NCBI RefSeq assembly: GCF_000195635.1
Contig: NZ_GL882621.1
Coordinates: 1 to 64,000 of the forward strand
Origin: Bacteroides fluxus YIT 12057
GTDB taxonomy: Bacteria > Bacteroidota > Bacteroidia > Bacteroidales > Bacteroidaceae
Direction of reading: 5' to 3'
DNA length: 64,000 nucleotides
Positions within the stretch are counted from its first letter, which is position 1; each line of letters begins with the position of its first letter. The translations under genes were made by a program, and so were the position numbers. The notes under the pieces were generated by a model. The model was given only the letters and a program-made list of their open reading frames with translations. It did not search any database and was not told the DNA's origin. Shown here in pieces: positions 1-64,000 of this stretch.

Positions 1-570
1 AGTATGCACTAAATTAATTCCGCCAACAGGTTTAGTATAGTTCATGCCGAGTGCATTGCGGCCCTCATCTATCATGGCTTCGAACTCGGGATGTGAGCGT
101 ACGTTCTTGCGTGCCTCTTCCAGGCTGTCTTTCAGAAAGCAGTAAATGCGCGGATATTCTTCCGGGATATTCTTGAAGAAAGTGCTGAATGGAGGAGTGG
201 CAAATTGAGGGGTGTCCTCTGTCACCGTAAAACTGTAGGTTGGGCTCCAGGGCATTTCCTCGCCCGACTTGCTGACCGAGCGGAAACGCCAGTACCAAGT
301 GCCGGAGTCAAGTATCTGGTGCGGATTGAATACGCACCAGGGCACCGGTTTTGACAAGATGCTGCGGCTGTCTTTGAACTCTTTGTCCATTGACAGGTTG
401 AACTGTAAGAAATCTGACTGTTTTGAAGCTTTCGGAACCAGCAACGGAGCGGGATTTATATAAATGGTATGTTCCTGTTGCGGATAGGGGATTGTGCGCA
501 TAGGGTTATTCGCACATACTTGAGTGAACAATGTGCATAATAAGAACAATGTCGTAAACAGGTTTTTCAT
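1..570 (-). CDS. Heparinase II/III-like polysaccharide lyase, N-terminal part (cut by window edge)
   Basis: The reading frame starts at the ATG read leftward from 570 and is still open at base 1, so only about 190 N-terminal residues are visible. It begins with a signal peptide (MKNLFTTLFLLCTLF), then a region rich in Trp and aromatic residues (GTWYWRFRS near residue 95) and a segment reading TPPFSTFFKNIPEEYPRIYC. The same order of motifs occurs in the lyase gene at 10477-12996, so this is a paralogue with the DUF4962-like N-terminal domain that precedes heparinase II/III catalytic domains in Bacteroides. The catalytic part lies outside the window. By family it should be an exported lyase that cleaves uronic-acid glycans by beta-elimination. 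It is downstream of the HTCS gene but separated from it by a terminator and a possible promoter. Function inferred from similarity to its neighbour; substrate unknown. Confidence 0.8.
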   Translation of the reverse strand, partial: MKNLFTTLFLLCTLFTQVCANNPMRTIPYPQQEHTIYINPAPLLVPKASKQSDFLQFNLSMDKEFKDSRSILSKPVPWCVFNPHQILDSGTWYWRFRSVSKSGEEMPWSPTYSFTVTEDTPQFATPPFSTFFKNIPEEYPRIYCFLKDSLEEARKNVRSHPEFEAMIDEGRNALGMNYTKPVGGINLVHT

Positions 571-599
571 AATATAACTTCTGTGTTTTAGTTCATGGG

Positions 600-607
600 C
601 AAATGTA
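600..607 (-). promoter_or_regulatory. Possible -7 box for the partial lyase gene
   Basis: Read on the minus strand this is TACATTTG, a match to the Bacteroides -7 consensus TAnnTTTG, 30 bases before the start codon at 570. I find no good -33 TTTG at the expected distance, so the call is weak. Confidence 0.35.
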
Positions 608-749
608 GAGAATCGGGAGGTAAGGGGCTTCTCGGTTTGTGTGGGCGTGTTTTGATATGGCGCAAAAAGCTTTCAATTACGTCCTGCATGGTTGCACTTT
701 TGTGTAATATGCCTGTTGCGGAGTAGCCGATACCCCTTTCTAAAACGAA

Positions 750-789
750 ATCACCCCTGTCACGGTCTTAAACCTGTGACAGGGGTGAT
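750..789 (-). terminator. Rho-independent terminator after the HTCS gene
   Basis: A perfect 14-bp stem (bases 750-763 pair with 776-789) has a 12-base loop. On the minus strand it is followed by a T-rich run (gatttcgtttta). It lies 43 bases past the stop codon of the minus-strand regulator gene that ends at 832 and separates it from the next lyase gene. No plus-strand gene ends here. Confidence 0.8.
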
Positions 790-831
790 CTTTGTATTGG
801 AGGCGTTTTGCCAAGCCTTTCCGCTGTATTT

Positions 832-3800
832 TCAATCTTGTTGATTCTCTCCTTTCTTTCCGTACTCCGACGGCAGGCAGCCGAAATACTTCTTGAAGCT
901 GGTCGCGAAGTAAGAGGCGGTGTTGAACCCTACCATCGTGCTTACTTCCGATACCGTATATCGTCCTTCTTTCAACAGCTTGCAGGCCTTGTTGAAACGT
1001 ATCTTCCGGATGAATTCATTGGTAGATTCACCGGTCAGGGCTTTCATTTTCAGATGCAGGTTGGACCGGCTCATAAACATTTCTCGGGCAAACTCGTCGG
1101 TAGAGAATCCCACGTCATCCAAATGTTTCTCTACCACCTCTACCGCCTTTTTCAGCAATTCCTCATCCAGCGGATTGAGGGCTACTTTCTCCGGTTCTAT
1201 TTCCAGGGAGTTGGAATAATGCTCGATGGCGCGATGCCTTGTGCGGAACAGGTTTCTGATTTTGGTCGTAACCAGCGCCATCGAGAAAGGTTTGGGTATG
1301 TAATCGTCCGCACCCATCTGCAAGCCCTCTATTTGCTCCTTCAAGTCTGTTTTGGCGGAGAGCATTATCACCGGGATGTGGCAGGTGTACAAATTCTGCT
1401 TGATGTGCTTGCACAACTTCAGACCGTCCATAACAGGCATCATCACATCGGTCAGGATAAGGTCTATCTCTTGCTCCTTCAGTATGTTCAGGGCTTCTTC
1501 GCCGTTTTCCGCTTCCAGTGTCCGGTAAGATTTCCCGAGTTCGCGGCTCAGGTATTGGCGGATGTCGGCATTGTCCTCCACGATAAGGATGCTTTCACGG
1601 TTGGGCTTGCCTGGCTCTTCTGCGAAGCCTTCCGCAGCGCCTTTCGCAGCGGTCTCTTTCGCAGCCGTTTCCGTTTCTCCGGTCTCTGCGTCTGTCATGA
1701 ACATTTCCACGCTGTTGGCGGAGCGAATGGGCTGTTCGTTTTCCGTATCGGCTTCAGTGGCGAACTCTTCGGTTTTATAAGCCTCCTTGCGGCAGGGCAG
1801 ATAAATGGTGAAAGTGCTTCCGGTTCCTTCCGCACTTTCCAGCTTGACTTCTCCGTGATGCAATTCCACCAGGCGGTGTACCAGGGAAAGTCCGATGCCG
1901 GTGCCGATATGTTCGCTATCCACCTTGTAGAATCGTTCGAAGATTCTGCTTTGCTTGTGCAGGGGAATGCCTTGTCCGGTATCCTTTACTTGCAGCATCA
2001 GTCTGTCGTTTTCTTCTTTTAGCGTGACGGTGATGGATTGCCCTTCATTGGTGTATTTGAATGCGTTGGAAATCAGATTATTGGTAATCAGCTCTATATA
2101 GTTGGGATCACACAAGACTTCCCGGCCTTCCAATTCGGAGCGGAAGCTGTAAGTGATGTTCCGGCGCAGTGCCGTTCTGTCATAAAGCAGGAAGTTCTTT
2201 TTGACTACCTGGTGTATGGAAGTATATCTTACTTTGAGGTGGAACACCCCCAGTTCGGCGCGGCGGTAATCCATCAGTTGGTTGACCAGATGCAGCAAGC
2301 GGTTGGTATTCTTCTGTACATGTTCCAGTTGCTTGTGTATCCATCGGTCATTCACTTTGTCGAGTACCTCTTGCAGAGGAGCCAGTATCATGGTAAGTGG
2401 GGTACGCAGCTCGTGTGAGATGTTGATGAAGAACTGGAGTTTCATTTCGTTCAGCTCCTGCTGCCGTTTCTTGTCGGCAAGTTCCATACGTATCTGCGCC
2501 TGCATGCTCTTGCGCATCCAGAAGTAGTAGAAAACGAAAGCCGTGGTCGCGACGAAGAGGGCTATGAACAACAGGATGGCCCACCAGGTCTTGTACCAGA
2601 CGGGAAGAACTTTGATTTCCAGCTCCGTGGGAACTTCATTCCATTTTCCGTCACTGTTGGCGGCTTTTACCAGAAAGCGGTAAGTGCCTTGCGGCAGGTT
2701 TGAATAGGAGACGATGCGGGAATTGTTGGCATAATACCATTCCCGGTCATACCCTTCCAGCATGTAGGCAAAGGTGTTGTGATTGCCGGATATGTAGTTA
2801 GACACCACGAACTCCAATGAGAACATGGACTGTGTGGCAGCCAGCGTAATGCTTTTGGTCTCGTTGATACTTTTTTTCAATATGCCGCTGCCGTCTCCCG
2901 GACTGACCGTTTTGTTGAACAGTTTCAGGCGGTTGATGACGGCGGACGGTGTATAGGGATTGTCCGGCAACTGTTCCGGTTGGAAGGCCGTAATCCCGTT
3001 GATACCTCCAAAATACATCAGTCCCTCACGGGTGTGGCAATAGGCGTTGTTGGCAAACTGGTTGCTCTGTATGCCGTCATTGCTCGTATAGTTTCTGAAC
3101 TTCTCTGTCTGCGGTTGGAAACGACTCAGCCCTTTGTCCGTGCTTAGCCAAAGATAGCCGTATGAGTCTTCCATGATGCCATGCACCATGTTGTTGGGAA
3201 GCCCTTGTGACGTGGTGTATTGTTTCAGTTCTTGGGTTTTCTCGTCGAAACGGTAGAAGCCGTCACGGGTACCTATCCAGAATACACCGTTCTGTTTGGA
3301 TTCGCGTACGCAATTGATGATTTTGCGGGTGACGGGAGATTGTTCCGGCAGGATGGGGCAATGCAGCAACTGTCCATCCTTTTCGGTATATACAGCCAGT
3401 CCTTTCTCGCCTATCATCCAGAGGCGGCGTTTGCTGTCGCGCAGGATGTCGGTTACTTGGTTATGCTGGAAGGGAGTTCCGTCTGCTTGAGTGTTGACTT
3501 GCGTGTATGTCCTGTTCTTAGGGTTGAAACGCAGCAATTGGCTTATTCCGCTCACCCAGAATTCACCGTTTTCTGTAGGCTCGAGTGTGTAGATGTTGTG
3601 GCTTTTGGGTTGGTTGATGGTTTCGATATGCCCCGTTTTCCGGTTCAGGATGCTGAGGCCGCCGGTATGCGTGCCTATATACACCAGGTCGTTCTTTTCG
3701 TCTATATAGATTGCCTTTATATCGTTGGATCCCAATCCTTCTTTTTTTGTGTAATGCCGGAAGCTGCGGGTACGAGGATTGTAGAAATTCACTCCACCGC

Positions 3801-4917
3801 TGTTTGTGCCTATCCAGAGGTTTCTTTGTCCATCTTCCCGGATGCATCCTATGATGTTGCAGTTCAGTGAATTTCCTTTGGCGGTGAATTGGATATTGGT
3901 GAAACGGTCTTTGAAGGGATGATAATAATTCAATCCTCCGAAATAGGTACCCAGCCACATACCGCCTTGTGCATCCATGAAAATGTCCCGCACGGAGGTT
4001 TGTGAGAGGCTGCCGCTTTCCAGCGGGTTGCTGGCATAAACGTAGAAATTGTCGTTTTCCTCGTTATAGATGTTCAGTGAACTCAGCGTTCCTATCCACA
4101 ATTCGTTTTGCGAGTCGAGGCAAAGCGAGCGGATATAGTTGGAACTGATGGAGTTCTTGCTTTCAGGCTGATGGGTATAGCTCTTTATTTCCCGGGTTTG
4201 GGGGTTGATGCGGAACAGCCCGTTTCCTTCGGTCCCTATCCATAGGCTTATGGGAGACTGTTGCAGGATGGAGTATATCTCTTTGCCTTTCAGTGCTTCC
4301 GGTGCAAAGCTTTCCAGTTTGCCTGTTTGGGTGGAATATATGAATAGCCCTTGCATGGTGGCTATATAAATATGCTCGTCTTGCCGGTAAATGGTGGTGG
4401 GCACAATGGAGGAGAGGGCGGGGGAGGGCAGTTCTTCGGAGAACTGCCGGGTTTTCGTGTCAAACAGCAACAGTCTCTTTTTCCGGATGCAAAGCAGCAG
4501 TTTGTCGTCTATTTCCACGATGCTGTTTACCGTAAGTTTTTCTCCTTCCTCCGTGAAGCTGAAGTTCTCGAAGCGATTCATGCCGGCATCATAGAGGGAC
4601 AACCCTTCGTTGGTTCCTGCCCAGATGCGGCCTTGCCGGTCTGTGATGCAGGTACGGATGACGTCGTTGCCTATGCTGCAAGAATCTTGTTCGTTGTGCT
4701 GATAGACGGTAAAGTCGTAGCCGTCGAACTTGTTCAGCCCGTTGTGGGTAGCGAACCACATGTTGCCTTGTTCGTCTTGTGTGATGTCGACTACGGTGCT
4801 TTGCGATAATCCCTCGTTGAGTCCGATATGCACAAAATTAATGGGAGCCGGTTTTTGTGCACGGAGTGAGAAAACCAGCAGATTAATCCCTAAAAGGCAT
4901 AGTAAGATTCTTGTCAT
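832..4917 (-). CDS. Hybrid two-component system regulator (HTCS) of PUL 1
   Basis: One-protein sensor and transcription factor of 1361 residues. In order: signal peptide (MTRILLCLLGINLLVFSLRA); about 700 residues of periplasmic beta-propeller repeats of the two-component-regulator type (repeats such as MWFATHNGLNKFDGYD, IWAGTNEGLSLYD); a Y_Y_Y domain; a membrane helix near 778-800; a histidine kinase with phospho-accepting H835 (NISHELRTPL) and ATP-binding motifs DTGQGIP and GTGIGLSLV; a receiver domain with D1157 (LTDVMMPVMDG); and a C-terminal AraC-type DNA-binding domain (about 1277-1350). By family it binds an oligosaccharide in the periplasm and activates its PUL, here most likely the SusCD, lyase and sulfatase genes upstream. 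The linker between kinase and receiver is unusually rich in Ala and Glu. It has its own terminator at 750-789. Confident. Confidence 0.96.
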   Translation of the reverse strand: MTRILLCLLGINLLVFSLRAQKPAPINFVHIGLNEGLSQSTVVDITQDEQGNMWFATHNGLNKFDGYDFTVYQHNEQDSCSIGNDVIRTCITDRQGRIWAGTNEGLSLYDAGMNRFENFSFTEEGEKLTVNSIVEIDDKLLLCIRKKRLLLFDTKTRQFSEELPSPALSSIVPTTIYRQDEHIYIATMQGLFIYSTQTGKLESFAPEALKGKEIYSILQQSPISLWIGTEGNGLFRINPQTREIKSYTHQPESKNSISSNYIRSLCLDSQNELWIGTLSSLNIYNEENDNFYVYASNPLESGSLSQTSVRDIFMDAQGGMWLGTYFGGLNYYHPFKDRFTNIQFTAKGNSLNCNIIGCIREDGQRNLWIGTNSGGVNFYNPRTRSFRHYTKKEGLGSNDIKAIYIDEKNDLVYIGTHTGGLSILNRKTGHIETINQPKSHNIYTLEPTENGEFWVSGISQLLRFNPKNRTYTQVNTQADGTPFQHNQVTDILRDSKRRLWMIGEKGLAVYTEKDGQLLHCPILPEQSPVTRKIINCVRESKQNGVFWIGTRDGFYRFDEKTQELKQYTTSQGLPNNMVHGIMEDSYGYLWLSTDKGLSRFQPQTEKFRNYTSNDGIQSNQFANNAYCHTREGLMYFGGINGITAFQPEQLPDNPYTPSAVINRLKLFNKTVSPGDGSGILKKSINETKSITLAATQSMFSLEFVVSNYISGNHNTFAYMLEGYDREWYYANNSRIVSYSNLPQGTYRFLVKAANSDGKWNEVPTELEIKVLPVWYKTWWAILLFIALFVATTAFVFYYFWMRKSMQAQIRMELADKKRQQELNEMKLQFFINISHELRTPLTMILAPLQEVLDKVNDRWIHKQLEHVQKNTNRLLHLVNQLMDYRRAELGVFHLKVRYTSIHQVVKKNFLLYDRTALRRNITYSFRSELEGREVLCDPNYIELITNNLISNAFKYTNEGQSITVTLKEENDRLMLQVKDTGQGIPLHKQSRIFERFYKVDSEHIGTGIGLSLVHRLVELHHGEVKLESAEGTGSTFTIYLPCRKEAYKTEEFATEADTENEQPIRSANSVEMFMTDAETGETETAAKETAAKGAAEGFAEEPGKPNRESILIVEDNADIRQYLSRELGKSYRTLEAENGEEALNILKEQEIDLILTDVMMPVMDGLKLCKHIKQNLYTCHIPVIMLSAKTDLKEQIEGLQMGADDYIPKPFSMALVTTKIRNLFRTRHRAIEHYSNSLEIEPEKVALNPLDEELLKKAVEVVEKHLDDVGFSTDEFAREMFMSRSNLHLKMKALTGESTNEFIRKIRFNKACKLLKEGRYTVSEVSTMVGFNTASYFATSFKKYFGCLPSEYGKKGENQQD

Positions 4918-5290
4918 TTTACGGTGCGTGTAAAAGTTCTGTCACAAAAGTAGAAATTATCGGGGAGAATGGCAATAAAAAGGTGTTTTATCTTCATTCT
5001 TTTCTTCTTTACTTATATGGGATAGAAGATGCCGGCATAGGGGGATTATAAAAAGACAAGAGGAACTTTGGTTTCCGGGAACTATATGCCGATATTGTCT
5101 GTGCCCTCACTGCAAGGTTGGTGCATATCATTTGCAAAGTTTTTTAGTGGTAGTACATTGAATGATAATGTATTGACGATGGAAGGAAACCGAATCGATT
5201 GCCGGTTTTAAAGGTTAGTGATTGAATCGGCTGCCTGCTTGTGTTTGCTGAGGAAAGCGCAGAGCCGGTCTGCTTGTTGTGCTGATAATA
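4918..5290. other. Intergenic region between SusD and HTCS genes
   Basis: Between the SusCD terminator (5291-5338) and the HTCS start there are about 370 bases. A small open frame on the minus strand (5144-5341) overlaps the terminator hairpin and has no recognisable features. Apart from the possible -7 box at 4945-4952 I see nothing functional. Confidence 0.5.
4945..4952 (-). promoter_or_regulatory. Possible -7 box for the HTCS gene
   Basis: On the minus strand this reads TACTTTTG, matching TAnnTTTG, 27 bases before the ATG at 4917. No clear -33 box is seen. Confidence 0.4.
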
Positions 5291-5338
5291 CAGAAGAGGC
5301 TGTCTTGGTTTTCTATTTTGAAGTGACAGCTTCTTCTG
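5291..5338 (-). terminator. Terminator of the SusC-SusD transcript
   Basis: Bases 5291-5304 pair with 5325-5338 over 14 bp with one G-T wobble and a 20-base loop. It sits 24 bases past the SusD stop codon. The T-tract on the minus strand is weak (tattatc), so termination may be partial. Confidence 0.6.
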
Positions 5339-5361
5339 CATTATAAAGGATTAAAGTCTGT

Positions 5362-7047
5362 TTAGTATCCGTTATTGTTCTTTCCCTCCAGTTTCGGGTT
5401 ACTTTGTATTTCGGCCAAGGGGATGGGCAGCAGTTCGTGCTTGCCTGTCACGAAATTCTGATAAGCGGGATAGGGTTTGTTATCTTTCTTGTTGACAGAA
5501 CTCTTCTCGCCAAAAAGTTTCAAAGCATCGGCAAGTACTCCCCAACGAATGAGGTCGAACTTGCGTTGTCCTTCAAAGGAAAGCTCGAAACCGCGTTCCC
5601 AGTAGAGGGCGGTGCGGAACTTGCCTTGTGCATCGCCGTCGCTGATGAAAGGCAAGGCATGGGTTTTCTTGCGGGCAGCCATCAGTTCTTCGTAGTTGGC
5701 ATCGGTGTAGGCGGTGGCTCCGGCACGCTGGCGCACGTTGTTCAACAAGCGCCAGGCTTCAGGAGTACTGCCTGTTTCGTTGTAGGCTTCAGCAGCCATC
5801 AGCACTACGTCGGCATAGCGCAGTACACAAAGGTTCACGTCACCATAGTTCATGTTTTTGTTACGTGTTTCGGGAGTCATCCATTCACGTCTCCATTTGC
5901 CCGGATACCACGAACCGGCACTCCGTTCTTGTTTCGTATGTTGATTGTTCGCCCATGTATAGCGGTAGGTGCAGATACTTACGTCGCGGCGGGCATCGCT
6001 CTCCTCAAAGAAGGCTTTCCATTCGGGCACGGTAATGAAAAAGCCGTTGGCACGTCCCATGTAGTTGTTCGCTTCGGTAGGAGAGATGCCGGTTGGCTCG
6101 GCTACCTGCGGTCCGTTATAGATTCCCCATGCGCCACCGTTACGGCTGCCTTGCTGATGGAAGAAAGCTATCTCGAATATGCTTTCCTTGCTATTGAGTA
6201 CTCCCTCGGAATAGGATTTGAATAGAGCCTCGTAGCCGCCGTCATAGAAACCGTGATAACCGTTCTTCTGAATCTCTTCCCACTCGTTGAGCACGGCTTC
6301 AAAGTAGCGCTTGCGAGTGGCATCATCTGGGCGGGTCATTTGCCCGTTTTGCTGCAAGCTGTAGCCGGCACGTTGTAGCCATACACGCATCAGCAAGGCG
6401 CGGGCAGCACCCTGCGTAGCCCGTTCGGGCGACGAGGCGGCAGTGGCCCACTCCAAGTTGCTCTTGGCAAAGTTGAGGTCTTCGATAATTTGGTCATAGA
6501 TAAGCTCACGGTTTACTCTGCCACCGAAAGCGTCGTCATAACCGGAAGAGTAGTCGGTCTTAAAAGGTACGTCACCCCAATACTTCACCAGATCAAAGGC
6601 AAGAAAGGCACGCAGGAAGCGGGCTTCGCCTTCCAGGGCATACAGGTTCTTGTTCTCTCCATAACCGTCCATACCTTGAATACCACTGATGGTCATGTTA
6701 GCACGGTCGATGCCTTGATATTTCAGCGCCCACAGCCACTTTACCCATTCGTTGGTAGAGCTTGTGGTATAGTGTACCATGTCACAAATCTGGTTGTCCG
6801 AACCCGTACGTGCCAGATAGTAAGTGTCGTCTGAAGCGTGTGCGGCCATTTCGTAATACCCGTAGTGGCGGTAGTCTGAAATGGAATTATAAATACCCAT
6901 GATGGCCATGTCCGCTTTTGCCTCCGTACTGAAGAATCCGTCTTTGTCATAGCTTGAATTAGGCTTTTCAGTCAGCATGTCTTCACATGAAGCAAAGAAC
7001 ACGGTCAGCAGCGTGAGTGCTGTATATAGTAAGTTATACTTTTTCAT
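5362..7047 (-). CDS. SusD-like surface glycan-binding lipoprotein (PUL 1)
   Basis: A 561-residue protein with a lipoprotein signal (MKKYNLLYTALTLLTVFFASC; lipid-carrying Cys at 21). The RagB/SusD body follows, with the usual N-terminal TPR-like segment (AIMGIYNSISDY), ADVVLMAAEAYNETG near 410, and the C-terminal stretch ALYWERGFELSFEGQRKFDLIRWG. Family role: an outer-membrane lipoprotein that forms the lid over its SusC transporter and captures oligosaccharides at the cell surface. It starts 20 bases after the SusC stop, so the two are co-transcribed, and a hairpin follows it. The glycan cannot be read from the sequence, but the nearby lyases and sulfatase suggest an acidic glycan. Confidence 0.95.
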   Translation of the reverse strand: MKKYNLLYTALTLLTVFFASCEDMLTEKPNSSYDKDGFFSTEAKADMAIMGIYNSISDYRHYGYYEMAAHASDDTYYLARTGSDNQICDMVHYTTSSTNEWVKWLWALKYQGIDRANMTISGIQGMDGYGENKNLYALEGEARFLRAFLAFDLVKYWGDVPFKTDYSSGYDDAFGGRVNRELIYDQIIEDLNFAKSNLEWATAASSPERATQGAARALLMRVWLQRAGYSLQQNGQMTRPDDATRKRYFEAVLNEWEEIQKNGYHGFYDGGYEALFKSYSEGVLNSKESIFEIAFFHQQGSRNGGAWGIYNGPQVAEPTGISPTEANNYMGRANGFFITVPEWKAFFEESDARRDVSICTYRYTWANNQHTKQERSAGSWYPGKWRREWMTPETRNKNMNYGDVNLCVLRYADVVLMAAEAYNETGSTPEAWRLLNNVRQRAGATAYTDANYEELMAARKKTHALPFISDGDAQGKFRTALYWERGFELSFEGQRKFDLIRWGVLADALKLFGEKSSVNKKDNKPYPAYQNFVTGKHELLPIPLAEIQSNPKLEGKNNNGY

Positions 7048-7067
7048 ATCTTGTAATGGTTAAGAGG

Positions 7068-10000
7068 TTAGTATGCAATGTTTATACCGAAAATGAAGGA
7101 ACGGCTGCGTGGATAAGCACCGAAGTCCACACCGGGGGTCAACGGACTTCTCATGTTGGACACTTCAGGATCAAATCCTGTATAGGGAGTCCAGACAAAG
7201 AGATTGCTTCCGGTTGCATAAAGGCGGATGTTGCTAAGTCCTACTTTCTTAATCATCTGTTTGGGAAATGTGTATCCCAGTGTCACATTGCTCAAACGCA
7301 GGTAAGAGGCATCTTCCACTGCCCATGAATGGACATACATGTTGCCTTGTTGGTTGTCGTGCCAGGAGGCGATGGTCTTTCCCGCATTCATGGTGGTCAG
7401 GGTTTCGGGGTCGGTCACCTTGTTGCCCTGCGCGTCGATGGTTATCCAGCGGTTGTGGCTGTTCATCATTTCCAGTGCATTGTAGTTCTCGCGTCCCACT
7501 TTGGTTGTGACCAGCTTGGTGGCGTTCAGCACCTCGTTGCCGTAGCTGAAGGTGAAGAATACGCTCAAGTCGAATCCCTTGTAGGTGAAATTGTTGTTCA
7601 GACCTCCGTAGAACTTCGGAGAGGCATTGCCGATGACGGTCATGTCATTTGCGTCGATTACGCCGTTACCGTCCTGATTCTTGAACTTCCAGTCACCCGG
7701 CTGCACGTCCTTGCGGTGGGCGGCGATACCTTCTTTCAATGTGTAGGTCTTGGTAGCGGCATCGTAGTCGAAATCGCTTACTTGATACAGCCCTTCGGTA
7801 ACATATCCGTAGAACTGGCCGAGTGACTCGCCTACGGCAATGCGGTGCGTGCTACTGTTATAACCGAACTTGGCTTCGTAAAGCTGTATCTGTTCGCCGG
7901 TCAGCGCCTCTACGGTATTCTTGTTGTGCGACAAGGTCAGCGTGGTGTTCCAGCTGAAGTTCTTGGTCACGATGTTCTGTGTGTTGATGGATAGGTCGAT
8001 ACCTATGTTCTTGGTTTCGCCGGCATTTACCACCATGGTTTCGTAACCGGAAGACAAGGGCAGCTTGGCGTTCAACAGCAGGTTGCTGCTTCGGTTGATG
8101 TAGAATTCCGGAGAGACGGTGATGCGTTGGTTCAGGAATCCGAAGTCAAAACCGAGGTTGAAAGTCTTGTTTGCTTCCCACTTCAAATCATCGTTGGGAA
8201 TAACAGCCGAGGCATAACCCGGTACCAGACTGCTGCCCATAGCGGTAAGGATGGAGTTGAACAGAGCCAGACTGTTGTAACTGCCGATACGGTTGTTGCC
8301 TGCCAGACCATAGCCGATGCGGAATTTCAAGTCGGAGAAGATGTTCAGGTTTTTAATAAACTCTTCTTCGCCCAAACGCCAGGCTGCCGATACGGCAGGA
8401 AAGATACCCCACTTGTTGTTCTTGCTGAATTTGGACGATCCGTCGGCACGAAGCGTGGTGCTGAAGAGATACTTGTCTGCATAGTCGTAGTTGACACGTC
8501 CGAAGAAAGAGAGCAGGTTGTCGTCGTCGTTCAAGAAAGAGTCGGAGGCAGACGGAGTGCCCAAGCCTATGTCGTCCAGTTGGAAGTCGTCGGTAGGCAG
8601 GTCGCTTACCTCGGTATGCACGTAGCGGGTCCAGCGGTGTACATACTCCTGACCCAGTTGGGCGGTCAAATCGTGTTTCTTATTGAAAGTCTTCTCGTAG
8701 GTCAATACGTTGGATGTCTGGAAACTGCCTTCCTCGGTATTGCGGATGGAGCCGTAAATGCCGTTACGCTTGCCCATGATGGACTGGTCGCCATAGAACA
8801 GTTCGCGACGCTGGGCGCGGTAGCGCATACCGGTGGAATTGCGGAAAGTCAGCCCTTTCATCAGTTTGAAGGTCAGTCCGCCGTTTGCCTGGAAAGTACG
8901 GATTTCGCGGTCGTCCTTCTCTTCGGCAGCATTGATAAGCGGGTTCTGCATCGTATTGCCTTGCTCGTCCACCAAAACCGGGTCTTCGCCTTCCAGCAAA
9001 TCCTGGTCGCTGCCCTGTATGCCGATGGTGGGACGGTATTGCAGAATCTGCGCCATCTTGTTGAAACGTGCATCGGTGTTGCTGCCGCCATCGTTGGTAC
9101 CGTTGCCGGCAACCCCTGCACCGTAAATGCTGCGCTGGTCGTAAGTGATACGTCCGTTCACGCTCAGGCGGTCGTTCAGTTTGCTGTTCAGATTGAACGA
9201 GATGTTATGCTTGTCGCTTCCGCTATGTACCATGGCGCCCTCGTCTTTGTTGTAGTTGTAGGAAAGGCTGTACTTGGTACGGTCGTTTCCGCCACTGAAG
9301 GCTGCACGATAGTTCTGTGTCCAGGTGGTGCGTCCCATGGTTTCGTCCAGCCAGTCCAGTCCCGGACGGTTATGGTAGTTCTCGCCTATCTCCAGAAAGC
9401 TGCCGTATCTTTTTTGCCAACTGATCATTCCTTCCTCATTGAGAAGATACATGCTGCGTTCGTAGTCTGCCAGCACAAACTCTTCGGGATTAAGTACTTT
9501 CAGGGGATTGGCGAGTTTGCGGAAGCCTACGTAGGCATCGAATGTCACGGTTCCCTTGCCGCCATCGTTACTCTTGCCGCCTTTGGTGGTAATCAGGACT
9601 ACACCATTGGCACCCCGCGCACCATAGATGGCAGTGGCAGAAGCGTCTTTCAGTACGTCGATGCTCTCGATGTCAGCGGGATCAAGGCTTGACATGCCGT
9701 CTTCTGTGGGGAATCCGTCAATGACGTAGAGCGGCTCGTTGCTTTGTGTGATAGAGATACCACCGCGCACGCGGATGGATGCTTCGGCACCCGGCTGCCC
9801 GTCGGTCTGTATGATTTGTACACCTGCCAGACGGCCTGCCAATGCTTGTGTGGCATCGGCTGTGGGGGTTTTCAACAGTTCGTCGCTCTTGACGGAAGCG
9901 ACGGAGCCGGTCAGGTCTTTCCGTTTCACGGTGGCATAACCTACCACAACTACTTCCTCCAGCAACAGGTTGTCAGCTTTCATAGTCACATCAATCTTCG

Positions 10001-10277
10001 TGCGGTTTTTCACAGGTACTTCTATGCTTTGCAATCCGATGTACGAGAATACCAGTACATCTTTCAAGGCATCGTTCACTTGGATAGTATACTGTCCGTT
10101 GATGTCGGTCACAGTTCCCGTTCCGCTTACTCCTTTGATGGTTACAGTACCACCAATCACTTCCAGTCCTTCATGGTCTATCACCTTTCCGGTCACCTTC
10201 AGGCTTTGTGCCTGCAACGTACCGATGCTGATGAGTAAAGAGAATGTGATAATTAGAAATTTAAAGTTATAGTTCAT
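7068..10277 (-). CDS. SusC-like TonB-dependent oligosaccharide transporter (PUL 1)
   Basis: A 1069-residue outer-membrane transporter. It has a signal peptide (MNYNFKFLIITFSLLISIGTLQAQ), a carboxypeptidase-D-like repeat domain (about 28-105, VTGKVIDHEGLEVIGGTVTI), a TonB-box region (EEVVVVGYATVKRKDLTGSV), a plug domain (IRVRGGISITQSNEPLYVID) and a beta-barrel ending in RSFIFGINIAY, the aromatic C-terminus expected of barrel proteins. Family role: TonB-driven import of oligosaccharides into the periplasm in complex with SusD. There is a possible -7 box upstream at 10316-10323, and a terminator (10428-10463) separates it from the preceding lyase gene, so SusCD probably forms its own unit. Confidence 0.96.
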   Translation of the reverse strand: MNYNFKFLIITFSLLISIGTLQAQSLKVTGKVIDHEGLEVIGGTVTIKGVSGTGTVTDINGQYTIQVNDALKDVLVFSYIGLQSIEVPVKNRTKIDVTMKADNLLLEEVVVVGYATVKRKDLTGSVASVKSDELLKTPTADATQALAGRLAGVQIIQTDGQPGAEASIRVRGGISITQSNEPLYVIDGFPTEDGMSSLDPADIESIDVLKDASATAIYGARGANGVVLITTKGGKSNDGGKGTVTFDAYVGFRKLANPLKVLNPEEFVLADYERSMYLLNEEGMISWQKRYGSFLEIGENYHNRPGLDWLDETMGRTTWTQNYRAAFSGGNDRTKYSLSYNYNKDEGAMVHSGSDKHNISFNLNSKLNDRLSVNGRITYDQRSIYGAGVAGNGTNDGGSNTDARFNKMAQILQYRPTIGIQGSDQDLLEGEDPVLVDEQGNTMQNPLINAAEEKDDREIRTFQANGGLTFKLMKGLTFRNSTGMRYRAQRRELFYGDQSIMGKRNGIYGSIRNTEEGSFQTSNVLTYEKTFNKKHDLTAQLGQEYVHRWTRYVHTEVSDLPTDDFQLDDIGLGTPSASDSFLNDDDNLLSFFGRVNYDYADKYLFSTTLRADGSSKFSKNNKWGIFPAVSAAWRLGEEEFIKNLNIFSDLKFRIGYGLAGNNRIGSYNSLALFNSILTAMGSSLVPGYASAVIPNDDLKWEANKTFNLGFDFGFLNQRITVSPEFYINRSSNLLLNAKLPLSSGYETMVVNAGETKNIGIDLSINTQNIVTKNFSWNTTLTLSHNKNTVEALTGEQIQLYEAKFGYNSSTHRIAVGESLGQFYGYVTEGLYQVSDFDYDAATKTYTLKEGIAAHRKDVQPGDWKFKNQDGNGVIDANDMTVIGNASPKFYGGLNNNFTYKGFDLSVFFTFSYGNEVLNATKLVTTKVGRENYNALEMMNSHNRWITIDAQGNKVTDPETLTTMNAGKTIASWHDNQQGNMYVHSWAVEDASYLRLSNVTLGYTFPKQMIKKVGLSNIRLYATGSNLFVWTPYTGFDPEVSNMRSPLTPGVDFGAYPRSRSFIFGINIAY

Positions 10278-10315
10278 AAAAACTTTTATTATTAAATTGT
10301 ATGAAAATTCTGCTG

Positions 10316-10323
10316 CAAAGATA
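10316..10323 (-). promoter_or_regulatory. Possible -7 box for the SusC-SusD unit
   Basis: Minus-strand TATCTTTG matches TAnnTTTG, 38 bases before the SusC ATG. No good -33 box is visible, as would suit a promoter that needs the HTCS activator (inference). Confidence 0.45.
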
Positions 10324-10427
10324 AAGAACGGTTCTTTTCCAACCGTTTAAATATGTATTCTTTAGCTGGCATTGCTCTCTCGTTTCCTTAAAAAATGTGC
10401 GAAACAGTTTCGTTTCTGTGTAAAAAC

Positions 10428-10463
10428 AAGCAATGAGAGGGGGATTTTGCCCCTCATTTGCTT
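10428..10463 (-). terminator. Terminator after the lyase gene
   Basis: Bases 10428-10443 and 10450-10463 form a G/C-rich hairpin with a small bulge and short loop. On the minus strand it is followed by gtttttac. It begins 14 bases past the lyase stop codon and divides the lyase unit from SusCD. Confidence 0.65.
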
Positions 10464-10476
10464 CCCTTTTCCCTCT

Positions 10477-12996
10477 CTATTGTTGTACTGATTTTGTCAA
10501 TGCAGGTAGGCAGTCGGTCATTTCTACGGTGTGGTAACTACCATCTGTCTCGTCGTAGAGGAGGGAAGTGGCAGAGCCGTCTGTTCCATAGTCGAAGGTG
10601 GCAGGATGGGCTAGACTGCTCACTTTCAGCAAAACAGGTGCCCTAGCATCCAGTTCGGCTTCAATCACCCAGTCGTCTATCCGAAATGTGTTGCCTTCTT
10701 GGCGGATGACAGAAATGCCTTCTGCCTCGTCCCTCACTTGCATAATGGCAAGCAGGCGGGTGGCATGGCTGTCGGACACTTGTGCCGTACAGTGCCACTG
10801 ATTAGGATAGGCTTCACCGGAGATGGCAGGAGGTATCAGAAAGCGGTCGGTAATGTTCAACGTTATTTTCTCTTTGCAAAAGAGTTGCGTGGCAGCGATG
10901 AATTGCTTTGCTTCGTTGCGGGAATAGATTATCTGTCCGTCCGTATCGGCCTCAAGAGTAGTGGGGCTGTGGAGCAGCCAGTCCCAGCGTACCGGTTCGG
11001 AAGCCTCCAACTCGTCGTAGAGTACGACGATGTCCGGATAGAGCATCAGTACGTGACGGCGGTACTTGGTGAGCGGTGTCTCTCCAAAACCGTTCTCCGG
11101 AGTCTGTGCAATACCTGCTTGGGCAAAATAGTTTATCCACATGGGGTCGTTGCTGATGCCACCGTAAGCCATTGAAGCGTCACCCAAGCAATAGCCGATA
11201 TGACTACCGCCCAGGACACGCGCCACATAACCGTAGCCTTCGGTGGAGTAGGGCTGCCCGATGCCGTTCACCAGAATGGTGTTGTGAGCCCGGCTGTGGC
11301 GGTAGGACATCAAGTTGTGGGCATCGGCAAAGTTCTGGTAGTAACCGCTGCTGCGATACACATCTACTCCCCGGAACAACAGATTGAAGGCATTTTGGCT
11401 GGCTGTGGTGTGGCTACCCGAACCGAAGGTGCTGGAGCGGAACGAAAGGGCGAGGTTATTCTCCGTTTGACCGGGATGGCTGTGCATGGTTACTTCGCCG
11501 ATGTCTTTGTACCATAACAGTTTAGGAGTATTCTCAGGTAAAGCAGTGTCATAGTTGCGGTCGGTACACATGCGGTAGAGGCGTAGTTCGTAATCCTGTT
11601 GTATCAGCGACCGGCATTCTCCGGCATACCAACCGGCATAGCCGTTGCCGGTTTCGCGTGCCAAGTAGTCGGCAAAGGCGGCAGTGAGTCGGTTGGGAGC
11701 ATTACCTTTCTCGCTTTTGTCTCCGAAGCCGTTGTTTTTGGAGTTCGGCGGGAAACTGTATACAAGGGCTTTCCCTGCATTTTGGTACCACGGGTGTTGC
11801 AGGAAATCCTTGCGGGCAATGTAGGAGAGGAGGGCGGGTATATAGGTCAGTGTCTTGACGTTGGCGCTGAAATAGCCGGTGCCGTTATGCCAGATGCCAT
11901 CGCGGTTGAAGCCGGAAGTCGGTGCGCGGGCGGTCCAAAGTTCATAATAATATTCTAGTATGGGCAGTATCTCGGCAGTATAGGCAGGTTTGTCATAGAG
12001 CATGAAGGCGGCTTGGAAGAGAACACGCATGTTCTGCTGCCAGAAGTGGTTGTCGAAGATGTGGTTTTCCTGATAGCCGCAGTTTTCTTTGTAGAAACGA
12101 CGTATCACACGCAACATCAGTTGTTCGGCAGCCGTGCGTTCTGCTTCCGAGAGTCTTTGATGGAGCAGGTCGTAGGCTTTGAGGTGGCAGAGGGCGATGT
12201 TGGTGGCAGTGAAGTTATCAATAAATAGCTGGCTGTCCGTGGGGGGAACGGCGGTCATGACTTTCAGCAGTTGGTGCAGCTTGGAGGCATACTTCTCCTG
12301 CAAGGTCAGATGATAGGCCTGGTAGAGGCAGATAGCGTGTTGTTTGAATTCTTCGGCACGGCTGTAGTCGGGCGTTGTGCTGTAGTCGGCAGACAGGGCG
12401 GTGGCGGCACGTGCCTGCAACTGCCGGTATTCGGGGTGTGAAGCGACCTTGCTCCGCGCTTCGTCGATGCGTCCGTTGAGGAAGCAGTAAAGGCGAGGAT
12501 GGGTGCGAGGGGCGTTTTCGAGGAAGGTGGCGAACGGGGGAGTCAGGAACTCAGGCGTTTCGCTTTTCACTTCGAAGCTGTAGGTCCGGCTCCATTCGCC
12601 GGGGGTGCTGCCGTCGGCAGCGGTGGAACGGAAGCGCCAGTACCAGGTACCGGATTCCAACGGGCGGTGCAGATTGTACATGCACCACTCTTGCGGTGCA
12701 GTGGTAAGGGTTTCGCTACTGTCGAAGTTTTCCGAACGGGAAAGGGCGAATTGCAGCCTTTCGCCGGTCTTCATGGCTTGCGGTACAATGAGGGGAGCGG
12801 GGTTTAGAAACAGCTCATTGTCTGCTTTGGGGTAAGGTTGGGTACGTATCTTGTCCTGATAGGCATCGGGGGATTCTACCGGCGGTTCGGGCGTGGGTGG
12901 CTCCGGTTCGGGCAGTGAATCCGAAGAGCAGGCGCTGCAACACATCAATAGGATGACGAGGCGGAAGAGTGTATGAAGTGGGGAGGAGTGTTTCAT
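10477..12996 (-). CDS. Heparinase II/III-like polysaccharide lyase, lipoprotein (PUL 1)
   Basis: I start this 839-residue protein at the ATG read from 12996, because a lipoprotein signal begins there (MKHSSPLHTLFRLVILLMCC; C20 or C23 would be lipidated). The longer frame from 13065 would add 23 residues encoded partly by a hairpin and would bury the signal. After a Pro/Glu linker comes a DUF4962-like domain (GTWYWRFRSTAADG), then an alpha-helical toroid with NHIFDNHFWQQNMRVLF and DGIWHNGTGYFSANVKTL (candidate catalytic Asn/His/Tyr region), and a C-terminal beta-sandwich with RHSRAHNTILVNGIGQP. Family role: beta-elimination of uronic-acid glycans, here on the cell surface. The exact PL family (PL15- or PL33-like) and substrate are uncertain. 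It is the full-length paralogue of the gene at 1-570. Confidence 0.88.
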   Translation of the reverse strand: MKHSSPLHTLFRLVILLMCCSACSSDSLPEPEPPTPEPPVESPDAYQDKIRTQPYPKADNELFLNPAPLIVPQAMKTGERLQFALSRSENFDSSETLTTAPQEWCMYNLHRPLESGTWYWRFRSTAADGSTPGEWSRTYSFEVKSETPEFLTPPFATFLENAPRTHPRLYCFLNGRIDEARSKVASHPEYRQLQARAATALSADYSTTPDYSRAEEFKQHAICLYQAYHLTLQEKYASKLHQLLKVMTAVPPTDSQLFIDNFTATNIALCHLKAYDLLHQRLSEAERTAAEQLMLRVIRRFYKENCGYQENHIFDNHFWQQNMRVLFQAAFMLYDKPAYTAEILPILEYYYELWTARAPTSGFNRDGIWHNGTGYFSANVKTLTYIPALLSYIARKDFLQHPWYQNAGKALVYSFPPNSKNNGFGDKSEKGNAPNRLTAAFADYLARETGNGYAGWYAGECRSLIQQDYELRLYRMCTDRNYDTALPENTPKLLWYKDIGEVTMHSHPGQTENNLALSFRSSTFGSGSHTTASQNAFNLLFRGVDVYRSSGYYQNFADAHNLMSYRHSRAHNTILVNGIGQPYSTEGYGYVARVLGGSHIGYCLGDASMAYGGISNDPMWINYFAQAGIAQTPENGFGETPLTKYRRHVLMLYPDIVVLYDELEASEPVRWDWLLHSPTTLEADTDGQIIYSRNEAKQFIAATQLFCKEKITLNITDRFLIPPAISGEAYPNQWHCTAQVSDSHATRLLAIMQVRDEAEGISVIRQEGNTFRIDDWVIEAELDARAPVLLKVSSLAHPATFDYGTDGSATSLLYDETDGSYHTVEMTDCLPALTKSVQQ

Positions 12997-13031
12997 GGTG
13001 AGGATGTTATGGGCAATGTTATAAAAGGGAA

Positions 13032-13063
13032 GAAAGGCAAGGCGTGGGGGAGCCTTGCCTTTC
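13032..13063 (-). terminator. Intercistronic hairpin between lipoprotein and lyase genes
   Basis: A perfect 12-bp stem (13032-13043 with 13052-13063) with an 8-base loop sits 36 bases before the lyase start. The minus-strand tract after it (ttccctttta) is only moderately T-rich. No room is left for a new promoter before 12996, so it may be a partial terminator or an RNA-stabilising hairpin rather than a full stop. Confidence 0.5.
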
Positions 13064-13103
13064 AAGATGAATGATTAAGGTCGTTGCTGTTTATTGGGAT
13101 GGG

Positions 13104-14648
13104 TTATTCTCCAAAAATGGTCAAGCAAGGGAATATAAGTGCAGATGTGGTAGCTCCACAAGCTTCCGTCTTACTTACGACTTCATCGTTTTTTTCATAT
13201 AAGACACCGCAAACACTGTTGTACGCATTACCTTCCTTGGGTGTGTATTCAGCTACTGAACTTGACAAACAATAATAGTTTGATGAATAGGCTGCCTTTA
13301 AATTGGCTTTCAAAGTGGCATTGTCTAAACTCAAAGCATCGTTCAACTGTGTCTTGGAAGGGATATACCATGTGCTCAGATTGGCTCCTGTCAATGTCGG
13401 CAGCGTTGCTGAATAATAGGCATTGAGCAATTTAGATTGTTCTGTTGTCAGGTTTCCGCATTTGCCTTTAAGTGCTGTATCGAAAGCGAAACCGCTATAT
13501 GTAGTTTCATCATCAGCTGTGACCTCTAATGTTAAAGAACTAAGGTCTCCTATTACCAAGCGACTGGTTACTTTATCCAGTGAGATGGCATAAGCTTTGG
13601 CTTTCTTGGTATCGGGATAGGTTGAGTTGTCAGCCTTTCCATCAGCCATTGCAAATATCACAGCGACAGCATTTGCAGCATCAGTCACCACTTCACCTGC
13701 CGCATTGATATAGCTGCCTACTTTCATTTCACCGGGTACAACCGGTTCTTCAGGTTCGGTAGAGCCGTCGTTTGTAAACTTGTCATCGAAAGAAATTTCC
13801 ACATCAACCTTGTCGGCAGGAATATTCGGAATATCCATGCTTCCAATCATATTCTCATCGGTTGGAGCAGATGTAGAAGCCGTAAATTTAATAGCAGGTG
13901 CATCTGTAGCATCTCCCTCCTTGTATAGCATGATAGGCAATTCCAGCTTTGTATCAGTCTGGTTGCTGGGAGCAAATACAAAGAAGCTGGTCCATTCTCC
14001 GGTAGTGGCATCGTTCATGGCAATTCTCTCCCGTTTGATGTTTTTAGCGGCAGAGCAGGTTTTGCTCATTATGTTGTATCCATCGGGGACTGAAAACTCT
14101 GCAATTTGTATTTCTTTGCACTCACCAAATGCCTCTTTGTTAGTAGAACCTACCACAATCTTATTGAACGGGCGTTTCAAAACAATACTGGTAGAGCCTC
14201 CTTTGGCCATTTTGCCGCAAAAAGCATCACCGGCTGCTGTAAACATGGTGTTTTTATTGTGGGCAAGAGTAACATTAGGCAGTGCTGCGGTGTTGTAGCA
14301 GTTGTCCTTAGCAATGCTGGTCACATAGTCTGCCCAAAATACAACAGAGTATTCCCCCTCGGGTTCGGTGAACGAGAAATTCACCTTGTCTCCGGTTACT
14401 TCTGTTGTTTGTCTCATTTCTTCGCCCTCAATGGCTGTTCCGTTTTCATCTACTACCTGCATGATGCAACGGCGTGTCATACTTTCTACTTCAGGCATTC
14501 CAGCACGGGTAGTAGCGCTGCCCGGCACACCTACACTGACTGTAATCTTACCATTCTCGCTGTTTTCGGAAATAATTTCCTCCTGGCTGCAAGATGCGAG
14601 CAATATGACAAAAAGAGCCATTACTGAATACAAAAAATTCTTCTTCAT
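13104..14648 (-). CDS. Fimbrillin-like lipoprotein with lectin-like C-terminal region
   Basis: A 514-residue lipoprotein (signal MKKNFLYSVMALFVILLASC, Cys20). The N-terminal half (about 34-280; ITVSVGVPGSATTRA, YSVVFWADYV) has the pattern of the DUF6562/fimbrillin-like lipoproteins and shares YSVVFWADYV-type wording with the next gene upstream (YQLVVWSDYV). A Pro/Glu linker near 290-300 leads to a C-terminal half containing STWYIPSKTQLNDAL, YYCLSSSV and SALIFPCLTIF, the spacing seen in C-type-lectin-like (FISUMP/DUF1566) domains. It is third in an operon with the genes at 14710 and 15758. By analogy it could be a tip adhesin or a surface glycan-binding protein of this PUL. Family resemblance is by eye; function is inference. 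Confidence 0.7.
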   Translation of the reverse strand: MKKNFLYSVMALFVILLASCSQEEIISENSENGKITVSVGVPGSATTRAGMPEVESMTRRCIMQVVDENGTAIEGEEMRQTTEVTGDKVNFSFTEPEGEYSVVFWADYVTSIAKDNCYNTAALPNVTLAHNKNTMFTAAGDAFCGKMAKGGSTSIVLKRPFNKIVVGSTNKEAFGECKEIQIAEFSVPDGYNIMSKTCSAAKNIKRERIAMNDATTGEWTSFFVFAPSNQTDTKLELPIMLYKEGDATDAPAIKFTASTSAPTDENMIGSMDIPNIPADKVDVEISFDDKFTNDGSTEPEEPVVPGEMKVGSYINAAGEVVTDAANAVAVIFAMADGKADNSTYPDTKKAKAYAISLDKVTSRLVIGDLSSLTLEVTADDETTYSGFAFDTALKGKCGNLTTEQSKLLNAYYSATLPTLTGANLSTWYIPSKTQLNDALSLDNATLKANLKAAYSSNYYCLSSSVAEYTPKEGNAYNSVCGVLYEKNDEVVSKTEACGATTSALIFPCLTIFGE

Positions 14649-14709
14649 GATTTTCTTAGATTAAAAGATTGTTATTTATTTTTGTTTTTAGTCCTTGAGT
14701 CGATTGTTC

Positions 14710-15735
14710 TTACAGAGGTTTTATCTCTACATCCAAGTCCACCTCGCCATCAAAATCGGGCTCGAAGCCGACACCGTCATCTGACGATACGGTGAGGAAT
14801 GCACCCTTCACGACACTGTTCTTACTACGTACGCAAGGGATGCGTACCACAGAACCGGCAACGGTCTTGTTCTTGCTATCCACCACCTCTATCTCTACTG
14901 GAATATAGGTAGTCTTTTCTCCTGTCTGCACGAATACATAGTCGAATCCCAGACTCAATTCGCGCGTTCCCGCTTCGGGCAGGCTGAAAGTCTTGGAGTA
15001 TTGCATATAGCGCAACGAGTGTTTGGGAACATCATCCAGCACATTGTAGCCCACAGGCAGATAGTCGTTGTACTTGATACGAGCGGTGAATTTGTCACCG
15101 GTAATCTCGCCCGCAGCCACTTTACGCAAAAAGGAAGCTACGTCGTTTGCCACCAGTTCGTAGCGCGCCACCGGGCGGGCAAGTTCCACTTCTACGCTCA
15201 CCTCGGCATTCCATTGGTTGCTATAAGCGGTCAAATCCAGTGGGACACTGGCGGCAAAAGCATCCTTGTATTCGGTGTTACCGCAGTGCGTGGAACTGAC
15301 GGGAATCAGCGGTACCAGTTCTTCGGTATCATAGATGAAGTCCTCCGTCGGTGCATCTGCTTTCACGTAATCCGACCACACTACCAGTTGGTAGTTGCGT
15401 GCATGAAGTTTCATGTTGACGGGCAGTGATAAGTGGGTGCGGTCGCTCACCTCCTCTACGACAGTCTGACGTGCTACCGGCTGCCGGTTAAGGTATGCCT
15501 CTACAATGAAGCGGTGCAGGTAGCCATCCTTCTCGGCTTCGGCACGTGTAAGGGGACGTTCACCCATGTTTATGTTCACATTCAGGTTGGCAGTCAGCAG
15601 GACCGACGTAGGGTCTACGCCCACTTCGCCATCGGCGGTCAGTTCCGGCTCTTCGTGCAGGGTACATCCTGCCATCAAGCTTGTCAGGACAAGCAGGCCG
15701 GCTGGACGGAACAGTTTCTTCAATATCTTGTTCAT
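14710..15735 (-). CDS. DUF6562 / FimB-Mfa2-like lipoprotein
   Basis: A 341-residue lipoprotein (MNKILKKLFRPAGLLVLTSLMAGC, Cys24). It contains LTANLNVNINMGERPLTRAE followed by domains of the fimbrial anchor type (HARNYQLVVWSDYV, VARYELVANDVASFLRKV). Family knowledge: such proteins are beta-rich surface lipoproteins that anchor or cap fimbriae in Bacteroidales. It starts 22 bases after the DUF3575 gene and precedes a second fimbrillin-like lipoprotein, the arrangement common in Bacteroides fimbrial loci. What is odd is the position inside a PUL between two lyase genes. Role in adhesion or glycan binding is inference. Confidence 0.7.
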   Translation of the reverse strand: MNKILKKLFRPAGLLVLTSLMAGCTLHEEPELTADGEVGVDPTSVLLTANLNVNINMGERPLTRAEAEKDGYLHRFIVEAYLNRQPVARQTVVEEVSDRTHLSLPVNMKLHARNYQLVVWSDYVKADAPTEDFIYDTEELVPLIPVSSTHCGNTEYKDAFAASVPLDLTAYSNQWNAEVSVEVELARPVARYELVANDVASFLRKVAAGEITGDKFTARIKYNDYLPVGYNVLDDVPKHSLRYMQYSKTFSLPEAGTRELSLGFDYVFVQTGEKTTYIPVEIEVVDSKNKTVAGSVVRIPCVRSKNSVVKGAFLTVSSDDGVGFEPDFDGEVDLDVEIKPL

Positions 15736-15757
15736 GGTATATGCTTATTGATAGTTC

Positions 15758-16573
15758 TTAAAAACGATAGACCAGCGAAGCTCCCAGGCGGGTGATGCCC
15801 CAATAGTGGCGGACGCGCGTATCCAGGCATGCTCCGTTGTCTATATTATAATAGGTGTTGTACTTCATGTTGGCATAGCCCAGTCCGAGGCTGAACTCTG
15901 CTCCCCAGTGTTCGCTCAAGGGCAGCTTGTAACCGTAGCTCAGTCCGGCTCCCAACAAGGGGCGTTCCGTATCCTGATAACGTGTATCGTTCCACTTCAC
16001 GTTGAACCATGCCACGTGGGCATGCAGTCCGAAGTAGTGTCCGTATCCCGTTTCCCGACCCATCCACCAACGTGCTTCCGGCTGGATGGCTACGGTGCGG
16101 ATGCCGTGTTCCTGCTCGTAGTCCCACAAGCTCCAGATGACAGGCAACTCCACGCTGACCTTCGGTGCTACTTGTATTTCCAACCCCAGATTCATCAGTG
16201 CCAATGCGTCGTAGGCCACGTTAGTCTTCAGTGCTACATAGCGTCCGTTCAGGCTCTCCTTGCTTCCACGCTTATTGCCTCGCTTCAAGGATGCCTTGGC
16301 GTTTTTGCCGCCTTGTCTGGCCTTAGCTGTTTTATTGTTGTTATTCTTTGTGTTTTTCTCCTCCGGCTTTGCCTTGGCTGTTTTTGAGGCACCACCTTTG
16401 GTATTTCCTACAAAGACTGTTGTCTGCTCCGGCTTTGCCGAAGTCTGTACTTTGGGTTTTGCCGGAGTCTGTGCCAGCAGGGTGGTCGAAACCATCAGTC
16501 CGGCAACTGCCGTCAATGTACATTTTGGAAATCTGATATGTATCATACGTCGTTTGGTATCTCCTGTTTTCAT
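15758..16573 (-). CDS. DUF3575 outer-membrane-type protein
   Basis: A 271-residue protein. A signal region (MIHIRFPKCTLTAVAGLMVS, second possible start at Met10) is followed by a highly basic, Lys/Asn/Gly-rich segment (about 38-100, with KNTKNNNNKTAKARQGGKNA). The DUF3575 domain follows from about 105 (RYVALKTNVAYDALALMNLG) and ends with GASLVYRF, a C-terminal aromatic typical of small beta-barrels. DUF3575 proteins usually open Bacteroides fimbrial operons and are thought to sit in the outer membrane; their exact job is unknown. It is first of three genes (22 and 61 bases apart). The basic low-complexity linker is unusual and could bind peptidoglycan or other polyanions (inference). Confidence 0.75.
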   Translation of the reverse strand: MKTGDTKRRMIHIRFPKCTLTAVAGLMVSTTLLAQTPAKPKVQTSAKPEQTTVFVGNTKGGASKTAKAKPEEKNTKNNNNKTAKARQGGKNAKASLKRGNKRGSKESLNGRYVALKTNVAYDALALMNLGLEIQVAPKVSVELPVIWSLWDYEQEHGIRTVAIQPEARWWMGRETGYGHYFGLHAHVAWFNVKWNDTRYQDTERPLLGAGLSYGYKLPLSEHWGAEFSLGLGYANMKYNTYYNIDNGACLDTRVRHYWGITRLGASLVYRF

Positions 16574-16623
16574 GATATTCCGATTGTTCGGTTTCTTGTA
16601 TTTTTTTTCGTATTTCCCGGTAA

Positions 16624-16631
16624 CAAATGTA
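16624..16631 (-). promoter_or_regulatory. Possible -7 box for the fimbria-like operon
   Basis: Minus-strand TACATTTG matches TAnnTTTG, 50 bases before the DUF3575 start. No clear -33 element. Confidence 0.35.
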
Positions 16632-16761
16632 ATAGTTAACTGCTCTCGGATATTTCACCCACGTTGTTTCTTCTGTCAGGACTGTTGAAATTATCTTTAT
16701 TTTCGTGTATATAACTTTTAAAACTGTCCAATTAAGAAGATTACAACGTGGTCGGTGTTAC

Positions 16762-19368
16762 TTAAATCTCCAGTTCGGGCAAAACGTCAGACATCCGCGT
16801 CTCATAGCCATTTTCGTTGACCACTGTTTCTTGCCCTGCCTTGTAGCTGATGCTCACGGATTCTTTGGTGCTGCGGATGAAGAACTGGGCATTTCCTTCT
16901 GTCTTCACATTCACACTGATGAGCCAGCCACCCGCTTTGATGCGTCCGTCGGACAGAATCTCCGGCGCTTTGGCAGGATGCTTCAACGCGTGTGTATTGA
17001 TAATGGTGGCAAAGCGATATACTTTCGACTTCTCCGACTTTGCCATGAAGTGCCAGTGGTTGGGATATTTTTTGAAGTTTCCTTTGTCATCGGCACGCAA
17101 CCAGTTGTGCGCCGGCACAAAGAAACGGCTGGTAGTGTCGGTCTGCAATGCACCACTGGAGAAAATGTAGGCATCGGATGCTCCGCCACGCCCCGACAAT
17201 CCCTGTACATGTACATACTTGCCGTTGTTCTGGTCCACGGTCATCGGTTCTGCCACGGTGTGGAGCATGAAGGTGTAGTCTGCAGGTTCGGATGACTCCA
17301 GTTCGTCATAGATAAAGATATATCCCGTATTACCCAAATGTACAATGTGGCGGCGGAAGGTTTTCAGGGGAACATCGTCCCAACCGTTTTCCGGTGTATA
17401 GGCAACTTCGGACTGTTCGCCGCGCTTCAGCCAAAGCGGGGAAGTGACCTTACCGTAGGCGTTGGAGGCATCTCCCAGCACATAACCAATCTTTTCACCG
17501 GCATAGTAGCGGGGAATCCAGCCGTAACCTTCCACACCGATGCGTTGTCCCATACCGTTTATCAGGATGGTGTTATGACCGCGTGTGGCACGGTGGCACA
17601 GCATGCTGTGTGCATCGGTGAACTCAATATGATGGCCGCTACTGTAAAAAATGGGTTTTCCACCGTAGAAGGTGTTAAAGGCATTTTGGTTGGCAAGTGC
17701 GTGCGAGGTAGAACCGTAGGGACTGCTACGGAAACTCCACATGGCATTGCTGCCCACGCGATCCCAGTTGGTCTGGAAAGAGGCAAGTCCGGTTTCGGGG
17801 AAGACATATCCCCAAGGTAGTGCCGTGAGTCCCGGACCTTCGGGCAACGGCTTGTTGCATTGCAGGCGAAACCAAGCCAAGTCGCCGGGTTTGTTCAGCA
17901 AAGCTTTCTTCATATAGTCCGGCTCTTTCACCAAGGTGCGGCGTACGAAGTCGGCGGCGTAGGTGTTGCCGGTCAGTTTGGCCAGTGCATCCAAGTAGCC
18001 AATGCGGATGCTGTTGGGACGAGCTACGTTCTGGTGCGAGCTTCCGTTGCCTCCTGATTTGGAGAAAGGAGGTTGCTGGAAGATGGTGTACATGACGTTG
18101 TTTTCGTACCAAGGGTCGGAAAAGTAGTCGAAACCGGTGAGCCTGCTGTAAAAGTAAGGTACTTCGATGAGCGTACGGGTGTTGACGGTGAAGTAAGAGT
18201 CTCCGTTGTGCCATCCGCCGTCCTTGTTCAGTCCCGGGAAACGTGCCAGCCACACGTTGTAGCAGTAGTCTGTCCAGATGTCGGCTTCCGGTAATTCGCC
18301 GTAGACGCTGAAAGCAGCCATAGTGAGGATACGCAAGGTCATCTGCCAGATGTGGTTCTCGGCAATGTGGTTTTCCAGATAGTTGTTGAAGTGCTTGTAC
18401 ATATCCGTTCCTTTCTCTTTGATGGCATTGAGCAATTGCTTGCGTTGTGCATCAGAGAGTTGGTCATAGAAGGTGTCATAGGCCATGGAACAGAGCGAGA
18501 GCAGTGCGGAAGCATTGAAGTCACCCTTTACATTCTTGTCCTTGTCCCAGTCCATCATGGTGAATACTCGTTTGACGGCAGCATCTGCATATTTCTTTTC
18601 TTTGGTGAGAATGTATGCGCGAATAACGGCCTCCGTGTTTGACTCTTCGGCATCAATGATGCGGCGGCTTTCACGAGTGAGGTAAGAGTTGATTTGCATT
18701 TGGTTGGTGAGGTTCTTCACCTGACTGGTGTTGATATCCTTCACACTCTTCATGGGAGTGGCCAGTACCTTGTCCGCACGTTCCAAGTACCATTGGCGTT
18801 CGGGTTTGTTTATGCTTTGACCGATGAACGAGTGCCAGTTCTCTTTCTCCACCCACACACGCGGATGAGTTTTGGGAACTTTGGCAAGCAAGGCCTTCAA
18901 CGAAGGTGGGCAGAACTTCTGTTTACTGTCGCCTACGGTGACTTGCAGTACCTTACTCCAAGTGGTCTGTCCGTTGTCCACATAACCATATTGCCAATAC
19001 CAAATGCCCGGTGTGAGTGGTTTCTCCGGATTGAAGAAGGGCCAGCGGGTGTCTGCCTGCACTAATCCTTTCTTGAAGTCGGCATCTTGTGCGTAACGTA
19101 TCTTATAAGCCAGTTTGCTTTTATCTACCTTTTTGACCAAGTGCTCAAAGCCGTCCATAGGAGCTCCCTCTGGCCGGGCTTCCAAGGGAAGTGGCCATTG
19201 GAATGAGACGAAGCGGTCGTTCACCACCTCTTTATCTAAAGGAGAAGGAGTGGCACGCGACTCATGCATGAGGGAAGTTTCCGTCAGCCGGATGAACGGT
19301 GATTGTTGTGCTTGCAACGGCACGGAAGCCGCAAAGAAAAATAATGCAATAAATAAGTTTCTTTTCAT
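16762..19368 (-). CDS. Heparinase II/III-like polysaccharide lyase, periplasmic (PUL 1)
   Basis: An 868-residue protein with a cleavable signal peptide (MKRNLFIALFFFAASVPLQAQ), not a lipoprotein, so probably periplasmic, in contrast to the lipoprotein paralogue at 10477. The DUF4962-like N-domain contains GIWYWQYGYVDNGQTTWSK. The helical catalytic domain carries LENHIAENHIWQMTLRIL (near 340) and GGWHNGDSYFTVNTRTLIEV (candidate His/Tyr), and the beta-sandwich carries HRATRGHNTILINGMGQR. Family role: eliminative cleavage of uronic-acid glycans; an exo- or oligosaccharide lyase acting after import would fit its location (inference). It lies 133 bases downstream of the sulfatase gene and probably shares its transcript. 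The exact PL family is not assignable by eye. Confidence 0.88.
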   Translation of the reverse strand: MKRNLFIALFFFAASVPLQAQQSPFIRLTETSLMHESRATPSPLDKEVVNDRFVSFQWPLPLEARPEGAPMDGFEHLVKKVDKSKLAYKIRYAQDADFKKGLVQADTRWPFFNPEKPLTPGIWYWQYGYVDNGQTTWSKVLQVTVGDSKQKFCPPSLKALLAKVPKTHPRVWVEKENWHSFIGQSINKPERQWYLERADKVLATPMKSVKDINTSQVKNLTNQMQINSYLTRESRRIIDAEESNTEAVIRAYILTKEKKYADAAVKRVFTMMDWDKDKNVKGDFNASALLSLCSMAYDTFYDQLSDAQRKQLLNAIKEKGTDMYKHFNNYLENHIAENHIWQMTLRILTMAAFSVYGELPEADIWTDYCYNVWLARFPGLNKDGGWHNGDSYFTVNTRTLIEVPYFYSRLTGFDYFSDPWYENNVMYTIFQQPPFSKSGGNGSSHQNVARPNSIRIGYLDALAKLTGNTYAADFVRRTLVKEPDYMKKALLNKPGDLAWFRLQCNKPLPEGPGLTALPWGYVFPETGLASFQTNWDRVGSNAMWSFRSSPYGSTSHALANQNAFNTFYGGKPIFYSSGHHIEFTDAHSMLCHRATRGHNTILINGMGQRIGVEGYGWIPRYYAGEKIGYVLGDASNAYGKVTSPLWLKRGEQSEVAYTPENGWDDVPLKTFRRHIVHLGNTGYIFIYDELESSEPADYTFMLHTVAEPMTVDQNNGKYVHVQGLSGRGGASDAYIFSSGALQTDTTSRFFVPAHNWLRADDKGNFKKYPNHWHFMAKSEKSKVYRFATIINTHALKHPAKAPEILSDGRIKAGGWLISVNVKTEGNAQFFIRSTKESVSISYKAGQETVVNENGYETRMSDVLPELEI

Positions 19369-19501
19369 GATATTTTTCAGGTTCTTGTTTCTATCGGCAA
19401 AGAAATCCGATTATGGCGGAATGCCATTTTTCTCTTGTTTTTTCTTTCTTGAAAAAAGTGCAATTTGCTTTCGATTTTGTTTTTCCGAATTTCAAATTTG
19501 T

Positions 19502-20866
19502 TCATTCCCCTTCCGGCACATCGTTTATTTTCAGCCTTGTAGGACGAATGTGATGTCTTTTCATCCATTGACGGAGGATGTCACGATGTTTCTGAAGCTC
19601 CTTCCCATAAGTGCTTTCCACAGCAAGGTTTCGCATCTCACCACGGTCGGCCTGCATATCAAACAACTGCTCACGATAACGTCCTTTGTCGTAAAGTACA
19701 TATTTATAACGGTCGGTACGAATGCACCATCCTCTGGTCTTTCCACCGTCGAACTGAGTTTCGGTAACGACATATTCTTGATGGGGATTCTGTGGATTGC
19801 CAGCTTCCACTATAGCACGGAAAGAGGTTCCATCAATGTATTTAGGGGCAATGGCTTCCGTCCAGTCACAGATGGTGGCGAAGAAATCCACTCCGTTGCT
19901 GATGAGTTGCGGAAGTCTTTTACCGGCATGCTTCTTACCGGGTAGGGTAACAATAAGCGGAACATTGGTCACTTCTTCATATAATGCTGACTTTTGGTTC
20001 CATTGGTGTGCACCCACTCCGTCACCGTGGTCACTGGAGAATATCACTATTGTATTCTCCCAAAGATTGTATTTGTCAATAGCGTCCACGATTTTCCCGA
20101 TTTCGGCATCCACCTTTTCTACCAGGCGATAATAGGTGTAGCGATACTTTCGCCAATCATCGGGGGTGAAGCGGGTAGTGGGATATACGTTGTAGTTGTT
20201 GTTCCTTTCATGCTCGATGACATCCGCGTCGTATGGATTTTTGGCAAAATTAGCAGGTACACCCGGGCAGTCGCGCAAGTCGGCTTCACCGATGTTGCCA
20301 TAGGGCAGGTTCTGGCTGCGGGCGTATTCGCAGATGTTATGCGGATTGTCGAAGGAGGCTACCAGGAAGAAAGGTTTCTTGTGTTTACGTGCAAGATATC
20401 CGGCACAGGCTTCCGCCAATCCGTCATCATTATGCTCGTAAATATGGTCGAAGCCGTACACCTTGTCCGGAATATCAAGCAATGGGAGATGCCATTTGCC
20501 TCCGTATGCACAATCATATCCCGCGCTCTTGACCAATGTCCCCAAAGTCTGCGTTTTCAATGAATCGGGCATTGGCGCACCGTTCACCAGCAGTCCTACT
20601 GTTTCCGGATAGTGTCCTGTAAACATGGCGCCTCGTGAAGGTCCGCTGAGAGGGGCGGTGCAATAAGCGTTGCTGAACATCACTCCGGCAGCGGCCAGCC
20701 GGTCAAGGTTGGGAGTATGCACATCGGGGTTTCCGGCGCAACTCATGGCTTGAGCCGTTTGTTGGTCGGTGAAGATGTAAATGATGTTGGGACGTTCGGC
20801 GGCAGCGGCCATGGAGGAGCATAGCAGCGAAAGACATGCCAGATGCTTCGTGGAAATCTGTTTCAT
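19502..20866 (-). CDS. Sulfatase (family S1), Ser-type active site
   Basis: A 454-residue arylsulfatase-superfamily enzyme with an N-terminal signal peptide (about 1-23). Metal-binding motif NIIYIFTDQQ follows at 27-36. The maturation signature is S74-G-P-S-R78 followed by GAMFTG, so the formylglycine would be made from Ser rather than Cys; Cys69 nearby is not in the C-x-P-S-R position. Later metal and substrate motifs are present (GKWHLP, FSSDHGDGVGAHQWNQK). Family role: removes sulfate esters from glycan fragments, usually in the periplasm. It needs an anaerobic radical-SAM maturase encoded elsewhere. It is the first gene of the minus-strand PUL 1 series, upstream of a lyase, so it probably desulfates the lyase substrate or products. 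Confidence 0.93.
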   Translation of the reverse strand: MKQISTKHLACLSLLCSSMAAAAERPNIIYIFTDQQTAQAMSCAGNPDVHTPNLDRLAAAGVMFSNAYCTAPLSGPSRGAMFTGHYPETVGLLVNGAPMPDSLKTQTLGTLVKSAGYDCAYGGKWHLPLLDIPDKVYGFDHIYEHNDDGLAEACAGYLARKHKKPFFLVASFDNPHNICEYARSQNLPYGNIGEADLRDCPGVPANFAKNPYDADVIEHERNNNYNVYPTTRFTPDDWRKYRYTYYRLVEKVDAEIGKIVDAIDKYNLWENTIVIFSSDHGDGVGAHQWNQKSALYEEVTNVPLIVTLPGKKHAGKRLPQLISNGVDFFATICDWTEAIAPKYIDGTSFRAIVEAGNPQNPHQEYVVTETQFDGGKTRGWCIRTDRYKYVLYDKGRYREQLFDMQADRGEMRNLAVESTYGKELQKHRDILRQWMKRHHIRPTRLKINDVPEGE

Positions 20867-21026
20867 TTTTATTGTTTTTTAGGTATTGAATTTTTGTTGT
20901 AAAGGTCTTTTTCTATCAGGGGCTAAATTACACCTTTTTACTTTCACGGGCTTGTCCGTCTGTGCTTTTGATTGCAAGAAATGTACATAAGAATAGCAAT
21001 CCTGTCCAAAACCCTTTTGTATTTGT

Positions 21027-21090
21027 GCATTTGCACATTCCTGCGTTTACCTATTCCCGCATTTGCACATTCCCGTGTTTGCACGTTTCC
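21027..21090. repeat. Four tandem 16-bp repeats upstream of topB
   Basis: Four adjacent copies of exactly 16 bases: 21027-21042 gcatttgcacattcct, 21043-21058 gcgtttacctattccc, 21059-21074 gcatttgcacattccc, 21075-21090 gtgtttgcacgtttcc. Copies 1 and 3 differ at one base. They end 17 bases before the likely topB -7 box, a position where a repressor or activator array could act. Confidence 0.85.
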
Positions 21091-21107
21091 ACATCCATAC
21101 TTTTTCG

Positions 21108-21115
21108 TACCTTTG
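21108..21115 (+). promoter_or_regulatory. Likely -7 box for topB
   Basis: TACCTTTG is a perfect match to TAnnTTTG, 25 bases before the topB ATG. A -33 TTTG is not at the ideal distance (tttc at 21086-21089 gives 18 bases), and it would lie inside the 16-bp repeat array. Confidence 0.5.
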
Positions 21116-21140
21116 CCTCTTGAAATTCAAAATGAGATAA

Positions 21141-23339
21141 ATGATAGTTTGTATTGCCGAAAAGCCCTCTGTGGCGCGTGACATAGCCGATGTATTGGGA
21201 GCGAGAGAAAAGAAGGACGGATACATCGAAGGAAACGGATACCAGGTGACCTGGACGTTCGGTCATCTTTGTACCCTGAAAGAACCGCATGAATATACTC
21301 CTAACTGGAAGTCGTGGAGCTTGGGAAGCCTGCCTATGATACCGCCGCGCTTCGGCATCAAGCTGATCAGCAATCCTACTTACGAACGTCAGTTCCATAC
21401 GATTGAAACCCTCATGCAGCATGCCGACATGATTATAAACTGCGGTGATGCCGGGCAGGAGGGAGAGTTGATACAGCGTTGGGTGATGCAGAAGGCCGGA
21501 GCACGCTGTCCGGTAAAGCGCCTGTGGATTTCCTCATTGACTGAAGAGGCTATCCGCGAAGGATTTGCCAAGCTGCGCGACGCTTCGGACTTCCAACCTC
21601 TATACGAAGCCGGGCTTTCCCGTGCCATCGGTGACTGGCTGCTCGGGATGAATGCCACACGTCTCTATACCATGAAGTACGGGCAAAACAGGCAGGTGCT
21701 TTCCATCGGGCGTGTGCAGACACCTACATTGGCACTTATCGTGAACCGTCAGCTTGAAATACAGAATTTTGTTCCCAAACAGTATTGGGAACTGAAGACG
21801 GTATATCGTGATACCACCTTTTCTGCTATTCTCAAGAAGAGTGAGGAGGAGCTGGTTTTGGAAGCCGAGAAGCAGAAAGAGGCCATAGCTGCCGGGAAGA
21901 AACCTAAAAAGGAAGAGGAGAACCGGGGGATTGAACCCATTGCCGACCGTGAGCGTGGCATGGCATTGCTTGAGCAGATAAAAGACGCTCCTTTTACTAT
22001 CACCGGCATCACCCGGAAAGAAGGGAAAGAAGCGCCGCTCCGTCTGTTCGACTTGACTTCGTTGCAGGTAGAGTGTAACAAGAAGTTCGCTTTCTCTGCC
22101 GATGAGACACTGAAGTTGATCCAGTCTCTGTATGAGAAGAAGGTGGCTACCTATCCCCGTGTGGATACCACTTTCTTGAGCGATGATATTTATCCGAAGT
22201 GTCCCGGGATTCTGAAAGGCTTGCGGGATTATGAAACCTTTACAGCCCCGTTGGAAGGCACCACCCTGCTGAAGTCGAAGAAAGTGTTTGATAACTCGAA
22301 GGTGACGGATCACCATGCCATCATCCCTACCGGGCAGTATCCGCAAAATCTGACGGATATGGAACGCCGGGTATTTGACTTGATAGCCCGCCGGTTTATA
22401 GCCGTATTTTATCCTGACTGTAAGTTTGCCACTACAACCGTATTGGGTGAGGTGGAGAAGATTGAATTCAAGACTTCCGGCAAGCAGATATTGGATCCGG
22501 GCTGGCGTGTTGTCTTCGGTACCCCTGCCGCCGGAACCGGACAGGAAGAGAAGGAAGATAAAGAGGGGGAAGGTGAAAATGTGCTTCCGGCATTTGTGAA
22601 AGGAGAGAGTGGCCCTCATGTTCCGGATTTGTATGAGAAGTGGACGCAGCCACCCCGGCCTTATACAGAAGCGACTTTGCTTCGGGCCATGGAAACTGCC
22701 GGCAAGCTGGTAGATAATGATGAGCTGCGCGATGCTTTGAAAGAAAACGGTATCGGGCGTCCCTCCACCCGTGCGGCCATCATCGAGACTTTGTTCAAAC
22801 GGAATTATATCCGTAAGGAGAAGAAGAATCTGGTGGCTACTCCTACCGGAGTAGAATTGATACAGATTATCCATGAGGAACTCTTGAAGTCGGCTGAATT
22901 GACCGGTATTTGGGAGAAGAAGCTCCGGGAAATAGAAAAGCGTACTTACAATGCCGGACAATTTCTGGAGGAATTGAAGCAGATGGTTTCGGAAGTAGTG
23001 ATGAGTGTGCTTTCGGATAATAGCAACCGTCATATTACGATACAGATGCCTGCTGCCGAGAAAAACGGTAAGTCCGCCGATAAAGCCGGGACTGCCGGTA
23101 AACCGGAAAAAGAACCGAGGAAGAGGACGCCGAGAAAACCGAAGGAAGAGAAGAAAGTGGTAAAGGATTCGGATGCAGCCGTTCTTCCTGTCGAAGGAAA
23201 TGCGGCCCCTGTACCGGTGGATACTTTTGTGGGGAAGCCTTGTCCTCTGTGCGGAAAAGGTACGGTTATCAAGGGGAAAACGGCTTACGGATGTTCCGAA
23301 TGGAAAGCCGGATGTACTTTCCGCAAGCCGTTCGAGTAA
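21141..23339 (+). CDS. topB: DNA topoisomerase III (type IA)
   Basis: A 732-residue type IA topoisomerase. The TOPRIM domain opens the protein (MIVCIAEKPSVARDIADVLG) with the acidic motif INCGDAGQEGELIQRW. Next come LSIGRVQTPTLALIVNRQ and the catalytic tyrosine Y338 in VATYPRVDTTFLSDDI. After a basic Lys/Pro-rich linker (about 640-690) the C-terminus has a four-cysteine zinc ribbon (CPLCGKGTVIKG...GCSEWKAGCTFRKPFE). It nicks and rejoins single strands to unlink DNA in replication and recombination. The gene stands alone on the plus strand, with a 16-bp repeat array in front, and its stop is only one base from the end of the convergent NUDIX gene, with no hairpin between them. Clear chromosomal-type topB; similar genes occur on conjugative elements, but nothing else mobile is near. 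Confidence 0.95.
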   Translation: MIVCIAEKPSVARDIADVLGAREKKDGYIEGNGYQVTWTFGHLCTLKEPHEYTPNWKSWSLGSLPMIPPRFGIKLISNPTYERQFHTIETLMQHADMIINCGDAGQEGELIQRWVMQKAGARCPVKRLWISSLTEEAIREGFAKLRDASDFQPLYEAGLSRAIGDWLLGMNATRLYTMKYGQNRQVLSIGRVQTPTLALIVNRQLEIQNFVPKQYWELKTVYRDTTFSAILKKSEEELVLEAEKQKEAIAAGKKPKKEEENRGIEPIADRERGMALLEQIKDAPFTITGITRKEGKEAPLRLFDLTSLQVECNKKFAFSADETLKLIQSLYEKKVATYPRVDTTFLSDDIYPKCPGILKGLRDYETFTAPLEGTTLLKSKKVFDNSKVTDHHAIIPTGQYPQNLTDMERRVFDLIARRFIAVFYPDCKFATTTVLGEVEKIEFKTSGKQILDPGWRVVFGTPAAGTGQEEKEDKEGEGENVLPAFVKGESGPHVPDLYEKWTQPPRPYTEATLLRAMETAGKLVDNDELRDALKENGIGRPSTRAAIIETLFKRNYIRKEKKNLVATPTGVELIQIIHEELLKSAELTGIWEKKLREIEKRTYNAGQFLEELKQMVSEVVMSVLSDNSNRHITIQMPAAEKNGKSADKAGTAGKPEKEPRKRTPRKPKEEKKVVKDSDAAVLPVEGNAAPVPVDTFVGKPCPLCGKGTVIKGKTAYGCSEWKAGCTFRKPFE

Positions 23340-23340
23340 C

Positions 23341-23895
23341 CTATAACCCGTTTTCAGCCATATATTTCCAAAGGGGAGCTGCCATCAGGGCTTGACGAAT
23401 ATTTCCTTGCCGCAATAACTCTTTCACTTCTTGCAATGAAAGCAGATGCACCGTCAGGCTCTCTGTATCTTCCAAGTGTTGTTCGGAAATCTTTTCCACA
23501 TCCGTAGCCAGAAAACAATAGGTGATATTGGTATGTGTACCGGGGTTAGGGGAGATTTGCATGTACTCTTTCCAAGTCCCGTTGCCGTAACCGGTTTCTT
23601 CCAATAATTCCCGTTGGGCGGAAACCAATGGAGAGGCATCTTCTTCTTCACAGACTCCGGCGCAAAGTTCATAACACGTCTCCTGTATTCCGTGGCGATA
23701 TTGGCGGATAAACACGAACTGGCCTTCACGGGTGATTGCAAGGGTATTCACCCAGTCGGGATATTCCAATATATAATAGGAAGGGATATGGTTGCCATTT
23801 GGCAACACTACATGGTCTTTACGTACGGTAAGCCAAGGTGCCTTATGCAGGTATTCGCTGGAAATTATCTCCCATGCGTCTTCTGGTTTCTTCAT
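23341..23895 (-). CDS. NUDIX hydrolase, ADP-ribose pyrophosphatase-like
   Basis: A 184-residue cytosolic protein. The NUDIX box lies near 80-105: GVCEEEDASPLVSAQRELL followed by EETGY. The conserved RE-x-x-EE-x-G core is intact, but the spacing from the first Gly to the Arg is one residue longer than the consensus. The N-terminal YILEYPDWVNTLAITREG and the segment FIRQYRHG resemble the ADP-ribose/nucleoside-diphosphate-sugar pyrophosphatase group. It is the last gene of the aroC-peptidase-NUDIX series, 46 bases after the peptidase. The exact substrate cannot be told. Confidence 0.88.
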   Translation of the reverse strand: MKKPEDAWEIISSEYLHKAPWLTVRKDHVVLPNGNHIPSYYILEYPDWVNTLAITREGQFVFIRQYRHGIQETCYELCAGVCEEEDASPLVSAQRELLEETGYGNGTWKEYMQISPNPGTHTNITYCFLATDVEKISEQHLEDTESLTVHLLSLQEVKELLRQGNIRQALMAAPLWKYMAENGL

Positions 23896-23941
23896 GATCC
23901 TTAAATGATTTATATTTTGAATGGCACGCTTCCGCGCCGGT

Positions 23942-25303
23942 TTATTTATAGTTCATGTAGAACTCCACTACCGCTTCGATGCCTCTGCGGAAGATGTCTA
24001 AGGGTATATTCTCATTGGGCGAATGGATAGCGTTCGATTCAAGTCCGAAGCCCATCAGTACTGTCTTGATTCCCAATACCTGCTCGAAGGTGGAAATAAT
24101 GGGAATACTTCCCCCGCGGCGTACGGCCAATGGTTTCTTGCCGAACGCTTTCTCAAATCCTTTTTCCGCTGCCTGATAGGCGGGTAGCGTGATGGGGCAT
24201 ACATAGCCCTGTCCGCCGTGCATAGGCGTAACTTTCACTTTTACTGTATCGGGTGCGATACTTAGGATATAATCGGCAAACAGTTGTGAAATCTTATGAT
24301 GGTCTTGGTGGGGTACTAACCTGCAAGATACCTTTGCGGTAGCTTTGGAAGGAAGTACGGTTTTAGAGCCCTCCCCTGTATATCCTCCCCAGATGCCGCA
24401 TACATCAAAAGACGGACGGCAACTGTTGCGTTCCAACGTACTGTAACCTTTTTCGCCGAACAGTGCTTTCACGTCAATGGCTTTCTTATATTTCTCCTCA
24501 TCGAAAGGAATGTGGGCTATCATGTCCCGTTCAGCTTGCGGCACCTCTTCTACATCGTCGTAAAAACCGGGTACGGTAATACGCCCGTCAGCATCCACCA
24601 CCTGGCTGATCATCTGACAAAGCACATTGATAGGATTGGCTACAGCGCCGCCAAAGTGTCCGGAATGCAGGTCACGGTTGGGACCTGTAACTTCTATTTC
24701 CCAATAAGCCAGTCCGCGCAGTCCGGTGGTCAATGAAGGAAGATCGGCACCGAGCATGCTGGTGTCTGATACTAATATCACATCCGCCTTCAGCAGTTCT
24801 TTATGTTCCCGGCAGAAACCTTCGAGGCTTGGAGAGCCGATTTCCTCTTCACCTTCAAAGATGAATTTTACGTTTGTATTCAGCAGATTGTTCTTTACCA
24901 GATATTCAAAGGCTTTCACTTGTATGAAAGATTGCCCTTTGTCATCGTCGGCACCCCGTGCCCAGATGTGTCCGTCGCGTATTTCAGGTTCAAACGGCTG
25001 GCTTTTCCATAACTCCAGCGGTTCGGCAGGCATTACATCATAATGGGCATATACCAGTACGGTTTTTGCCTTCGGGTCAACGGTCTTTTGTCCGAATACA
25101 ATCGGATTGCCTGCCGAGGGCATCACGAATGCCTCGTCTGCTCCGGCTTCAAGCAATAATTGCGCCCAACGCCGGGCACAGGCGAGCATGTCGTCGTGAT
25201 GTTCCGGCTTTGCACTGATGCTGGGGATGCGGATGAGGCTGAACAATTCTTCCAGCATCCGCGGTTCGTTTTCTGTGATGTATTTCTTTATTTCCATAAT
25301 CAT
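23942..25303 (-). CDS. M20 family metallo-dipeptidase
   Basis: A 453-residue zinc peptidase of the M20 (CNDP/PepV-like) family. The metal site is visible in VLVYAHYDVMPAEP and WARGADDDKGQ. The catalytic and metal glutamates are in FIFEGEEEIGSPSLEGF, the dimerisation domain contains VTGPNRDLHSGHFGGAVANP, and a late metal His falls in NAIHSPNENIPLD. There is no signal peptide, so it is cytosolic. Starts at residue 1 or Met3 are both possible. It begins 9 bases after aroC ends, so the two are co-transcribed. It hydrolyses dipeptides or similar N-acyl amino acids; the true substrate is unknown. Confidence 0.92.
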   Translation of the reverse strand: MIMEIKKYITENEPRMLEELFSLIRIPSISAKPEHHDDMLACARRWAQLLLEAGADEAFVMPSAGNPIVFGQKTVDPKAKTVLVYAHYDVMPAEPLELWKSQPFEPEIRDGHIWARGADDDKGQSFIQVKAFEYLVKNNLLNTNVKFIFEGEEEIGSPSLEGFCREHKELLKADVILVSDTSMLGADLPSLTTGLRGLAYWEIEVTGPNRDLHSGHFGGAVANPINVLCQMISQVVDADGRITVPGFYDDVEEVPQAERDMIAHIPFDEEKYKKAIDVKALFGEKGYSTLERNSCRPSFDVCGIWGGYTGEGSKTVLPSKATAKVSCRLVPHQDHHKISQLFADYILSIAPDTVKVKVTPMHGGQGYVCPITLPAYQAAEKGFEKAFGKKPLAVRRGGSIPIISTFEQVLGIKTVLMGFGLESNAIHSPNENIPLDIFRRGIEAVVEFYMNYK

Positions 25304-25312
25304 ATAAGATTT

Positions 25313-26389
25313 TTAAAGTTGGGTTGTCCTGTCTATCAGATAATAGTCCAGCAGCGTCAAGGCAGTCATTGCTTCGACAATGGGCACGGCACGGGGCAGC
25401 ACGCAGGGATCATGGCGTCCGCGGGCTTTCAGGGTGGTATCTACACCGTCAATGTTCACCGTATGCTGTTCCATCAGTACGGTAGCCACCGGCTTGAAGG
25501 CTACACGGAAGTAGATGTCTTGTCCGTTGCTGATGCCGCCTTGGATACCTCCGGAATGGTTGGTACGCGTTTCAATGCGTCCGTTGTTGTTATAGAAGAC
25601 ATCGTTCTGCTCAGAGCCTTTTTGCTTCAGCCCCTTGAAACCGTCACCGTATTCAAATGCCTTGGCGGCGTTGATGCTGAGCATGGCTGCGCCCAGTGCG
25701 GCATGCAGTTTCCCGTAGATGGGCTGTCCCAATCCTATGGGGCATCCCTTTACAACACAGGTCACTACGCCTCCTATGGTATCTCCTTCACCTTTGATCT
25801 TGAAGATGAGGTCCTCCATTTCTTGGGCCTTCTCGGGGTCGGGGCAGCGCACCGGATTGGTTTCGATGAGGTCGAGGTCATATGCCGTATAGTTTTCTTC
25901 CAGACGGATAGGACCTACCTGTGAGGTGTATGCCGTGATGTGTATGCCCAACTGGTTTAAGGCCATTTTGGCCAAGGCGCCGGCCACGACGCGCGAGATG
26001 GTTTCGCGGGCGGAAGACCGGCCACCTCCCCGGTGGTCGCGGATGCCGTATTTTACTTTATAGGTGTAATCGGCATGTGAAGGACGATATACTTCTTTCA
26101 GATTGTTGTAGTCGTCGGAATGCTGGTTCTCATTCCATACAATGAAGCCGATAGGGCAGCCGGTGGATTTGCCTTCGAATATGCCGGAAAGGAATTCCAC
26201 TTTATCGCCTTCTTTCCGGGCAGTGGTGATTCTTGATTGTCCGGGACGACGACGGTCCAGCTCTTTCTGCACAAAATCCATGTCGATGGTTATCCCTGCG
26301 GGAAATCCGTCTATTACACCTCCTATGCCTTTACCGTGTGATTCTCCGAAACTGGTAAGGCGAAGAATATTTCCAAATGAATTGAACAT
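25313..26389 (-). CDS. aroC: Chorismate synthase
   Basis: A 358-residue enzyme that converts 5-enolpyruvylshikimate-3-phosphate to chorismate with reduced FMN, the last step of the common aromatic pathway. Diagnostic motifs are [18 protein letters not shown] (about 15-32), [37 protein letters not shown] with GGRSSARET, and the C-terminal [19 protein letters not shown]. The length matches the bacterial family. It heads a minus-strand operon with the M20 peptidase and NUDIX genes. Upstream is a long non-coding region with palindromic repeats. Confidence 0.97.
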
Positions 26390-26615
26390 ATCAAATGCTT
26401 TAAAGGTTTATATATGAAGCTAATGCGCCATCTGTTGCTTGATAATGGAAACTTTTGGCACTATAAAGATAACAATTTCTTTTTAAAAACGTTTTATCTT
26501 ATATAAGAAATGTGTTTTTGGTGGCTTGGATATAGGGGTTGTAGCGGGAAGTATAAAGAGGAATGCCGGAGATTGGATGTAAGAATCGTATAGTCTATGG
26601 GTGTATCTACTAAAA
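26390..26615. other. Intergenic region upstream of aroC
   Basis: AT-rich sequence between the aroC start and the repeat cluster. A minus-strand TATCTTTA near 26463-26470 resembles a -7 box for aroC but differs from the consensus in the last base. No gene is seen. Confidence 0.4.
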
Positions 26616-26710
26616 AATAATCGTCCGACAGCTGTTTAATTATCGTCCAACAGTTGTCTAATTATCGTCCGACAACTGTCGGACGAAAAGAAAACGATTG
26701 TCGGACGATT
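26616..26710. repeat. 22-bp tandem and palindromic repeat cluster
   Basis: Three direct copies at a 22-base period start at 26616, 26638 and 26660 (aat-a/t-atcgtcc-g/a-acag-c/t-tgt). The third runs into its own inverted form to make the near-palindrome cgtccgacaactgtcggacg (26666-26685). A further inverted half (gattgtcggacgatt) lies at 26696-26710. There is no coding potential, and the spacing excludes CRISPR spacers. It lies between the divergent aroC and lipoprotein genes. Confidence 0.85.
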
Positions 26711-26976
26711 AAATATTGGCAAACGCGGCATCAGTCCAAGGTAGTTTGTATAGTATAGATATCCTGGAGAATGAATTAGATAAGACGGAGAGGGGGCGTA
26801 TGGTGGATATCTCTTCATTAAGGCAACTGTTTGATGTGAAAAAAAGAACATCCTTTTTTTAGAAAAGACCTTGCACAGCAATTTTAAAAGGTGTTATTTT
26901 GCACCCTTGATATAAAAAGGGAAATTGATTGCTCTTTAAAGGGCTTTTTATTAACTAAACAAGTACTCATAAAAGT

Positions 26977-28182
26977 ATGAAAAAGAATTTATTTTATTTG
27001 TTTGCATTGATTTGTTCAATGGGATTGTTCACGGCTTGTAGTGACGATGACGATGACAAGTCATGTCCTGTTCCTCAAACGGAATTTACTGCTGCCAATG
27101 GATTGAAGTTGAATTATAATGGTGAGCAGATGTTAGGCAAGAAGGTAACATTTACCCCGGATGCTTCTGATCCTACCAAGGCTACTTTGATATTATCCGG
27201 CAATTTGGATTTGTCGGGCGCGCTTACGTCCAAAGCCGACAATCAGTCTATTGGGGCGGGTGTTTTGCCGGGAAGTCCGGTTGTTACTTTGCCTGTCACT
27301 CTGAAGATTCAAAATGGTGAATGTTCTTTTGACGGTACAAGCGAGACAACCTATTGCACTTTCTCTTACGCCGGGAAGGTATCTACTACTGAAATGCAGC
27401 TTGATTTGACAAATGTCACTTTGAAGAACAGTGCTTTGGCAGGTACCACTTGGGTGCCTAATCCTTTCGACCCTTATGAAGATGATCAGACCCCGATCCA
27501 TCTGGTTTGGGATGCGGAGAAGAAGGCTACAATAGAAATATTCCCCGGTTACGAATCGGAAATGCCTATTTCATTCATAATCAACATGGCTATGCACATG
27601 GATTTGATTGACATGGGAGAGGGAGAGAAGACAACCGTGCCTGCAATGTTGTGTAATGTGCTGAAAAGTATCACGTTGGGTGCCGACGGTAATATCTCGG
27701 CTTCTTATGTTGATGCCGCACAAGGGGGCACTGAGGCGGTAAATACTCCTGCCAATGTTGCGCAGTATGTTTTGCTTGACGACTCTCACATGAAAGTATA
27801 TCTCAATCTGGATGCCATTTTGGCAAGTGTTGCCAAGGCAGCTTCTATAAATACAAAGGGGGTTGACATGGGTACCGTGTTGGCGCAGGCAATGGAAGTG
27901 CTGCTTCCCTTGGTAACGGACGGAGTTCCTTTGACCTATGTAAAGAGCGAGGGTAAACTGACTGCATATTTGGATACTGAATTGCTTCTGCCTATCTTGA
28001 AAGGTATCGTAGCTCCTATGTTTGCTGATGAAGAATTCGTTGCTGGTCTTATTGAGATGATGAAGGCCGATCCGGACTTCGGAAGCATGGCCGGCATGGC
28101 TGAAGGCTTGTTGAAGTCTTTGTCTGAAATTATCAATACAACTTCTCGCGTGGAGATTGGCTTGAAATTGAATGCTCAGTAA
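26977..28182 (+). CDS. Lipoprotein of unknown function (DUF4925-like)
   Basis: A 401-residue protein with a lipoprotein signal (MKKNLFYLFALICSMGLFTAC, Cys21) followed by an acidic SDDDDD stretch typical of Bacteroides surface-exported lipoproteins. The N-terminal third is beta-rich (LKLNYNGEQMLGKKVTFTPD, ATLILSGNLDLSG); the C-terminal third is helical (LLLPILKGIVAPMFADEEF). I believe it belongs to the DUF4925 group but cannot confirm this by eye. It is a single-gene unit ended by a strong terminator. No function can be given. Confidence 0.8.
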   Translation: MKKNLFYLFALICSMGLFTACSDDDDDKSCPVPQTEFTAANGLKLNYNGEQMLGKKVTFTPDASDPTKATLILSGNLDLSGALTSKADNQSIGAGVLPGSPVVTLPVTLKIQNGECSFDGTSETTYCTFSYAGKVSTTEMQLDLTNVTLKNSALAGTTWVPNPFDPYEDDQTPIHLVWDAEKKATIEIFPGYESEMPISFIINMAMHMDLIDMGEGEKTTVPAMLCNVLKSITLGADGNISASYVDAAQGGTEAVNTPANVAQYVLLDDSHMKVYLNLDAILASVAKAASINTKGVDMGTVLAQAMEVLLPLVTDGVPLTYVKSEGKLTAYLDTELLLPILKGIVAPMFADEEFVAGLIEMMKADPDFGSMAGMAEGLLKSLSEIINTTSRVEIGLKLNAQ

Positions 28183-28228
28183 CAACTTTCAGCAAGAAGC
28201 GGAATTCTGATTATATATGTATGACAGT

Positions 28229-28262
28229 CCTCCCTGTAACCTAATATTAGGTTACAGGGAGG
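28229..28262 (+). terminator. Strong Rho-independent terminator
   Basis: The 34 bases form a perfect palindromic hairpin (stem around taatatta) followed by ctttttg. It lies 47 bases past the lipoprotein stop. It is the cleanest terminator in the window. Confidence 0.9.
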
Positions 28263-28288
28263 CTTTTTGTTTTTAAAGCAGCAACTGC

Positions 28289-28319
28289 TTTGCTTGGTTA
28301 AAGATTTTGGCTACTTTTG
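28289..28319 (+). promoter_or_regulatory. Promoter of the cysteine desulfidase-like gene
   Basis: A -33 TTTG (28289-28292), a 19-base spacer and TACTTTTG (28312-28319) match the Bacteroides sigma-70-type promoter. It predicts an untranslated leader of roughly 85 bases. Confidence 0.65.
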
Positions 28320-28411
28320 CATATGAGTTATTTGACAATGGAATGATGCAAAACACCGGATTTGGCATCGTCTCTAACTTGTTTTAAGATATGAATGTAA
28401 CTAAGTAATAT

Positions 28412-29698
28412 ATGATGGGTGAAATAGAAAGACAGCAGATCATCTCTTTGGTCAAATGTGAAGTAATTCCTGCTATTGGGTGTACCGAGCCTATTGCAGT
28501 GGCATTGTGTGTGGCAAAAGCCGCGGAAATATTAGGTAAGCGTCCGGAAAAGATAACGGTTCTTTTGAGCGCCAATATTCTGAAGAATGCGATGGGAGTG
28601 GGAATTCCGGGTACAGGTATGATTGGATTGCCTATCGCCGTGGCGCTGGGCGCTTTAATCGGTAAGTCGGAATATCAATTGGAAGTACTGAAAGATAGTA
28701 CGCCTGAAGCTGTGGAAGAAGGCAAACGCTTCATTGATGAAAAGCGGATTCAAATATCATTGAAAGATGGCATAGAGGAAAAGCTTTATATAGAAGTATG
28801 CTGTGAGGCCGGGGAAGATAAAGCGACCGCCATTATTGCCGGCGGACATACTTGCTTTATATACGTGGCGCGTAACAATGAAGTGCTGCTCAACAAGCAA
28901 ACTGAATCTTGCCACCAAACGGAAGAGCATACATTGGAATTGACCTTGCGCAAAGTCTATGATTTTGCTTTGACTGCTCCATTGGACGAAATCCGGTTCA
29001 TTCTGGAAACCGCCCGTTTGAACAAAGCTGCCGCCGAACGTTCTTTTGAAGGGGATTATGGTCATGGCCTGGGTAAGATTCTGCGAGGTACTTATGAACA
29101 TAAGATATTGGGAGACAGTATATTCTCTCATATCCTTTCTTATACTTCCGGTGCTTGTGATGCCCGTATGGCAGGTGCCATGATTCCCGTAATGAGTAAT
29201 TCGGGCAGTGGCAATCAAGGTATATCGGCTACTTTGCCTGTATTGGTCTATGCCGAGGAAAATGGAAAGTCGGAGGAAGAGCTTATCCGTGCATTGATGC
29301 TGAGCCATCTGACCGTTATATACATCAAGCAGAGCCTGGGACGTCTTTCGGCCTTATGTGGCTGTGTGGTTGCTGCTACCGGATCCAGCTGCGGGATTAC
29401 TTGGCTGATGGGAGGTACCTACGAGCAAGTGGCATACGCAGTGCAGAATATGATAGCCAATCTTACAGGCATGATTTGTGACGGTGCCAAGCCCAGTTGT
29501 GCATTGAAAGTGACGACCGGCGTTTCTACTGCGGTCCTTTCTGCCATCATGGCAATGGAAAACCGTTATGTTACTTCTGTAGAAGGGATTATCGATGAGG
29601 ATGTTGACCAAAGTATCCGCAACCTGACGAAGATAGGCTCTAAAGGAATGAATGAGACGGATAAACTGGTGCTTGAAATAATGACGAGCAAGAGCTGA
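28412..29698 (+). CDS. L-cysteine desulfidase / serine dehydratase alpha-like iron-sulfur enzyme (UPF0597 family)
   Basis: A 428-residue cytosolic protein of the UPF0597/CyuA group, related to the alpha chain of iron-sulfur L-serine dehydratases. Visible signatures: PAIGCTEPIAVALC near 20-33, GVGIPGTGMIGLPIAVALGA, MSNSGSGNQGISATLPVLVY, ALCGCVVAATGSSCGITWLM and GMICDGAKPSCALKVTTG. The conserved cysteines in these are the expected [4Fe-4S] ligands. The family is reported to break down L-cysteine to pyruvate, ammonia and sulfide; specificity for cysteine over serine is not provable here. It is a single gene with its own promoter and terminator. Met1 and Met2 are both possible starts. Confidence 0.85.
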   Translation: MMGEIERQQIISLVKCEVIPAIGCTEPIAVALCVAKAAEILGKRPEKITVLLSANILKNAMGVGIPGTGMIGLPIAVALGALIGKSEYQLEVLKDSTPEAVEEGKRFIDEKRIQISLKDGIEEKLYIEVCCEAGEDKATAIIAGGHTCFIYVARNNEVLLNKQTESCHQTEEHTLELTLRKVYDFALTAPLDEIRFILETARLNKAAAERSFEGDYGHGLGKILRGTYEHKILGDSIFSHILSYTSGACDARMAGAMIPVMSNSGSGNQGISATLPVLVYAEENGKSEEELIRALMLSHLTVIYIKQSLGRLSALCGCVVAATGSSCGITWLMGGTYEQVAYAVQNMIANLTGMICDGAKPSCALKVTTGVSTAVLSAIMAMENRYVTSVEGIIDEDVDQSIRNLTKIGSKGMNETDKLVLEIMTSKS

Positions 29699-29710
29699 GT
29701 GAAGAACGGG

Positions 29711-29771
29711 AAATGAAGAATGAAGTAGCACTATGCAAACAGGCCGCAAGGCAACTCTTCATTCTTCATTT
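29711..29771. terminator. Bidirectional terminator between convergent genes
   Basis: A perfect 15-bp stem (29711-29725 with 29757-29771) with a 31-base loop, followed on the plus strand by tttaattcttt. It lies between the stops of the desulfidase-like gene and slyD. The A/G-rich left arm (aaatgaagaatgaag) gives little GC content, so it may act in both directions but not strongly. Confidence 0.65.
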
Positions 29772-29779
29772 TTAATTCT

Positions 29780-30358
29780 TTAGTGGCATCCTCCACATCC
29801 GCATCCGTCACCGCAATCTCCGTCGCCGCAATCTCCGCCGCAACTGTCGCATCCGCAACTGCCGCCACTCATCATACGGGCCACTTCGGCAAGTTCCTCA
29901 TTGGTTGCCGGACGTGATACCATTACTTCACCTGTGAAATTAAGGTCGCATCCGGCCAACGGGTGATTCATGTCCATGACAACAACATCTTCCTTCACTT
30001 CTACCACACTGCCGTTGATGCGCTGGCCTTCTGCGGTCATCAAGGGGATGATGGCACCTTCTACAACACGTTCGCTGTCGAATTTTCCCTCGATGATAAA
30101 TACTTCTTTAGGAAGATCGATGACATGGTCGTTATCATATTCACCGTATGCTCCGGAAGCAGGAATCGTAAAGTCGAACTTGTCACCGGCTTTCAAATCC
30201 TTGATCTGTCCTTCAAAAGTTTCTAGAGTCATACCCAATCCGGAGATAAACTGGAACGGGTGTTCGGCATTGGCTTCTTCTACAAAATCTTTTTCTCCGT
30301 CTTCTATTGTGTACAGCTTATACGCTACGGTGATGTACTTGTTTTCTACTGTTTCCAT
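29780..30358 (-). CDS. slyD: SlyD-like FKBP peptidyl-prolyl isomerase with metal-binding tail
   Basis: A 192-residue cytosolic protein. The FKBP domain is split by an insert-in-flap region as in SlyD (HPFQFISGLGMTLETFEGQI, KFDFTIPASGAYGEY, then the IF domain, then VVVMDMNHPLAGCDLNFTGE). The last 28 residues are a Cys/Gly/Asp tail with eight cysteines and a terminal His (SCGCDSCGGDCGDGDCGDGC and on), built from short DNA repeats. Family role: prolyl isomerase and chaperone that stores nickel or other metals and can help hydrogenase maturation. It has its own likely promoter and converges on the desulfidase-like gene. Confidence 0.93.
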   Translation of the reverse strand: METVENKYITVAYKLYTIEDGEKDFVEEANAEHPFQFISGLGMTLETFEGQIKDLKAGDKFDFTIPASGAYGEYDNDHVIDLPKEVFIIEGKFDSERVVEGAIIPLMTAEGQRINGSVVEVKEDVVVMDMNHPLAGCDLNFTGEVMVSRPATNEELAEVARMMSGGSCGCDSCGGDCGDGDCGDGCGCGGCH

Positions 30359-30389
30359 TAAATCTTTGTTAATTAATAAATATAGGGTA

Positions 30390-30397
30390 CAAAGATA
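30390..30397 (-). promoter_or_regulatory. Likely -7 box for slyD
   Basis: Minus-strand TATCTTTG matches TAnnTTTG, 32 bases before the slyD ATG. No good -33 box is visible. Confidence 0.45.
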
Positions 30398-30445
30398 CGA
30401 TTTTTTTTGGGTAACTGTTGCACAGCTCTTTATCTTTAGTGTCTT

Positions 30446-32617
30446 TCAATATTTTTTAAACCGGATGTCGTATGCTTTGGTGGCTCCGGCATAAATGCCG
30501 CTATCCTTAAAGCTGCATAAGATGGTTTGGGGGGCCTTGGACCGGCCGGGCAGTGTGAGGCTGACCTGTATGTCGGCCTCCGTTTGTCCCGGGTCTGCGA
30601 TGTGCAGAGCGGCCGTGTGAGGGCCGTTTTCCTTAATCATGAGCACACAGGCCTTATCTACCGCCACCTGGATGTCCCGGTGCTTGAATTCTCCGGCATT
30701 GTAGAACACCATTCCCCAGATTCCTAGATCTTTATTCCTGACAACCTGCACGTCTGCCGTATTTGCTGCAATCTCTATATTTCCCTTTTTTCTGTATTTG
30801 TTAATTGCTTTGGGAGTGTCTTTTCCGGGAACAACGAGGTAGGCGTAGGTGGCGTCCGACGGTTGTGTCCCGTGGTTGATGCCGAGGGTAAAGACCTCTT
30901 TCTGTTGCATTTCTTTGGTGGCAGTCCGGTTGATGTCGTACCAGTTTCCACTTTGCGTCTGTTTGGAGACAAATACATCTGCCTTTTCAGGGAACAGGTA
31001 GGCGACTCCATCGTGTAGTATCCACTCGGGGGAATTGTAGCTGAGAGAACCTTCTTCCAAAATGGACCTTTTCCCTTTCGAACAGACAATCGCTTTCTTT
31101 TCCCGCGCCGACAGGCATTGGTTGATGCTGGTATTTATTTCTTTGTCTGATGCGGAATGTATATCTGCACCCAGGCAAACCACTTCTTCGTCGAAAAAGA
31201 ACCATGCTTTTCGGGCACCGGTATGGATACTGTCGTAAGTATCTATATAGGAATAGGCAGAGACGCCATAGAGGCTGTCCGATACCCCGCCTGCAAAAGT
31301 GGATGTGCCGGGTGTCTGCCAGTCGCTGGCCGCTTTAGGGATTTCCTGCAATTGGGGGGCGGTTACTCCGGGAATACGTGCCCAGTTCCATACGGGAAAG
31401 ATGCCGGCATATTCATTGCCTGCCGTTACGATATTGGTACATCCGTCGGACATGAAGTAGGTTTTCAGGTTTTCACCGTTTCCATACTCACAACGGGCTG
31501 TCCGTGTAGATACCATACGGACGTCGAATGTGTAGCCCGGACGTATATGCAAGGTATAGTCTCCGCGGAAGTAATGGGTATGTCCTGACTTTAGTTTGTA
31601 TTCGGCAGGCTGCTTGCCTTCCAGGCGGGCTATGATGGCTTTGAATTCATCGGCATGTGCGCCATCCAGTTCGACCATACGTCTGGCGAACAGTGCAGTG
31701 TGGGATTTATCTGTAACTTTGGGACGGCTTACGCCTCTTCCCAAAACATCGAACAGCATGTATTGCCCACGTATGGTGGGATAATATGTTTCGCGCATGA
31801 ACTTGCTCAGCAGTGCGAGTTTCTCCTGTGGTATGGCATAGCGTGTCCCCCTTGTGTACATGGCAACTTGCGTAATGCCTTTTAGGATTTCATCGCCATA
31901 CCCTCCGATGTATAGCTGCTGTCCGTGCTGAAAATAACTATTGTCGTGCTGAAAGCCTTCCTTGGTGGTATAGACAATCGGATTATATACATTTTCAAGA
32001 GCAGTTTCCAAATCTGTCTCGTTTTGTGAAAGGCAGGCGCGGTATATCCAGTGGAGGGCAATGTCTGTGCGATTGGCACCCGTCCATTTGGCCGGGTCTC
32101 CGCCATCCTTTTTGATACGTTCCAGAGTTTTGCTTTCCAGTTCTGCGGGAATCCGCTTGTTGCCCGTACGCAATTGTATCAGCATGACGCCCAAACGTTG
32201 CGGTTCGGCAATTTGATTGTACCACCAATTATGGCACCATGGATTCCGCTCGTACCAGTATTCGAGTCCCTTTACTATCCGGGTGAATAGTTTTTCATCT
32301 TTATAGTATTTATTTTCGGGCGTGGTATAAGCGAATGCAAAGTCATAGAGACGGTCCACATGTGTAAGCGGTGGCCAGTTGGTACGCTGTATGCTGGCAT
32401 AGTCCACGTCGGTAAAGGAACCGTCAGCCTCGTTGTAGGTTGCTAATGCTTCTTCAATCTCTTCTGCCGGAGGGTTGATGGCGAAGTCCTGTCTTATTTT
32501 CTCCATGAGCAACTGGAAATCGTTGTTTTGGACTTGAGAAGTAGCATGCAGATTTATATGTGTGGAGGTGCACATGATAAATGTAAAAAAAATGATAGTT
32601 AGAATGTGTTTTTTCAT
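30446..32617 (-). CDS. Polysaccharide lyase family 8 (hyaluronate/chondroitin/xanthan lyase type)
   Basis: A 723-residue exported enzyme with an N-terminal signal peptide (MKKHILTIIFFTFIMCTST). The alpha-toroid carries the PL8 catalytic set: N182 in WTGANRTDIAL, H231 and Y240 in NSYFQHGQQLYIGGYGDE (nine residues apart as in the family), the aromatic cleft NWWYNQIAEPQ, and the Arg-containing FDVLGRGVSR. The beta-sandwich domains follow (ARKAWFFFDEEVVCLGADIH). Family role: beta-elimination next to a uronic acid in hyaluronan, chondroitin or xanthan. It is divergent from the SusC of PUL 2 and likely co-regulated. Base composition is more GC-rich than the SusC-GH105 block across the promoter region. 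Substrate within PL8 is not decidable. Confidence 0.93.
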   Translation of the reverse strand: MKKHILTIIFFTFIMCTSTHINLHATSQVQNNDFQLLMEKIRQDFAINPPAEEIEEALATYNEADGSFTDVDYASIQRTNWPPLTHVDRLYDFAFAYTTPENKYYKDEKLFTRIVKGLEYWYERNPWCHNWWYNQIAEPQRLGVMLIQLRTGNKRIPAELESKTLERIKKDGGDPAKWTGANRTDIALHWIYRACLSQNETDLETALENVYNPIVYTTKEGFQHDNSYFQHGQQLYIGGYGDEILKGITQVAMYTRGTRYAIPQEKLALLSKFMRETYYPTIRGQYMLFDVLGRGVSRPKVTDKSHTALFARRMVELDGAHADEFKAIIARLEGKQPAEYKLKSGHTHYFRGDYTLHIRPGYTFDVRMVSTRTARCEYGNGENLKTYFMSDGCTNIVTAGNEYAGIFPVWNWARIPGVTAPQLQEIPKAASDWQTPGTSTFAGGVSDSLYGVSAYSYIDTYDSIHTGARKAWFFFDEEVVCLGADIHSASDKEINTSINQCLSAREKKAIVCSKGKRSILEEGSLSYNSPEWILHDGVAYLFPEKADVFVSKQTQSGNWYDINRTATKEMQQKEVFTLGINHGTQPSDATYAYLVVPGKDTPKAINKYRKKGNIEIAANTADVQVVRNKDLGIWGMVFYNAGEFKHRDIQVAVDKACVLMIKENGPHTAALHIADPGQTEADIQVSLTLPGRSKAPQTILCSFKDSGIYAGATKAYDIRFKKY

Positions 32618-33142
32618 TAGGGAGTTTGATTTGAAATTTTATATTGGAATGATATCAATTACTTTTCTTCATTATTAAAAAAGTGTGCTGTTAATGTTTG
32701 CGAAGGTATTTATTTTTATTTAAACTATAGCAAAAATAGATTGTTATTTTATATGTTATACTTCTGTTTGGAAGATTAATGCTATGTATTGGTATACAGT
32801 GTGTTATCTATTTGCTTTGAATTTGAGTAAAAGAAAAGTCTAAAACAGTAAAATCATATATTTTAATACTCATAGTTTTGTGGCATTAATTTTAATGTAG
32901 GAATATTAAAGAAGATAAAGCTTTGATATGCAGGATATTTTCCTGTTATCTATGTTGTGAAAATAATCAATTAATCTAATTTATTATGAAAAAGAAAAAT
33001 TTTATGATGGAATTTGAGAATATTTGTTTTCAGAGACTTTGTCCTTGAAAAATGTTACAAACTATTTGAGTATAATCAGATATTTATTTATACTTCTTTT
33101 TTATTGAAACACACAATTATTCTAAATTTAAATCTAAAAAAA
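32618..33142. other. Divergent regulatory region between PL8 and SusC genes
   Basis: About 525 very AT-rich bases. Toward SusC there is TAGTTTTG at 32873-32880 and, just upstream, ttgagtaaaaga (32823-32834) with taaaaca (32841-32847). The same two short words occur in the element shared by the first GH105 and GH29 genes. Toward PL8, minus-strand TACCTTCG (32701-32708) with a TTTG 22 bases upstream resembles a promoter. The long 5' region is consistent with an HTCS-controlled divergent promoter. No gene is visible. Confidence 0.4.
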
Positions 33143-36100
33143 ATGAATTTTAAGAATTATGTAACGCTTTTATTGTTACTGATCTTTTGTCTGCCTCTGT
33201 CTGCACAGGTAGGGGGAAACACGTCTGGTGCGACGATTACGATTAAGGGTCAGGTAGTTGATAATTTGGGTGAACCGATTATCGGAGCTAATGTGCTTGA
33301 AGAAGGTACAACCAATGGTGTGATAACGGATATAGATGGTCGTTATACACTGGTTGTAGGTACAAAATCCAATATTCAGATTTCTTATATTGGATATGCC
33401 TCACAGACATTGAAGGCAAATGCTATTCCTTCCGTTGTAACGATGAAGGAAGATTCGGAACTTCTACAGGAAGTCGTGGTAGTTGGTTATGGTACAATGA
33501 AAAAACAGGATCTGACAGGGGCGGTGGCTTCTCTCAAAGGTGATGCTATTGAAAAGGAGCAGCGTCAGTCTATTCAGGACTTGTTACGTACAGGAGTTGC
33601 AGGACTTTCTGTAGGTATGGAGACTGACGCCAAAGGTAATACCTCTATGTTGATTCGTGGTAAAGGAACGATTGCCGCAAGCACTGATCCTTTAATTGTA
33701 TTGGACGGTGTAATCTACAGTGGACAGATGACCGATATCAATCCCAACGACATAGAGCGGGTGGATGTACTGAAGGATGCCAGTTCTACCGCTGTATATG
33801 GTGCTCAAGCAGCCAATGGGGTTGTGTTGATTACTACAAAGAAAGGTACGAGCAGCAAGAAGCCTACTATTAGCTTTAATGGAAGCTGGGGTATTCAAAT
33901 GGTGAATTCATTGCCTGAAGTATATGAGGGACAGGATTTTGTGAATTTCCGCCAAGCTGTAATGAAAAGTGCTGAGTACGAAAAAGCAGCTACAGGTTAT
34001 TTTGATAATCCGGCGAATCTAAGTGGTTCTGAACTGGACGAATGGTTGGGAACTGATACAGGTAATCCTACGGAAGTATGGTTGAACCGTCTGCGTATGA
34101 CTAATACCGAAGTTGATAACTATATGGCTGGCAGAACTGTTGATTGGAAAGATTTGACTCTTCGTACGGCTCTTCGCCAAGACTATACTGTGAGCATTGC
34201 TGGCAAAAAAGACGAGATGTCTTATTATTCTTCTATCAATTATCTGAAGAATGAAAGTAATAATAGAGGAAGTGACTATAGTGCTATACGTGCCCGTGTA
34301 AATTTGGAAAACAAAGTACAGGAGTTTTTGACTTATGGTGTGAACGCTCAGTTTACGAACCGTGATGAAAGTAGTCTCAATACTACAGATAATGCTGTTT
34401 ATTCAAGTTGGTCTTCTGTATTGTCTCCCTATGGAAGTGTATATAATGAAGATGGCTCTCTAAAGCTTTATCCGAATGATAATAATAATGCTACCAATCC
34501 TCTTTTGAACCAAGTGTATTATAATAAGAAATATGATATCAACAATCTGAATACATCTATTTATCTGAAGGTTGATTTGCCATTTGGGTTTTCGGTACAG
34601 ACTACCTATTCTCCTCGTTTTGAATGGGTAAATTATATGTTCCATCGTTCGGCTGATCATCCGTCAGCAGGAGATGAAGGGGGATATGTTCACCGTTATG
34701 CCCAGAAGGATTTTTATTGGCAATGGGATAATATGTTGAAGTGGAATAAAACTTTTGGTAAACATACTTTTGACTTTACAGGCTTGGTAAATTGGGAAAA
34801 ATTCCAACGTTGGAAAACTACTGCTAAAAATCAGGCTTTCCAGCCAAGTGACAATCTGGGCTTTGGAGGAATTGGCTATGGAACTTCTCCTTCAGTAGAT
34901 GCCGGTGATATTTATCGTACCGGGGATGCCTTGATGGGACGTCTGCATTATTCTTACAATAATCGTTATCTGCTGACAGCTACAGTGCGTCGTGATGGAT
35001 ATTCGGCTTTTGGTCAAGCCAATCCACATGCAGTATTTCCTTCTATAGCATTGGGATGGGTATTTACGGAAGAGTCGTTTTGGAAGAACTTAAATGCTGA
35101 TTGGTTTGAATATGCTAAACTGCGTTTCACTTATGGTGAAAATGGTAACCGTTCTGTTGGGGAGTATGCGGCATTGATGCAACTTGAGCCCCGAAAATAT
35201 ATGTATGTGGATCCTGCCACAGGACAATTGGTGAATATCAATACTTTCTATTGCTATAATATGGCAAATCCTAATTTGAAGTGGGAAACCACGACCTCCT
35301 ACAATCTCGGTTTAGACTTTACTTTCTTGGGAGGACGCTTGACCGGTAGTATTGATGCTTATCACAAGAGCACTACGGATTTGCTGAATAATCGTCAGTT
35401 GCCTAGCTTAATTGGATATAGCAGTGTTAAAGCTAATATCGGTGAAATTTGGAATCGTGGTTTTGAACTTTCTTTGAGTTCTACTAACATAAACAATGAT
35501 ATCTTGACTTGGCGTACTACATTTAATCTTGCTTATAACAAGAACACCATTAAGCATTTATATGGTATTATGGAGGATATTAAAGATGAAACAGGCAAGG
35601 TAATCGGACAGAAAGAAGCAGATGATATTACTAACGGATACTTTATAGGTCATGCTTTGGATGAAGTATGGGGATATAAGTTTATTGGCGTATGGCAGGA
35701 TAATGAGACGGAAGAGGCTGCTAAATACGGACAAAGACCAGGTGACCCGAAGATTTTGGATAAAGACAAGAACTATAAATACGGAAATGAAGATAAAGAG
35801 TTCTTAGGCAATACGACTCCGAAAGTGCGTTGGAACATGCGTAATGAATTCACTCTTTTTAAAAACTTTGATATCTCTTTCAGTATGTACTCTTATCTTG
35901 GTCATATAAAGACGATGGGACGTTTCACCAATAATAATGCTTTGTTGAATACGGTAAACCAAATTAAACGTGAATATTGGACTCCGGAAAATCCGATTAA
36001 CGACTATCCTCGTCTGAGTGCGAAGAGTCCAAGCGGTATCAGTTATTCTATATACAAGAAAGCATCTTTTATGCGTATAGACAATCTTTCTTTAGGATAT

Positions 36101-36265
36101 ACTTTCCCGAAGAATTTGTTGACACCGTTAAAGCTAGAGGCTTTGCGATTAAACCTGACTGTTAAGAACCTTGGATATTTTACAGGGTGGCCGGCCTATG
36201 ATCCGGAAAATTCAGACAGCAATACTCCGCGAACAATTACTTTTGGTATTAATATGACTTTATAA
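33143..36265 (+). CDS. SusC-like TonB-dependent transporter (PUL 2)
   Basis: I use the ATG at 33143 because a proper signal peptide starts there (MNFKNYVTLLLLLIFCLPLS); an upstream in-frame extension from 33014 lacks one. The 1040-residue protein has the carboxypeptidase-like repeat domain (IKGQVVDNLGEPIIGANVLE), a TonB-box region (LQEVVVVGYGTMKKQDLTGA), a plug (MLIRGKGTIAASTDPLIVLD, DIERVDVLKDASSTAVYGAQ) and a barrel ending in TITFGINMTL. It imports oligosaccharides across the outer membrane together with the SusD encoded 11 bases downstream. Base composition is strikingly AT-rich (19 G/C in the 60 bases from 35461) compared with the SusC of PUL 1 (31 in the 60 from 8401), suggesting separate acquisition. 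Confidence 0.96.
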   Translation: MNFKNYVTLLLLLIFCLPLSAQVGGNTSGATITIKGQVVDNLGEPIIGANVLEEGTTNGVITDIDGRYTLVVGTKSNIQISYIGYASQTLKANAIPSVVTMKEDSELLQEVVVVGYGTMKKQDLTGAVASLKGDAIEKEQRQSIQDLLRTGVAGLSVGMETDAKGNTSMLIRGKGTIAASTDPLIVLDGVIYSGQMTDINPNDIERVDVLKDASSTAVYGAQAANGVVLITTKKGTSSKKPTISFNGSWGIQMVNSLPEVYEGQDFVNFRQAVMKSAEYEKAATGYFDNPANLSGSELDEWLGTDTGNPTEVWLNRLRMTNTEVDNYMAGRTVDWKDLTLRTALRQDYTVSIAGKKDEMSYYSSINYLKNESNNRGSDYSAIRARVNLENKVQEFLTYGVNAQFTNRDESSLNTTDNAVYSSWSSVLSPYGSVYNEDGSLKLYPNDNNNATNPLLNQVYYNKKYDINNLNTSIYLKVDLPFGFSVQTTYSPRFEWVNYMFHRSADHPSAGDEGGYVHRYAQKDFYWQWDNMLKWNKTFGKHTFDFTGLVNWEKFQRWKTTAKNQAFQPSDNLGFGGIGYGTSPSVDAGDIYRTGDALMGRLHYSYNNRYLLTATVRRDGYSAFGQANPHAVFPSIALGWVFTEESFWKNLNADWFEYAKLRFTYGENGNRSVGEYAALMQLEPRKYMYVDPATGQLVNINTFYCYNMANPNLKWETTTSYNLGLDFTFLGGRLTGSIDAYHKSTTDLLNNRQLPSLIGYSSVKANIGEIWNRGFELSLSSTNINNDILTWRTTFNLAYNKNTIKHLYGIMEDIKDETGKVIGQKEADDITNGYFIGHALDEVWGYKFIGVWQDNETEEAAKYGQRPGDPKILDKDKNYKYGNEDKEFLGNTTPKVRWNMRNEFTLFKNFDISFSMYSYLGHIKTMGRFTNNNALLNTVNQIKREYWTPENPINDYPRLSAKSPSGISYSIYKKASFMRIDNLSLGYTFPKNLLTPLKLEALRLNLTVKNLGYFTGWPAYDPENSDSNTPRTITFGINMTL

Positions 36266-36276
36266 TAAATACAACA

Positions 36277-38124
36277 ATGAATAAAATTGTAAAATATACA
36301 TTGGGGCATATCGGTATGCTTGGGCTAATGGTTTCTGCAACGGGATGTTCTGACTGGTTAGATCCTAAACCCCTTTCTTTCTTTACTCCGGAAAATACAT
36401 TCAATACCTATGAAGGGCTGAAAACAAGTACGGATATGTTGAACCGCGATGTGCGTTATTTTGATTATTATCCAACATCAGGGAGCGCTGACCCTTGTAT
36501 TATTTCTGAATATTTTTTTTCGGAGATGGGAGTAAACGCTCGTACAGATGCGTCTAATGCACCAGTCGATTTGGTTCGTCAGATTACACCGTCTGCTTCT
36601 TTGACAGGAAACGCAACGCAAATAAACAACTATTGGACCTATCTATATAAAGGTATCAAGGATGCTAATACATTGTATGACCGTGCGCAGAATGTAGAGA
36701 TGACAGAACAGCAGAGGGGAGAAATCGAAGCTTTGGCTTGTTTCCATCGAGCTTTCCGTTATTATCGTTTGGTACACCAATATGGTGATGTTCCTTTTAT
36801 CGTACATGAGGTGACAGGTCCCCGTTACGATTTCTATACGACTAAGCGTGAGGCTATCTTGCGTTATCTGAAGGAGGATCTTGATCGTACTGCTCCTTAC
36901 CTCTCCAATAACGTGTATATCGGCATGGTTACTCAAGCTGCTGCCTATCATCTGTTAACCAAAATAAATTTAGCCTTGGGAGAGTTTGAAGATGCTGTAG
37001 AATCTGCCAATAAAGTAATAGGTGATGGCGTACATCATTTGATGACTGAGCGTTTCGGGGTAAATAAGAATGATGACACAAAAGATGTAGTTTGGGATTT
37101 GCATCAGTCAGATAATAAAGCGTTGCCTGAAAACAAGGAAGTACTTTATATGGTAATTGACCGTTATGATGCAGGCTCAGATATGCGTTCTGCAGCGGGA
37201 TTGGAAATTAAACGTCAATTAGTACCTTGGTATCCTGCTAGTGGGCAAATTTTGACTCCTGACGGTAAAGCGGCTTTTGTAGATAATAACGAGCAAAAGA
37301 ATCCCTATTTGCTCCAATATGGTCGTGGTATCTGTACATTACGTTCTACCTGGTATCATCAGTATTCCATTTGGACCTTGGATGATACTGATTGCCGTCA
37401 TAAGGATGGTAACTGGGTGCATGTTAAAGACTTGACTTATAATAATCCTGCATTAAAAGGTACTTCTGAATGGTATGGAAAAAATGTTAGATTATATAAT
37501 GATAAGGATGAACAATTGATTCAGGACACCATCCGTTGTTGGAGTGGATGGCCCCACTATAAGTCTAATGTTGCTGACCAGAAAGCAAGTTGGTGGCGTG
37601 GAGGTTGGGCAGATTGGTATGTATTCCGTTTAGCGGAGACATATTTACTTCGTGCTGAAGCATATGTATGGCTGGATAAACCGGATTTGGCAGTGGAGGA
37701 TTTGAATATTGTACGCCGTCGTGCCGGTGCTCGCGAATTGACTGTTAATGAGGTGAACATCAGTCAAGTATTGGATGAGCGTGCTCGTGAACTTTTTTAT
37801 GAAGAGCCACGTAAGTGTGAGTTGACACGTATTGCTTTCTTATTTGCAAAGACAGGTAAGGCTGATGAAAAAGGACGCACTTATTCCATGGAAGAATTTA
37901 CGACCAATAATTATTTTTACAACCGTATTATGGATCGTACTGAGTTCTATAATAAAGACGTGAAAAATGCGGTAGGTAATTCCTATACCATTGCTCCTTA
38001 TAATGTATTGTGGCCTATTGCTGAAAAGGCGATTTCAACAAATGTTGAGGGGCACATTAACCAGACACCGGGATATGCTGGTTCAGAGAATAATATTGAG
38101 CCGATGGATATTCCGAATGAGTGA
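36277..38124 (+). CDS. SusD-like glycan-binding lipoprotein (PUL 2)
   Basis: A 615-residue lipoprotein (MNKIVKYTLGHIGMLGLMVS..TGC; Cys24) with the SusD fold: ACFHRAFRYYRLVHQYGDVPFI near 150, YVFRLAETYLLRAEAYVWLD near 450, and LDERARELFYEEPRKCELTR near 505. It caps the SusC transporter encoded just upstream. It is longer than many SusDs and only distantly like the one in PUL 1. The transcript probably ends at the hairpin 38156-38231. Confidence 0.95.
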   Translation: MNKIVKYTLGHIGMLGLMVSATGCSDWLDPKPLSFFTPENTFNTYEGLKTSTDMLNRDVRYFDYYPTSGSADPCIISEYFFSEMGVNARTDASNAPVDLVRQITPSASLTGNATQINNYWTYLYKGIKDANTLYDRAQNVEMTEQQRGEIEALACFHRAFRYYRLVHQYGDVPFIVHEVTGPRYDFYTTKREAILRYLKEDLDRTAPYLSNNVYIGMVTQAAAYHLLTKINLALGEFEDAVESANKVIGDGVHHLMTERFGVNKNDDTKDVVWDLHQSDNKALPENKEVLYMVIDRYDAGSDMRSAAGLEIKRQLVPWYPASGQILTPDGKAAFVDNNEQKNPYLLQYGRGICTLRSTWYHQYSIWTLDDTDCRHKDGNWVHVKDLTYNNPALKGTSEWYGKNVRLYNDKDEQLIQDTIRCWSGWPHYKSNVADQKASWWRGGWADWYVFRLAETYLLRAEAYVWLDKPDLAVEDLNIVRRRAGARELTVNEVNISQVLDERARELFYEEPRKCELTRIAFLFAKTGKADEKGRTYSMEEFTTNNYFYNRIMDRTEFYNKDVKNAVGNSYTIAPYNVLWPIAEKAISTNVEGHINQTPGYAGSENNIEPMDIPNE

Positions 38125-38155
38125 CATTGCCGGGATATAGTATATGAATAGTAAT

Positions 38156-38231
38156 CACCACAGATTACGCGAATTTATGTTGATGAAGAGTTCATTAAAA
38201 CTTGATGCAACAGTTCGTGTAGTCTGTGGTG
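38156..38231 (+). terminator. Terminator after SusC-SusD of PUL 2
   Basis: Bases 38156-38173 pair with 38214-38231 (18 bp with two G-T wobbles) around a 40-base loop, followed by tttgttttttat. The arm caccacagattacgcg looks like a dispersed Bacteroides repeat serving as terminator (inference). Confidence 0.7.
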
Positions 38232-38368
38232 TTTGTTTTTTATGATTCTCTTTTGTAAGGAAGCAAAATTGAATATGCTATTTTAAATACATGAAAGAAA
38301 AAGTGATTAATGAGTGAAGATATCTTTCAATTGATTGATGGAATAGAGCTTGCTTATTGAATTTTTGT

Positions 38369-38376
38369 TACCTTTG
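38369..38376 (+). promoter_or_regulatory. Likely -7 box for the PUL 2 HTCS gene
   Basis: TACCTTTG matches TAnnTTTG, 27 bases before the ATG at 38404. It lies downstream of the alternative TTG start at 38350, which supports the shorter protein. Confidence 0.5.
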
Positions 38377-38403
38377 TCCGGACAGTCTAACAGGATAGAT
38401 TTT

Positions 38404-41400
38404 ATGAAAAGCAGATGTTTGTTACTTTGTGTTTTCCTTTTAAAGTTATTACAGGGAGTTGCAAGTGCAGAAGTGTATAAGTTTAGAACAATGTCACCTG
38501 ACGGAGGATTTTATTATGATGGAGTAAAAGCGATAGAGCAGGATAAAGAAGGCTTCCTTTGGGTGATGATGGACTATGAACTTTATCGTTTCGATGGCTA
38601 TCATTATAAAAAGTATTATCCTTATTTTGCCTCAATGGCTCCAACAAAGAGATGGATATTTAATAATATGGCATCTGACTCTTTGGGGTACTTGTATGTG
38701 AATACAAATAATGGACTTTATCGTTATGAACAGAGTTCCAACAGATTGGAGAAAATATTTGATGCTGTATCACATGTGAGGATAGATGGCAACAATAATG
38801 TTTGGGTTAGGTATCAGAATAAGTGGGGAATATTAGATACGAATACGAGCACACTAAACACGCCGAAATATGATAAAAAAATACCAGATTATGGCAATAC
38901 CTCTTTTTGTCTGCATAATGAAGATTTATATACGTTTGTTTACCGGAAAGTTTATCGTTTTAATTATGCGGAGAATCGGTTTGTACTTTGTTTGACACTT
39001 CCCGATACTGTTAATGGCTATATTCGTTTCGCACAAACGTATATGGGAAAACTGTGGGTATTTGTGGATAAAGATGGATTGTACAAAATAGATTTATCTA
39101 CTTTCAAAATCGAAGATCATTATGAACCTTTGCCTGAATATGATGGGTATTCGTTAAGATCATTTTATATTGATAAAAAAGGCAATATTTGGTTTGGTAC
39201 AATAAATGGATTGTATATACTTGATCCTTCTGATAAGAGAATAACACATTATAAGCATTCAATTACGGATCCTTTTAGTCTTCCTAACAATTCTGTTTGG
39301 GAGATAAGTGAAGATAGACAATCCAATGTTTGGATAGGAACTTATTCTGGAAAGTTGTGCTATGTCAATATAAATGAGAATAGCGCATTCAAAACTTATC
39401 ATACTCAAAATAGTGGATTGAATTATGCTCCGGTAAGTGCTTTTGCGGAAGAACAAGATTATATCTGGATAGGTACAGAGGGGGGAGGGATTAACCGAAT
39501 GGAGAAAGCTACAGGGAAAATTACTTCTTATGCAGATAAGGATAAATTTACTTCCAATAATATAAAATCATTGTTGATAGACAATAACCATAATTTGTGG
39601 GTTTCCACGTTTAGGGAAGGTATAGATATGTATGATTCTGAACATCGTAAGGTGAGGAATTATAGGTATTCTAAAAAAGATTCTCTTTCTCTATTGGTAA
39701 ATAATATTCGTAAAACAATTATTGATGGAGATTCAGGGATGTGGATAGCCTATCAGTATCCTATACCGAAAATATCTTATTTTTCTTTCCATAGTAAAAC
39801 ATTTACTCATTATAGTTTGGACAATACACATAATTATAATTATTTGTTCGACATTTTAAGGCAGGGAGAGAATACATTGTGGGCGATTAGTAATGAAGCT
39901 CTTTATCGCATGGATACCCGTACACACGTTGTAGAAAAAATAATACCCAATGATTCTACATATCTGGGATTATTCACATTCTGTTTGGATGATTCTGGTA
40001 ATATTTGGATAGGCACCATCGGAAATGGTCTCATTAGGTTTGATACAAATACCTCGGACTTTATTTCACAAAAAGGTGCTCTGCGAACAGATATTTATTC
40101 TATTTATAGTATTTGCTATGACAAGGGCAATGTCTGGATGGGAACTGACGATGGACTGTGTTGTTATAATATAGAAAGTAACCAACTTATGGAGTTTGAT
40201 AAAAGAGATAACACACAAGGACAGGTTTATTATCCATTAGCATCTATGAAGGGAAAGGATGGATTGCTGTATTTTGGTGGGACTGATGGCTTCACTGTTG
40301 TTGACCCGGAGAAGATGTCTTATAATAATTATAACCCTCAGGCTATTATATCCGATTTTTTTATTGATCACGAGGCTGTACAGCCTAGTTATGTGCAAGA
40401 TGATTCACTTAAAACTATTGTATTGAATTACGACCAAGTAAATTTTGGTTTTCAGTTTTCTTCTGACAATTATCGAATTCCAGAAAAGAATAGATTCAAA
40501 TATCGTTTAAAAGGCTATAATGATTCTTGGATTTTTGCAAATGCTCAACAGCGGATGGCTGTTTATTCTAAGGTTCCGGCTGGGACTTACTATTTTGAAG
40601 TTTATGCATCCAATAATGACGGTGTCTGGAGTGAACACCCAACTGTGATAAAAGTGGTTAGAAAAACTGCACCTTGGTTCAGTATTCCTGCTTTTATTGT
40701 CTATTTATTGAGCGTGATAGGAATCATGTTCTTGATTTTCCGTCATTATGCTGAAAAGAAAAAGTTGAAATTATTATTGTATCAAGAAAGTATAGAGAAA
40801 GACAAGAAAGAGCAGATACATCAGGCGCAATTGCGTTTCTTTACCAATATATCTCATGATTTTCGGACTCCGCTATCTCTTATTCTTGCCGCTTTGGATA
40901 AACTGAGGCGTGAAGGCCTGAAAGAATATTATTATCGTATATTGAATGGTAATGTACAACGGCTATTGAATTTAGTAAATGAACTGATGGATTTCAGAAC
41001 GGTAGAGAACGGCATGATGAAATTGGAATTACAATTGCTGGATATTAATTGTCTTGTACGGGAAATTGCTAATGATTTTATAGATTATGCAGGACAGCGA
41101 AATATTGATTTTAAGATAAAATGTGACGAAGCATTACCAACCAATATTTATGTTGATAAAAATGTGATTGAAAAAATTGTGATGAACTTGTTGAATAATG
41201 CTTTTAAATATACTAGAGATGGGGGAAAAATCCTTTTAGAGATAAGGTCGGGAAAGAATTTTGTGTCTCGGTATAAAAATGGTTATACAGTAGGCGAGGG
41301 TATTAGTGATGTTTTCTCTATCATAGTTAGTGATACTGGTGTTGGAATTTCAAGTGAGTCTATACATAGTGTTTTTGAACGATTTTATAAAGTGAATACG

Positions 41401-42420
41401 GTAAATGCTGATTCTCATCTAGGTACAGGTATCGGGCTGGCACTGGTGAAAAGTTTGGTCTTGTTACATAAAGGTTCTATTTCTATCTACAGCGAGAGGG
41501 AGAAAGGAACAGACATGGTTGTTTGTTTGCCTCTTGACTATAAAATTTTTAATGAGGCGGATTTTTTAAAGCGGTTACCTGAAGTCTATACCCAATCAGT
41601 AGATAAAGAGAAAGATGATGGTGAGATGAAGAATGTGGAGGAGACATTTTTGCCTTCAACTAAAAAGAAAATATTGATAACTGAGGATAATGAGGATTTG
41701 AGAAAACTGATAGCTGAATCTCTTTCGGATGAATTTCAAGTAATGCAGGCAAGTGATGGAATAGAGGCTTTGAAATTGGTAGCAGATGTAGAATTTGATT
41801 TGATTATTAGTGACATTATGATGCCTAATAAGGACGGAGTGGCTCTATGCAATGATATAAAGACGAATGTTGACACATCTCATATCCCTGTGATTTTATT
41901 GACAGCCAAGACTAGTCTGGAAAGTAAAATTGAAGGGGTTGATTCGGGAGCGGATCTCTATTTTGAGAAGCCGATTGACTTTACTTATTTGAAATTGTCT
42001 ATTCAGAATATATTTAGAAATCAACAACAGTTGAAAGAGCATTATGCTAAAAACTATTATGCGGATAGTAGTGAGCTGGCTTCCAATGAACAGGATAGTA
42101 AATTTCTCAAGAAATTGATAGATTTTATTGAAGCTAATATGGATCAATCGGATATGGACGTTAATCTGATAGCCGAGGAGTTGTTGATGAGTAGAAGCAA
42201 ACTTTATACGAAGGTTAAGAGCTTAACAGGAAAGTCGGTTGTGGAGTTTGTACTGAATTGTCGTCTGCGTAAGGCGGCTAAATTGATTTTAGAAGGAAAT
42301 ATGACGATGAGGGAAGTGATGATGCAGATAGGAATAGAGAGTCAAGCATATTTTACCAATTCTTTCAAAAAAGTATTTGGCGAAACACCTACAGCATTTG
42401 CTGCAAAACATAAAAAATAA
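38404..42420 (+). CDS. Hybrid two-component system regulator (HTCS) of PUL 2
   Basis: Starts at the ATG 38404 (signal peptide MKSRCLLLCVFLLKLLQGVA); an upstream TTG is less likely because the promoter box overlaps the extension. The 1338 residues comprise a periplasmic propeller (repeats such as IWIGTEGGGINRM, NIWFGTINGLYIL), a Y_Y_Y domain (YRLKGYNDSWIFANAQQRM), a membrane helix near 759-783, a kinase with H818 (NISHDFRTPLSLIL) and DTGVGIS/GTGIGLALV, a receiver with D1137 (ISDIMMPNKDG), and an AraC-type DNA-binding domain at about 1255-1330. It should sense a PUL 2 oligosaccharide and activate the surrounding genes. AT-rich like its SusC/D neighbours. Confident. Confidence 0.96.
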   Translation: MKSRCLLLCVFLLKLLQGVASAEVYKFRTMSPDGGFYYDGVKAIEQDKEGFLWVMMDYELYRFDGYHYKKYYPYFASMAPTKRWIFNNMASDSLGYLYVNTNNGLYRYEQSSNRLEKIFDAVSHVRIDGNNNVWVRYQNKWGILDTNTSTLNTPKYDKKIPDYGNTSFCLHNEDLYTFVYRKVYRFNYAENRFVLCLTLPDTVNGYIRFAQTYMGKLWVFVDKDGLYKIDLSTFKIEDHYEPLPEYDGYSLRSFYIDKKGNIWFGTINGLYILDPSDKRITHYKHSITDPFSLPNNSVWEISEDRQSNVWIGTYSGKLCYVNINENSAFKTYHTQNSGLNYAPVSAFAEEQDYIWIGTEGGGINRMEKATGKITSYADKDKFTSNNIKSLLIDNNHNLWVSTFREGIDMYDSEHRKVRNYRYSKKDSLSLLVNNIRKTIIDGDSGMWIAYQYPIPKISYFSFHSKTFTHYSLDNTHNYNYLFDILRQGENTLWAISNEALYRMDTRTHVVEKIIPNDSTYLGLFTFCLDDSGNIWIGTIGNGLIRFDTNTSDFISQKGALRTDIYSIYSICYDKGNVWMGTDDGLCCYNIESNQLMEFDKRDNTQGQVYYPLASMKGKDGLLYFGGTDGFTVVDPEKMSYNNYNPQAIISDFFIDHEAVQPSYVQDDSLKTIVLNYDQVNFGFQFSSDNYRIPEKNRFKYRLKGYNDSWIFANAQQRMAVYSKVPAGTYYFEVYASNNDGVWSEHPTVIKVVRKTAPWFSIPAFIVYLLSVIGIMFLIFRHYAEKKKLKLLLYQESIEKDKKEQIHQAQLRFFTNISHDFRTPLSLILAALDKLRREGLKEYYYRILNGNVQRLLNLVNELMDFRTVENGMMKLELQLLDINCLVREIANDFIDYAGQRNIDFKIKCDEALPTNIYVDKNVIEKIVMNLLNNAFKYTRDGGKILLEIRSGKNFVSRYKNGYTVGEGISDVFSIIVSDTGVGISSESIHSVFERFYKVNTVNADSHLGTGIGLALVKSLVLLHKGSISIYSEREKGTDMVVCLPLDYKIFNEADFLKRLPEVYTQSVDKEKDDGEMKNVEETFLPSTKKKILITEDNEDLRKLIAESLSDEFQVMQASDGIEALKLVADVEFDLIISDIMMPNKDGVALCNDIKTNVDTSHIPVILLTAKTSLESKIEGVDSGADLYFEKPIDFTYLKLSIQNIFRNQQQLKEHYAKNYYADSSELASNEQDSKFLKKLIDFIEANMDQSDMDVNLIAEELLMSRSKLYTKVKSLTGKSVVEFVLNCRLRKAAKLILEGNMTMREVMMQIGIESQAYFTNSFKKVFGETPTAFAAKHKK

Positions 42421-42424
42421 TTTC

Positions 42425-42467
42425 AAGGAGCAATTTAGATAAAACAAAAGATAAATTGAGCAAAAGA
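42425..42467 (+). promoter_or_regulatory. Shared 43-base element, copy A, upstream of first GH105 gene
   Basis: This stretch is identical at 35 of 43 positions, without gaps, to 44008-44050 upstream of the GH29 gene. It lies 57 bases before the GH105 start. It may be the operator of the HTCS encoded just upstream (inference). Confidence 0.5.
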
Positions 42468-42524
42468 TAAATAGAGAAATCATCTTCCTTTGTAGGCACT
42501 TATGAATATTAACGGAACAATATT

Positions 42525-43640
42525 ATGAAAAAGAAATCTTTCTTTATTTTTCTTGCGCTGATTGTTTCTATGTCAATGGTTGCACAACAGAACATAGATA
42601 AAGTTGTTTTAAAATCTGTAATGAAACGAGTAGTGGATTGGCAGATTGCAAATCCGGAAAAGATTAAGAAACATGGTGAGTTGGATTGGACGAATGCTGC
42701 TCTTTATGTTGGAATGTTAGATTGGGCTGAGTTGACAGAGAAAGAGGATAATGATACTTCTTATTATAAATGGTTGATACGCATTGGTGAAAAGAATGGT
42801 TGGCAAATGGCTAAACGTATGTATCATGCTGATGACATAGCGGTGGGACAATGTTTTGCTGATTTGTATGGGAAATATAAAAAAGAAAGAATGATTGTTC
42901 CTTTGTTGGCACGTACAGAGTGGGTGGTGAATCATCCATCGAATGGCTCGTTTTTGTTGGATTATCGGGATGGCTCTACTTTGGAACGTTGGACTTGGTG
43001 TGATGCATTGTTTATGGCACCTCCTGTTTATATTAAATTGTATCGTTTGACGGGTAACCGTAAATATCTTCAATTCATGGATGAAGAATATAGAGCCACC
43101 TATAATTTTTTGTATGATAAAGAAGAATCATTGTTTTATCGTGATTACCGCTATTTTAAACAAAGAGAAGCTAATGGGCAGAAAGTGTTTTGGGGACGTG
43201 GTAATGGATGGGTCCTGGGAGGTTTGGCTGAGATGTTGAAAGATTTGCCTAAAGAGGCAGATAATTATGCTTTTTATAAAGATTTGTTTGTGACTTTAGC
43301 AACCCGTTTGGCTGGTTTGCAAGGAAAAGATGGTTATTGGCATGCCAGTTTATTGGATCCGGATTCTTACCCTTCACCAGAGACTAGTGCGACAGGATTT
43401 ATTGTGTATGCTTTAACTTATGGCATCAATGAGGGGTTATTAGATCGTAAACAGTTCTTGCCGGTTGTAATGAGGGGGTGGCAGGCTATGTTTGATGCAG
43501 TGGAGCCGGATGGAAAATTAGGATATGTACAGCCTATCGGTGCCGACCCAAGGAAAGTGACTCGTGACATGACCGAAGTATACGGTGTTGGGGCTTTTCT
43601 CATGGCAGGATGTGAAATTTATAAATTGATAACCCAATAG
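42525..43640 (+). CDS. GH105 unsaturated uronyl hydrolase, copy 1
   Basis: A 371-residue exported protein (signal MKKKSFFIFLALIVSMSMVAQ) of the GH88/GH105 alpha6-barrel group. The catalytic Asp is D160 in WTWCDALFMAPPVY, and the substrate-binding motif is VFWGRGNGWVLGG near 225; WHASLLDPDSYPSPETSATG follows. Family role: hydrates and removes the 4,5-unsaturated uronic acid left at the non-reducing end by a lyase. That fits the PL8 enzyme of this PUL. It is followed by an unusual 450-base gap. It is about two-thirds identical by eye to the second GH105 at 45612 but far more AT-rich. Confidence 0.93.
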   Translation: MKKKSFFIFLALIVSMSMVAQQNIDKVVLKSVMKRVVDWQIANPEKIKKHGELDWTNAALYVGMLDWAELTEKEDNDTSYYKWLIRIGEKNGWQMAKRMYHADDIAVGQCFADLYGKYKKERMIVPLLARTEWVVNHPSNGSFLLDYRDGSTLERWTWCDALFMAPPVYIKLYRLTGNRKYLQFMDEEYRATYNFLYDKEESLFYRDYRYFKQREANGQKVFWGRGNGWVLGGLAEMLKDLPKEADNYAFYKDLFVTLATRLAGLQGKDGYWHASLLDPDSYPSPETSATGFIVYALTYGINEGLLDRKQFLPVVMRGWQAMFDAVEPDGKLGYVQPIGADPRKVTRDMTEVYGVGAFLMAGCEIYKLITQ

Positions 43641-44007
43641 CGGAATGAACCTTTGTTTGGGGGATATGTATGTCAAATTCTGTCATGTTGGTTTTTAATT
43701 GGAAGTGAGATTGTTTCTATAGTTTATATGGTTTGTGGTAAGATATCTTATGGAAGGAACGGTGATAGTTACAGATTGTAATTTGTCTTTTCTGTTGGAG
43801 GTTATAGAACTGTAAATACCCTTTGTCGTCGGCTTATTCGCTTGGACACTGTTGAGAATTGCGATTATTCTTTTCTTAAAAGAGCAAACTGTAAGTTAGT
43901 GAGTTAAATGAGAGCTTATGACAAATTGATTTTGAAGAGAGAGTTATATCTTAGTAAGGAATGTAAATTGTGATTTAGAAGTATCTGGAAATGTGTGAGA
44001 CGTATTT
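43641..44007. other. Intergenic region between first GH105 and GH29 genes
   Basis: About 370 AT-rich bases with stop codons in all frames. No RNA gene, hairpin terminator or mobile-element remnant is evident to me. It may be the scar of an insertion or deletion (speculative). Confidence 0.4.
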
Positions 44008-44050
44008 AAAGAACGATTTAGGTAAAACAAAAACTAAATAGAGTAAAAGA
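44008..44050 (+). promoter_or_regulatory. Shared 43-base element, copy B, upstream of GH29 gene
   Basis: Gap-free match of 35/43 to 42425-42467, located 40 bases before the GTG start of the fucosidase. Core words in both copies are taaaacaaaa and gag-c/t-aaaaga. Confidence 0.5.
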
Positions 44051-44090
44051 CTGGAATCTGAAATTCAGTTCTTTGCAAAAAAATAGTAAC

Positions 44091-45530
44091 GTGAAAGAGA
44101 CATTGTTTATAACTGTTTTATTTTGGGTATTGGGTGTAGAAATCTTTGCCCAAAAACAACCTCAAGTATTGCCTGCCGATCAGGAAATTTCTTTAAAGTA
44201 TGGCGCCGACCGTTTAGGAAAACGTACGGATGATGCCATGCGAAAATTTCGTGACAATAGATTAGGCGCATTTATACATTGGGGACTTTATGCCATTCCG
44301 GGAGGAGAATGGAATGGAAAAGTATATAATGGAGCTGCCGAATGGTTGAAGTCATGGGCAAAAGTACCTGCGGATGAATGGTTGAAATTAATGGATCAAT
44401 GGAATCCAGAAAAGTTTAACGCTAAAGCTTGGGCAAAGATGGCCAAGAAAATGGGTGTGAAGTATGTGAAAATAACAACTAAGCATCATGAAGGATTTTG
44501 CTTGTGGCCGAGTAAGTACAGTAAATATACAGTAGCACAAACACCTTATAAAAAAGATATATTGGGCGAGTTGGTAAAAGCTTACAATGATGAAGGTATT
44601 GATGTTCATTTCTATTTCTCTGTGATGGACTGGAGCCATCCAGACTACCGATATGATATTAAGTCGGAAGAGGATGCGGTTGCCTTCAATCGTTTTCTGG
44701 AGTTTACGGACAATCAGTTGAAAGAACTTGCTACTCGCTATCCTACTGTAAAGGATTTCTGGTTTGATGGAACTTGGGATGCCAGTATCAAGAAGAATGG
44801 TTGGTGGACAGCCCATGTGGAACAGATGTTGAAAGACATGCTGCCGGGAGTTACGATTAATAGCCGTTTGCGCGCTGACGATTATGGTAAAAGACATTTT
44901 GACAGCAATGGTCATCTGATGGGTGATTACGAATCCGGTTATGAGCGTCGTTTGCCCGATCCGGTAAAAGACTTGAAAGTAACCCGATGGGATTGGGAAG
45001 CCTGTATGACGGTACCTGAAAACCAGTGGGGATATCACAAAGACTGGTCTTTGAGCTATGTGAAAACTCCTTTGGAAGTGTTGGAACGCATTGTACATGC
45101 TGTTGCTATGGGAGGCAATATGGTGGTAAACTTTGGCCCTCAGGCTGACGGTGACTTCCGTCCTGAAGAAAAAGAATTGGCTGATGCCATTGGAAAATGG
45201 ATGCAGAAATATGGTGAATGTATCTATGGTTGTGACTATGCCGGTTGGGATAAACAGTCTTGGGGATATTACACTCGCAAAGGGAAAGATGTATATATGG
45301 TTGTCTTTAATCCTCCTTACTCCAAGCATTTGGTGATAAAGACACCTAAAGGAACAAAAGTGGTGAAAGCGGCTTTATTGGATGGAAAAGAAGTTGCTGT
45401 AAAAGAGACTGCGCGTAATGAATATAATGTAGATATGCCGGCAAAGGATCCTGAAGGTCCCTTTGTCATCAAATTGCAGATAGAGGAAAATGCGGGCGGT
45501 GCAGATAAGTATCGTGATGCGCTGACCTGA
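44091..45530 (+). CDS. GH29 alpha-L-fucosidase
   Basis: I start at GTG 44091, which gives a normal signal peptide (VKETLFITVLFWVLGVEIFA); a TTG at 44073 would add six polar residues. The 479-residue enzyme shows GH29 motifs: GAFIHWGLYAIPGGEWNGK, YVKITTKHHEGFCLWPSK, and the nucleophile D226 in FWFDGTWD. Family role: retaining hydrolysis of alpha-linked L-fucose (or galactose) from glycans, probably in the periplasm. It sits between the two GH105 genes, implying fucose side chains on the PUL 2 substrate. Base composition is intermediate between the AT-rich upstream block and the GC-richer downstream genes. Confidence 0.93.
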   Translation: MKETLFITVLFWVLGVEIFAQKQPQVLPADQEISLKYGADRLGKRTDDAMRKFRDNRLGAFIHWGLYAIPGGEWNGKVYNGAAEWLKSWAKVPADEWLKLMDQWNPEKFNAKAWAKMAKKMGVKYVKITTKHHEGFCLWPSKYSKYTVAQTPYKKDILGELVKAYNDEGIDVHFYFSVMDWSHPDYRYDIKSEEDAVAFNRFLEFTDNQLKELATRYPTVKDFWFDGTWDASIKKNGWWTAHVEQMLKDMLPGVTINSRLRADDYGKRHFDSNGHLMGDYESGYERRLPDPVKDLKVTRWDWEACMTVPENQWGYHKDWSLSYVKTPLEVLERIVHAVAMGGNMVVNFGPQADGDFRPEEKELADAIGKWMQKYGECIYGCDYAGWDKQSWGYYTRKGKDVYMVVFNPPYSKHLVIKTPKGTKVVKAALLDGKEVAVKETARNEYNVDMPAKDPEGPFVIKLQIEENAGGADKYRDALT

Positions 45531-45611
45531 TTCTTTATGGATGGTTTTATTGGTATTTTTTTGTCTTTAACCTTAAACTGAGAATTCTAACCTTTTAATT
45601 ATATAATTGTC

Positions 45612-46727
45612 ATGAAGAGGCTTTTCTTTTTTACTTTATTCTTCTTAATAACCGTCATGCAGGTCACTGCACAGACTGATTTTGATAAAACTACCATAAA
45701 ATCCATCATGAAACAGGTGGCTGACTGGCAGATCGCTAATCCCAACAAGGGTGCCGAACACGATGATTTGGACTGGACGCATGCCGCCCTGTATATGGGT
45801 ATGTTGGATTGGGCGGAACTTACAGAGAAAGAAGATGGGGATGATTCCTATTATCAATGGTTGATGCGTATCGGACGACGTAACCATTTTCAAGTGGGAA
45901 AGTGGATGTATCATGCTGATTTTATTGCCGTAGGACAGCCTTTTATCGACCTTTACGTAAAATATGGCAATAAAAAAATGATAGCTCCAGTTATGGCACG
46001 TGCCAATTGGGTTGTAGAGAATCCGGCAGAGACCACTTTGGAGTTGGATTATGGGAAATTGGAAACTTTGGACCGTTGGTCTTGGTGTGATGCTTTATTT
46101 ATGGCTCCCCCTGTATATGCCAAGCTTTATGCGTTGACCAAGAATAGGAAATACTTGGACTTCTTGAATAAGGAATACAAGGCCACTTATGAATATTTGT
46201 ACGACAAAGATGAACATTTGTTCTACCGTGACCGCCGGTTCTTTGCCAAACGGGAAGCCAATGGGAAGAAAGTTTTTTGGGGACGCGGCAACGGTTGGGT
46301 ATTGGGAGGATTGGTAGAGATTCTGCAAGTCTTGCCTCAAGACGAATCTTCACGTACTTTTTATCAGGACTTGTTCGTAACATTGGCTACGCGTGTGGCC
46401 GGCTTACAAAGTGAGGATGGATATTGGCATGCCAGTTTATTGGATCCTGCATCTTATCCGTCACCGGAAACAAGCGCAACCGGCTTTATTGTTTATGCAT
46501 TGGCCTATGGGGTAAATGAGGGATTGCTTGATAAAGCCGCTTTTATCCCGGTCATTGAAAAGGGCTGGAAGGCTTTGGTGGATGCGGTGGAACCGGATGG
46601 CAAGTTGGGCTATGTACAACCGATTGGTGCTGATCCGCGCAAGGTAACGCGGGATATGACCGAAGTTTATGGCGTGGGTGCATTTCTGTTGTCCGGATGT
46701 CAGATTTATAAAATGGCAGGTAAATAA
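45612..46727 (+). CDS. GH105 unsaturated uronyl hydrolase, copy 2
   Basis: A 371-residue exported protein (MKRLFFFTLFFLITVMQVTAQ), the same length as copy 1 and collinear with it: D160 in WSWCDALFMAPPVY, VFWGRGNGWVLGG, WHASLLDPASYPSPETSATG, YVQPIGADPRKVTRDMTEVY. Its function should be the same type of unsaturated-uronate removal. Two diverged copies could prefer different linkages or sulfation/acetylation states (inference). Its DNA is much richer in G/C than copy 1 (33 G/C in the 60 bases from 45721 versus 21 in 60 from 42601), so a recent local duplication is unlikely. Confidence 0.93.
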   Translation: MKRLFFFTLFFLITVMQVTAQTDFDKTTIKSIMKQVADWQIANPNKGAEHDDLDWTHAALYMGMLDWAELTEKEDGDDSYYQWLMRIGRRNHFQVGKWMYHADFIAVGQPFIDLYVKYGNKKMIAPVMARANWVVENPAETTLELDYGKLETLDRWSWCDALFMAPPVYAKLYALTKNRKYLDFLNKEYKATYEYLYDKDEHLFYRDRRFFAKREANGKKVFWGRGNGWVLGGLVEILQVLPQDESSRTFYQDLFVTLATRVAGLQSEDGYWHASLLDPASYPSPETSATGFIVYALAYGVNEGLLDKAAFIPVIEKGWKALVDAVEPDGKLGYVQPIGADPRKVTRDMTEVYGVGAFLLSGCQIYKMAGK

Positions 46728-46784
46728 TCTTTCTGTCAGTGGTTGTCGTGGAAAATGAAAGTGAAATAAATCAATTGTCTGATA

Positions 46785-48899
46785 ATGAAAAATAACACAT
46801 TGTTTTTGTTGGTCGTTTTATTGATGTTGGGTATATCCGGTAAGGTTGACGCTCGTGATGTGACATCATTCAACGATGGTTGGGAATTTAAAAAAGGACC
46901 GTTTTCGAAGGATGCCATGCAGTCTGCACGCAAGTGGAATGCTGATTGGAAGGAAGTTACTGTTCCTCATACTTGGAATGCGGAAGATATGCAGAAGAAA
47001 GTATCTGCTTTTTATGAGGGTGTGGGTTACTATCGGAAAAAATGTACTTTCCCTGAAAGCATGAAAGGCAAGCGCGTCTTTCTGCGTTTTGAAGGGGTTG
47101 GCTCATGTGCCGAGGTTTATATCAACGGCTACCTTGCAGGATCGCATAAGGGTGCTTACTCTGCTTTTGTCTGTGAAATCGGTTCGCAGCTAAAGTTCGG
47201 TGAAGAGAATGAAATAATAGTGAAAGCGGACAACACGGCACGTCCCGATGTTATTCCTACCAATCATATTCTGTTTGGTGTTTATGGAGGAATTTATCGT
47301 CCTGTATGGTTGGTGGTAACGGAACCTTGCAGCATTGTTGTGAATGATTGCGCTTCTTCCGGCGTGTATATCACTCAGAAGAATGTTTCGAAGAAATCTG
47401 CTGAAGTGGCTGTAAAAGTAAAAGTGGATAATGCAACGTTGGCTCCTGTTCCGTTGGTTTTGGAGAACGCTATATATGACGGCAATGGCAAGCTGGTGAA
47501 AAAACATAGCCAGTCTTTTGAACTGACCCCACAGGGCGTACAAGACTATTCCTCACAATTTAGATTGAACAATCCTCATTTGTGGCAAGGACGGGAAGAT
47601 CCTTATCTGTATAAGGTGGTATCACGTCTCATGCAGAACGGCCGTGTGCTGGATGAAGTTGTCCAGCCGCTGGGGCTCCGGAAATATGAAGTGGTGGCAG
47701 GCAAGGGATTCTTCTTGAATGGAAAGAAATATCCAATGTATGGTGTAACCCGCCACCAAGATTGGTGGGAGTTGGGCAGTGCCTTGACCAATAAAGAACA
47801 CGATTTCGATTTGGCGCAGATTATGGATATAGGTGCAACTACTGTCCGCTTTGCGCATTATCAGCAGTCTGATTATATCTATTCCCGTTGTGACACATTG
47901 GGTTTGGTGATTTGGGCGGAAATTCCTTTTGTCAATCGGGTAACCGGACAAGAGTGGGACAATGCACATCAGCAAATGCGTGAATTGGTCCGTCAGAGTT
48001 TTAATCATCCTTCTATCTATGTATGGGGTATTCATAATGAAGTATATCATCCGCATGGTTATACAGCCGCTCTTACACAATCCATTCACGACCTTTGCAA
48101 GCTTGAGGATCCAGACCGTTATACAGTGTCGGTGAACGGTTATGGCAATGCAGACCATCCCGTCAATCAAAATGCAGATATACAGGGCATGAACCGTTAT
48201 TTCGGCTGGTATGAAAGGAAGATACAGGATATCAAGCCGTGGATAGAGAAAATGGAAAAAGAATATCCTTGGCAACGTCTGATGTTGACAGAATATGGTG
48301 CAGATGCCAACATTGCTCATCAGACAGAGATTTTGGGGGATGCGCTGAACTGGACAAGTCCTTTTTACCCGGAAACGTTCCAGACCAAGACACATGAATA
48401 TCAATGGAGTATTATTGCCCGGCATCCTTATATCGTTGCCTCTTATTTATGGAATATGTTTGACTTTGCAGTGCCAACATCAAAAAGAGGCAGTGTAGAT
48501 GCGCGCAATATGAAGGGAATGATGACTTTTGACCGCAAGATCAAGAAAGATTCTTATTTTTGGTATAAGGCTAATTGGAGTGAGGAGCCGGTCCTTTACT
48601 TGACACAACGCCGCAATGCTTTGCGTGAGAAAAAAGAAACCTCCATTACCGTATATTCTAATATCGGTACTCCAAAGGTATATCTCAATGGACAAGAACT
48701 ATCCGGTGTCAGGAAAGGCTATACTGATGTACATTATATATTTGACAAGGTATTGTTGAATGATGGCAAGAACGTGTTGAAGGCAGTTGTTTTCCATCAG
48801 GGAAAAGAATATACCGATGAAATAGAGTGGACTTATAATGGTGAATGTAACCGGGAGGCAGATTTCTTTGAACATAAGAAAGAGCATGGCAGTTGGTAA
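46785..48899 (+). CDS. GH2 glycoside hydrolase (beta-galactosidase/beta-glucuronidase type)
   Basis: A 704-residue exported enzyme (signal about 1-23, MKNNTLFLLVVLLMLGISGK). Domains run as sugar-binding jelly roll (VTVPHTWNAEDMQKK, FEGVGSCAEVYINGYLAGSH), immunoglobulin-like, then a TIM barrel with acid/base E419 in YVWGIHNEVYHP and nucleophile E503 in RLMLTEYGAD. A C-terminal beta domain follows (KVYLNGQELSG). Specificity (galactose, glucuronate, mannose) cannot be settled by eye. It is the last gene of PUL 2, 57 bases after GH105 copy 2, and is followed by a hairpin. Confidence 0.92.
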   Translation: MKNNTLFLLVVLLMLGISGKVDARDVTSFNDGWEFKKGPFSKDAMQSARKWNADWKEVTVPHTWNAEDMQKKVSAFYEGVGYYRKKCTFPESMKGKRVFLRFEGVGSCAEVYINGYLAGSHKGAYSAFVCEIGSQLKFGEENEIIVKADNTARPDVIPTNHILFGVYGGIYRPVWLVVTEPCSIVVNDCASSGVYITQKNVSKKSAEVAVKVKVDNATLAPVPLVLENAIYDGNGKLVKKHSQSFELTPQGVQDYSSQFRLNNPHLWQGREDPYLYKVVSRLMQNGRVLDEVVQPLGLRKYEVVAGKGFFLNGKKYPMYGVTRHQDWWELGSALTNKEHDFDLAQIMDIGATTVRFAHYQQSDYIYSRCDTLGLVIWAEIPFVNRVTGQEWDNAHQQMRELVRQSFNHPSIYVWGIHNEVYHPHGYTAALTQSIHDLCKLEDPDRYTVSVNGYGNADHPVNQNADIQGMNRYFGWYERKIQDIKPWIEKMEKEYPWQRLMLTEYGADANIAHQTEILGDALNWTSPFYPETFQTKTHEYQWSIIARHPYIVASYLWNMFDFAVPTSKRGSVDARNMKGMMTFDRKIKKDSYFWYKANWSEEPVLYLTQRRNALREKKETSITVYSNIGTPKVYLNGQELSGVRKGYTDVHYIFDKVLLNDGKNVLKAVVFHQGKEYTDEIEWTYNGECNREADFFEHKKEHGSW

Positions 48900-49174
48900 T
48901 TTAAAGAACAAGGCGTAAAAAAGCGCCGGAGTCGAATGATAAATTCTTTCTAACTTGATTAATATCTAAGTTTATCTTTATTGAAAACGTATGAGCCAAG
49001 GATTTATTAGTTGATGCCGTGAGGCGACAGGCTAATAAAATCTCCTTGGCTTTGTTTATAGGTGGAATGGCGTACATATAGTAAGAACGGAATATAAGAA
49101 AGTGATAAAATAGGATTTTATAGCAATGTTTTCTTACGATTATTCATATTTATCTCAATTTTTTCTTCAATTTG
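48900..49174. other. Intergenic region between PUL 2 and the ilv operon
   Basis: Contains the terminator at 48994-49051 and then AT-rich DNA up to the ilv promoter. No gene is seen. Confidence 0.5.
48994..49051 (+). terminator. Terminator after PUL 2
   Basis: Bases 48994-49010 pair with 49032-49051 (agccaagga... with ...tccttggct) with a 3-base bulge; ttgttta follows. It lies about 95 bases past the GH2 stop. Confidence 0.55.
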
Positions 49175-49205
49175 TTTGGAGTTTATAAAAAAGCCTTTAC
49201 CTTTG
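49175..49205 (+). promoter_or_regulatory. Promoter of the ilv operon
   Basis: TTTG (49175-49178), a 19-base spacer and TACCTTTG (49198-49205) match the Bacteroides promoter consensus at both elements. Transcription would begin about 25 bases before the leader peptide. Confidence 0.75.
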
Positions 49206-49235
49206 CAGCACGATTAAACAAAAGAACAATTAGTT

Positions 49236-49310
49236 ATGAATTTACATACATCTATTAACCTGGCAGTCCTGCATATTATTCGCGTCGTGGTGGTGGCATC
49301 AAGAGCGTGA
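49236..49310 (+). CDS. ilvL: ilv operon leader peptide (attenuator peptide)
   Basis: A 24-codon frame: MNLHTSINLAVL at the start, then HIIRVVVVASRA. Eleven of 24 residues are Leu, Ile or Val, with a run of four Val codons (49284-49295) close to the stop at 49308. It ends inside the RNA segment 49307-49316 that can pair with the terminator arm, so ribosome position would decide which hairpin forms. It is upstream of ilvD, so it fits a branched-chain amino acid attenuator. The peptide itself needs no further function. Confidence 0.88.
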   Translation: MNLHTSINLAVLHIIRVVVVASRA

Positions 49311-49316
49311 GAAAGG
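49307..49316 (+). promoter_or_regulatory. Antiterminator arm of the ilv attenuator
   Basis: gtgagaaagg is perfectly complementary to 49356-49365, the 5' arm of the terminator. It overlaps the leader stop codon, so a ribosome that reaches the stop would cover it and allow termination, and a ribosome stalled on the Val/Ile codons would leave it free to block termination. Confidence 0.8.
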
Positions 49317-49352
49317 TTATGTATGTATTCGTACGTTAGAAGATAATTTGTT

Positions 49353-49385
49353 AAGCCTTTCTCACAGTAGTGGGAAAGGCTTTTT
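49353..49385 (+). terminator. Attenuator terminator before ilvD
   Basis: aagcctttctcac (49353-49365) pairs perfectly with 49370-49382 around a 4-base loop (agta), followed by a run of T (49381-49385). It ends 20 bases before the ilvD start codon. Confidence 0.9.
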
Positions 49386-49405
49386 CATTAAAAGGAGATT
49401 GTAAG

Positions 49406-51208
49406 ATGAAGCATCAGTTACGTAGTTCGTTCAGTACACAAGGTCGCCGTATGGCAGGAGCACGTGCTTTGTGGGTGGCCAATGGCATGAAGAAAGAACA
49501 GATGGGAAAGCCCATTGTCGCTATAGTCAATTCTTTTACTCAGTTTGTCCCCGGACATGTGCACTTGCATGAGATCGGTCAGTTTGTCAAGGAAGAGATT
49601 GAAAAGCAGGGATGTTTTGCTGCGGAATTCAATACGGTTGCCATTGATGACGGTATCGCTATGGGACATGACGGTATGCTTTATTCACTGCCTTCACGGG
49701 ATATCATTGCAGATAGTGTGGAATATATGGTAAACGCCCATAAGGCCGATGCGATGGTTTGCATCAGTAATTGCGACAAGATTACCCCGGGCATGCTGAT
49801 GGCTGCCATGCGGTTGAACATCCCTACCGTTTTTGTTTCCGGTGGTCCTATGGAGGCAGGCAATTGGAATGGGCGGCATCTGGATTTGATCGATGCTATG
49901 ATCAAGTCGGCCGACGAAAGTGTAAGTGACAAGGAGGTTGCCGAGATAGAGCAACATGCTTGTCCTACTTGTGGTTGTTGTTCGGGGATGTTTACTGCCA
50001 ATTCGATGAATTGTCTGAATGAAGCAATCGGTTTGGCATTGCCGGGTAACGGTACCATTGTGGCTACTCATGAAAATCGTAAGCAATTGTTTGAGGATGC
50101 AGCTAAACTGATTGTGGAAAATGCCTATAAATATTACGAAGAAGGAGATGAGAGCGTGCTTCCGCGAAGTATTGCCACTCGCCAGGCTTTTCTGAATGCA
50201 ATGACATTGGATATTGCCATGGGAGGCTCCACGAATACAGTACTTCACTTGTTGGCCATCGCTCATGAAGCCGGAGTGGATTTCAGCATGGACGATATTG
50301 ACAGGTTATCCCGCAAGGCTCCTTGTCTGTGTAAGGTGGCTCCGAATACTCAAAAATATCATGTACAGGATGTGAACCGTGCCGGAGGCATAATTGCCAT
50401 CATGGCCGAACTGGCAAAAGGTGGTTTGGTAGATACGGGTGTTCGTCGGGTAGATGGCATGACGTTGGCCGAAGCGATAGACCAATATGGTATTACCAGT
50501 CCGAACGTATGCAAAAAGGCAATCAAAAAATATTCCAGTGCAGCCGCCGAAAGGTTCAATTTGACATTGGGTTCACAGGACGCTTATTACAAGGAGCTGG
50601 ATACAGACCGTGCTGGAGGTTGTATCCGTGATTTGGAGCATGCTTATAGTAAAGATGGCGGTCTGGCTGTCTTGAAAGGGAACATTGCCCGGGACGGTTG
50701 TGTGGTCAAGACGGCCGGTGTGGACGAAAGTATATGGAAATTTACAGGCCCTGCCAAAGTTTTTGATTCACAGGATGCTGCCTGCGAAGGTATATTGGGA
50801 GGAAAAGTGGTCAGTGGTGATGTTGTCGTTATTACCCATGAGGGACCGAAAGGAGGGCCGGGTATGCAGGAAATGCTTTATCCTACCTCTTATATAAAAT
50901 CCCGTCATTTAGGTAAGGAATGTGCGTTGATTACGGACGGACGTTTCAGCGGTGGCACTTCTGGATTGAGTATCGGACATATTTCTCCCGAAGCCGCTGC
51001 CGGTGGTAATATCGGGAAGATACAGGACGGTGATATTATTGAGATCAATATTCCGGAACGTTCTATAAATGTAAAACTGACGGATGAGGAGCTTGTGGCA
51101 CGTCCCATGACTCCGGTAACCCGTGACCGAACGGTATCAAAAGCACTGAAGGCTTATGCAAGTATGGTAAGTTCTGCAGACAAGGGGGCGGTGAGACTGA
51201 TTGACTGA
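49406..51208 (+). CDS. ilvD: Dihydroxy-acid dehydratase
   Basis: The start is ATG 49406, preceded by a good ribosome site aaggag (49392-49397); an in-frame GTG at 49370 lies inside the terminator stem and is rejected. The 600-residue enzyme dehydrates dihydroxy-isovalerate and dihydroxy-methylvalerate in Val, Leu and Ile synthesis. Iron-sulfur cysteines are seen in [17 protein letters not shown] and [18 protein letters not shown]. Further motifs are [32 protein letters not shown] and [20 protein letters not shown]. It is the first structural gene of the operon and directly behind the attenuator. Confidence 0.97.
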
Positions 51209-51236
51209 TTCAGGTGGCTTCCGATTTTTTTAATGA

Positions 51237-53000
51237 ATGAATAAAGATATGGCTGATAACAATAAAAAGAGTAACTCTTCCTCCCTTTCTTTGGGAGAGG
51301 GCCGGGGTGAGGCTTTGATAACAGGTGCAGAAGCGTTGATGCGTTCTTTGGAACATCAAGGGGTAAGGACTATCTTTGGTTATCCGGGGGGTAGCATCAT
51401 GCCGGTATTTGATGCCTTATATGACCACCGGATGAATTTGAATCATATTCTGGTTCGCCATGAGCAGGGAGCAACTCATGCCGCACAAGGCTTTGCGCGT
51501 GTATCGGGTGAAGTCGGGGTGTGTCTGGTAACCAGTGGTCCGGGGGCTACCAATACTATAACAGGCATTGCCGATGCCATGATAGACAGTACGCCGATGG
51601 TAGTCATTGCCGGTCAGGTAGGGACTAATTTCTTGGGTACGGACGCTTTCCAGGAAGTGGATTTGGTAGGCATCACACAGCCAATCACCAAATGGAGTTA
51701 TCAGATCCGCCGTGCCGAGGATGTAGCCTGGGCTGTGGCCCGCGCCTTTTATATCGCTAAAAGCGGACGGCCCGGACCGGTGGTATTGGACTTTGCCAAG
51801 AATGCCCAAGTAGATAAGACGGGATATGTTCCTACCAAAGTTGATTATATCCGCAGCTATCTTCCTGTTCCGGAAATGGATCCGGAAGCCATTCAGAGGG
51901 CGGCGGATATGATAAATGGCGCAGAACGTCCGTTAGTGTTGGTCGGACAGGGAGTAGAGTTGGGAAATGCGCAGCGGGAACTCCGTGCGTTTATAGAGAA
52001 AGCGGGGATGCCTGCCGGTTGTACATTATTGGGACTATCGGCCTTGCCTACAGACCATCCGTTGAATAAAGGCATGTTGGGGATGCATGGGAATCTCGGC
52101 CCGAACATAAACACGAATAAATGTGATGTACTTATTGCCGTAGGCATGCGTTTTGATGACCGCGTGACGGGTAAGCTTGCGACTTATGCTACACAGGCGA
52201 AAGTTATTCATTTCGATATCGACCCTGCCGAGATAGATAAGAATGTAAAGGCTGACATTGCCGTTTTAGGAGATTGCAAAGAGACTTTGGCTGCCGTTAC
52301 GGAGTTATTGAAACCTGCCGCCCATGAAGAATGGCTGGAGAGCTTTCTCCCATACGAGCAGATGGAAGAAGAAAAAGTGATTCGTCCCGAATTGCATCCT
52401 GCCGGCAGCGCATTAAGCATGGGGGAAGTGGTACGGGCTGTCAGCGAAGCGACCGGCCACGAAGCTATTCTTGTAACCGATGTCGGGCAAAATCAGATGA
52501 TGTCCGCCCGTTATTTTAAATATAGCAAAGAACGCAGCATTGTTACTTCCGGTGGTTTGGGTACAATGGGCTTTGGCCTGCCGGCGGCTATTGGTGCTAC
52601 TTTCGGACGTCCGGATCGTACGGTCTGTGTATTTATGGGAGATGGCGGCTTGCAGATGAATTTGCAGGAGCTGGGCACTATCATGGAACAGAAAGCTCCG
52701 GTAAAAATGATTCTCTTGAACAATAACTTCCTGGGCAATGTTCGTCAATGGCAGGCTATGTTTTTCAACCGCCGGTATTCGTTCACGCCCATGATGAATC
52801 CTGATTATATGAAGATAGCGTCTGCGTATGACATTCCGGCACGCCGGGTACTTGCCCGCCAGGATTTGAAGAAAGCGATAGATGAAATGGTTGCTGCCGA
52901 CGGTCCGTTCTTGTTGGAAGCATGCGTGGTTGAGGAAGGTAATGTATTGCCGATGACACCTCCGGGCGGTTCTGTAAATCAGATGCTGTTGGAATGCTGA
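51237..53000 (+). CDS. ilvB: Acetolactate synthase, large (catalytic) subunit
   Basis: A 587-residue thiamine-diphosphate enzyme that makes acetolactate or acetohydroxybutyrate. Motifs: FGYPGGSIMPVFDALYD with the catalytic Glu in LVRHEQGATHAAQGFARVSG; VTSGPGATNTITGIADAM; the FAD region PTDHPLNKGMLGMHGN; and the thiamine motif MGDGGLQMNLQELGTIMEQK with LNNNFLGNVRQWQ. The N-terminal 30 residues are a polar extension containing SLSLGEGRGEA, which looks like a repeat inserted in frame. Start may be residue 1 or Met5. It lies 28 bases after ilvD. Confidence 0.97.
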   Translation: MNKDMADNNKKSNSSSLSLGEGRGEALITGAEALMRSLEHQGVRTIFGYPGGSIMPVFDALYDHRMNLNHILVRHEQGATHAAQGFARVSGEVGVCLVTSGPGATNTITGIADAMIDSTPMVVIAGQVGTNFLGTDAFQEVDLVGITQPITKWSYQIRRAEDVAWAVARAFYIAKSGRPGPVVLDFAKNAQVDKTGYVPTKVDYIRSYLPVPEMDPEAIQRAADMINGAERPLVLVGQGVELGNAQRELRAFIEKAGMPAGCTLLGLSALPTDHPLNKGMLGMHGNLGPNINTNKCDVLIAVGMRFDDRVTGKLATYATQAKVIHFDIDPAEIDKNVKADIAVLGDCKETLAAVTELLKPAAHEEWLESFLPYEQMEEEKVIRPELHPAGSALSMGEVVRAVSEATGHEAILVTDVGQNQMMSARYFKYSKERSIVTSGGLGTMGFGLPAAIGATFGRPDRTVCVFMGDGGLQMNLQELGTIMEQKAPVKMILLNNNFLGNVRQWQAMFFNRRYSFTPMMNPDYMKIASAYDIPARRVLARQDLKKAIDEMVAADGPFLLEACVVEEGNVLPMTPPGGSVNQMLLEC

Positions 53001-53033
53001 AGATCTATAAATCATAAATCTATAAATTAATCC

Positions 53034-53594
53034 ATGAGTGACAAGACATTATATACCATTATCGTTCATTCGGAAAACTTTGCCGGCTTGTTGAATCAAG
53101 TGACGGCTGTATTTACCCGTCGGCAAATAAATATCGAGAGTCTGAATGTATCGGCCTCTTCCATCAAGGGAGTACATAAATATACCATTACTGCCTGGAC
53201 GGATAAAGCTACCATCGAAAAGGTTACCAAACAGATAACCAAGAAGATTGATGTATTGCAGGCTCATTATTTTACGGATGACGAGATATACCAGCACGAA
53301 ATTGCCCTGTATAAAATAACGACTCCCGTTTTGGAAGAAAAACCGGAAGTATCCAAAATCATCCGTAAATACAATGCGCGTATCGTGGAGGTAAACGCTG
53401 TGTTTTCGATTGTGGAGAAAAACGGCATGAGTGAGGAAATCACCAATCTTTATGAGGAATTGCGTGTGTTGGACTGTGTGCTTCAGTTTGTCCGTTCAGG
53501 GCGCGTAGCCATAACTACCAGCTGTTTTGAACGTGTCAACGAGTATCTGGCTGACCGCGAAGCGAAATATCGTCAAAGTAAACAAGAAGAATAA
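53034..53594 (+). CDS. ilvN: Acetolactate synthase, small (regulatory) subunit
   Basis: A 186-residue protein with an N-terminal ACT domain (YTIIVHSENFAGLLNQVTAVF, RRQINIESLNVS) and the ALS-type C-terminal domain (ARIVEVNAVFSIVEKNGMSE). It binds the large subunit and gives valine feedback inhibition in known enzymes. The gene is 33 bases after ilvB and overlaps the next start by one base (TAATG). Confidence 0.96.
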   Translation: MSDKTLYTIIVHSENFAGLLNQVTAVFTRRQINIESLNVSASSIKGVHKYTITAWTDKATIEKVTKQITKKIDVLQAHYFTDDEIYQHEIALYKITTPVLEEKPEVSKIIRKYNARIVEVNAVFSIVEKNGMSEEITNLYEELRVLDCVLQFVRSGRVAITTSCFERVNEYLADREAKYRQSKQEE

Positions 53595-54343
53595 TGAGTG
53601 AGAACAATAAAATAGGTACTTATAAGTTTGTGGCCGAACCGTTCCATGTTGATTTTACCGGACGCCTCACAATGGGGGTTCTTGGGAACCATTTGTTGAA
53701 CTGTGCCGGATTCCATGCCAGTGACCGTGGTTTTGGTATAGCGACGCTGAACGAAGACAATTACACATGGGTGTTGTCTCGTCTGGCTATCGAACTGGAT
53801 GAGATGCCTTACCAGTATGAAGATTTTTCTGTTCAGACCTGGGTAGAGAATGTCTATCGTCTTTTCACAGACCGTAATTTTGCCGTTATCAATAAAGAGG
53901 GAAAGAAAATAGGTTATGCGCGTTCCGTATGGGCGATGATTAGCATGAATACCCGTAAACCGGCTGATTTGCTGGCGCTTCATGGTGGCAGTATAGTGGA
54001 TTATGTCTGTGATGAACCTTGCCCGATTGAAAAGCCTTCACGCATCAAGGTATCTTCAAGGGAGCCGGCAGCTATATTGGAGGCCAAGTATAGTGACATT
54101 GACATTAACGGACATGTGAACAGCATTCGCTATATTGAGCATATACTCGACCTGTTCCCCATTGAAATGTATAAGGAGAGGCGAATCCGCCGTTTTGAAA
54201 TGGCGTATGTGGCCGAAAGCTACTATGGTGACGAACTGGCCTTCTATATGGATGATATCGGTGACGGGGTCTATGATGTAGAGGTGAAGAAGAACGCTGC
54301 CGAAGTGGTTTGCCGTTCTAAGGTGATATTTACTGAAAAATAA
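53594..54343 (+). CDS. Acyl-ACP thioesterase
   Basis: A 249-residue protein of the bacterial acyl-ACP thioesterase (FatA/FatB-like) family with two hot-dog halves: MGVLGNHLLNCAGFHASDRG and WVLSRLAIELDEMPYQYEDF in the first, and AKYSDIDINGHVNSIRYIEH, carrying the catalytic Asp/Asn/His set, in the second. It releases free fatty acids from acyl carrier protein. Its start overlaps the ilvN stop, so it is translated with the ilv genes and would be controlled by the same attenuator. Substrate chain type is unknown. A role with branched-chain acyl groups made from the pathway keto acids is a reasonable inference. Confidence 0.9.
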   Translation: MSENNKIGTYKFVAEPFHVDFTGRLTMGVLGNHLLNCAGFHASDRGFGIATLNEDNYTWVLSRLAIELDEMPYQYEDFSVQTWVENVYRLFTDRNFAVINKEGKKIGYARSVWAMISMNTRKPADLLALHGGSIVDYVCDEPCPIEKPSRIKVSSREPAAILEAKYSDIDINGHVNSIRYIEHILDLFPIEMYKERRIRRFEMAYVAESYYGDELAFYMDDIGDGVYDVEVKKNAAEVVCRSKVIFTEK

Positions 54344-54394
54344 AATCTATTAATCAACGTTGGCGCAAGCCACAAATAAAAACTAAAACAAAAA

Positions 54395-55438
54395 ATGGCA
54401 CAATTGAATTTTGGCGGTGTTATTGAAAATGTAATGACCCGCGAAGAATTTCCTTTGGAAAAAGCACGTGAGATTTTGAAAGATGAGACAATTGCGGTAA
54501 TCGGTTATGGAGTACAAGGACCGGGACAGGCTTGTAATTTGCGTGACAATGGTTTCAATGTAATTGTAGGACAGCGTCCGGGCAAGACGTACGAGAAGGC
54601 CATTGCTGACGGATGGGTTCCGGGTGAAACTTTGTTCGGCATTGAGGAAGCATGCCAAAAGGGAACGGTTATTATGTGCCTGCTCTCTGATGCGGCAGTC
54701 ATGTCTGTATGGCCCGTAATGAAACCTTATCTGACAGCCGGAAAGGCACTTTATTTCTCTCATGGTTTTGCCATTACATGGAGCGACCGTACCGGTGTGG
54801 TTCCGCCGAAAGATATTGATGTAATCATGGTTGCGCCTAAAGGTTCGGGTACGTCACTTCGTACGATGTTCCTTGAGGGCCGTGGTTTGAACTCATCGTA
54901 CGCTATCTATCAGGATGCTACGGGCAAGGCATTGGACAGGACACTTGCTTTGGGTATCGGTATCGGTTCCGGTTATCTGTTCGAGACTACTTTCCAGCGT
55001 GAGGCTACTTCGGATTTGACCGGAGAACGCGGTTCATTGATGGGAGCCATCCAGGGATTGCTGTTGGCTCAGTATGAAGTATTGCGTGAAAACGGGCATA
55101 CTCCTTCCGAAGCATTCAATGAAACGGTTGAAGAGCTGACTCAGTCGTTGATGCCGTTGTTTGCAAAGAACGGTATGGACTGGATGTATGCCAATTGTTC
55201 GACTACTGCTCAGCGTGGTGCCCTGGATTGGATGACTCCGTTCCATGATGCCATCAAGCCGGTAGTAGAAAAATTGTATGCCAGCGTAAAATCCGGTAAT
55301 GAAGCCCAAATCTCCATTGACAGCAATTCCAAGCCGGATTATCGTGAAAAACTGAATGCGGAATTGAAAGCACTGCGTGAAAGCGAGATGTGGCAGACTG
55401 CCGTTACCGTTCGTAAACTTCGTCCGGAAAATAACTGA
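54395..55438 (+). CDS. ilvC: Ketol-acid reductoisomerase
   Basis: A 347-residue class I enzyme that converts acetolactate to dihydroxy-isovalerate using NAD(P)H and magnesium. The Rossmann motif is AVIGYGVQGPGQACNLRDNG; a following Arg in VGQRPGKTYE faces the cofactor phosphate. Metal and substrate motifs are SDLTGERGSLMGAIQGLLLA and AFNETVEELTQSLMPLF. It is the last gene of the ilv operon, 51 bases after the thioesterase and before a terminator. Confidence 0.97.
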   Translation: MAQLNFGGVIENVMTREEFPLEKAREILKDETIAVIGYGVQGPGQACNLRDNGFNVIVGQRPGKTYEKAIADGWVPGETLFGIEEACQKGTVIMCLLSDAAVMSVWPVMKPYLTAGKALYFSHGFAITWSDRTGVVPPKDIDVIMVAPKGSGTSLRTMFLEGRGLNSSYAIYQDATGKALDRTLALGIGIGSGYLFETTFQREATSDLTGERGSLMGAIQGLLLAQYEVLRENGHTPSEAFNETVEELTQSLMPLFAKNGMDWMYANCSTTAQRGALDWMTPFHDAIKPVVEKLYASVKSGNEAQISIDSNSKPDYREKLNAELKALRESEMWQTAVTVRKLRPENN

Positions 55439-55461
55439 TCAGGTTTATCATAGACAGTAAA

Positions 55462-55496
55462 AATGCCTCCTTTTCTTTTTGCGGAAAGGAGGCATT
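55462..55496. terminator. Bidirectional terminator after ilvC and the helicase gene
   Basis: aatgcctccttt (55462-55473) pairs with 55485-55496 around an 11-base loop. T-rich tracts follow in both directions (cttta on plus, ttttac on minus). It lies between the two convergent stop codons. Confidence 0.85.
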
Positions 55497-55498
55497 CT

Positions 55499-57382
55499 TT
55501 ATTCTTTAGAGATGTATTCCATCAATTTGCGGTAGAAACTGTGATGGCTTAACGTAGCGGCTTCTCCCAGAATAACGAGCTTCATCCTCGCTCTGGTAAT
55601 AGCCACATTCATTCTGCGCAAATCGTTGAGAAATCCGATCTGTCCTTCTTCATTTGCCCGTACCAGACTGATGAAGATGACGTCGCGCTCTTGTCCTTGG
55701 AAGCCGTCCACCGTATTTACGGTCAGCAGGCTGCGGTAGGGCTTCAGCGAAGCGTCCGTTTTTATTTTGTTGCGTAGGTATTGCACTTGCGCTCTATAAG
55801 GAGATATAATGCCGAAGTCTATCCGTTCTTCCAGGATGCGGTTGCTGCCGATTCGTGTGATGTAAGATTTTAATTCCTGGAGGAGCAGATTGGCTTCATC
55901 CTTGTTGATGCGTCCGAAGGTCTCACCTACAAATTCTTCCTTGAAATCCATATCGGAAGTGTCTATCCAGCTGATAGGTGAGTCCCAATCGAGGATTCCG
56001 CGGCAACGTACTTCGGGAGCGGCCTCCAGTTCTCCATTATAGAACCATTGGGAAGAAAATTTCATGATATCTTCGTGCATCCGGTATTGTACTTTCAATA
56101 AAGATACGGTAGAAGGCTTGCTGGAAACGACCTTTTCCATCAATGTACGTTCCAATCCGCCGCGTGCGGCTTCATGGCATTTGATGGTAGGCGGCAGTTG
56201 GCAGTGGTCGCCTGCCAGTACGACACGGTCTGCTTTCCGGATGGCTATCCAGCAGGCAGCTTCCAGGGCCTGTGCGGCTTCATCTATGAAAAGCGTGCCG
56301 AAGCGGTGCCCGTTCAATAGCCGGTGATTGCTGCTGACGAGTGTTGAGGCGATGACATGGGCACCGTCGAACAGGTCTGCATTGATTTGTATCTCCAGAG
56401 CTGTGGCACGGTCGCGCAAACGGCTCATACGGTTGCGTATGCCTTCCCTCTCATCGTAGTTGCCGCGGCGGGAACGTCCGCTGAGTTCGCGGAGGTTTTT
56501 CCGGATACTCCATAACTCAGTGTAAAGGGGGTGCCCCTCAAAACGTCGTTCGTAGGTAAAGGACAGCATTTTATCGTTGACACGTGTAGGATTTCCGATG
56601 CGCAGTACATTGACACCTCTGTCTATCAATTTTTCCGAAATCCAGTCGACGGCAGTATTGCTTTGCGCGCAAACCAGTACTTGGGGTTCCCGATGCAGGG
56701 TTTCATAAATGGCTTCTACAAGGGTCGTTGTTTTGCCTGTTCCCGGAGGACCGTGCACGATGGCCACATCCTTGGCGCATAAAACCTTGTTGACGGCAGT
56801 CTCCTGTGTGGAATTCAGCCATGGGAAACGGACGGGATAAAGCTCCCGGAAACCGGGTTTTCCCGTGCCCAGCATGATATCCCGTAGTTCGGACAGTCTG
56901 TTCCCTTTTGAACGCGACACATCTTCCAGAGCCTCGAACATGGTCCGGTAGGATGTTTCGTCGAAATAGAGCTGTATGCCAAGATTCTCCGCAGCCTGTA
57001 CCTCCATGACGGCATTTGCACCGGGCATGATGACCGCCATCCGTGTTTCGTCGGCATAGCTGACGGTGGCAATGAAATTCATATAGGTAATTTTTCCATC
57101 GGCCGACTGGCGGAAGAAACAGACAGGGCGGCCAAATTCAAAATTGTGTTCTATATCAGTATCTTCTGTATGTGTAATTTCTATTACCAACTGATTCAGG
57201 GAATTATAGTAGCTCCGTCCCGGAGAGGCAGGATACCAGCACAGGCCCCGTTTGACTTTTCGGGCCACTCCCATATTCTCTGTTTGCCGCCTGAACTCCT
57301 CCTTTTCGAATTCATATTCCATCCGCAGCAGGAGTTGTTGCTGCTGGAGGTGCAGGATAGGGGACTGTATTTCGTGGCTCAT
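55499..57382 (-). CDS. Superfamily I DNA/RNA helicase (SMUBP2/IGHMBP2-like)
   Basis: I start at the ATG read from 57382 (MSHEIQSPILHLQQQQLLLR), because the longer frame begins with TTG at 57406, which overlaps a likely -7 box. The 627-residue protein has an N-terminal beta region, then helicase motifs: I HGPPGTGKTTTLVEAI (near 215), Ia CAQSNTAVDWISEKL, II LFIDEAAQALEAACW (near 365), III VVLAGDHCQLPPTI, V/VI TVNTVDGFQGQERDVIFISL and MNVAITRARMKLVILG. Family role: ATP-driven unwinding of nucleic acids, here probably RNA or DNA repair related. It is a single gene. Confidence 0.93.
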   Translation of the reverse strand: MSHEIQSPILHLQQQQLLLRMEYEFEKEEFRRQTENMGVARKVKRGLCWYPASPGRSYYNSLNQLVIEITHTEDTDIEHNFEFGRPVCFFRQSADGKITYMNFIATVSYADETRMAVIMPGANAVMEVQAAENLGIQLYFDETSYRTMFEALEDVSRSKGNRLSELRDIMLGTGKPGFRELYPVRFPWLNSTQETAVNKVLCAKDVAIVHGPPGTGKTTTLVEAIYETLHREPQVLVCAQSNTAVDWISEKLIDRGVNVLRIGNPTRVNDKMLSFTYERRFEGHPLYTELWSIRKNLRELSGRSRRGNYDEREGIRNRMSRLRDRATALEIQINADLFDGAHVIASTLVSSNHRLLNGHRFGTLFIDEAAQALEAACWIAIRKADRVVLAGDHCQLPPTIKCHEAARGGLERTLMEKVVSSKPSTVSLLKVQYRMHEDIMKFSSQWFYNGELEAAPEVRCRGILDWDSPISWIDTSDMDFKEEFVGETFGRINKDEANLLLQELKSYITRIGSNRILEERIDFGIISPYRAQVQYLRNKIKTDASLKPYRSLLTVNTVDGFQGQERDVIFISLVRANEEGQIGFLNDLRRMNVAITRARMKLVILGEAATLSHHSFYRKLMEYISKE

Positions 57383-57403
57383 TATAAACGGGGATTTTCT
57401 TTG

Positions 57404-57411
57404 CAAAGGTA
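57404..57411 (-). promoter_or_regulatory. Likely -7 box for the helicase gene
   Basis: Minus-strand TACCTTTG matches TAnnTTTG, 21 bases before the chosen ATG. The -33 element is not clear. Confidence 0.4.
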
Positions 57412-57531
57412 ATCATTCTCTGTTTTCAGTGGAAGAAAAGTTTTGTTTTGTTAAACATTTAGTTCTTTTTGCTTGTTAATAATATTGATTTGTAATCTTT
57501 ACAATAATGAAAAACTAAAAAATAGAAGGTT

Positions 57532-59775
57532 ATGGTTTATGATTTAACGATGCTCAAGGCGTTTTATGCAAATTACTCAGAGAAAATAGAACGCATACGG
57601 ACCGTACTGCAACGTCCGCTGACTTTAGCAGAAAAGATTTTGTACGCTCATTTGTATGATGGGAAAGAAGTGGAAAACTACAGGCGGGGGGAAGATTATG
57701 TGAATTTCCGTCCTGACCGTGTGGCTATGCAAGATGCGACTGCCCAGATGGCTTTGCTGCAATTTATGAATGCGGGACGCGAGCAGGTTGCGGTTCCTTC
57801 TACCGTGCATTGCGACCATCTGATACAGGCATATAAAGGAGCCAAAGAAGACATTGCCACAGCTACAAAGACCAATGAGGAGGTGTATGATTTCCTTCGT
57901 GACGCTTCCTCCCGTTACGGCATCGGTTTCTGGCAGCCCGGTGCGGGTATCATCCACCAGGTAGTGCTGGAAAACTATGCTTTCCCGGGCGGAATGATGG
58001 TAGGCACAGACTCGCATACTCCCAATGCAGGAGGATTGGGCATGATAGCTATCGGGGTGGGAGGCGCCGATGCGGTAGATGTAATGACCGGAATGGAATG
58101 GGAGCTGAAAATGCCCCGCTTGATCGGAGTCCGTTTGACGGGTAAGTTGAGTGGCTGGGCCGCCCCCAAAGATGTGATTTTAAAGTTGGCGGGTATTCTG
58201 ACTGTAAAGGGAGGAACGAATGCCATTATAGAATATTTCGGCCCGGGCACGGAATGCCTGTCTGCCACCGGCAAGGCAACCATTTGCAACATGGGTGCCG
58301 AAGTAGGGGCAACTACTTCTTTATTTCCCTACGACGGGCGGATGGTGACCTACTTGAAAGCTACCGGCAGGGAAGAGGTGGCTGCCATGGCGGATGCCGT
58401 CGCTGCCGAACTTCGGCCGGATGAGGACGTTGTTGCCAATCCGGAGAAGTATTATGACCGGATTATCGATATCGACCTTTCCCTGTTGGAACCCTACATC
58501 AATGGTCCGTTCACGCCGGACGCCGCTACGCCGATTTCCAAATTTGCCGAGAAAGTAATACTCAACGATTATCCCCGCAGGATGGAAGTGGGGCTGATCG
58601 GGTCATGCACCAACTCCTCTTATCAGGACCTGAGCCGTGCCGCTTCTTTGGCGCGCCAAGTGAAGGAGAAAGAGCTGGATGTTGCGGGTGCCTTGATAGT
58701 CAATCCCGGTTCGGAACAGATCCGTGCGACGGCCGAACGCGACGGCATGATCAGCGCTTTTGAAGAAATCGGTGCTACCATCATGGCAAATGCCTGTGGC
58801 CCATGTATCGGGCAGTGGAAACGTTGTACCGATGATGCGGAACGCAAGAACTCCATCGTGACTTCTTTCAACCGCAATTTCGCCAAACGTGCAGACGGCA
58901 ATCCGAACACTTATGCCTATGTGGCTTCTCCCGAGCTGACCATGGCATTGACCATTGCCGGTGACCTTTGCTTCAATCCTCTGCGGGATACTCTGGTGAA
59001 CCGTAAAGGAGAAAGAGTGAAACTTTCCGAACCTGTGGGTGAAGAGCTGCCGCCGCGTGGTTTTGCTTCCGGGCATGAGGGATACGTTGCACCTTCCAAT
59101 GGAAAGAAGGAAATTGCGGTTGCCCCCGATTCCCAACGCTTGCAGTTGCTGGCTCCTTTTCCGGCTTGGGACGGGAAGGACTTGTCGGATATGCCTTTGT
59201 TGCTGAAAGTTCAAGGCAAATGTACTACGGACCATATTTCAATGGCAGGCCCGTGGCTCCGTTTCCGCGGGCATCTGGAGAATATATCGGACAATATGCT
59301 GATGGGTGCGGTCAATGCCTTCAACGGAGAGACCAACAGTGTCTGGAACCGTGTGACCAATGCTTACGGAACCGTTTCCGGCACTGCCAAACTGTATAAA
59401 TCGGAAGGCATTCCTTCTATGGTAGTTGCTGAAGAGAATTACGGTGAGGGTTCCAGCCGCGAGCATGCTGCCATGGAACCAAGATTCCTGAACGTACGCG
59501 TCATTCTTGCCAAGAGTTTTGCCCGTATCCATGAAACCAATCTCAAGAAGCAGGGGATGTTGGCGCTGACTTTTGCCGATAAGGCCGATTACGATAAAAT
59601 ACAGGAACATGACTTGCTTTCTGTCATCGGATTGAAAGACTTTGCTCCGGGGCGGAATCTGGAAGTCGTTCTTCACCATGAAGATGGCACCAAGGAGAGT
59701 TTTCCGGTGCAACATACGTATAATGAACAGCAGATAAGGTGGTTTCGTGCCGGTTCTGCACTTAATGCACGATAG
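57532..59775 (+). CDS. acn: Aconitate hydratase
   Basis: A 747-residue [4Fe-4S] enzyme of the mitochondrial-type aconitase group that interconverts citrate and isocitrate. Motifs: [40 protein letters not shown], cluster cysteines in [19 protein letters not shown] and [16 protein letters not shown], and the swivelling domain with [16 protein letters not shown]. It is the first of three genes; icd starts 3 bases after its stop. Together they form the oxidative branch of the TCA cycle that leads to 2-oxoglutarate and glutamate. Confidence 0.97.
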
Positions 59776-59778
59776 AAT

Positions 59779-60927
59779 ATGGAAAAGATTACTGTACCTT
59801 TTATTACAGGTGACGGAGTGGGCGCCGAGGTGACCCCATCCATGCAGGCTGTTGTAGATGCCGCTGTCAAGAAAGCCTATGACGGGAAGCGTGGCATTGA
59901 ATGGAAAGAAGTTTTGGCAGGGGAACGTGCCTTTAAGGAGACTGGTTCATGGCTGCCGGAAGAGACGATGGAAGCTTTCCGTACTTATAAGGTGGGCATT
60001 AAGGGCCCGTTGACGACACCTGTCGGCGGAGGAATCCGTTCCTTGAACGTGGCGTTGAGGCAGACACTCGATTTATATGTTTGCCTGCGCCCGGTGCGTT
60101 GGTACCGGGGAGTGGTTTCTCCGCTGAAGGAACCCCGTAAAGTGAATATGTGCGTGTTCCGTGAAAACACGGAAGATATCTATGCCGGAATCGAGTGGGA
60201 GGCCGGCACGCCGGAAGCCGAGAAGTTCTATCGTTTCCTGCATGATGAAATGGGGGTGACCAAAGTCCGTTTTCCCGGGACTTCTTCTTTTGGTGTGAAG
60301 CCTGTTTCCAGGGAAGGGACGGAACGTCTGGTGCGTGCTGCCTGTGAGTATGCGTTGGAGCACGGATTGCCTTCGGTGACACTGGTTCATAAAGGAAATA
60401 TCATGAAGTTCACCGAGGGAGGTTTTAAAAAATGGGGGTATGAGTTGGCGGAAAAGGAGTTCGGTAAGGAAATTGCGGAGGGCCGTCTGGTTATCAAGGA
60501 CTGCATAGCCGACGCTTTCCTGCAAAACACGTTGCTCATTCCGGAAGAGTATTCCGTCATAGCCACGTTGAACTTGAACGGTGATTACATATCCGACCAG
60601 CTGGCGGCCATGGTAGGCGGTATCGGCATCGCCCCCGGTGCCAATGTCAATTACAGGACAGGACATGCCATCTTTGAGGCGACTCATGGTACGGCTCCCG
60701 CCATTGCGGGAAAAGATATCGTGAATCCCTGTTCCATCATTCTGTCTGCCGTCATGATGCTTCAGCATTGGGGGTGGAAGGAAGCGGCTTCTTTGGTGGA
60801 AAAGGCATTGGAGCAAAGTTTTGTCGAGGGACGTGCCACTGCCGATTTGGCCCGTTTCATGCCGGATGGAGTCTCTTTATCTACCTCCGCCTTTACAGAG
60901 GAGATTGTGGGAAGAATTGAAAAATAA
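59779..60927 (+). CDS. icd: Isocitrate dehydrogenase
   Basis: A 382-residue decarboxylating dehydrogenase. Motifs: [36 protein letters not shown] (substrate loop with the Ser phosphorylated in E. coli), [37 protein letters not shown] and [20 protein letters not shown]. At the cofactor site E. coli has Lys344-Tyr345 to hold the NADP phosphate; here these are A308-I309, so NADP use is not assured and NAD or dual use is possible. Shorter than the E. coli enzyme (416). Middle gene of acn-icd-gltA; gltA begins 20 bases later. Confidence 0.94.
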
Positions 60928-60947
60928 CAAAAAAAAACATACATGCC

Positions 60948-62291
60948 ATGAAAAAGGAATATTTGATTTATAAGCTTTCCGAGGATTTGAAGGAAGCCAC
61001 CCGGATTGAGAACGAACTGTTCAAGAAGTTTGATGTGAAGCGCGGGTTGCGCAATGAGGACGGGACCGGTGTATTGGTCGGGCTGACCAAGATAGGCAAT
61101 GTAGTGGGCTATGAACGCATTCCCGGAGGTGGCTTGAAGCCTATTCCCGGCAAGCTGTTCTACCGGGGCTATGACGTGGAGGATTTGGCGCATGCGGCCA
61201 TCAGGGAAAAACGTTTCGGCTTTGAGGAGGTTGCCTATCTTTTGCTTTCCGGACGCTTGCCCGACAAGGAAGAACTGAAATCCTTCCTTGAACTGATTAA
61301 CGACAATATGCCCCTGGAGCAAAAGACGAAGATGAACATCATCGAACTTGAGGGAAACAACATTATGAATATTCTGGCACGCAGCGTGCTCGAGATGTAT
61401 CGCTTTGATCCTGCCGCCGACGATACTTCCCGTGACAATCTGATGCGCCAGAGCATTGAACTGATATCCAAGTTCCCTACCATCATTGCCTATGCCTACA
61501 ATATGCTCCGGCATGCCACTCACGGGCGCTCCCTGCATATACGCCATCCGCAGGAGAACCTTTCCATAGCCGAGAATTTTCTCTATATGCTGAAAAAGGA
61601 TTATACCGAACTGGATGCCCGTACCCTTGACCTTCTGCTGGTGCTGCAGGCGGAACACGGCGGCGGTAACAATTCTACTTTTACCGTACGCGTCACTTCT
61701 TCTACAGGAACCGACACTTACTCTGCGATAGCGGCAGGCATAGGTTCCTTGAAAGGGCCGCTCCATGGTGGAGCCAATATCCAGGTGGCAGATATGTTCC
61801 ATCATTTGCAGGACAATATTCAGGACTGGACCAACGTAGATGAGATTGACACTTACTTCACCCGCATGTTGAATAAGGAAGTCTATAATAAGACCGGGCT
61901 GATTTACGGTATCGGCCATGCTGTCTATACCATTTCAGATCCCCGTGCCATTCTTTTGAAAGAGCTGGCCCGTGACCTTGCCCGTGAAAAGGGGAAGGAA
62001 CGGGAATTTGCCTTTCTCGAATTGTTGGAAGAACGTGCCATCGAAGTGTTTGGCCGTATAAAGAACAACGGAAAGACCGTCTCGAGCAATGTTGATTTCT
62101 ATTCGGGCTTTGTTTATGAGATGATTGGCTTGCCGCAAGAAATCTTCACGCCTCTGTTTGCCATGGCACGTATCGTGGGCTGGTGTGCCCACCGCAATGA
62201 AGAGTTGAACTTTGAAGGCAAGCGTATCATTCGTCCTGCCTACAAGAATGTTTTGGATGAGACGGCGTACGTGCCTATCAAGAAACGCTAA
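60948..62291 (+). CDS. gltA: Citrate synthase
   Basis: A 447-residue enzyme that condenses acetyl-CoA and oxaloacetate. The active-site residues are visible: His in LQAEHGGGNNSTF, His in GLIYGIGHAVYTISDP and Asp in SSNVDFYSGFVYEM. A further motif is LKGPLHGGANIQVADMF. The N-terminal about 60 residues (MKKEYLIYKLSEDLKEATRI and on) are the extension found in the Bacteroides type. It is the last gene of the acn-icd-gltA operon; a T-flanked palindrome at 62336-62362 probably terminates it. Confidence 0.96.
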   Translation: MKKEYLIYKLSEDLKEATRIENELFKKFDVKRGLRNEDGTGVLVGLTKIGNVVGYERIPGGGLKPIPGKLFYRGYDVEDLAHAAIREKRFGFEEVAYLLLSGRLPDKEELKSFLELINDNMPLEQKTKMNIIELEGNNIMNILARSVLEMYRFDPAADDTSRDNLMRQSIELISKFPTIIAYAYNMLRHATHGRSLHIRHPQENLSIAENFLYMLKKDYTELDARTLDLLLVLQAEHGGGNNSTFTVRVTSSTGTDTYSAIAAGIGSLKGPLHGGANIQVADMFHHLQDNIQDWTNVDEIDTYFTRMLNKEVYNKTGLIYGIGHAVYTISDPRAILLKELARDLAREKGKEREFAFLELLEERAIEVFGRIKNNGKTVSSNVDFYSGFVYEMIGLPQEIFTPLFAMARIVGWCAHRNEELNFEGKRIIRPAYKNVLDETAYVPIKKR

Positions 62292-62315
62292 GAACCGAAA
62301 CTGGCTATTTTTAAT

Positions 62316-62401
62316 CGTTCCATCATGGAGTAAAAATCGTTCCTCCATGGTGGAACGATTTTTACCCCACGGTGGAACGAAATTTTCTCCATGGTGGAAC
62401 G
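62316..62401. repeat. Palindromic repeat cluster after gltA
   Basis: Four copies or half-copies of the motif cgttccaccatggtggaacg: half at 62316-62328, near-full palindrome at 62338-62357, half at 62365-62379 and 62386-62401. The full copy has an A-tract before and T-tract after it (62334-62362), so it can also serve as a terminator. The design (about 20-bp palindrome plus half-copies) parallels the unrelated cluster at 26616-26710. Confidence 0.8.
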
Positions 62402-62489
62402 ATTCTTCTTTCGTATCTTCGCAGCTTAATCTTCTTAGGAAAAAACGTTGGCTTTTGCATGAAAAATTTTAATTATCCGGGGAAAACGA

Positions 62490-62519
62490 TTTGATTGTCG
62501 TGAGTTTTCTGTATCTTTG
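62490..62519 (+). promoter_or_regulatory. Promoter of the 5-alpha-reductase-like gene
   Basis: TTTG (62490-62493), an 18-base spacer and TATCTTTG (62512-62519) fit the Bacteroides promoter consensus. The start codon follows 20 bases later. Confidence 0.6.
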
Positions 62520-62539
62520 CTTCGCTTAAATAAAGGACT

Positions 62540-63310
62540 ATGAATCAGGAAACTTTTCAGCTCTTTCTGTGGGTGATGAGTGCTGTGGCATTGATTGTCT
62601 TTATTGCGCTCTATTTTGTCAAAGCCGGTTATGGCATGTTCCGTACCGCCTCGTGGGGAATTTCCATCAATAATAAATGGGCCTGGGTACTAATGGAAGC
62701 ACCGGTCTTTGTCGTCATGTTTCTGCTGTGGGGAAGAAGCGGAACCGGTTTTTCCCTGCCGGAATATTTATTTTTCCTCTTGTTCCAGTTGCACTATCTC
62801 CAGCGCGCATTCATTTTCCCTTTTCTGCTGAAGGGAAAAGGCCGGATGCCATTGGCCATCATGGCAATGGGGATTGTTTTCAATGTGCTGAACGGGGTCA
62901 TGCAGGCCGGCGGGCTATTCTATTTTGCACCGGCCGGGCTTTATGCCGACGGTTGGGCCTATCTGTTGAAACCCCATGCGGTGACCGGTATCTTTTTATT
63001 CTTTCTGGGCATGGGTATCAACCTCCATTCTGACCGTGTAATACGTCATCTTCGTAAACCCGGTGATACAAGGCACTATTTGCCCGGCGGCGGGTTGTAC
63101 CGGTATGTCACTTCGGCCAATTATCTGGGTGAGCTGGTGGAGTGGACAGGATTTGCGGTTCTGACGGCTTCGCCTGCAGCGTGGGTGTTCGTGTGGTGGA
63201 CTTTTGCTAATTTGGTTCCCCGTGCCGATGCCATTCACCGTCATTACCGGGATGAATTCGGTGATGAAGCGGTAGGAAAACGCAAGCGTATTATACCTTT
63301 TATTTATTGA
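62540..63310 (+). CDS. Steroid 5-alpha-reductase family membrane protein
   Basis: A 256-residue integral membrane protein with six or seven hydrophobic segments and the family C-terminus: GGGLYRYVTSANYLGELVEW followed by TGFAVLT, and the end YRDEFGDEAVGKRKRIIPFIY. Family role: NADPH-dependent reduction of 3-oxo-4-ene steroids (or related lipids). In gut Bacteroidetes, 5-alpha-reductases of this kind act in formation of allo-bile acids and 5-alpha-steroids. Its start is 20 bases from a good promoter. The next gene, 44 bases downstream, is a flavin ene-reductase, supporting a joint role in double-bond reduction. The natural substrate is not known from sequence. Confidence 0.85.
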   Translation: MNQETFQLFLWVMSAVALIVFIALYFVKAGYGMFRTASWGISINNKWAWVLMEAPVFVVMFLLWGRSGTGFSLPEYLFFLLFQLHYLQRAFIFPFLLKGKGRMPLAIMAMGIVFNVLNGVMQAGGLFYFAPAGLYADGWAYLLKPHAVTGIFLFFLGMGINLHSDRVIRHLRKPGDTRHYLPGGGLYRYVTSANYLGELVEWTGFAVLTASPAAWVFVWWTFANLVPRADAIHRHYRDEFGDEAVGKRKRIIPFIY

Positions 63311-63354
63311 AAGGACAGGTAAAGGAACATAATCAGTAAAATACAAATAATAAC

Positions 63355-64000
63355 ATGGAATCGAAATTGTTTACTCCCGTTACTTTCGGACCGCTGACCT
63401 TGAGGAACCGTACTATCCGTTCGGCTGCTTTTGAAAGCATGTGTCCCGGTAATGCGCCTTCGGATATGTTGCTTGATTATCATCGTTCCGTTGCGGCAGG
63501 TGGAGTAGGGATGACTACTATCGCGTATGCGGCGGTTACGCGGAGCGGCTTGTCTTTTGACCGTCAATTGTGGATGCGTCCGGAAATAGTTCCCGGATTG
63601 CGGCGGATAACGGATGCGGTGCATGCGGAAGGGGCCGCTGCCGGCATACAGTTGGGACACTGCGGAAACATGTCTCACAAGAGTATTTGCGGTTGCACTC
63701 CGGTTGGAGCAAGCGGAGGATTCAACCTTTATTCCCCGACTTTTGTCCGGGGACTTCGTGCGGATGAACTTCCGGATTTGGCGCGTGCGTACGGGCGGTC
63801 GGTCAATCTGGCCCGTGAAGCAGGATTTGACTCGGTGGAAATTCATGCGGGACATGGCTATCTCATCAGCCAGTTTTTGTCGCCTTCCACCAATCATCGT
63901 AAAGATGAGTTTGGAGGCTCTTTGGAAAACCGGATGCGTTTCATGGATATGGTTATGGAAGAGGTGATGGAAGCGGCCGGAAGTGATATGGCTGTTCTGG
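63355..64000 (+). CDS. Old Yellow Enzyme-type NADH:flavin oxidoreductase (N-terminal part)
   Basis: The frame opens at ATG 63355 and is still open at the window end, giving 215 residues. It begins MESKLFTPVTFGPLTLRNRT and contains GIQLGHCGNMSHKS and the FMN-barrel signature VEIHAGHGYLISQFLSPSTN with HRKDEFGGSLENRMRF. Family role: FMN-dependent ene-reductase; relatives include BaiH/BaiCD and Bacteroidetes 5-beta-reductases acting on 3-oxo bile acids. Whether it has the extra iron-sulfur and NAD domains of BaiH cannot be seen. It is co-transcribed with the 5-alpha-reductase-like gene (44-base gap). Confidence 0.88.
   Translation, partial: MESKLFTPVTFGPLTLRNRTIRSAAFESMCPGNAPSDMLLDYHRSVAAGGVGMTTIAYAAVTRSGLSFDRQLWMRPEIVPGLRRITDAVHAEGAAAGIQLGHCGNMSHKSICGCTPVGASGGFNLYSPTFVRGLRADELPDLARAYGRSVNLAREAGFDSVEIHAGHGYLISQFLSPSTNHRKDEFGGSLENRMRFMDMVMEEVMEAAGSDMAVL

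Follow-up and report, generated by a model that had tools for sequence, protein, structure and literature searches.

A predicted leader-peptide attenuator with a third helix precedes the ilv operon of Bacteroides fluxus

INTRODUCTION

The region upstream of ilvD in Bacteroides fluxus YIT 12057 contains a short reading frame rich in Ile, Val and Leu codons followed by a hairpin, and this arrangement raises the question of whether frame and hairpin together form an attenuator and, if so, which RNA segments compete in it. The region belongs to a 64,000-nucleotide stretch of DNA that was analysed as a whole and is called the window here. The enterobacterial ilvGMEDA and ilvBN attenuators have an Ile/Val/Leu-rich leader, competing segments and an intrinsic terminator before the operon, as the ilv leader described here does; their gene order differs from that of the present operon.

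The leader-peptide switch is little described in Bacteroidota. A 2010 survey knew of such systems only in Proteobacteria and Actinobacteria, besides its own Firmicutes find and an atypical ermC leader (PMC2965389). The Bacteroid-trp leader RNA was listed in the same year (Weinberg et al. 2010, PMC2864571), and a study of Flavobacterium psychrophilum reports 'strong clues' that amino acid operons are preceded by control of this kind (PMC9723704). For Bacteroidota, the literature searched gave only this Trp motif and general hints, which agrees with the remark of the initial annotation that the mechanism is little tested in this genus. Among the papers listed in the literature searches, none, judged from its listing, describes leader attenuation of ilv, leu or his genes in Bacteroides; the sORF table of PMC7366714 could contain such leaders.

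RESULTS

Promoter, leader frame and operon

The genes downstream of the leader and their family matches are the following.

49406–51208, + strand: ilvD, dihydroxy-acid dehydratase, putatively the first regulated gene (TIGR00110, 785.5 bits)
51237–53000, + strand: ilvB, acetolactate synthase large subunit (TIGR00118, 677.8 bits)
53034–53594, + strand: ilvN/ilvH, acetolactate synthase small subunit (TIGR00119, 90.7 bits)
53594–54343, + strand: acyl-ACP thioesterase, within the operon between ilvN and ilvC (PF01643 and PF20791)
54395–55438, + strand: ilvC, ketol-acid reductoisomerase (TIGR00465, 313.9 bits)

The closest named IlvD was that of Bacteroides propionicigenes (94%). The thioesterase had no NCBIfam match at E 1e-20; its presence in the operon perhaps couples branched-chain precursors to fatty acids. 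Ahead of ilvD, the sequence contains these elements.

49175–49178, + strand: TTTG, −33 promoter element (from the sequence)
49198–49205, + strand: TACCTTTG (TAnnTTTG), −7 promoter element (from consensus counts across genus leaders)
49236–49310, + strand: leader peptide ORF MNLHTSINLAVLHIIRVVVVASRA, 24 codons, TGA stop at 49308–49310 (base-by-base reading)
49284–49295, + strand: run of four Val codons, GTC GTG GTG GTG, the likely stall site

The two promoter elements are separated by 19 bases and correspond to the consensus from work on Bacteroides promoters (TTTG / TAnnTTTG). Of 103 same-genus leaders, 100 are preceded by TAnnTTTG, compared with 198 of 5150 mononucleotide shuffles. A second genomic match of the ilv promoter region (L082) looks like another promoter. 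The leader peptide contains no Trp residues; its putative ORF is rich in codons for the products of the pathway, as that of an attenuator should be, and a predicted intrinsic terminator lies between it and ilvD. Folding of the whole ilvD leader stretch gave a z value of −4.24, and none of 200 shuffles folded equally well. The promoter, the 24-codon leader with its four Val codons, the antiterminator arm at 49307–49316 and the terminator at 49353–49385 had all been marked in the initial annotation, and every coordinate held when read base by base.

Conservation of the leader within and beyond the genus

From 119 genomes of the genus, 113 of them with ilvD, we obtained 110 upstream regions (G037, G118 and G038 were left out). 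A leader was scored when an ATG ORF of 12–45 codons, with at least six Ile, Val or Leu in eight residues, started no more than 260 bases from ilvD. This filter was passed by 102 of the 110 regions, compared with 99 of 2200 dinucleotide shuffles. Inspection revealed further leaders in L190 and the contig-cut L124 and a degenerate one plus terminator in L177; in five of the 110 loci (L167, L174, L176, L179 and L180) both a leader and a strong terminator before ilvD are lacking. In several of these five a TTTG-type promoter seems to lie near the gene, perhaps reflecting natural loss of the attenuator.

The filter used for alignment took the best-scoring ORF and for this reason missed L111, a carrier on inspection. 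It kept 103 of the 110 regions, with 98 unique leaders; dereplication at 93% left 75, of which 74 were aligned (without L192). Of the 103 leaders, 98 contain VVV and 56 contain VVVV, and in 99 the leader stop and the beginning of the antiterminator arm overlap. Val is encoded in these 103 leaders by 255 GTC, 226 GTG, 18 GTT and 13 GTA, which differs from the usage in nine genes of the window (GTT 0.24, GTC 0.16, GTA 0.30, GTG 0.30). The mid-leader sequence AVLHIIR (49263–49283) is conserved although it lies outside the antiterminator arm and helix P1 (see below); HIIR occurs in 67 and VLHIIR in 56 of the 103 leaders.

The same leader filter was applied to 68 named loci not assigned to outside phyla, among them L031, labelled Verrucomicrobiales, and five with fewer than 450 bases upstream; 37 passed, compared with 43 of 1360 shuffles. 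The named and genus sets are not independent because they partly overlap (e.g. L003 and G104). None of the 12 loci outside Bacteroidota (Desulfobacterota, Spirochaetes, Fibrobacter and Akkermansiaceae; two of them with fewer than 180 bases upstream) passed, compared with 5 of 240 shuffles. None of nine Prevotella-type loci passed either, in a set picked by label and including L030 with only 195 bases upstream; L009 and L018, labelled Prevotellaceae and outside the nine, do have a leader. Since it is absent from five genus loci and no Prevotella-type locus of the nine passes the filter, the predicted ilv attenuator is dispensable. Leaders outside Bacteroides (Tannerella, Alistipes, Paludibacter, Saccharicrinis, Prolixibacteraceae and Marinifilum) have little in common but their richness in Ile, Val and Leu, and a class-wide search with the 24-residue leader, a query too short to map its distribution, gave matches with E up to 1 in 8 of 395 genomes.

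Two variants of the arrangement were observed. Two tandem Ile/Val-rich leaders, each followed by a terminator, lie ahead of ilvD in L067, L074 and L077 (Marinifilum, Labilibaculum and a Marinifilaceae MAG). In three of four Phocaeicola-labelled loci (L006, L007 and L013, L005 being the exception) and in L008, which carries the label Bacteroides sp., the leader ends in ...GE or continues beyond it; the stop is shifted in these leaders because the frame runs through the GAG of the antiterminator arm.

Three predicted helices share strands in the leader RNA

The predicted pairing segments of the leader are as follows.

49235–49261, + strand: segment 1, 5′ strand of helix P1, leader codons 1–9 including the start codon (folding, covariation)
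49307–49318, + strand: segment 2, antiterminator arm over the leader stop (folding, alignment, swap test)
49314–49333, + strand: 3′ strand of P1, overlapping the antiterminator arm (covariation)
49319–49336, + strand: small hairpin in the antiterminator loop, an alternative to P1 with weaker support (outer four pairs 68.2% paired, inner three pairs 91.4%)
49353–49365, + strand: segment 3, 5′ arm of the terminator and partner of segment 2
49370–49382, + strand: segment 4, 3′ arm of the terminator
49381–49385, + strand: terminator T run, five T (from the sequence)

Segments 3 and 4 form a terminator hairpin of 13 pairs. The core of the antiterminator arm, 49307–49316 (GTGAGAAAGG), is a perfect complement of 49356–49365 (CCTTTCTCAC), and the full antiterminator comprises 12 pairs with one G-U (49307–49318 with 49354–49365). 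Strand 49354–49365 is common to antiterminator and terminator, which are thus mutually exclusive. Over the 74 aligned leaders, 97.3% of the terminator cells were paired, with a score of 0.209 compared with at most 0.116 for slid versions, and 95.5% of the antiterminator cells were paired. Lack of conservation of the leader frame or of the pairing would have spoken against attenuation; the alignment of ilvD upstream regions showed both to be conserved in the genus. Of the compensatory changes that the initial annotation had proposed to look for in both hairpins, hardly any were found in the antiterminator within the genus (1 of 12 pairs, 2 cells). As double changes are scarce, the within-genus support for the antiterminator consists of conservation and wobble.

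The ten core positions of segment 3 are nearly invariant except for 49365, which is C in 59 of 74 leaders. In their ten core positions, segments 2 and 4 have 23 and 111 changed cells, and the pairing with segment 3 is kept in 19 and 90 of these, respectively; in both segments the pair-keeping changes are mostly A to G opposite U. A fixed segment 3 with drifting segments 2 and 4 is the mark of one strand with two predicted partners. An inner hairpin at 49280–49310 was not accepted, its score being 0.143 compared with 0.119 for slid controls.

RNAalifold returned only the terminator when run on the leader alignment, so P1 was tested by name. P1 is a protector (1:2) helix that excludes the antiterminator, as 49314–49318 belong to both. 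In the 74 leaders 84.2% of its cells were paired, and its covariation score was 0.171 compared with 0.017–0.053 for controls in which the partner strand was slid by one to three columns, over which a structure drawn from one aligned sequence has some built-in advantage. Double-sided changes were found in 14 of the 19 P1 pairs, compared with 8–11 pairs in the slid versions, and one slid version (at −2) had as many cells with a double change as P1, 32 in each. Since the slid versions approach P1 in double-change counts, the case for P1 is based on its score and its share of paired cells.

Distant loci were examined too, because the shuffle control for the helices treated the leaders as unrelated and because a structure derived from a member has a head start. 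In 36 of the 68 named loci we compared the pairing of each locus with its own partner and with partners exchanged between loci; the other 32 were dropped by the filters (no leader or terminator), and in some kept rows the stop is shifted or misplaced (e.g. L007 and L013). With related loci treated as independent, the antiterminator had a mean of −14.0 kcal/mol with its own partner and −11.3 kcal/mol with swapped ones (p 1e-5), and P1 had −11.8 and −8.5 kcal/mol (p 0.002). The own partner ranked best of 36 in only 3 loci for the antiterminator and 5 for P1.

It could be argued that P1 has no role and that the ribosome over the stop alone decides between antiterminator and terminator. The geometry would suffice for this, since a ribosome at the stop covers the arm and one at the Val run would not, given the usual size of a ribosome footprint. 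We consider this reading unlikely, as P1 covaries in the genus, pairs better with own than with swapped partners in distant loci and agrees with the plan of the curated Bacteroid-trp structure. Folding and P1 covariation likewise lead us to reject the earlier reading of the antiterminator as a single 10-base pairing, simpler than the enterobacterial arrangement, and the antiterminator itself has 12 pairs rather than 10. With P1 adding a helix that overlaps the antiterminator arm, the leader has the classic four segments, and it is very probably a ribosome-mediated transcription attenuator. Attenuation by a Val/Ile/Leu leader, as first proposed from the sequence of this locus, is strongly supported by conservation, pairing and the swap test. 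Sequence and comparison together establish the promoter, the leader frame and the three predicted helices with their conservation.

Proposed effect of ribosome position on the choice of helix

From this arrangement we infer that readthrough of the ilv terminator would depend on amino acids. Transcription would begin shortly after 49205, and a ribosome would start on the leader. When charged Val-tRNA is scarce (perhaps also Ile or Leu), the ribosome would stall at 49284–49295. A ribosome covers roughly 12–15 bases ahead of its P site and the Val codons end at 49295, so a stall on the Val run would leave the arm 49307–49318 free to pair with 49354–49365 once that strand is made; the terminator would then be blocked, and ilvD to ilvC would be transcribed. 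When amino acids are ample, the ribosome would reach the stop at 49308–49310 and its footprint would lie over the arm, so that segments 3 and 4 would pair and transcription would end at 49381–49385. If the leader is untranslated or the ribosome has gone, P1 would form before segment 3 exists and occupy half of the arm, and the terminator would form. P1 would also hide the leader start codon and may prevent the loading of a second ribosome.

Folding of partial transcripts gave P1 first, with −29.2 kcal/mol at 49335. At 49366 the two states were near balance (antiterminator −32.4 kcal/mol, P1 −31.1 kcal/mol), and at the end P1 plus terminator had −50.9 kcal/mol compared with −38.6 kcal/mol with the antiterminator. 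These folds, taken with the ribosome footprint, suggest that an untranslated leader would terminate, a stalled one would read through and a finished one would terminate. One feature counts against the model: segment 1 lies upstream of a Val-stalled ribosome and not under it, so P1 could re-form around that ribosome.

Relation to known attenuators

Bacteroid-trp (RF01692) belongs to the same phylum as the ilv leader, and both have a leader ORF, a terminator before the first gene and a 5′ part of the leader that pairs with a segment after the stop. They differ in that Bacteroid-trp has Trp codons and the ilv leader Val, Ile and Leu codons, and the latter had no RF01692 match at E up to 1. P1 of the ilv leader takes in the leader start codon, which is not known of the enterobacterial ilv attenuators.

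In Corynebacterium glutamicum the ilvBNC attenuator has three hairpins, namely terminator, antiterminator and anti-antiterminator (PMC11857589), which are also the roles predicted for the three helices of the present leader. The C. glutamicum leader quoted there, MTIIRLVVVTARRLP, is similar to the core IIRLVVV that some leaders of the genus contain (e.g. L150, L158 and L166). C. glutamicum belongs to another phylum, and its leader of 15 residues lies one base after the transcription start; convergence seems the likelier explanation of the resemblance.

Judged from sequence and comparison, the ilv leader is a real leader-peptide attenuator, ordinary in principle and predicted to work in a textbook-like manner. 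It follows the same plan as Bacteroid-trp and is not of a new kind, and it is uncatalogued in the catalogues searched.

Leaders ahead of leu, his and trp in the same genome

Four amino acid operons of this genome (ilv, leu, his and trp) have leaders with fitting codons. A leader followed by a terminator-like hairpin and a T run precedes leuA (MIQNFTYILLCGISILLARFSGSECCA; L193/L204, C4:1-760), hisG (MKNIVAHHYHHHPDE; L197/L205, C13:122500-123400) and trpB (MKTRFVNTYWWWHPLQLRQS; L203, minus strand, C91:21300-22800). The 5′ arm of the leuA terminator has GCCTTTCTCAC in common with that of ilv. The leu and his operons were surveyed in 28 same-genus loci each, from 31 genomes each, as raw counts. 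A Leu-type leader, judged by eye on the best-scoring ORF, was found in 25 of 28 loci and by eye in L235 too; 24 of 28 had a His leader, defined by three or more His within eight residues, and one of the four others, L255, has only 119 bases upstream.

The trpB leader is the Rfam Bacteroid-trp RNA (92.6 bits, cut-off 49), and the his leader scored 25.5 bits on Rfam His_leader, below the cut-off of 49. Neither the ilv leader (L081) nor the leu leader matched any Rfam family at E up to 1, and the whole window gave no match to 4227 Rfam families at gathering score, T-box and riboswitches included. The ilv, leu and his leaders thus stand without an Rfam match above the curated score, and with the trp leader they make a testable set for amino acid sensing in these bacteria.

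These data bear on the reading that the hairpin upstream of ilvD is a plain terminator or a metabolite-sensing, riboswitch-like element and the small ORF incidental. Such an element would be in keeping with the strong terminator before the operon, and candidate ilvD RNA motifs exist in other phyla (the Veillonella ilvD motif, PMC8632094). However, 102 of 110 loci retain the Ile/Val/Leu-rich leader, each of the leucine, histidine and tryptophan operons has a leader rich in its own codon, and neither the window at gathering score nor the ilv leader at E up to 1 matched Rfam, which makes this reading very improbable. That the leader encodes a functional small protein and lies upstream of ilvD by chance is scarcely credible: the peptide core is conserved in the genus, including AVLHIIR, which neither P1 nor the antiterminator arm explains, but P1 and the antiterminator arm fall on codons 1–9 and on the final codons plus stop, codons 1–9 covary with their pairing partners, and other families keep little but the Ile/Val/Leu richness.

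When folded alone, all four leaders formed a helix ahead of the terminator in which leader codons pair with a segment after the stop; the his helix was shorter than the long ones of ilv, leu and trp. In tests of a P1-type duplex, 4 of 500 shuffles were as good for trp and 75 of 500 for his, which is not significant; for leu the number was 334 of 500, with a tested interval that began after the stop and cut the helix off. We tentatively suggest, as a possibility that we hold well short of an even chance, that the Bacteroides ilv, leu, his and trp attenuators share one plan, in which a protector helix would be anchored at or near the leader start, in ilv at the start codon itself, P1 would act as an initiation gate and each nascent transcript as a one-shot sensor. 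As its strand lies upstream of the stalled ribosome, P1 may be mainly such a gate, closing after the first ribosome and blocking re-initiation.

A leader candidate was also seen ahead of thrA (MNKYYQHTVTSMCTMTLRG; L202, C22:82400-84300); the hairpin that follows it lacks a T run.
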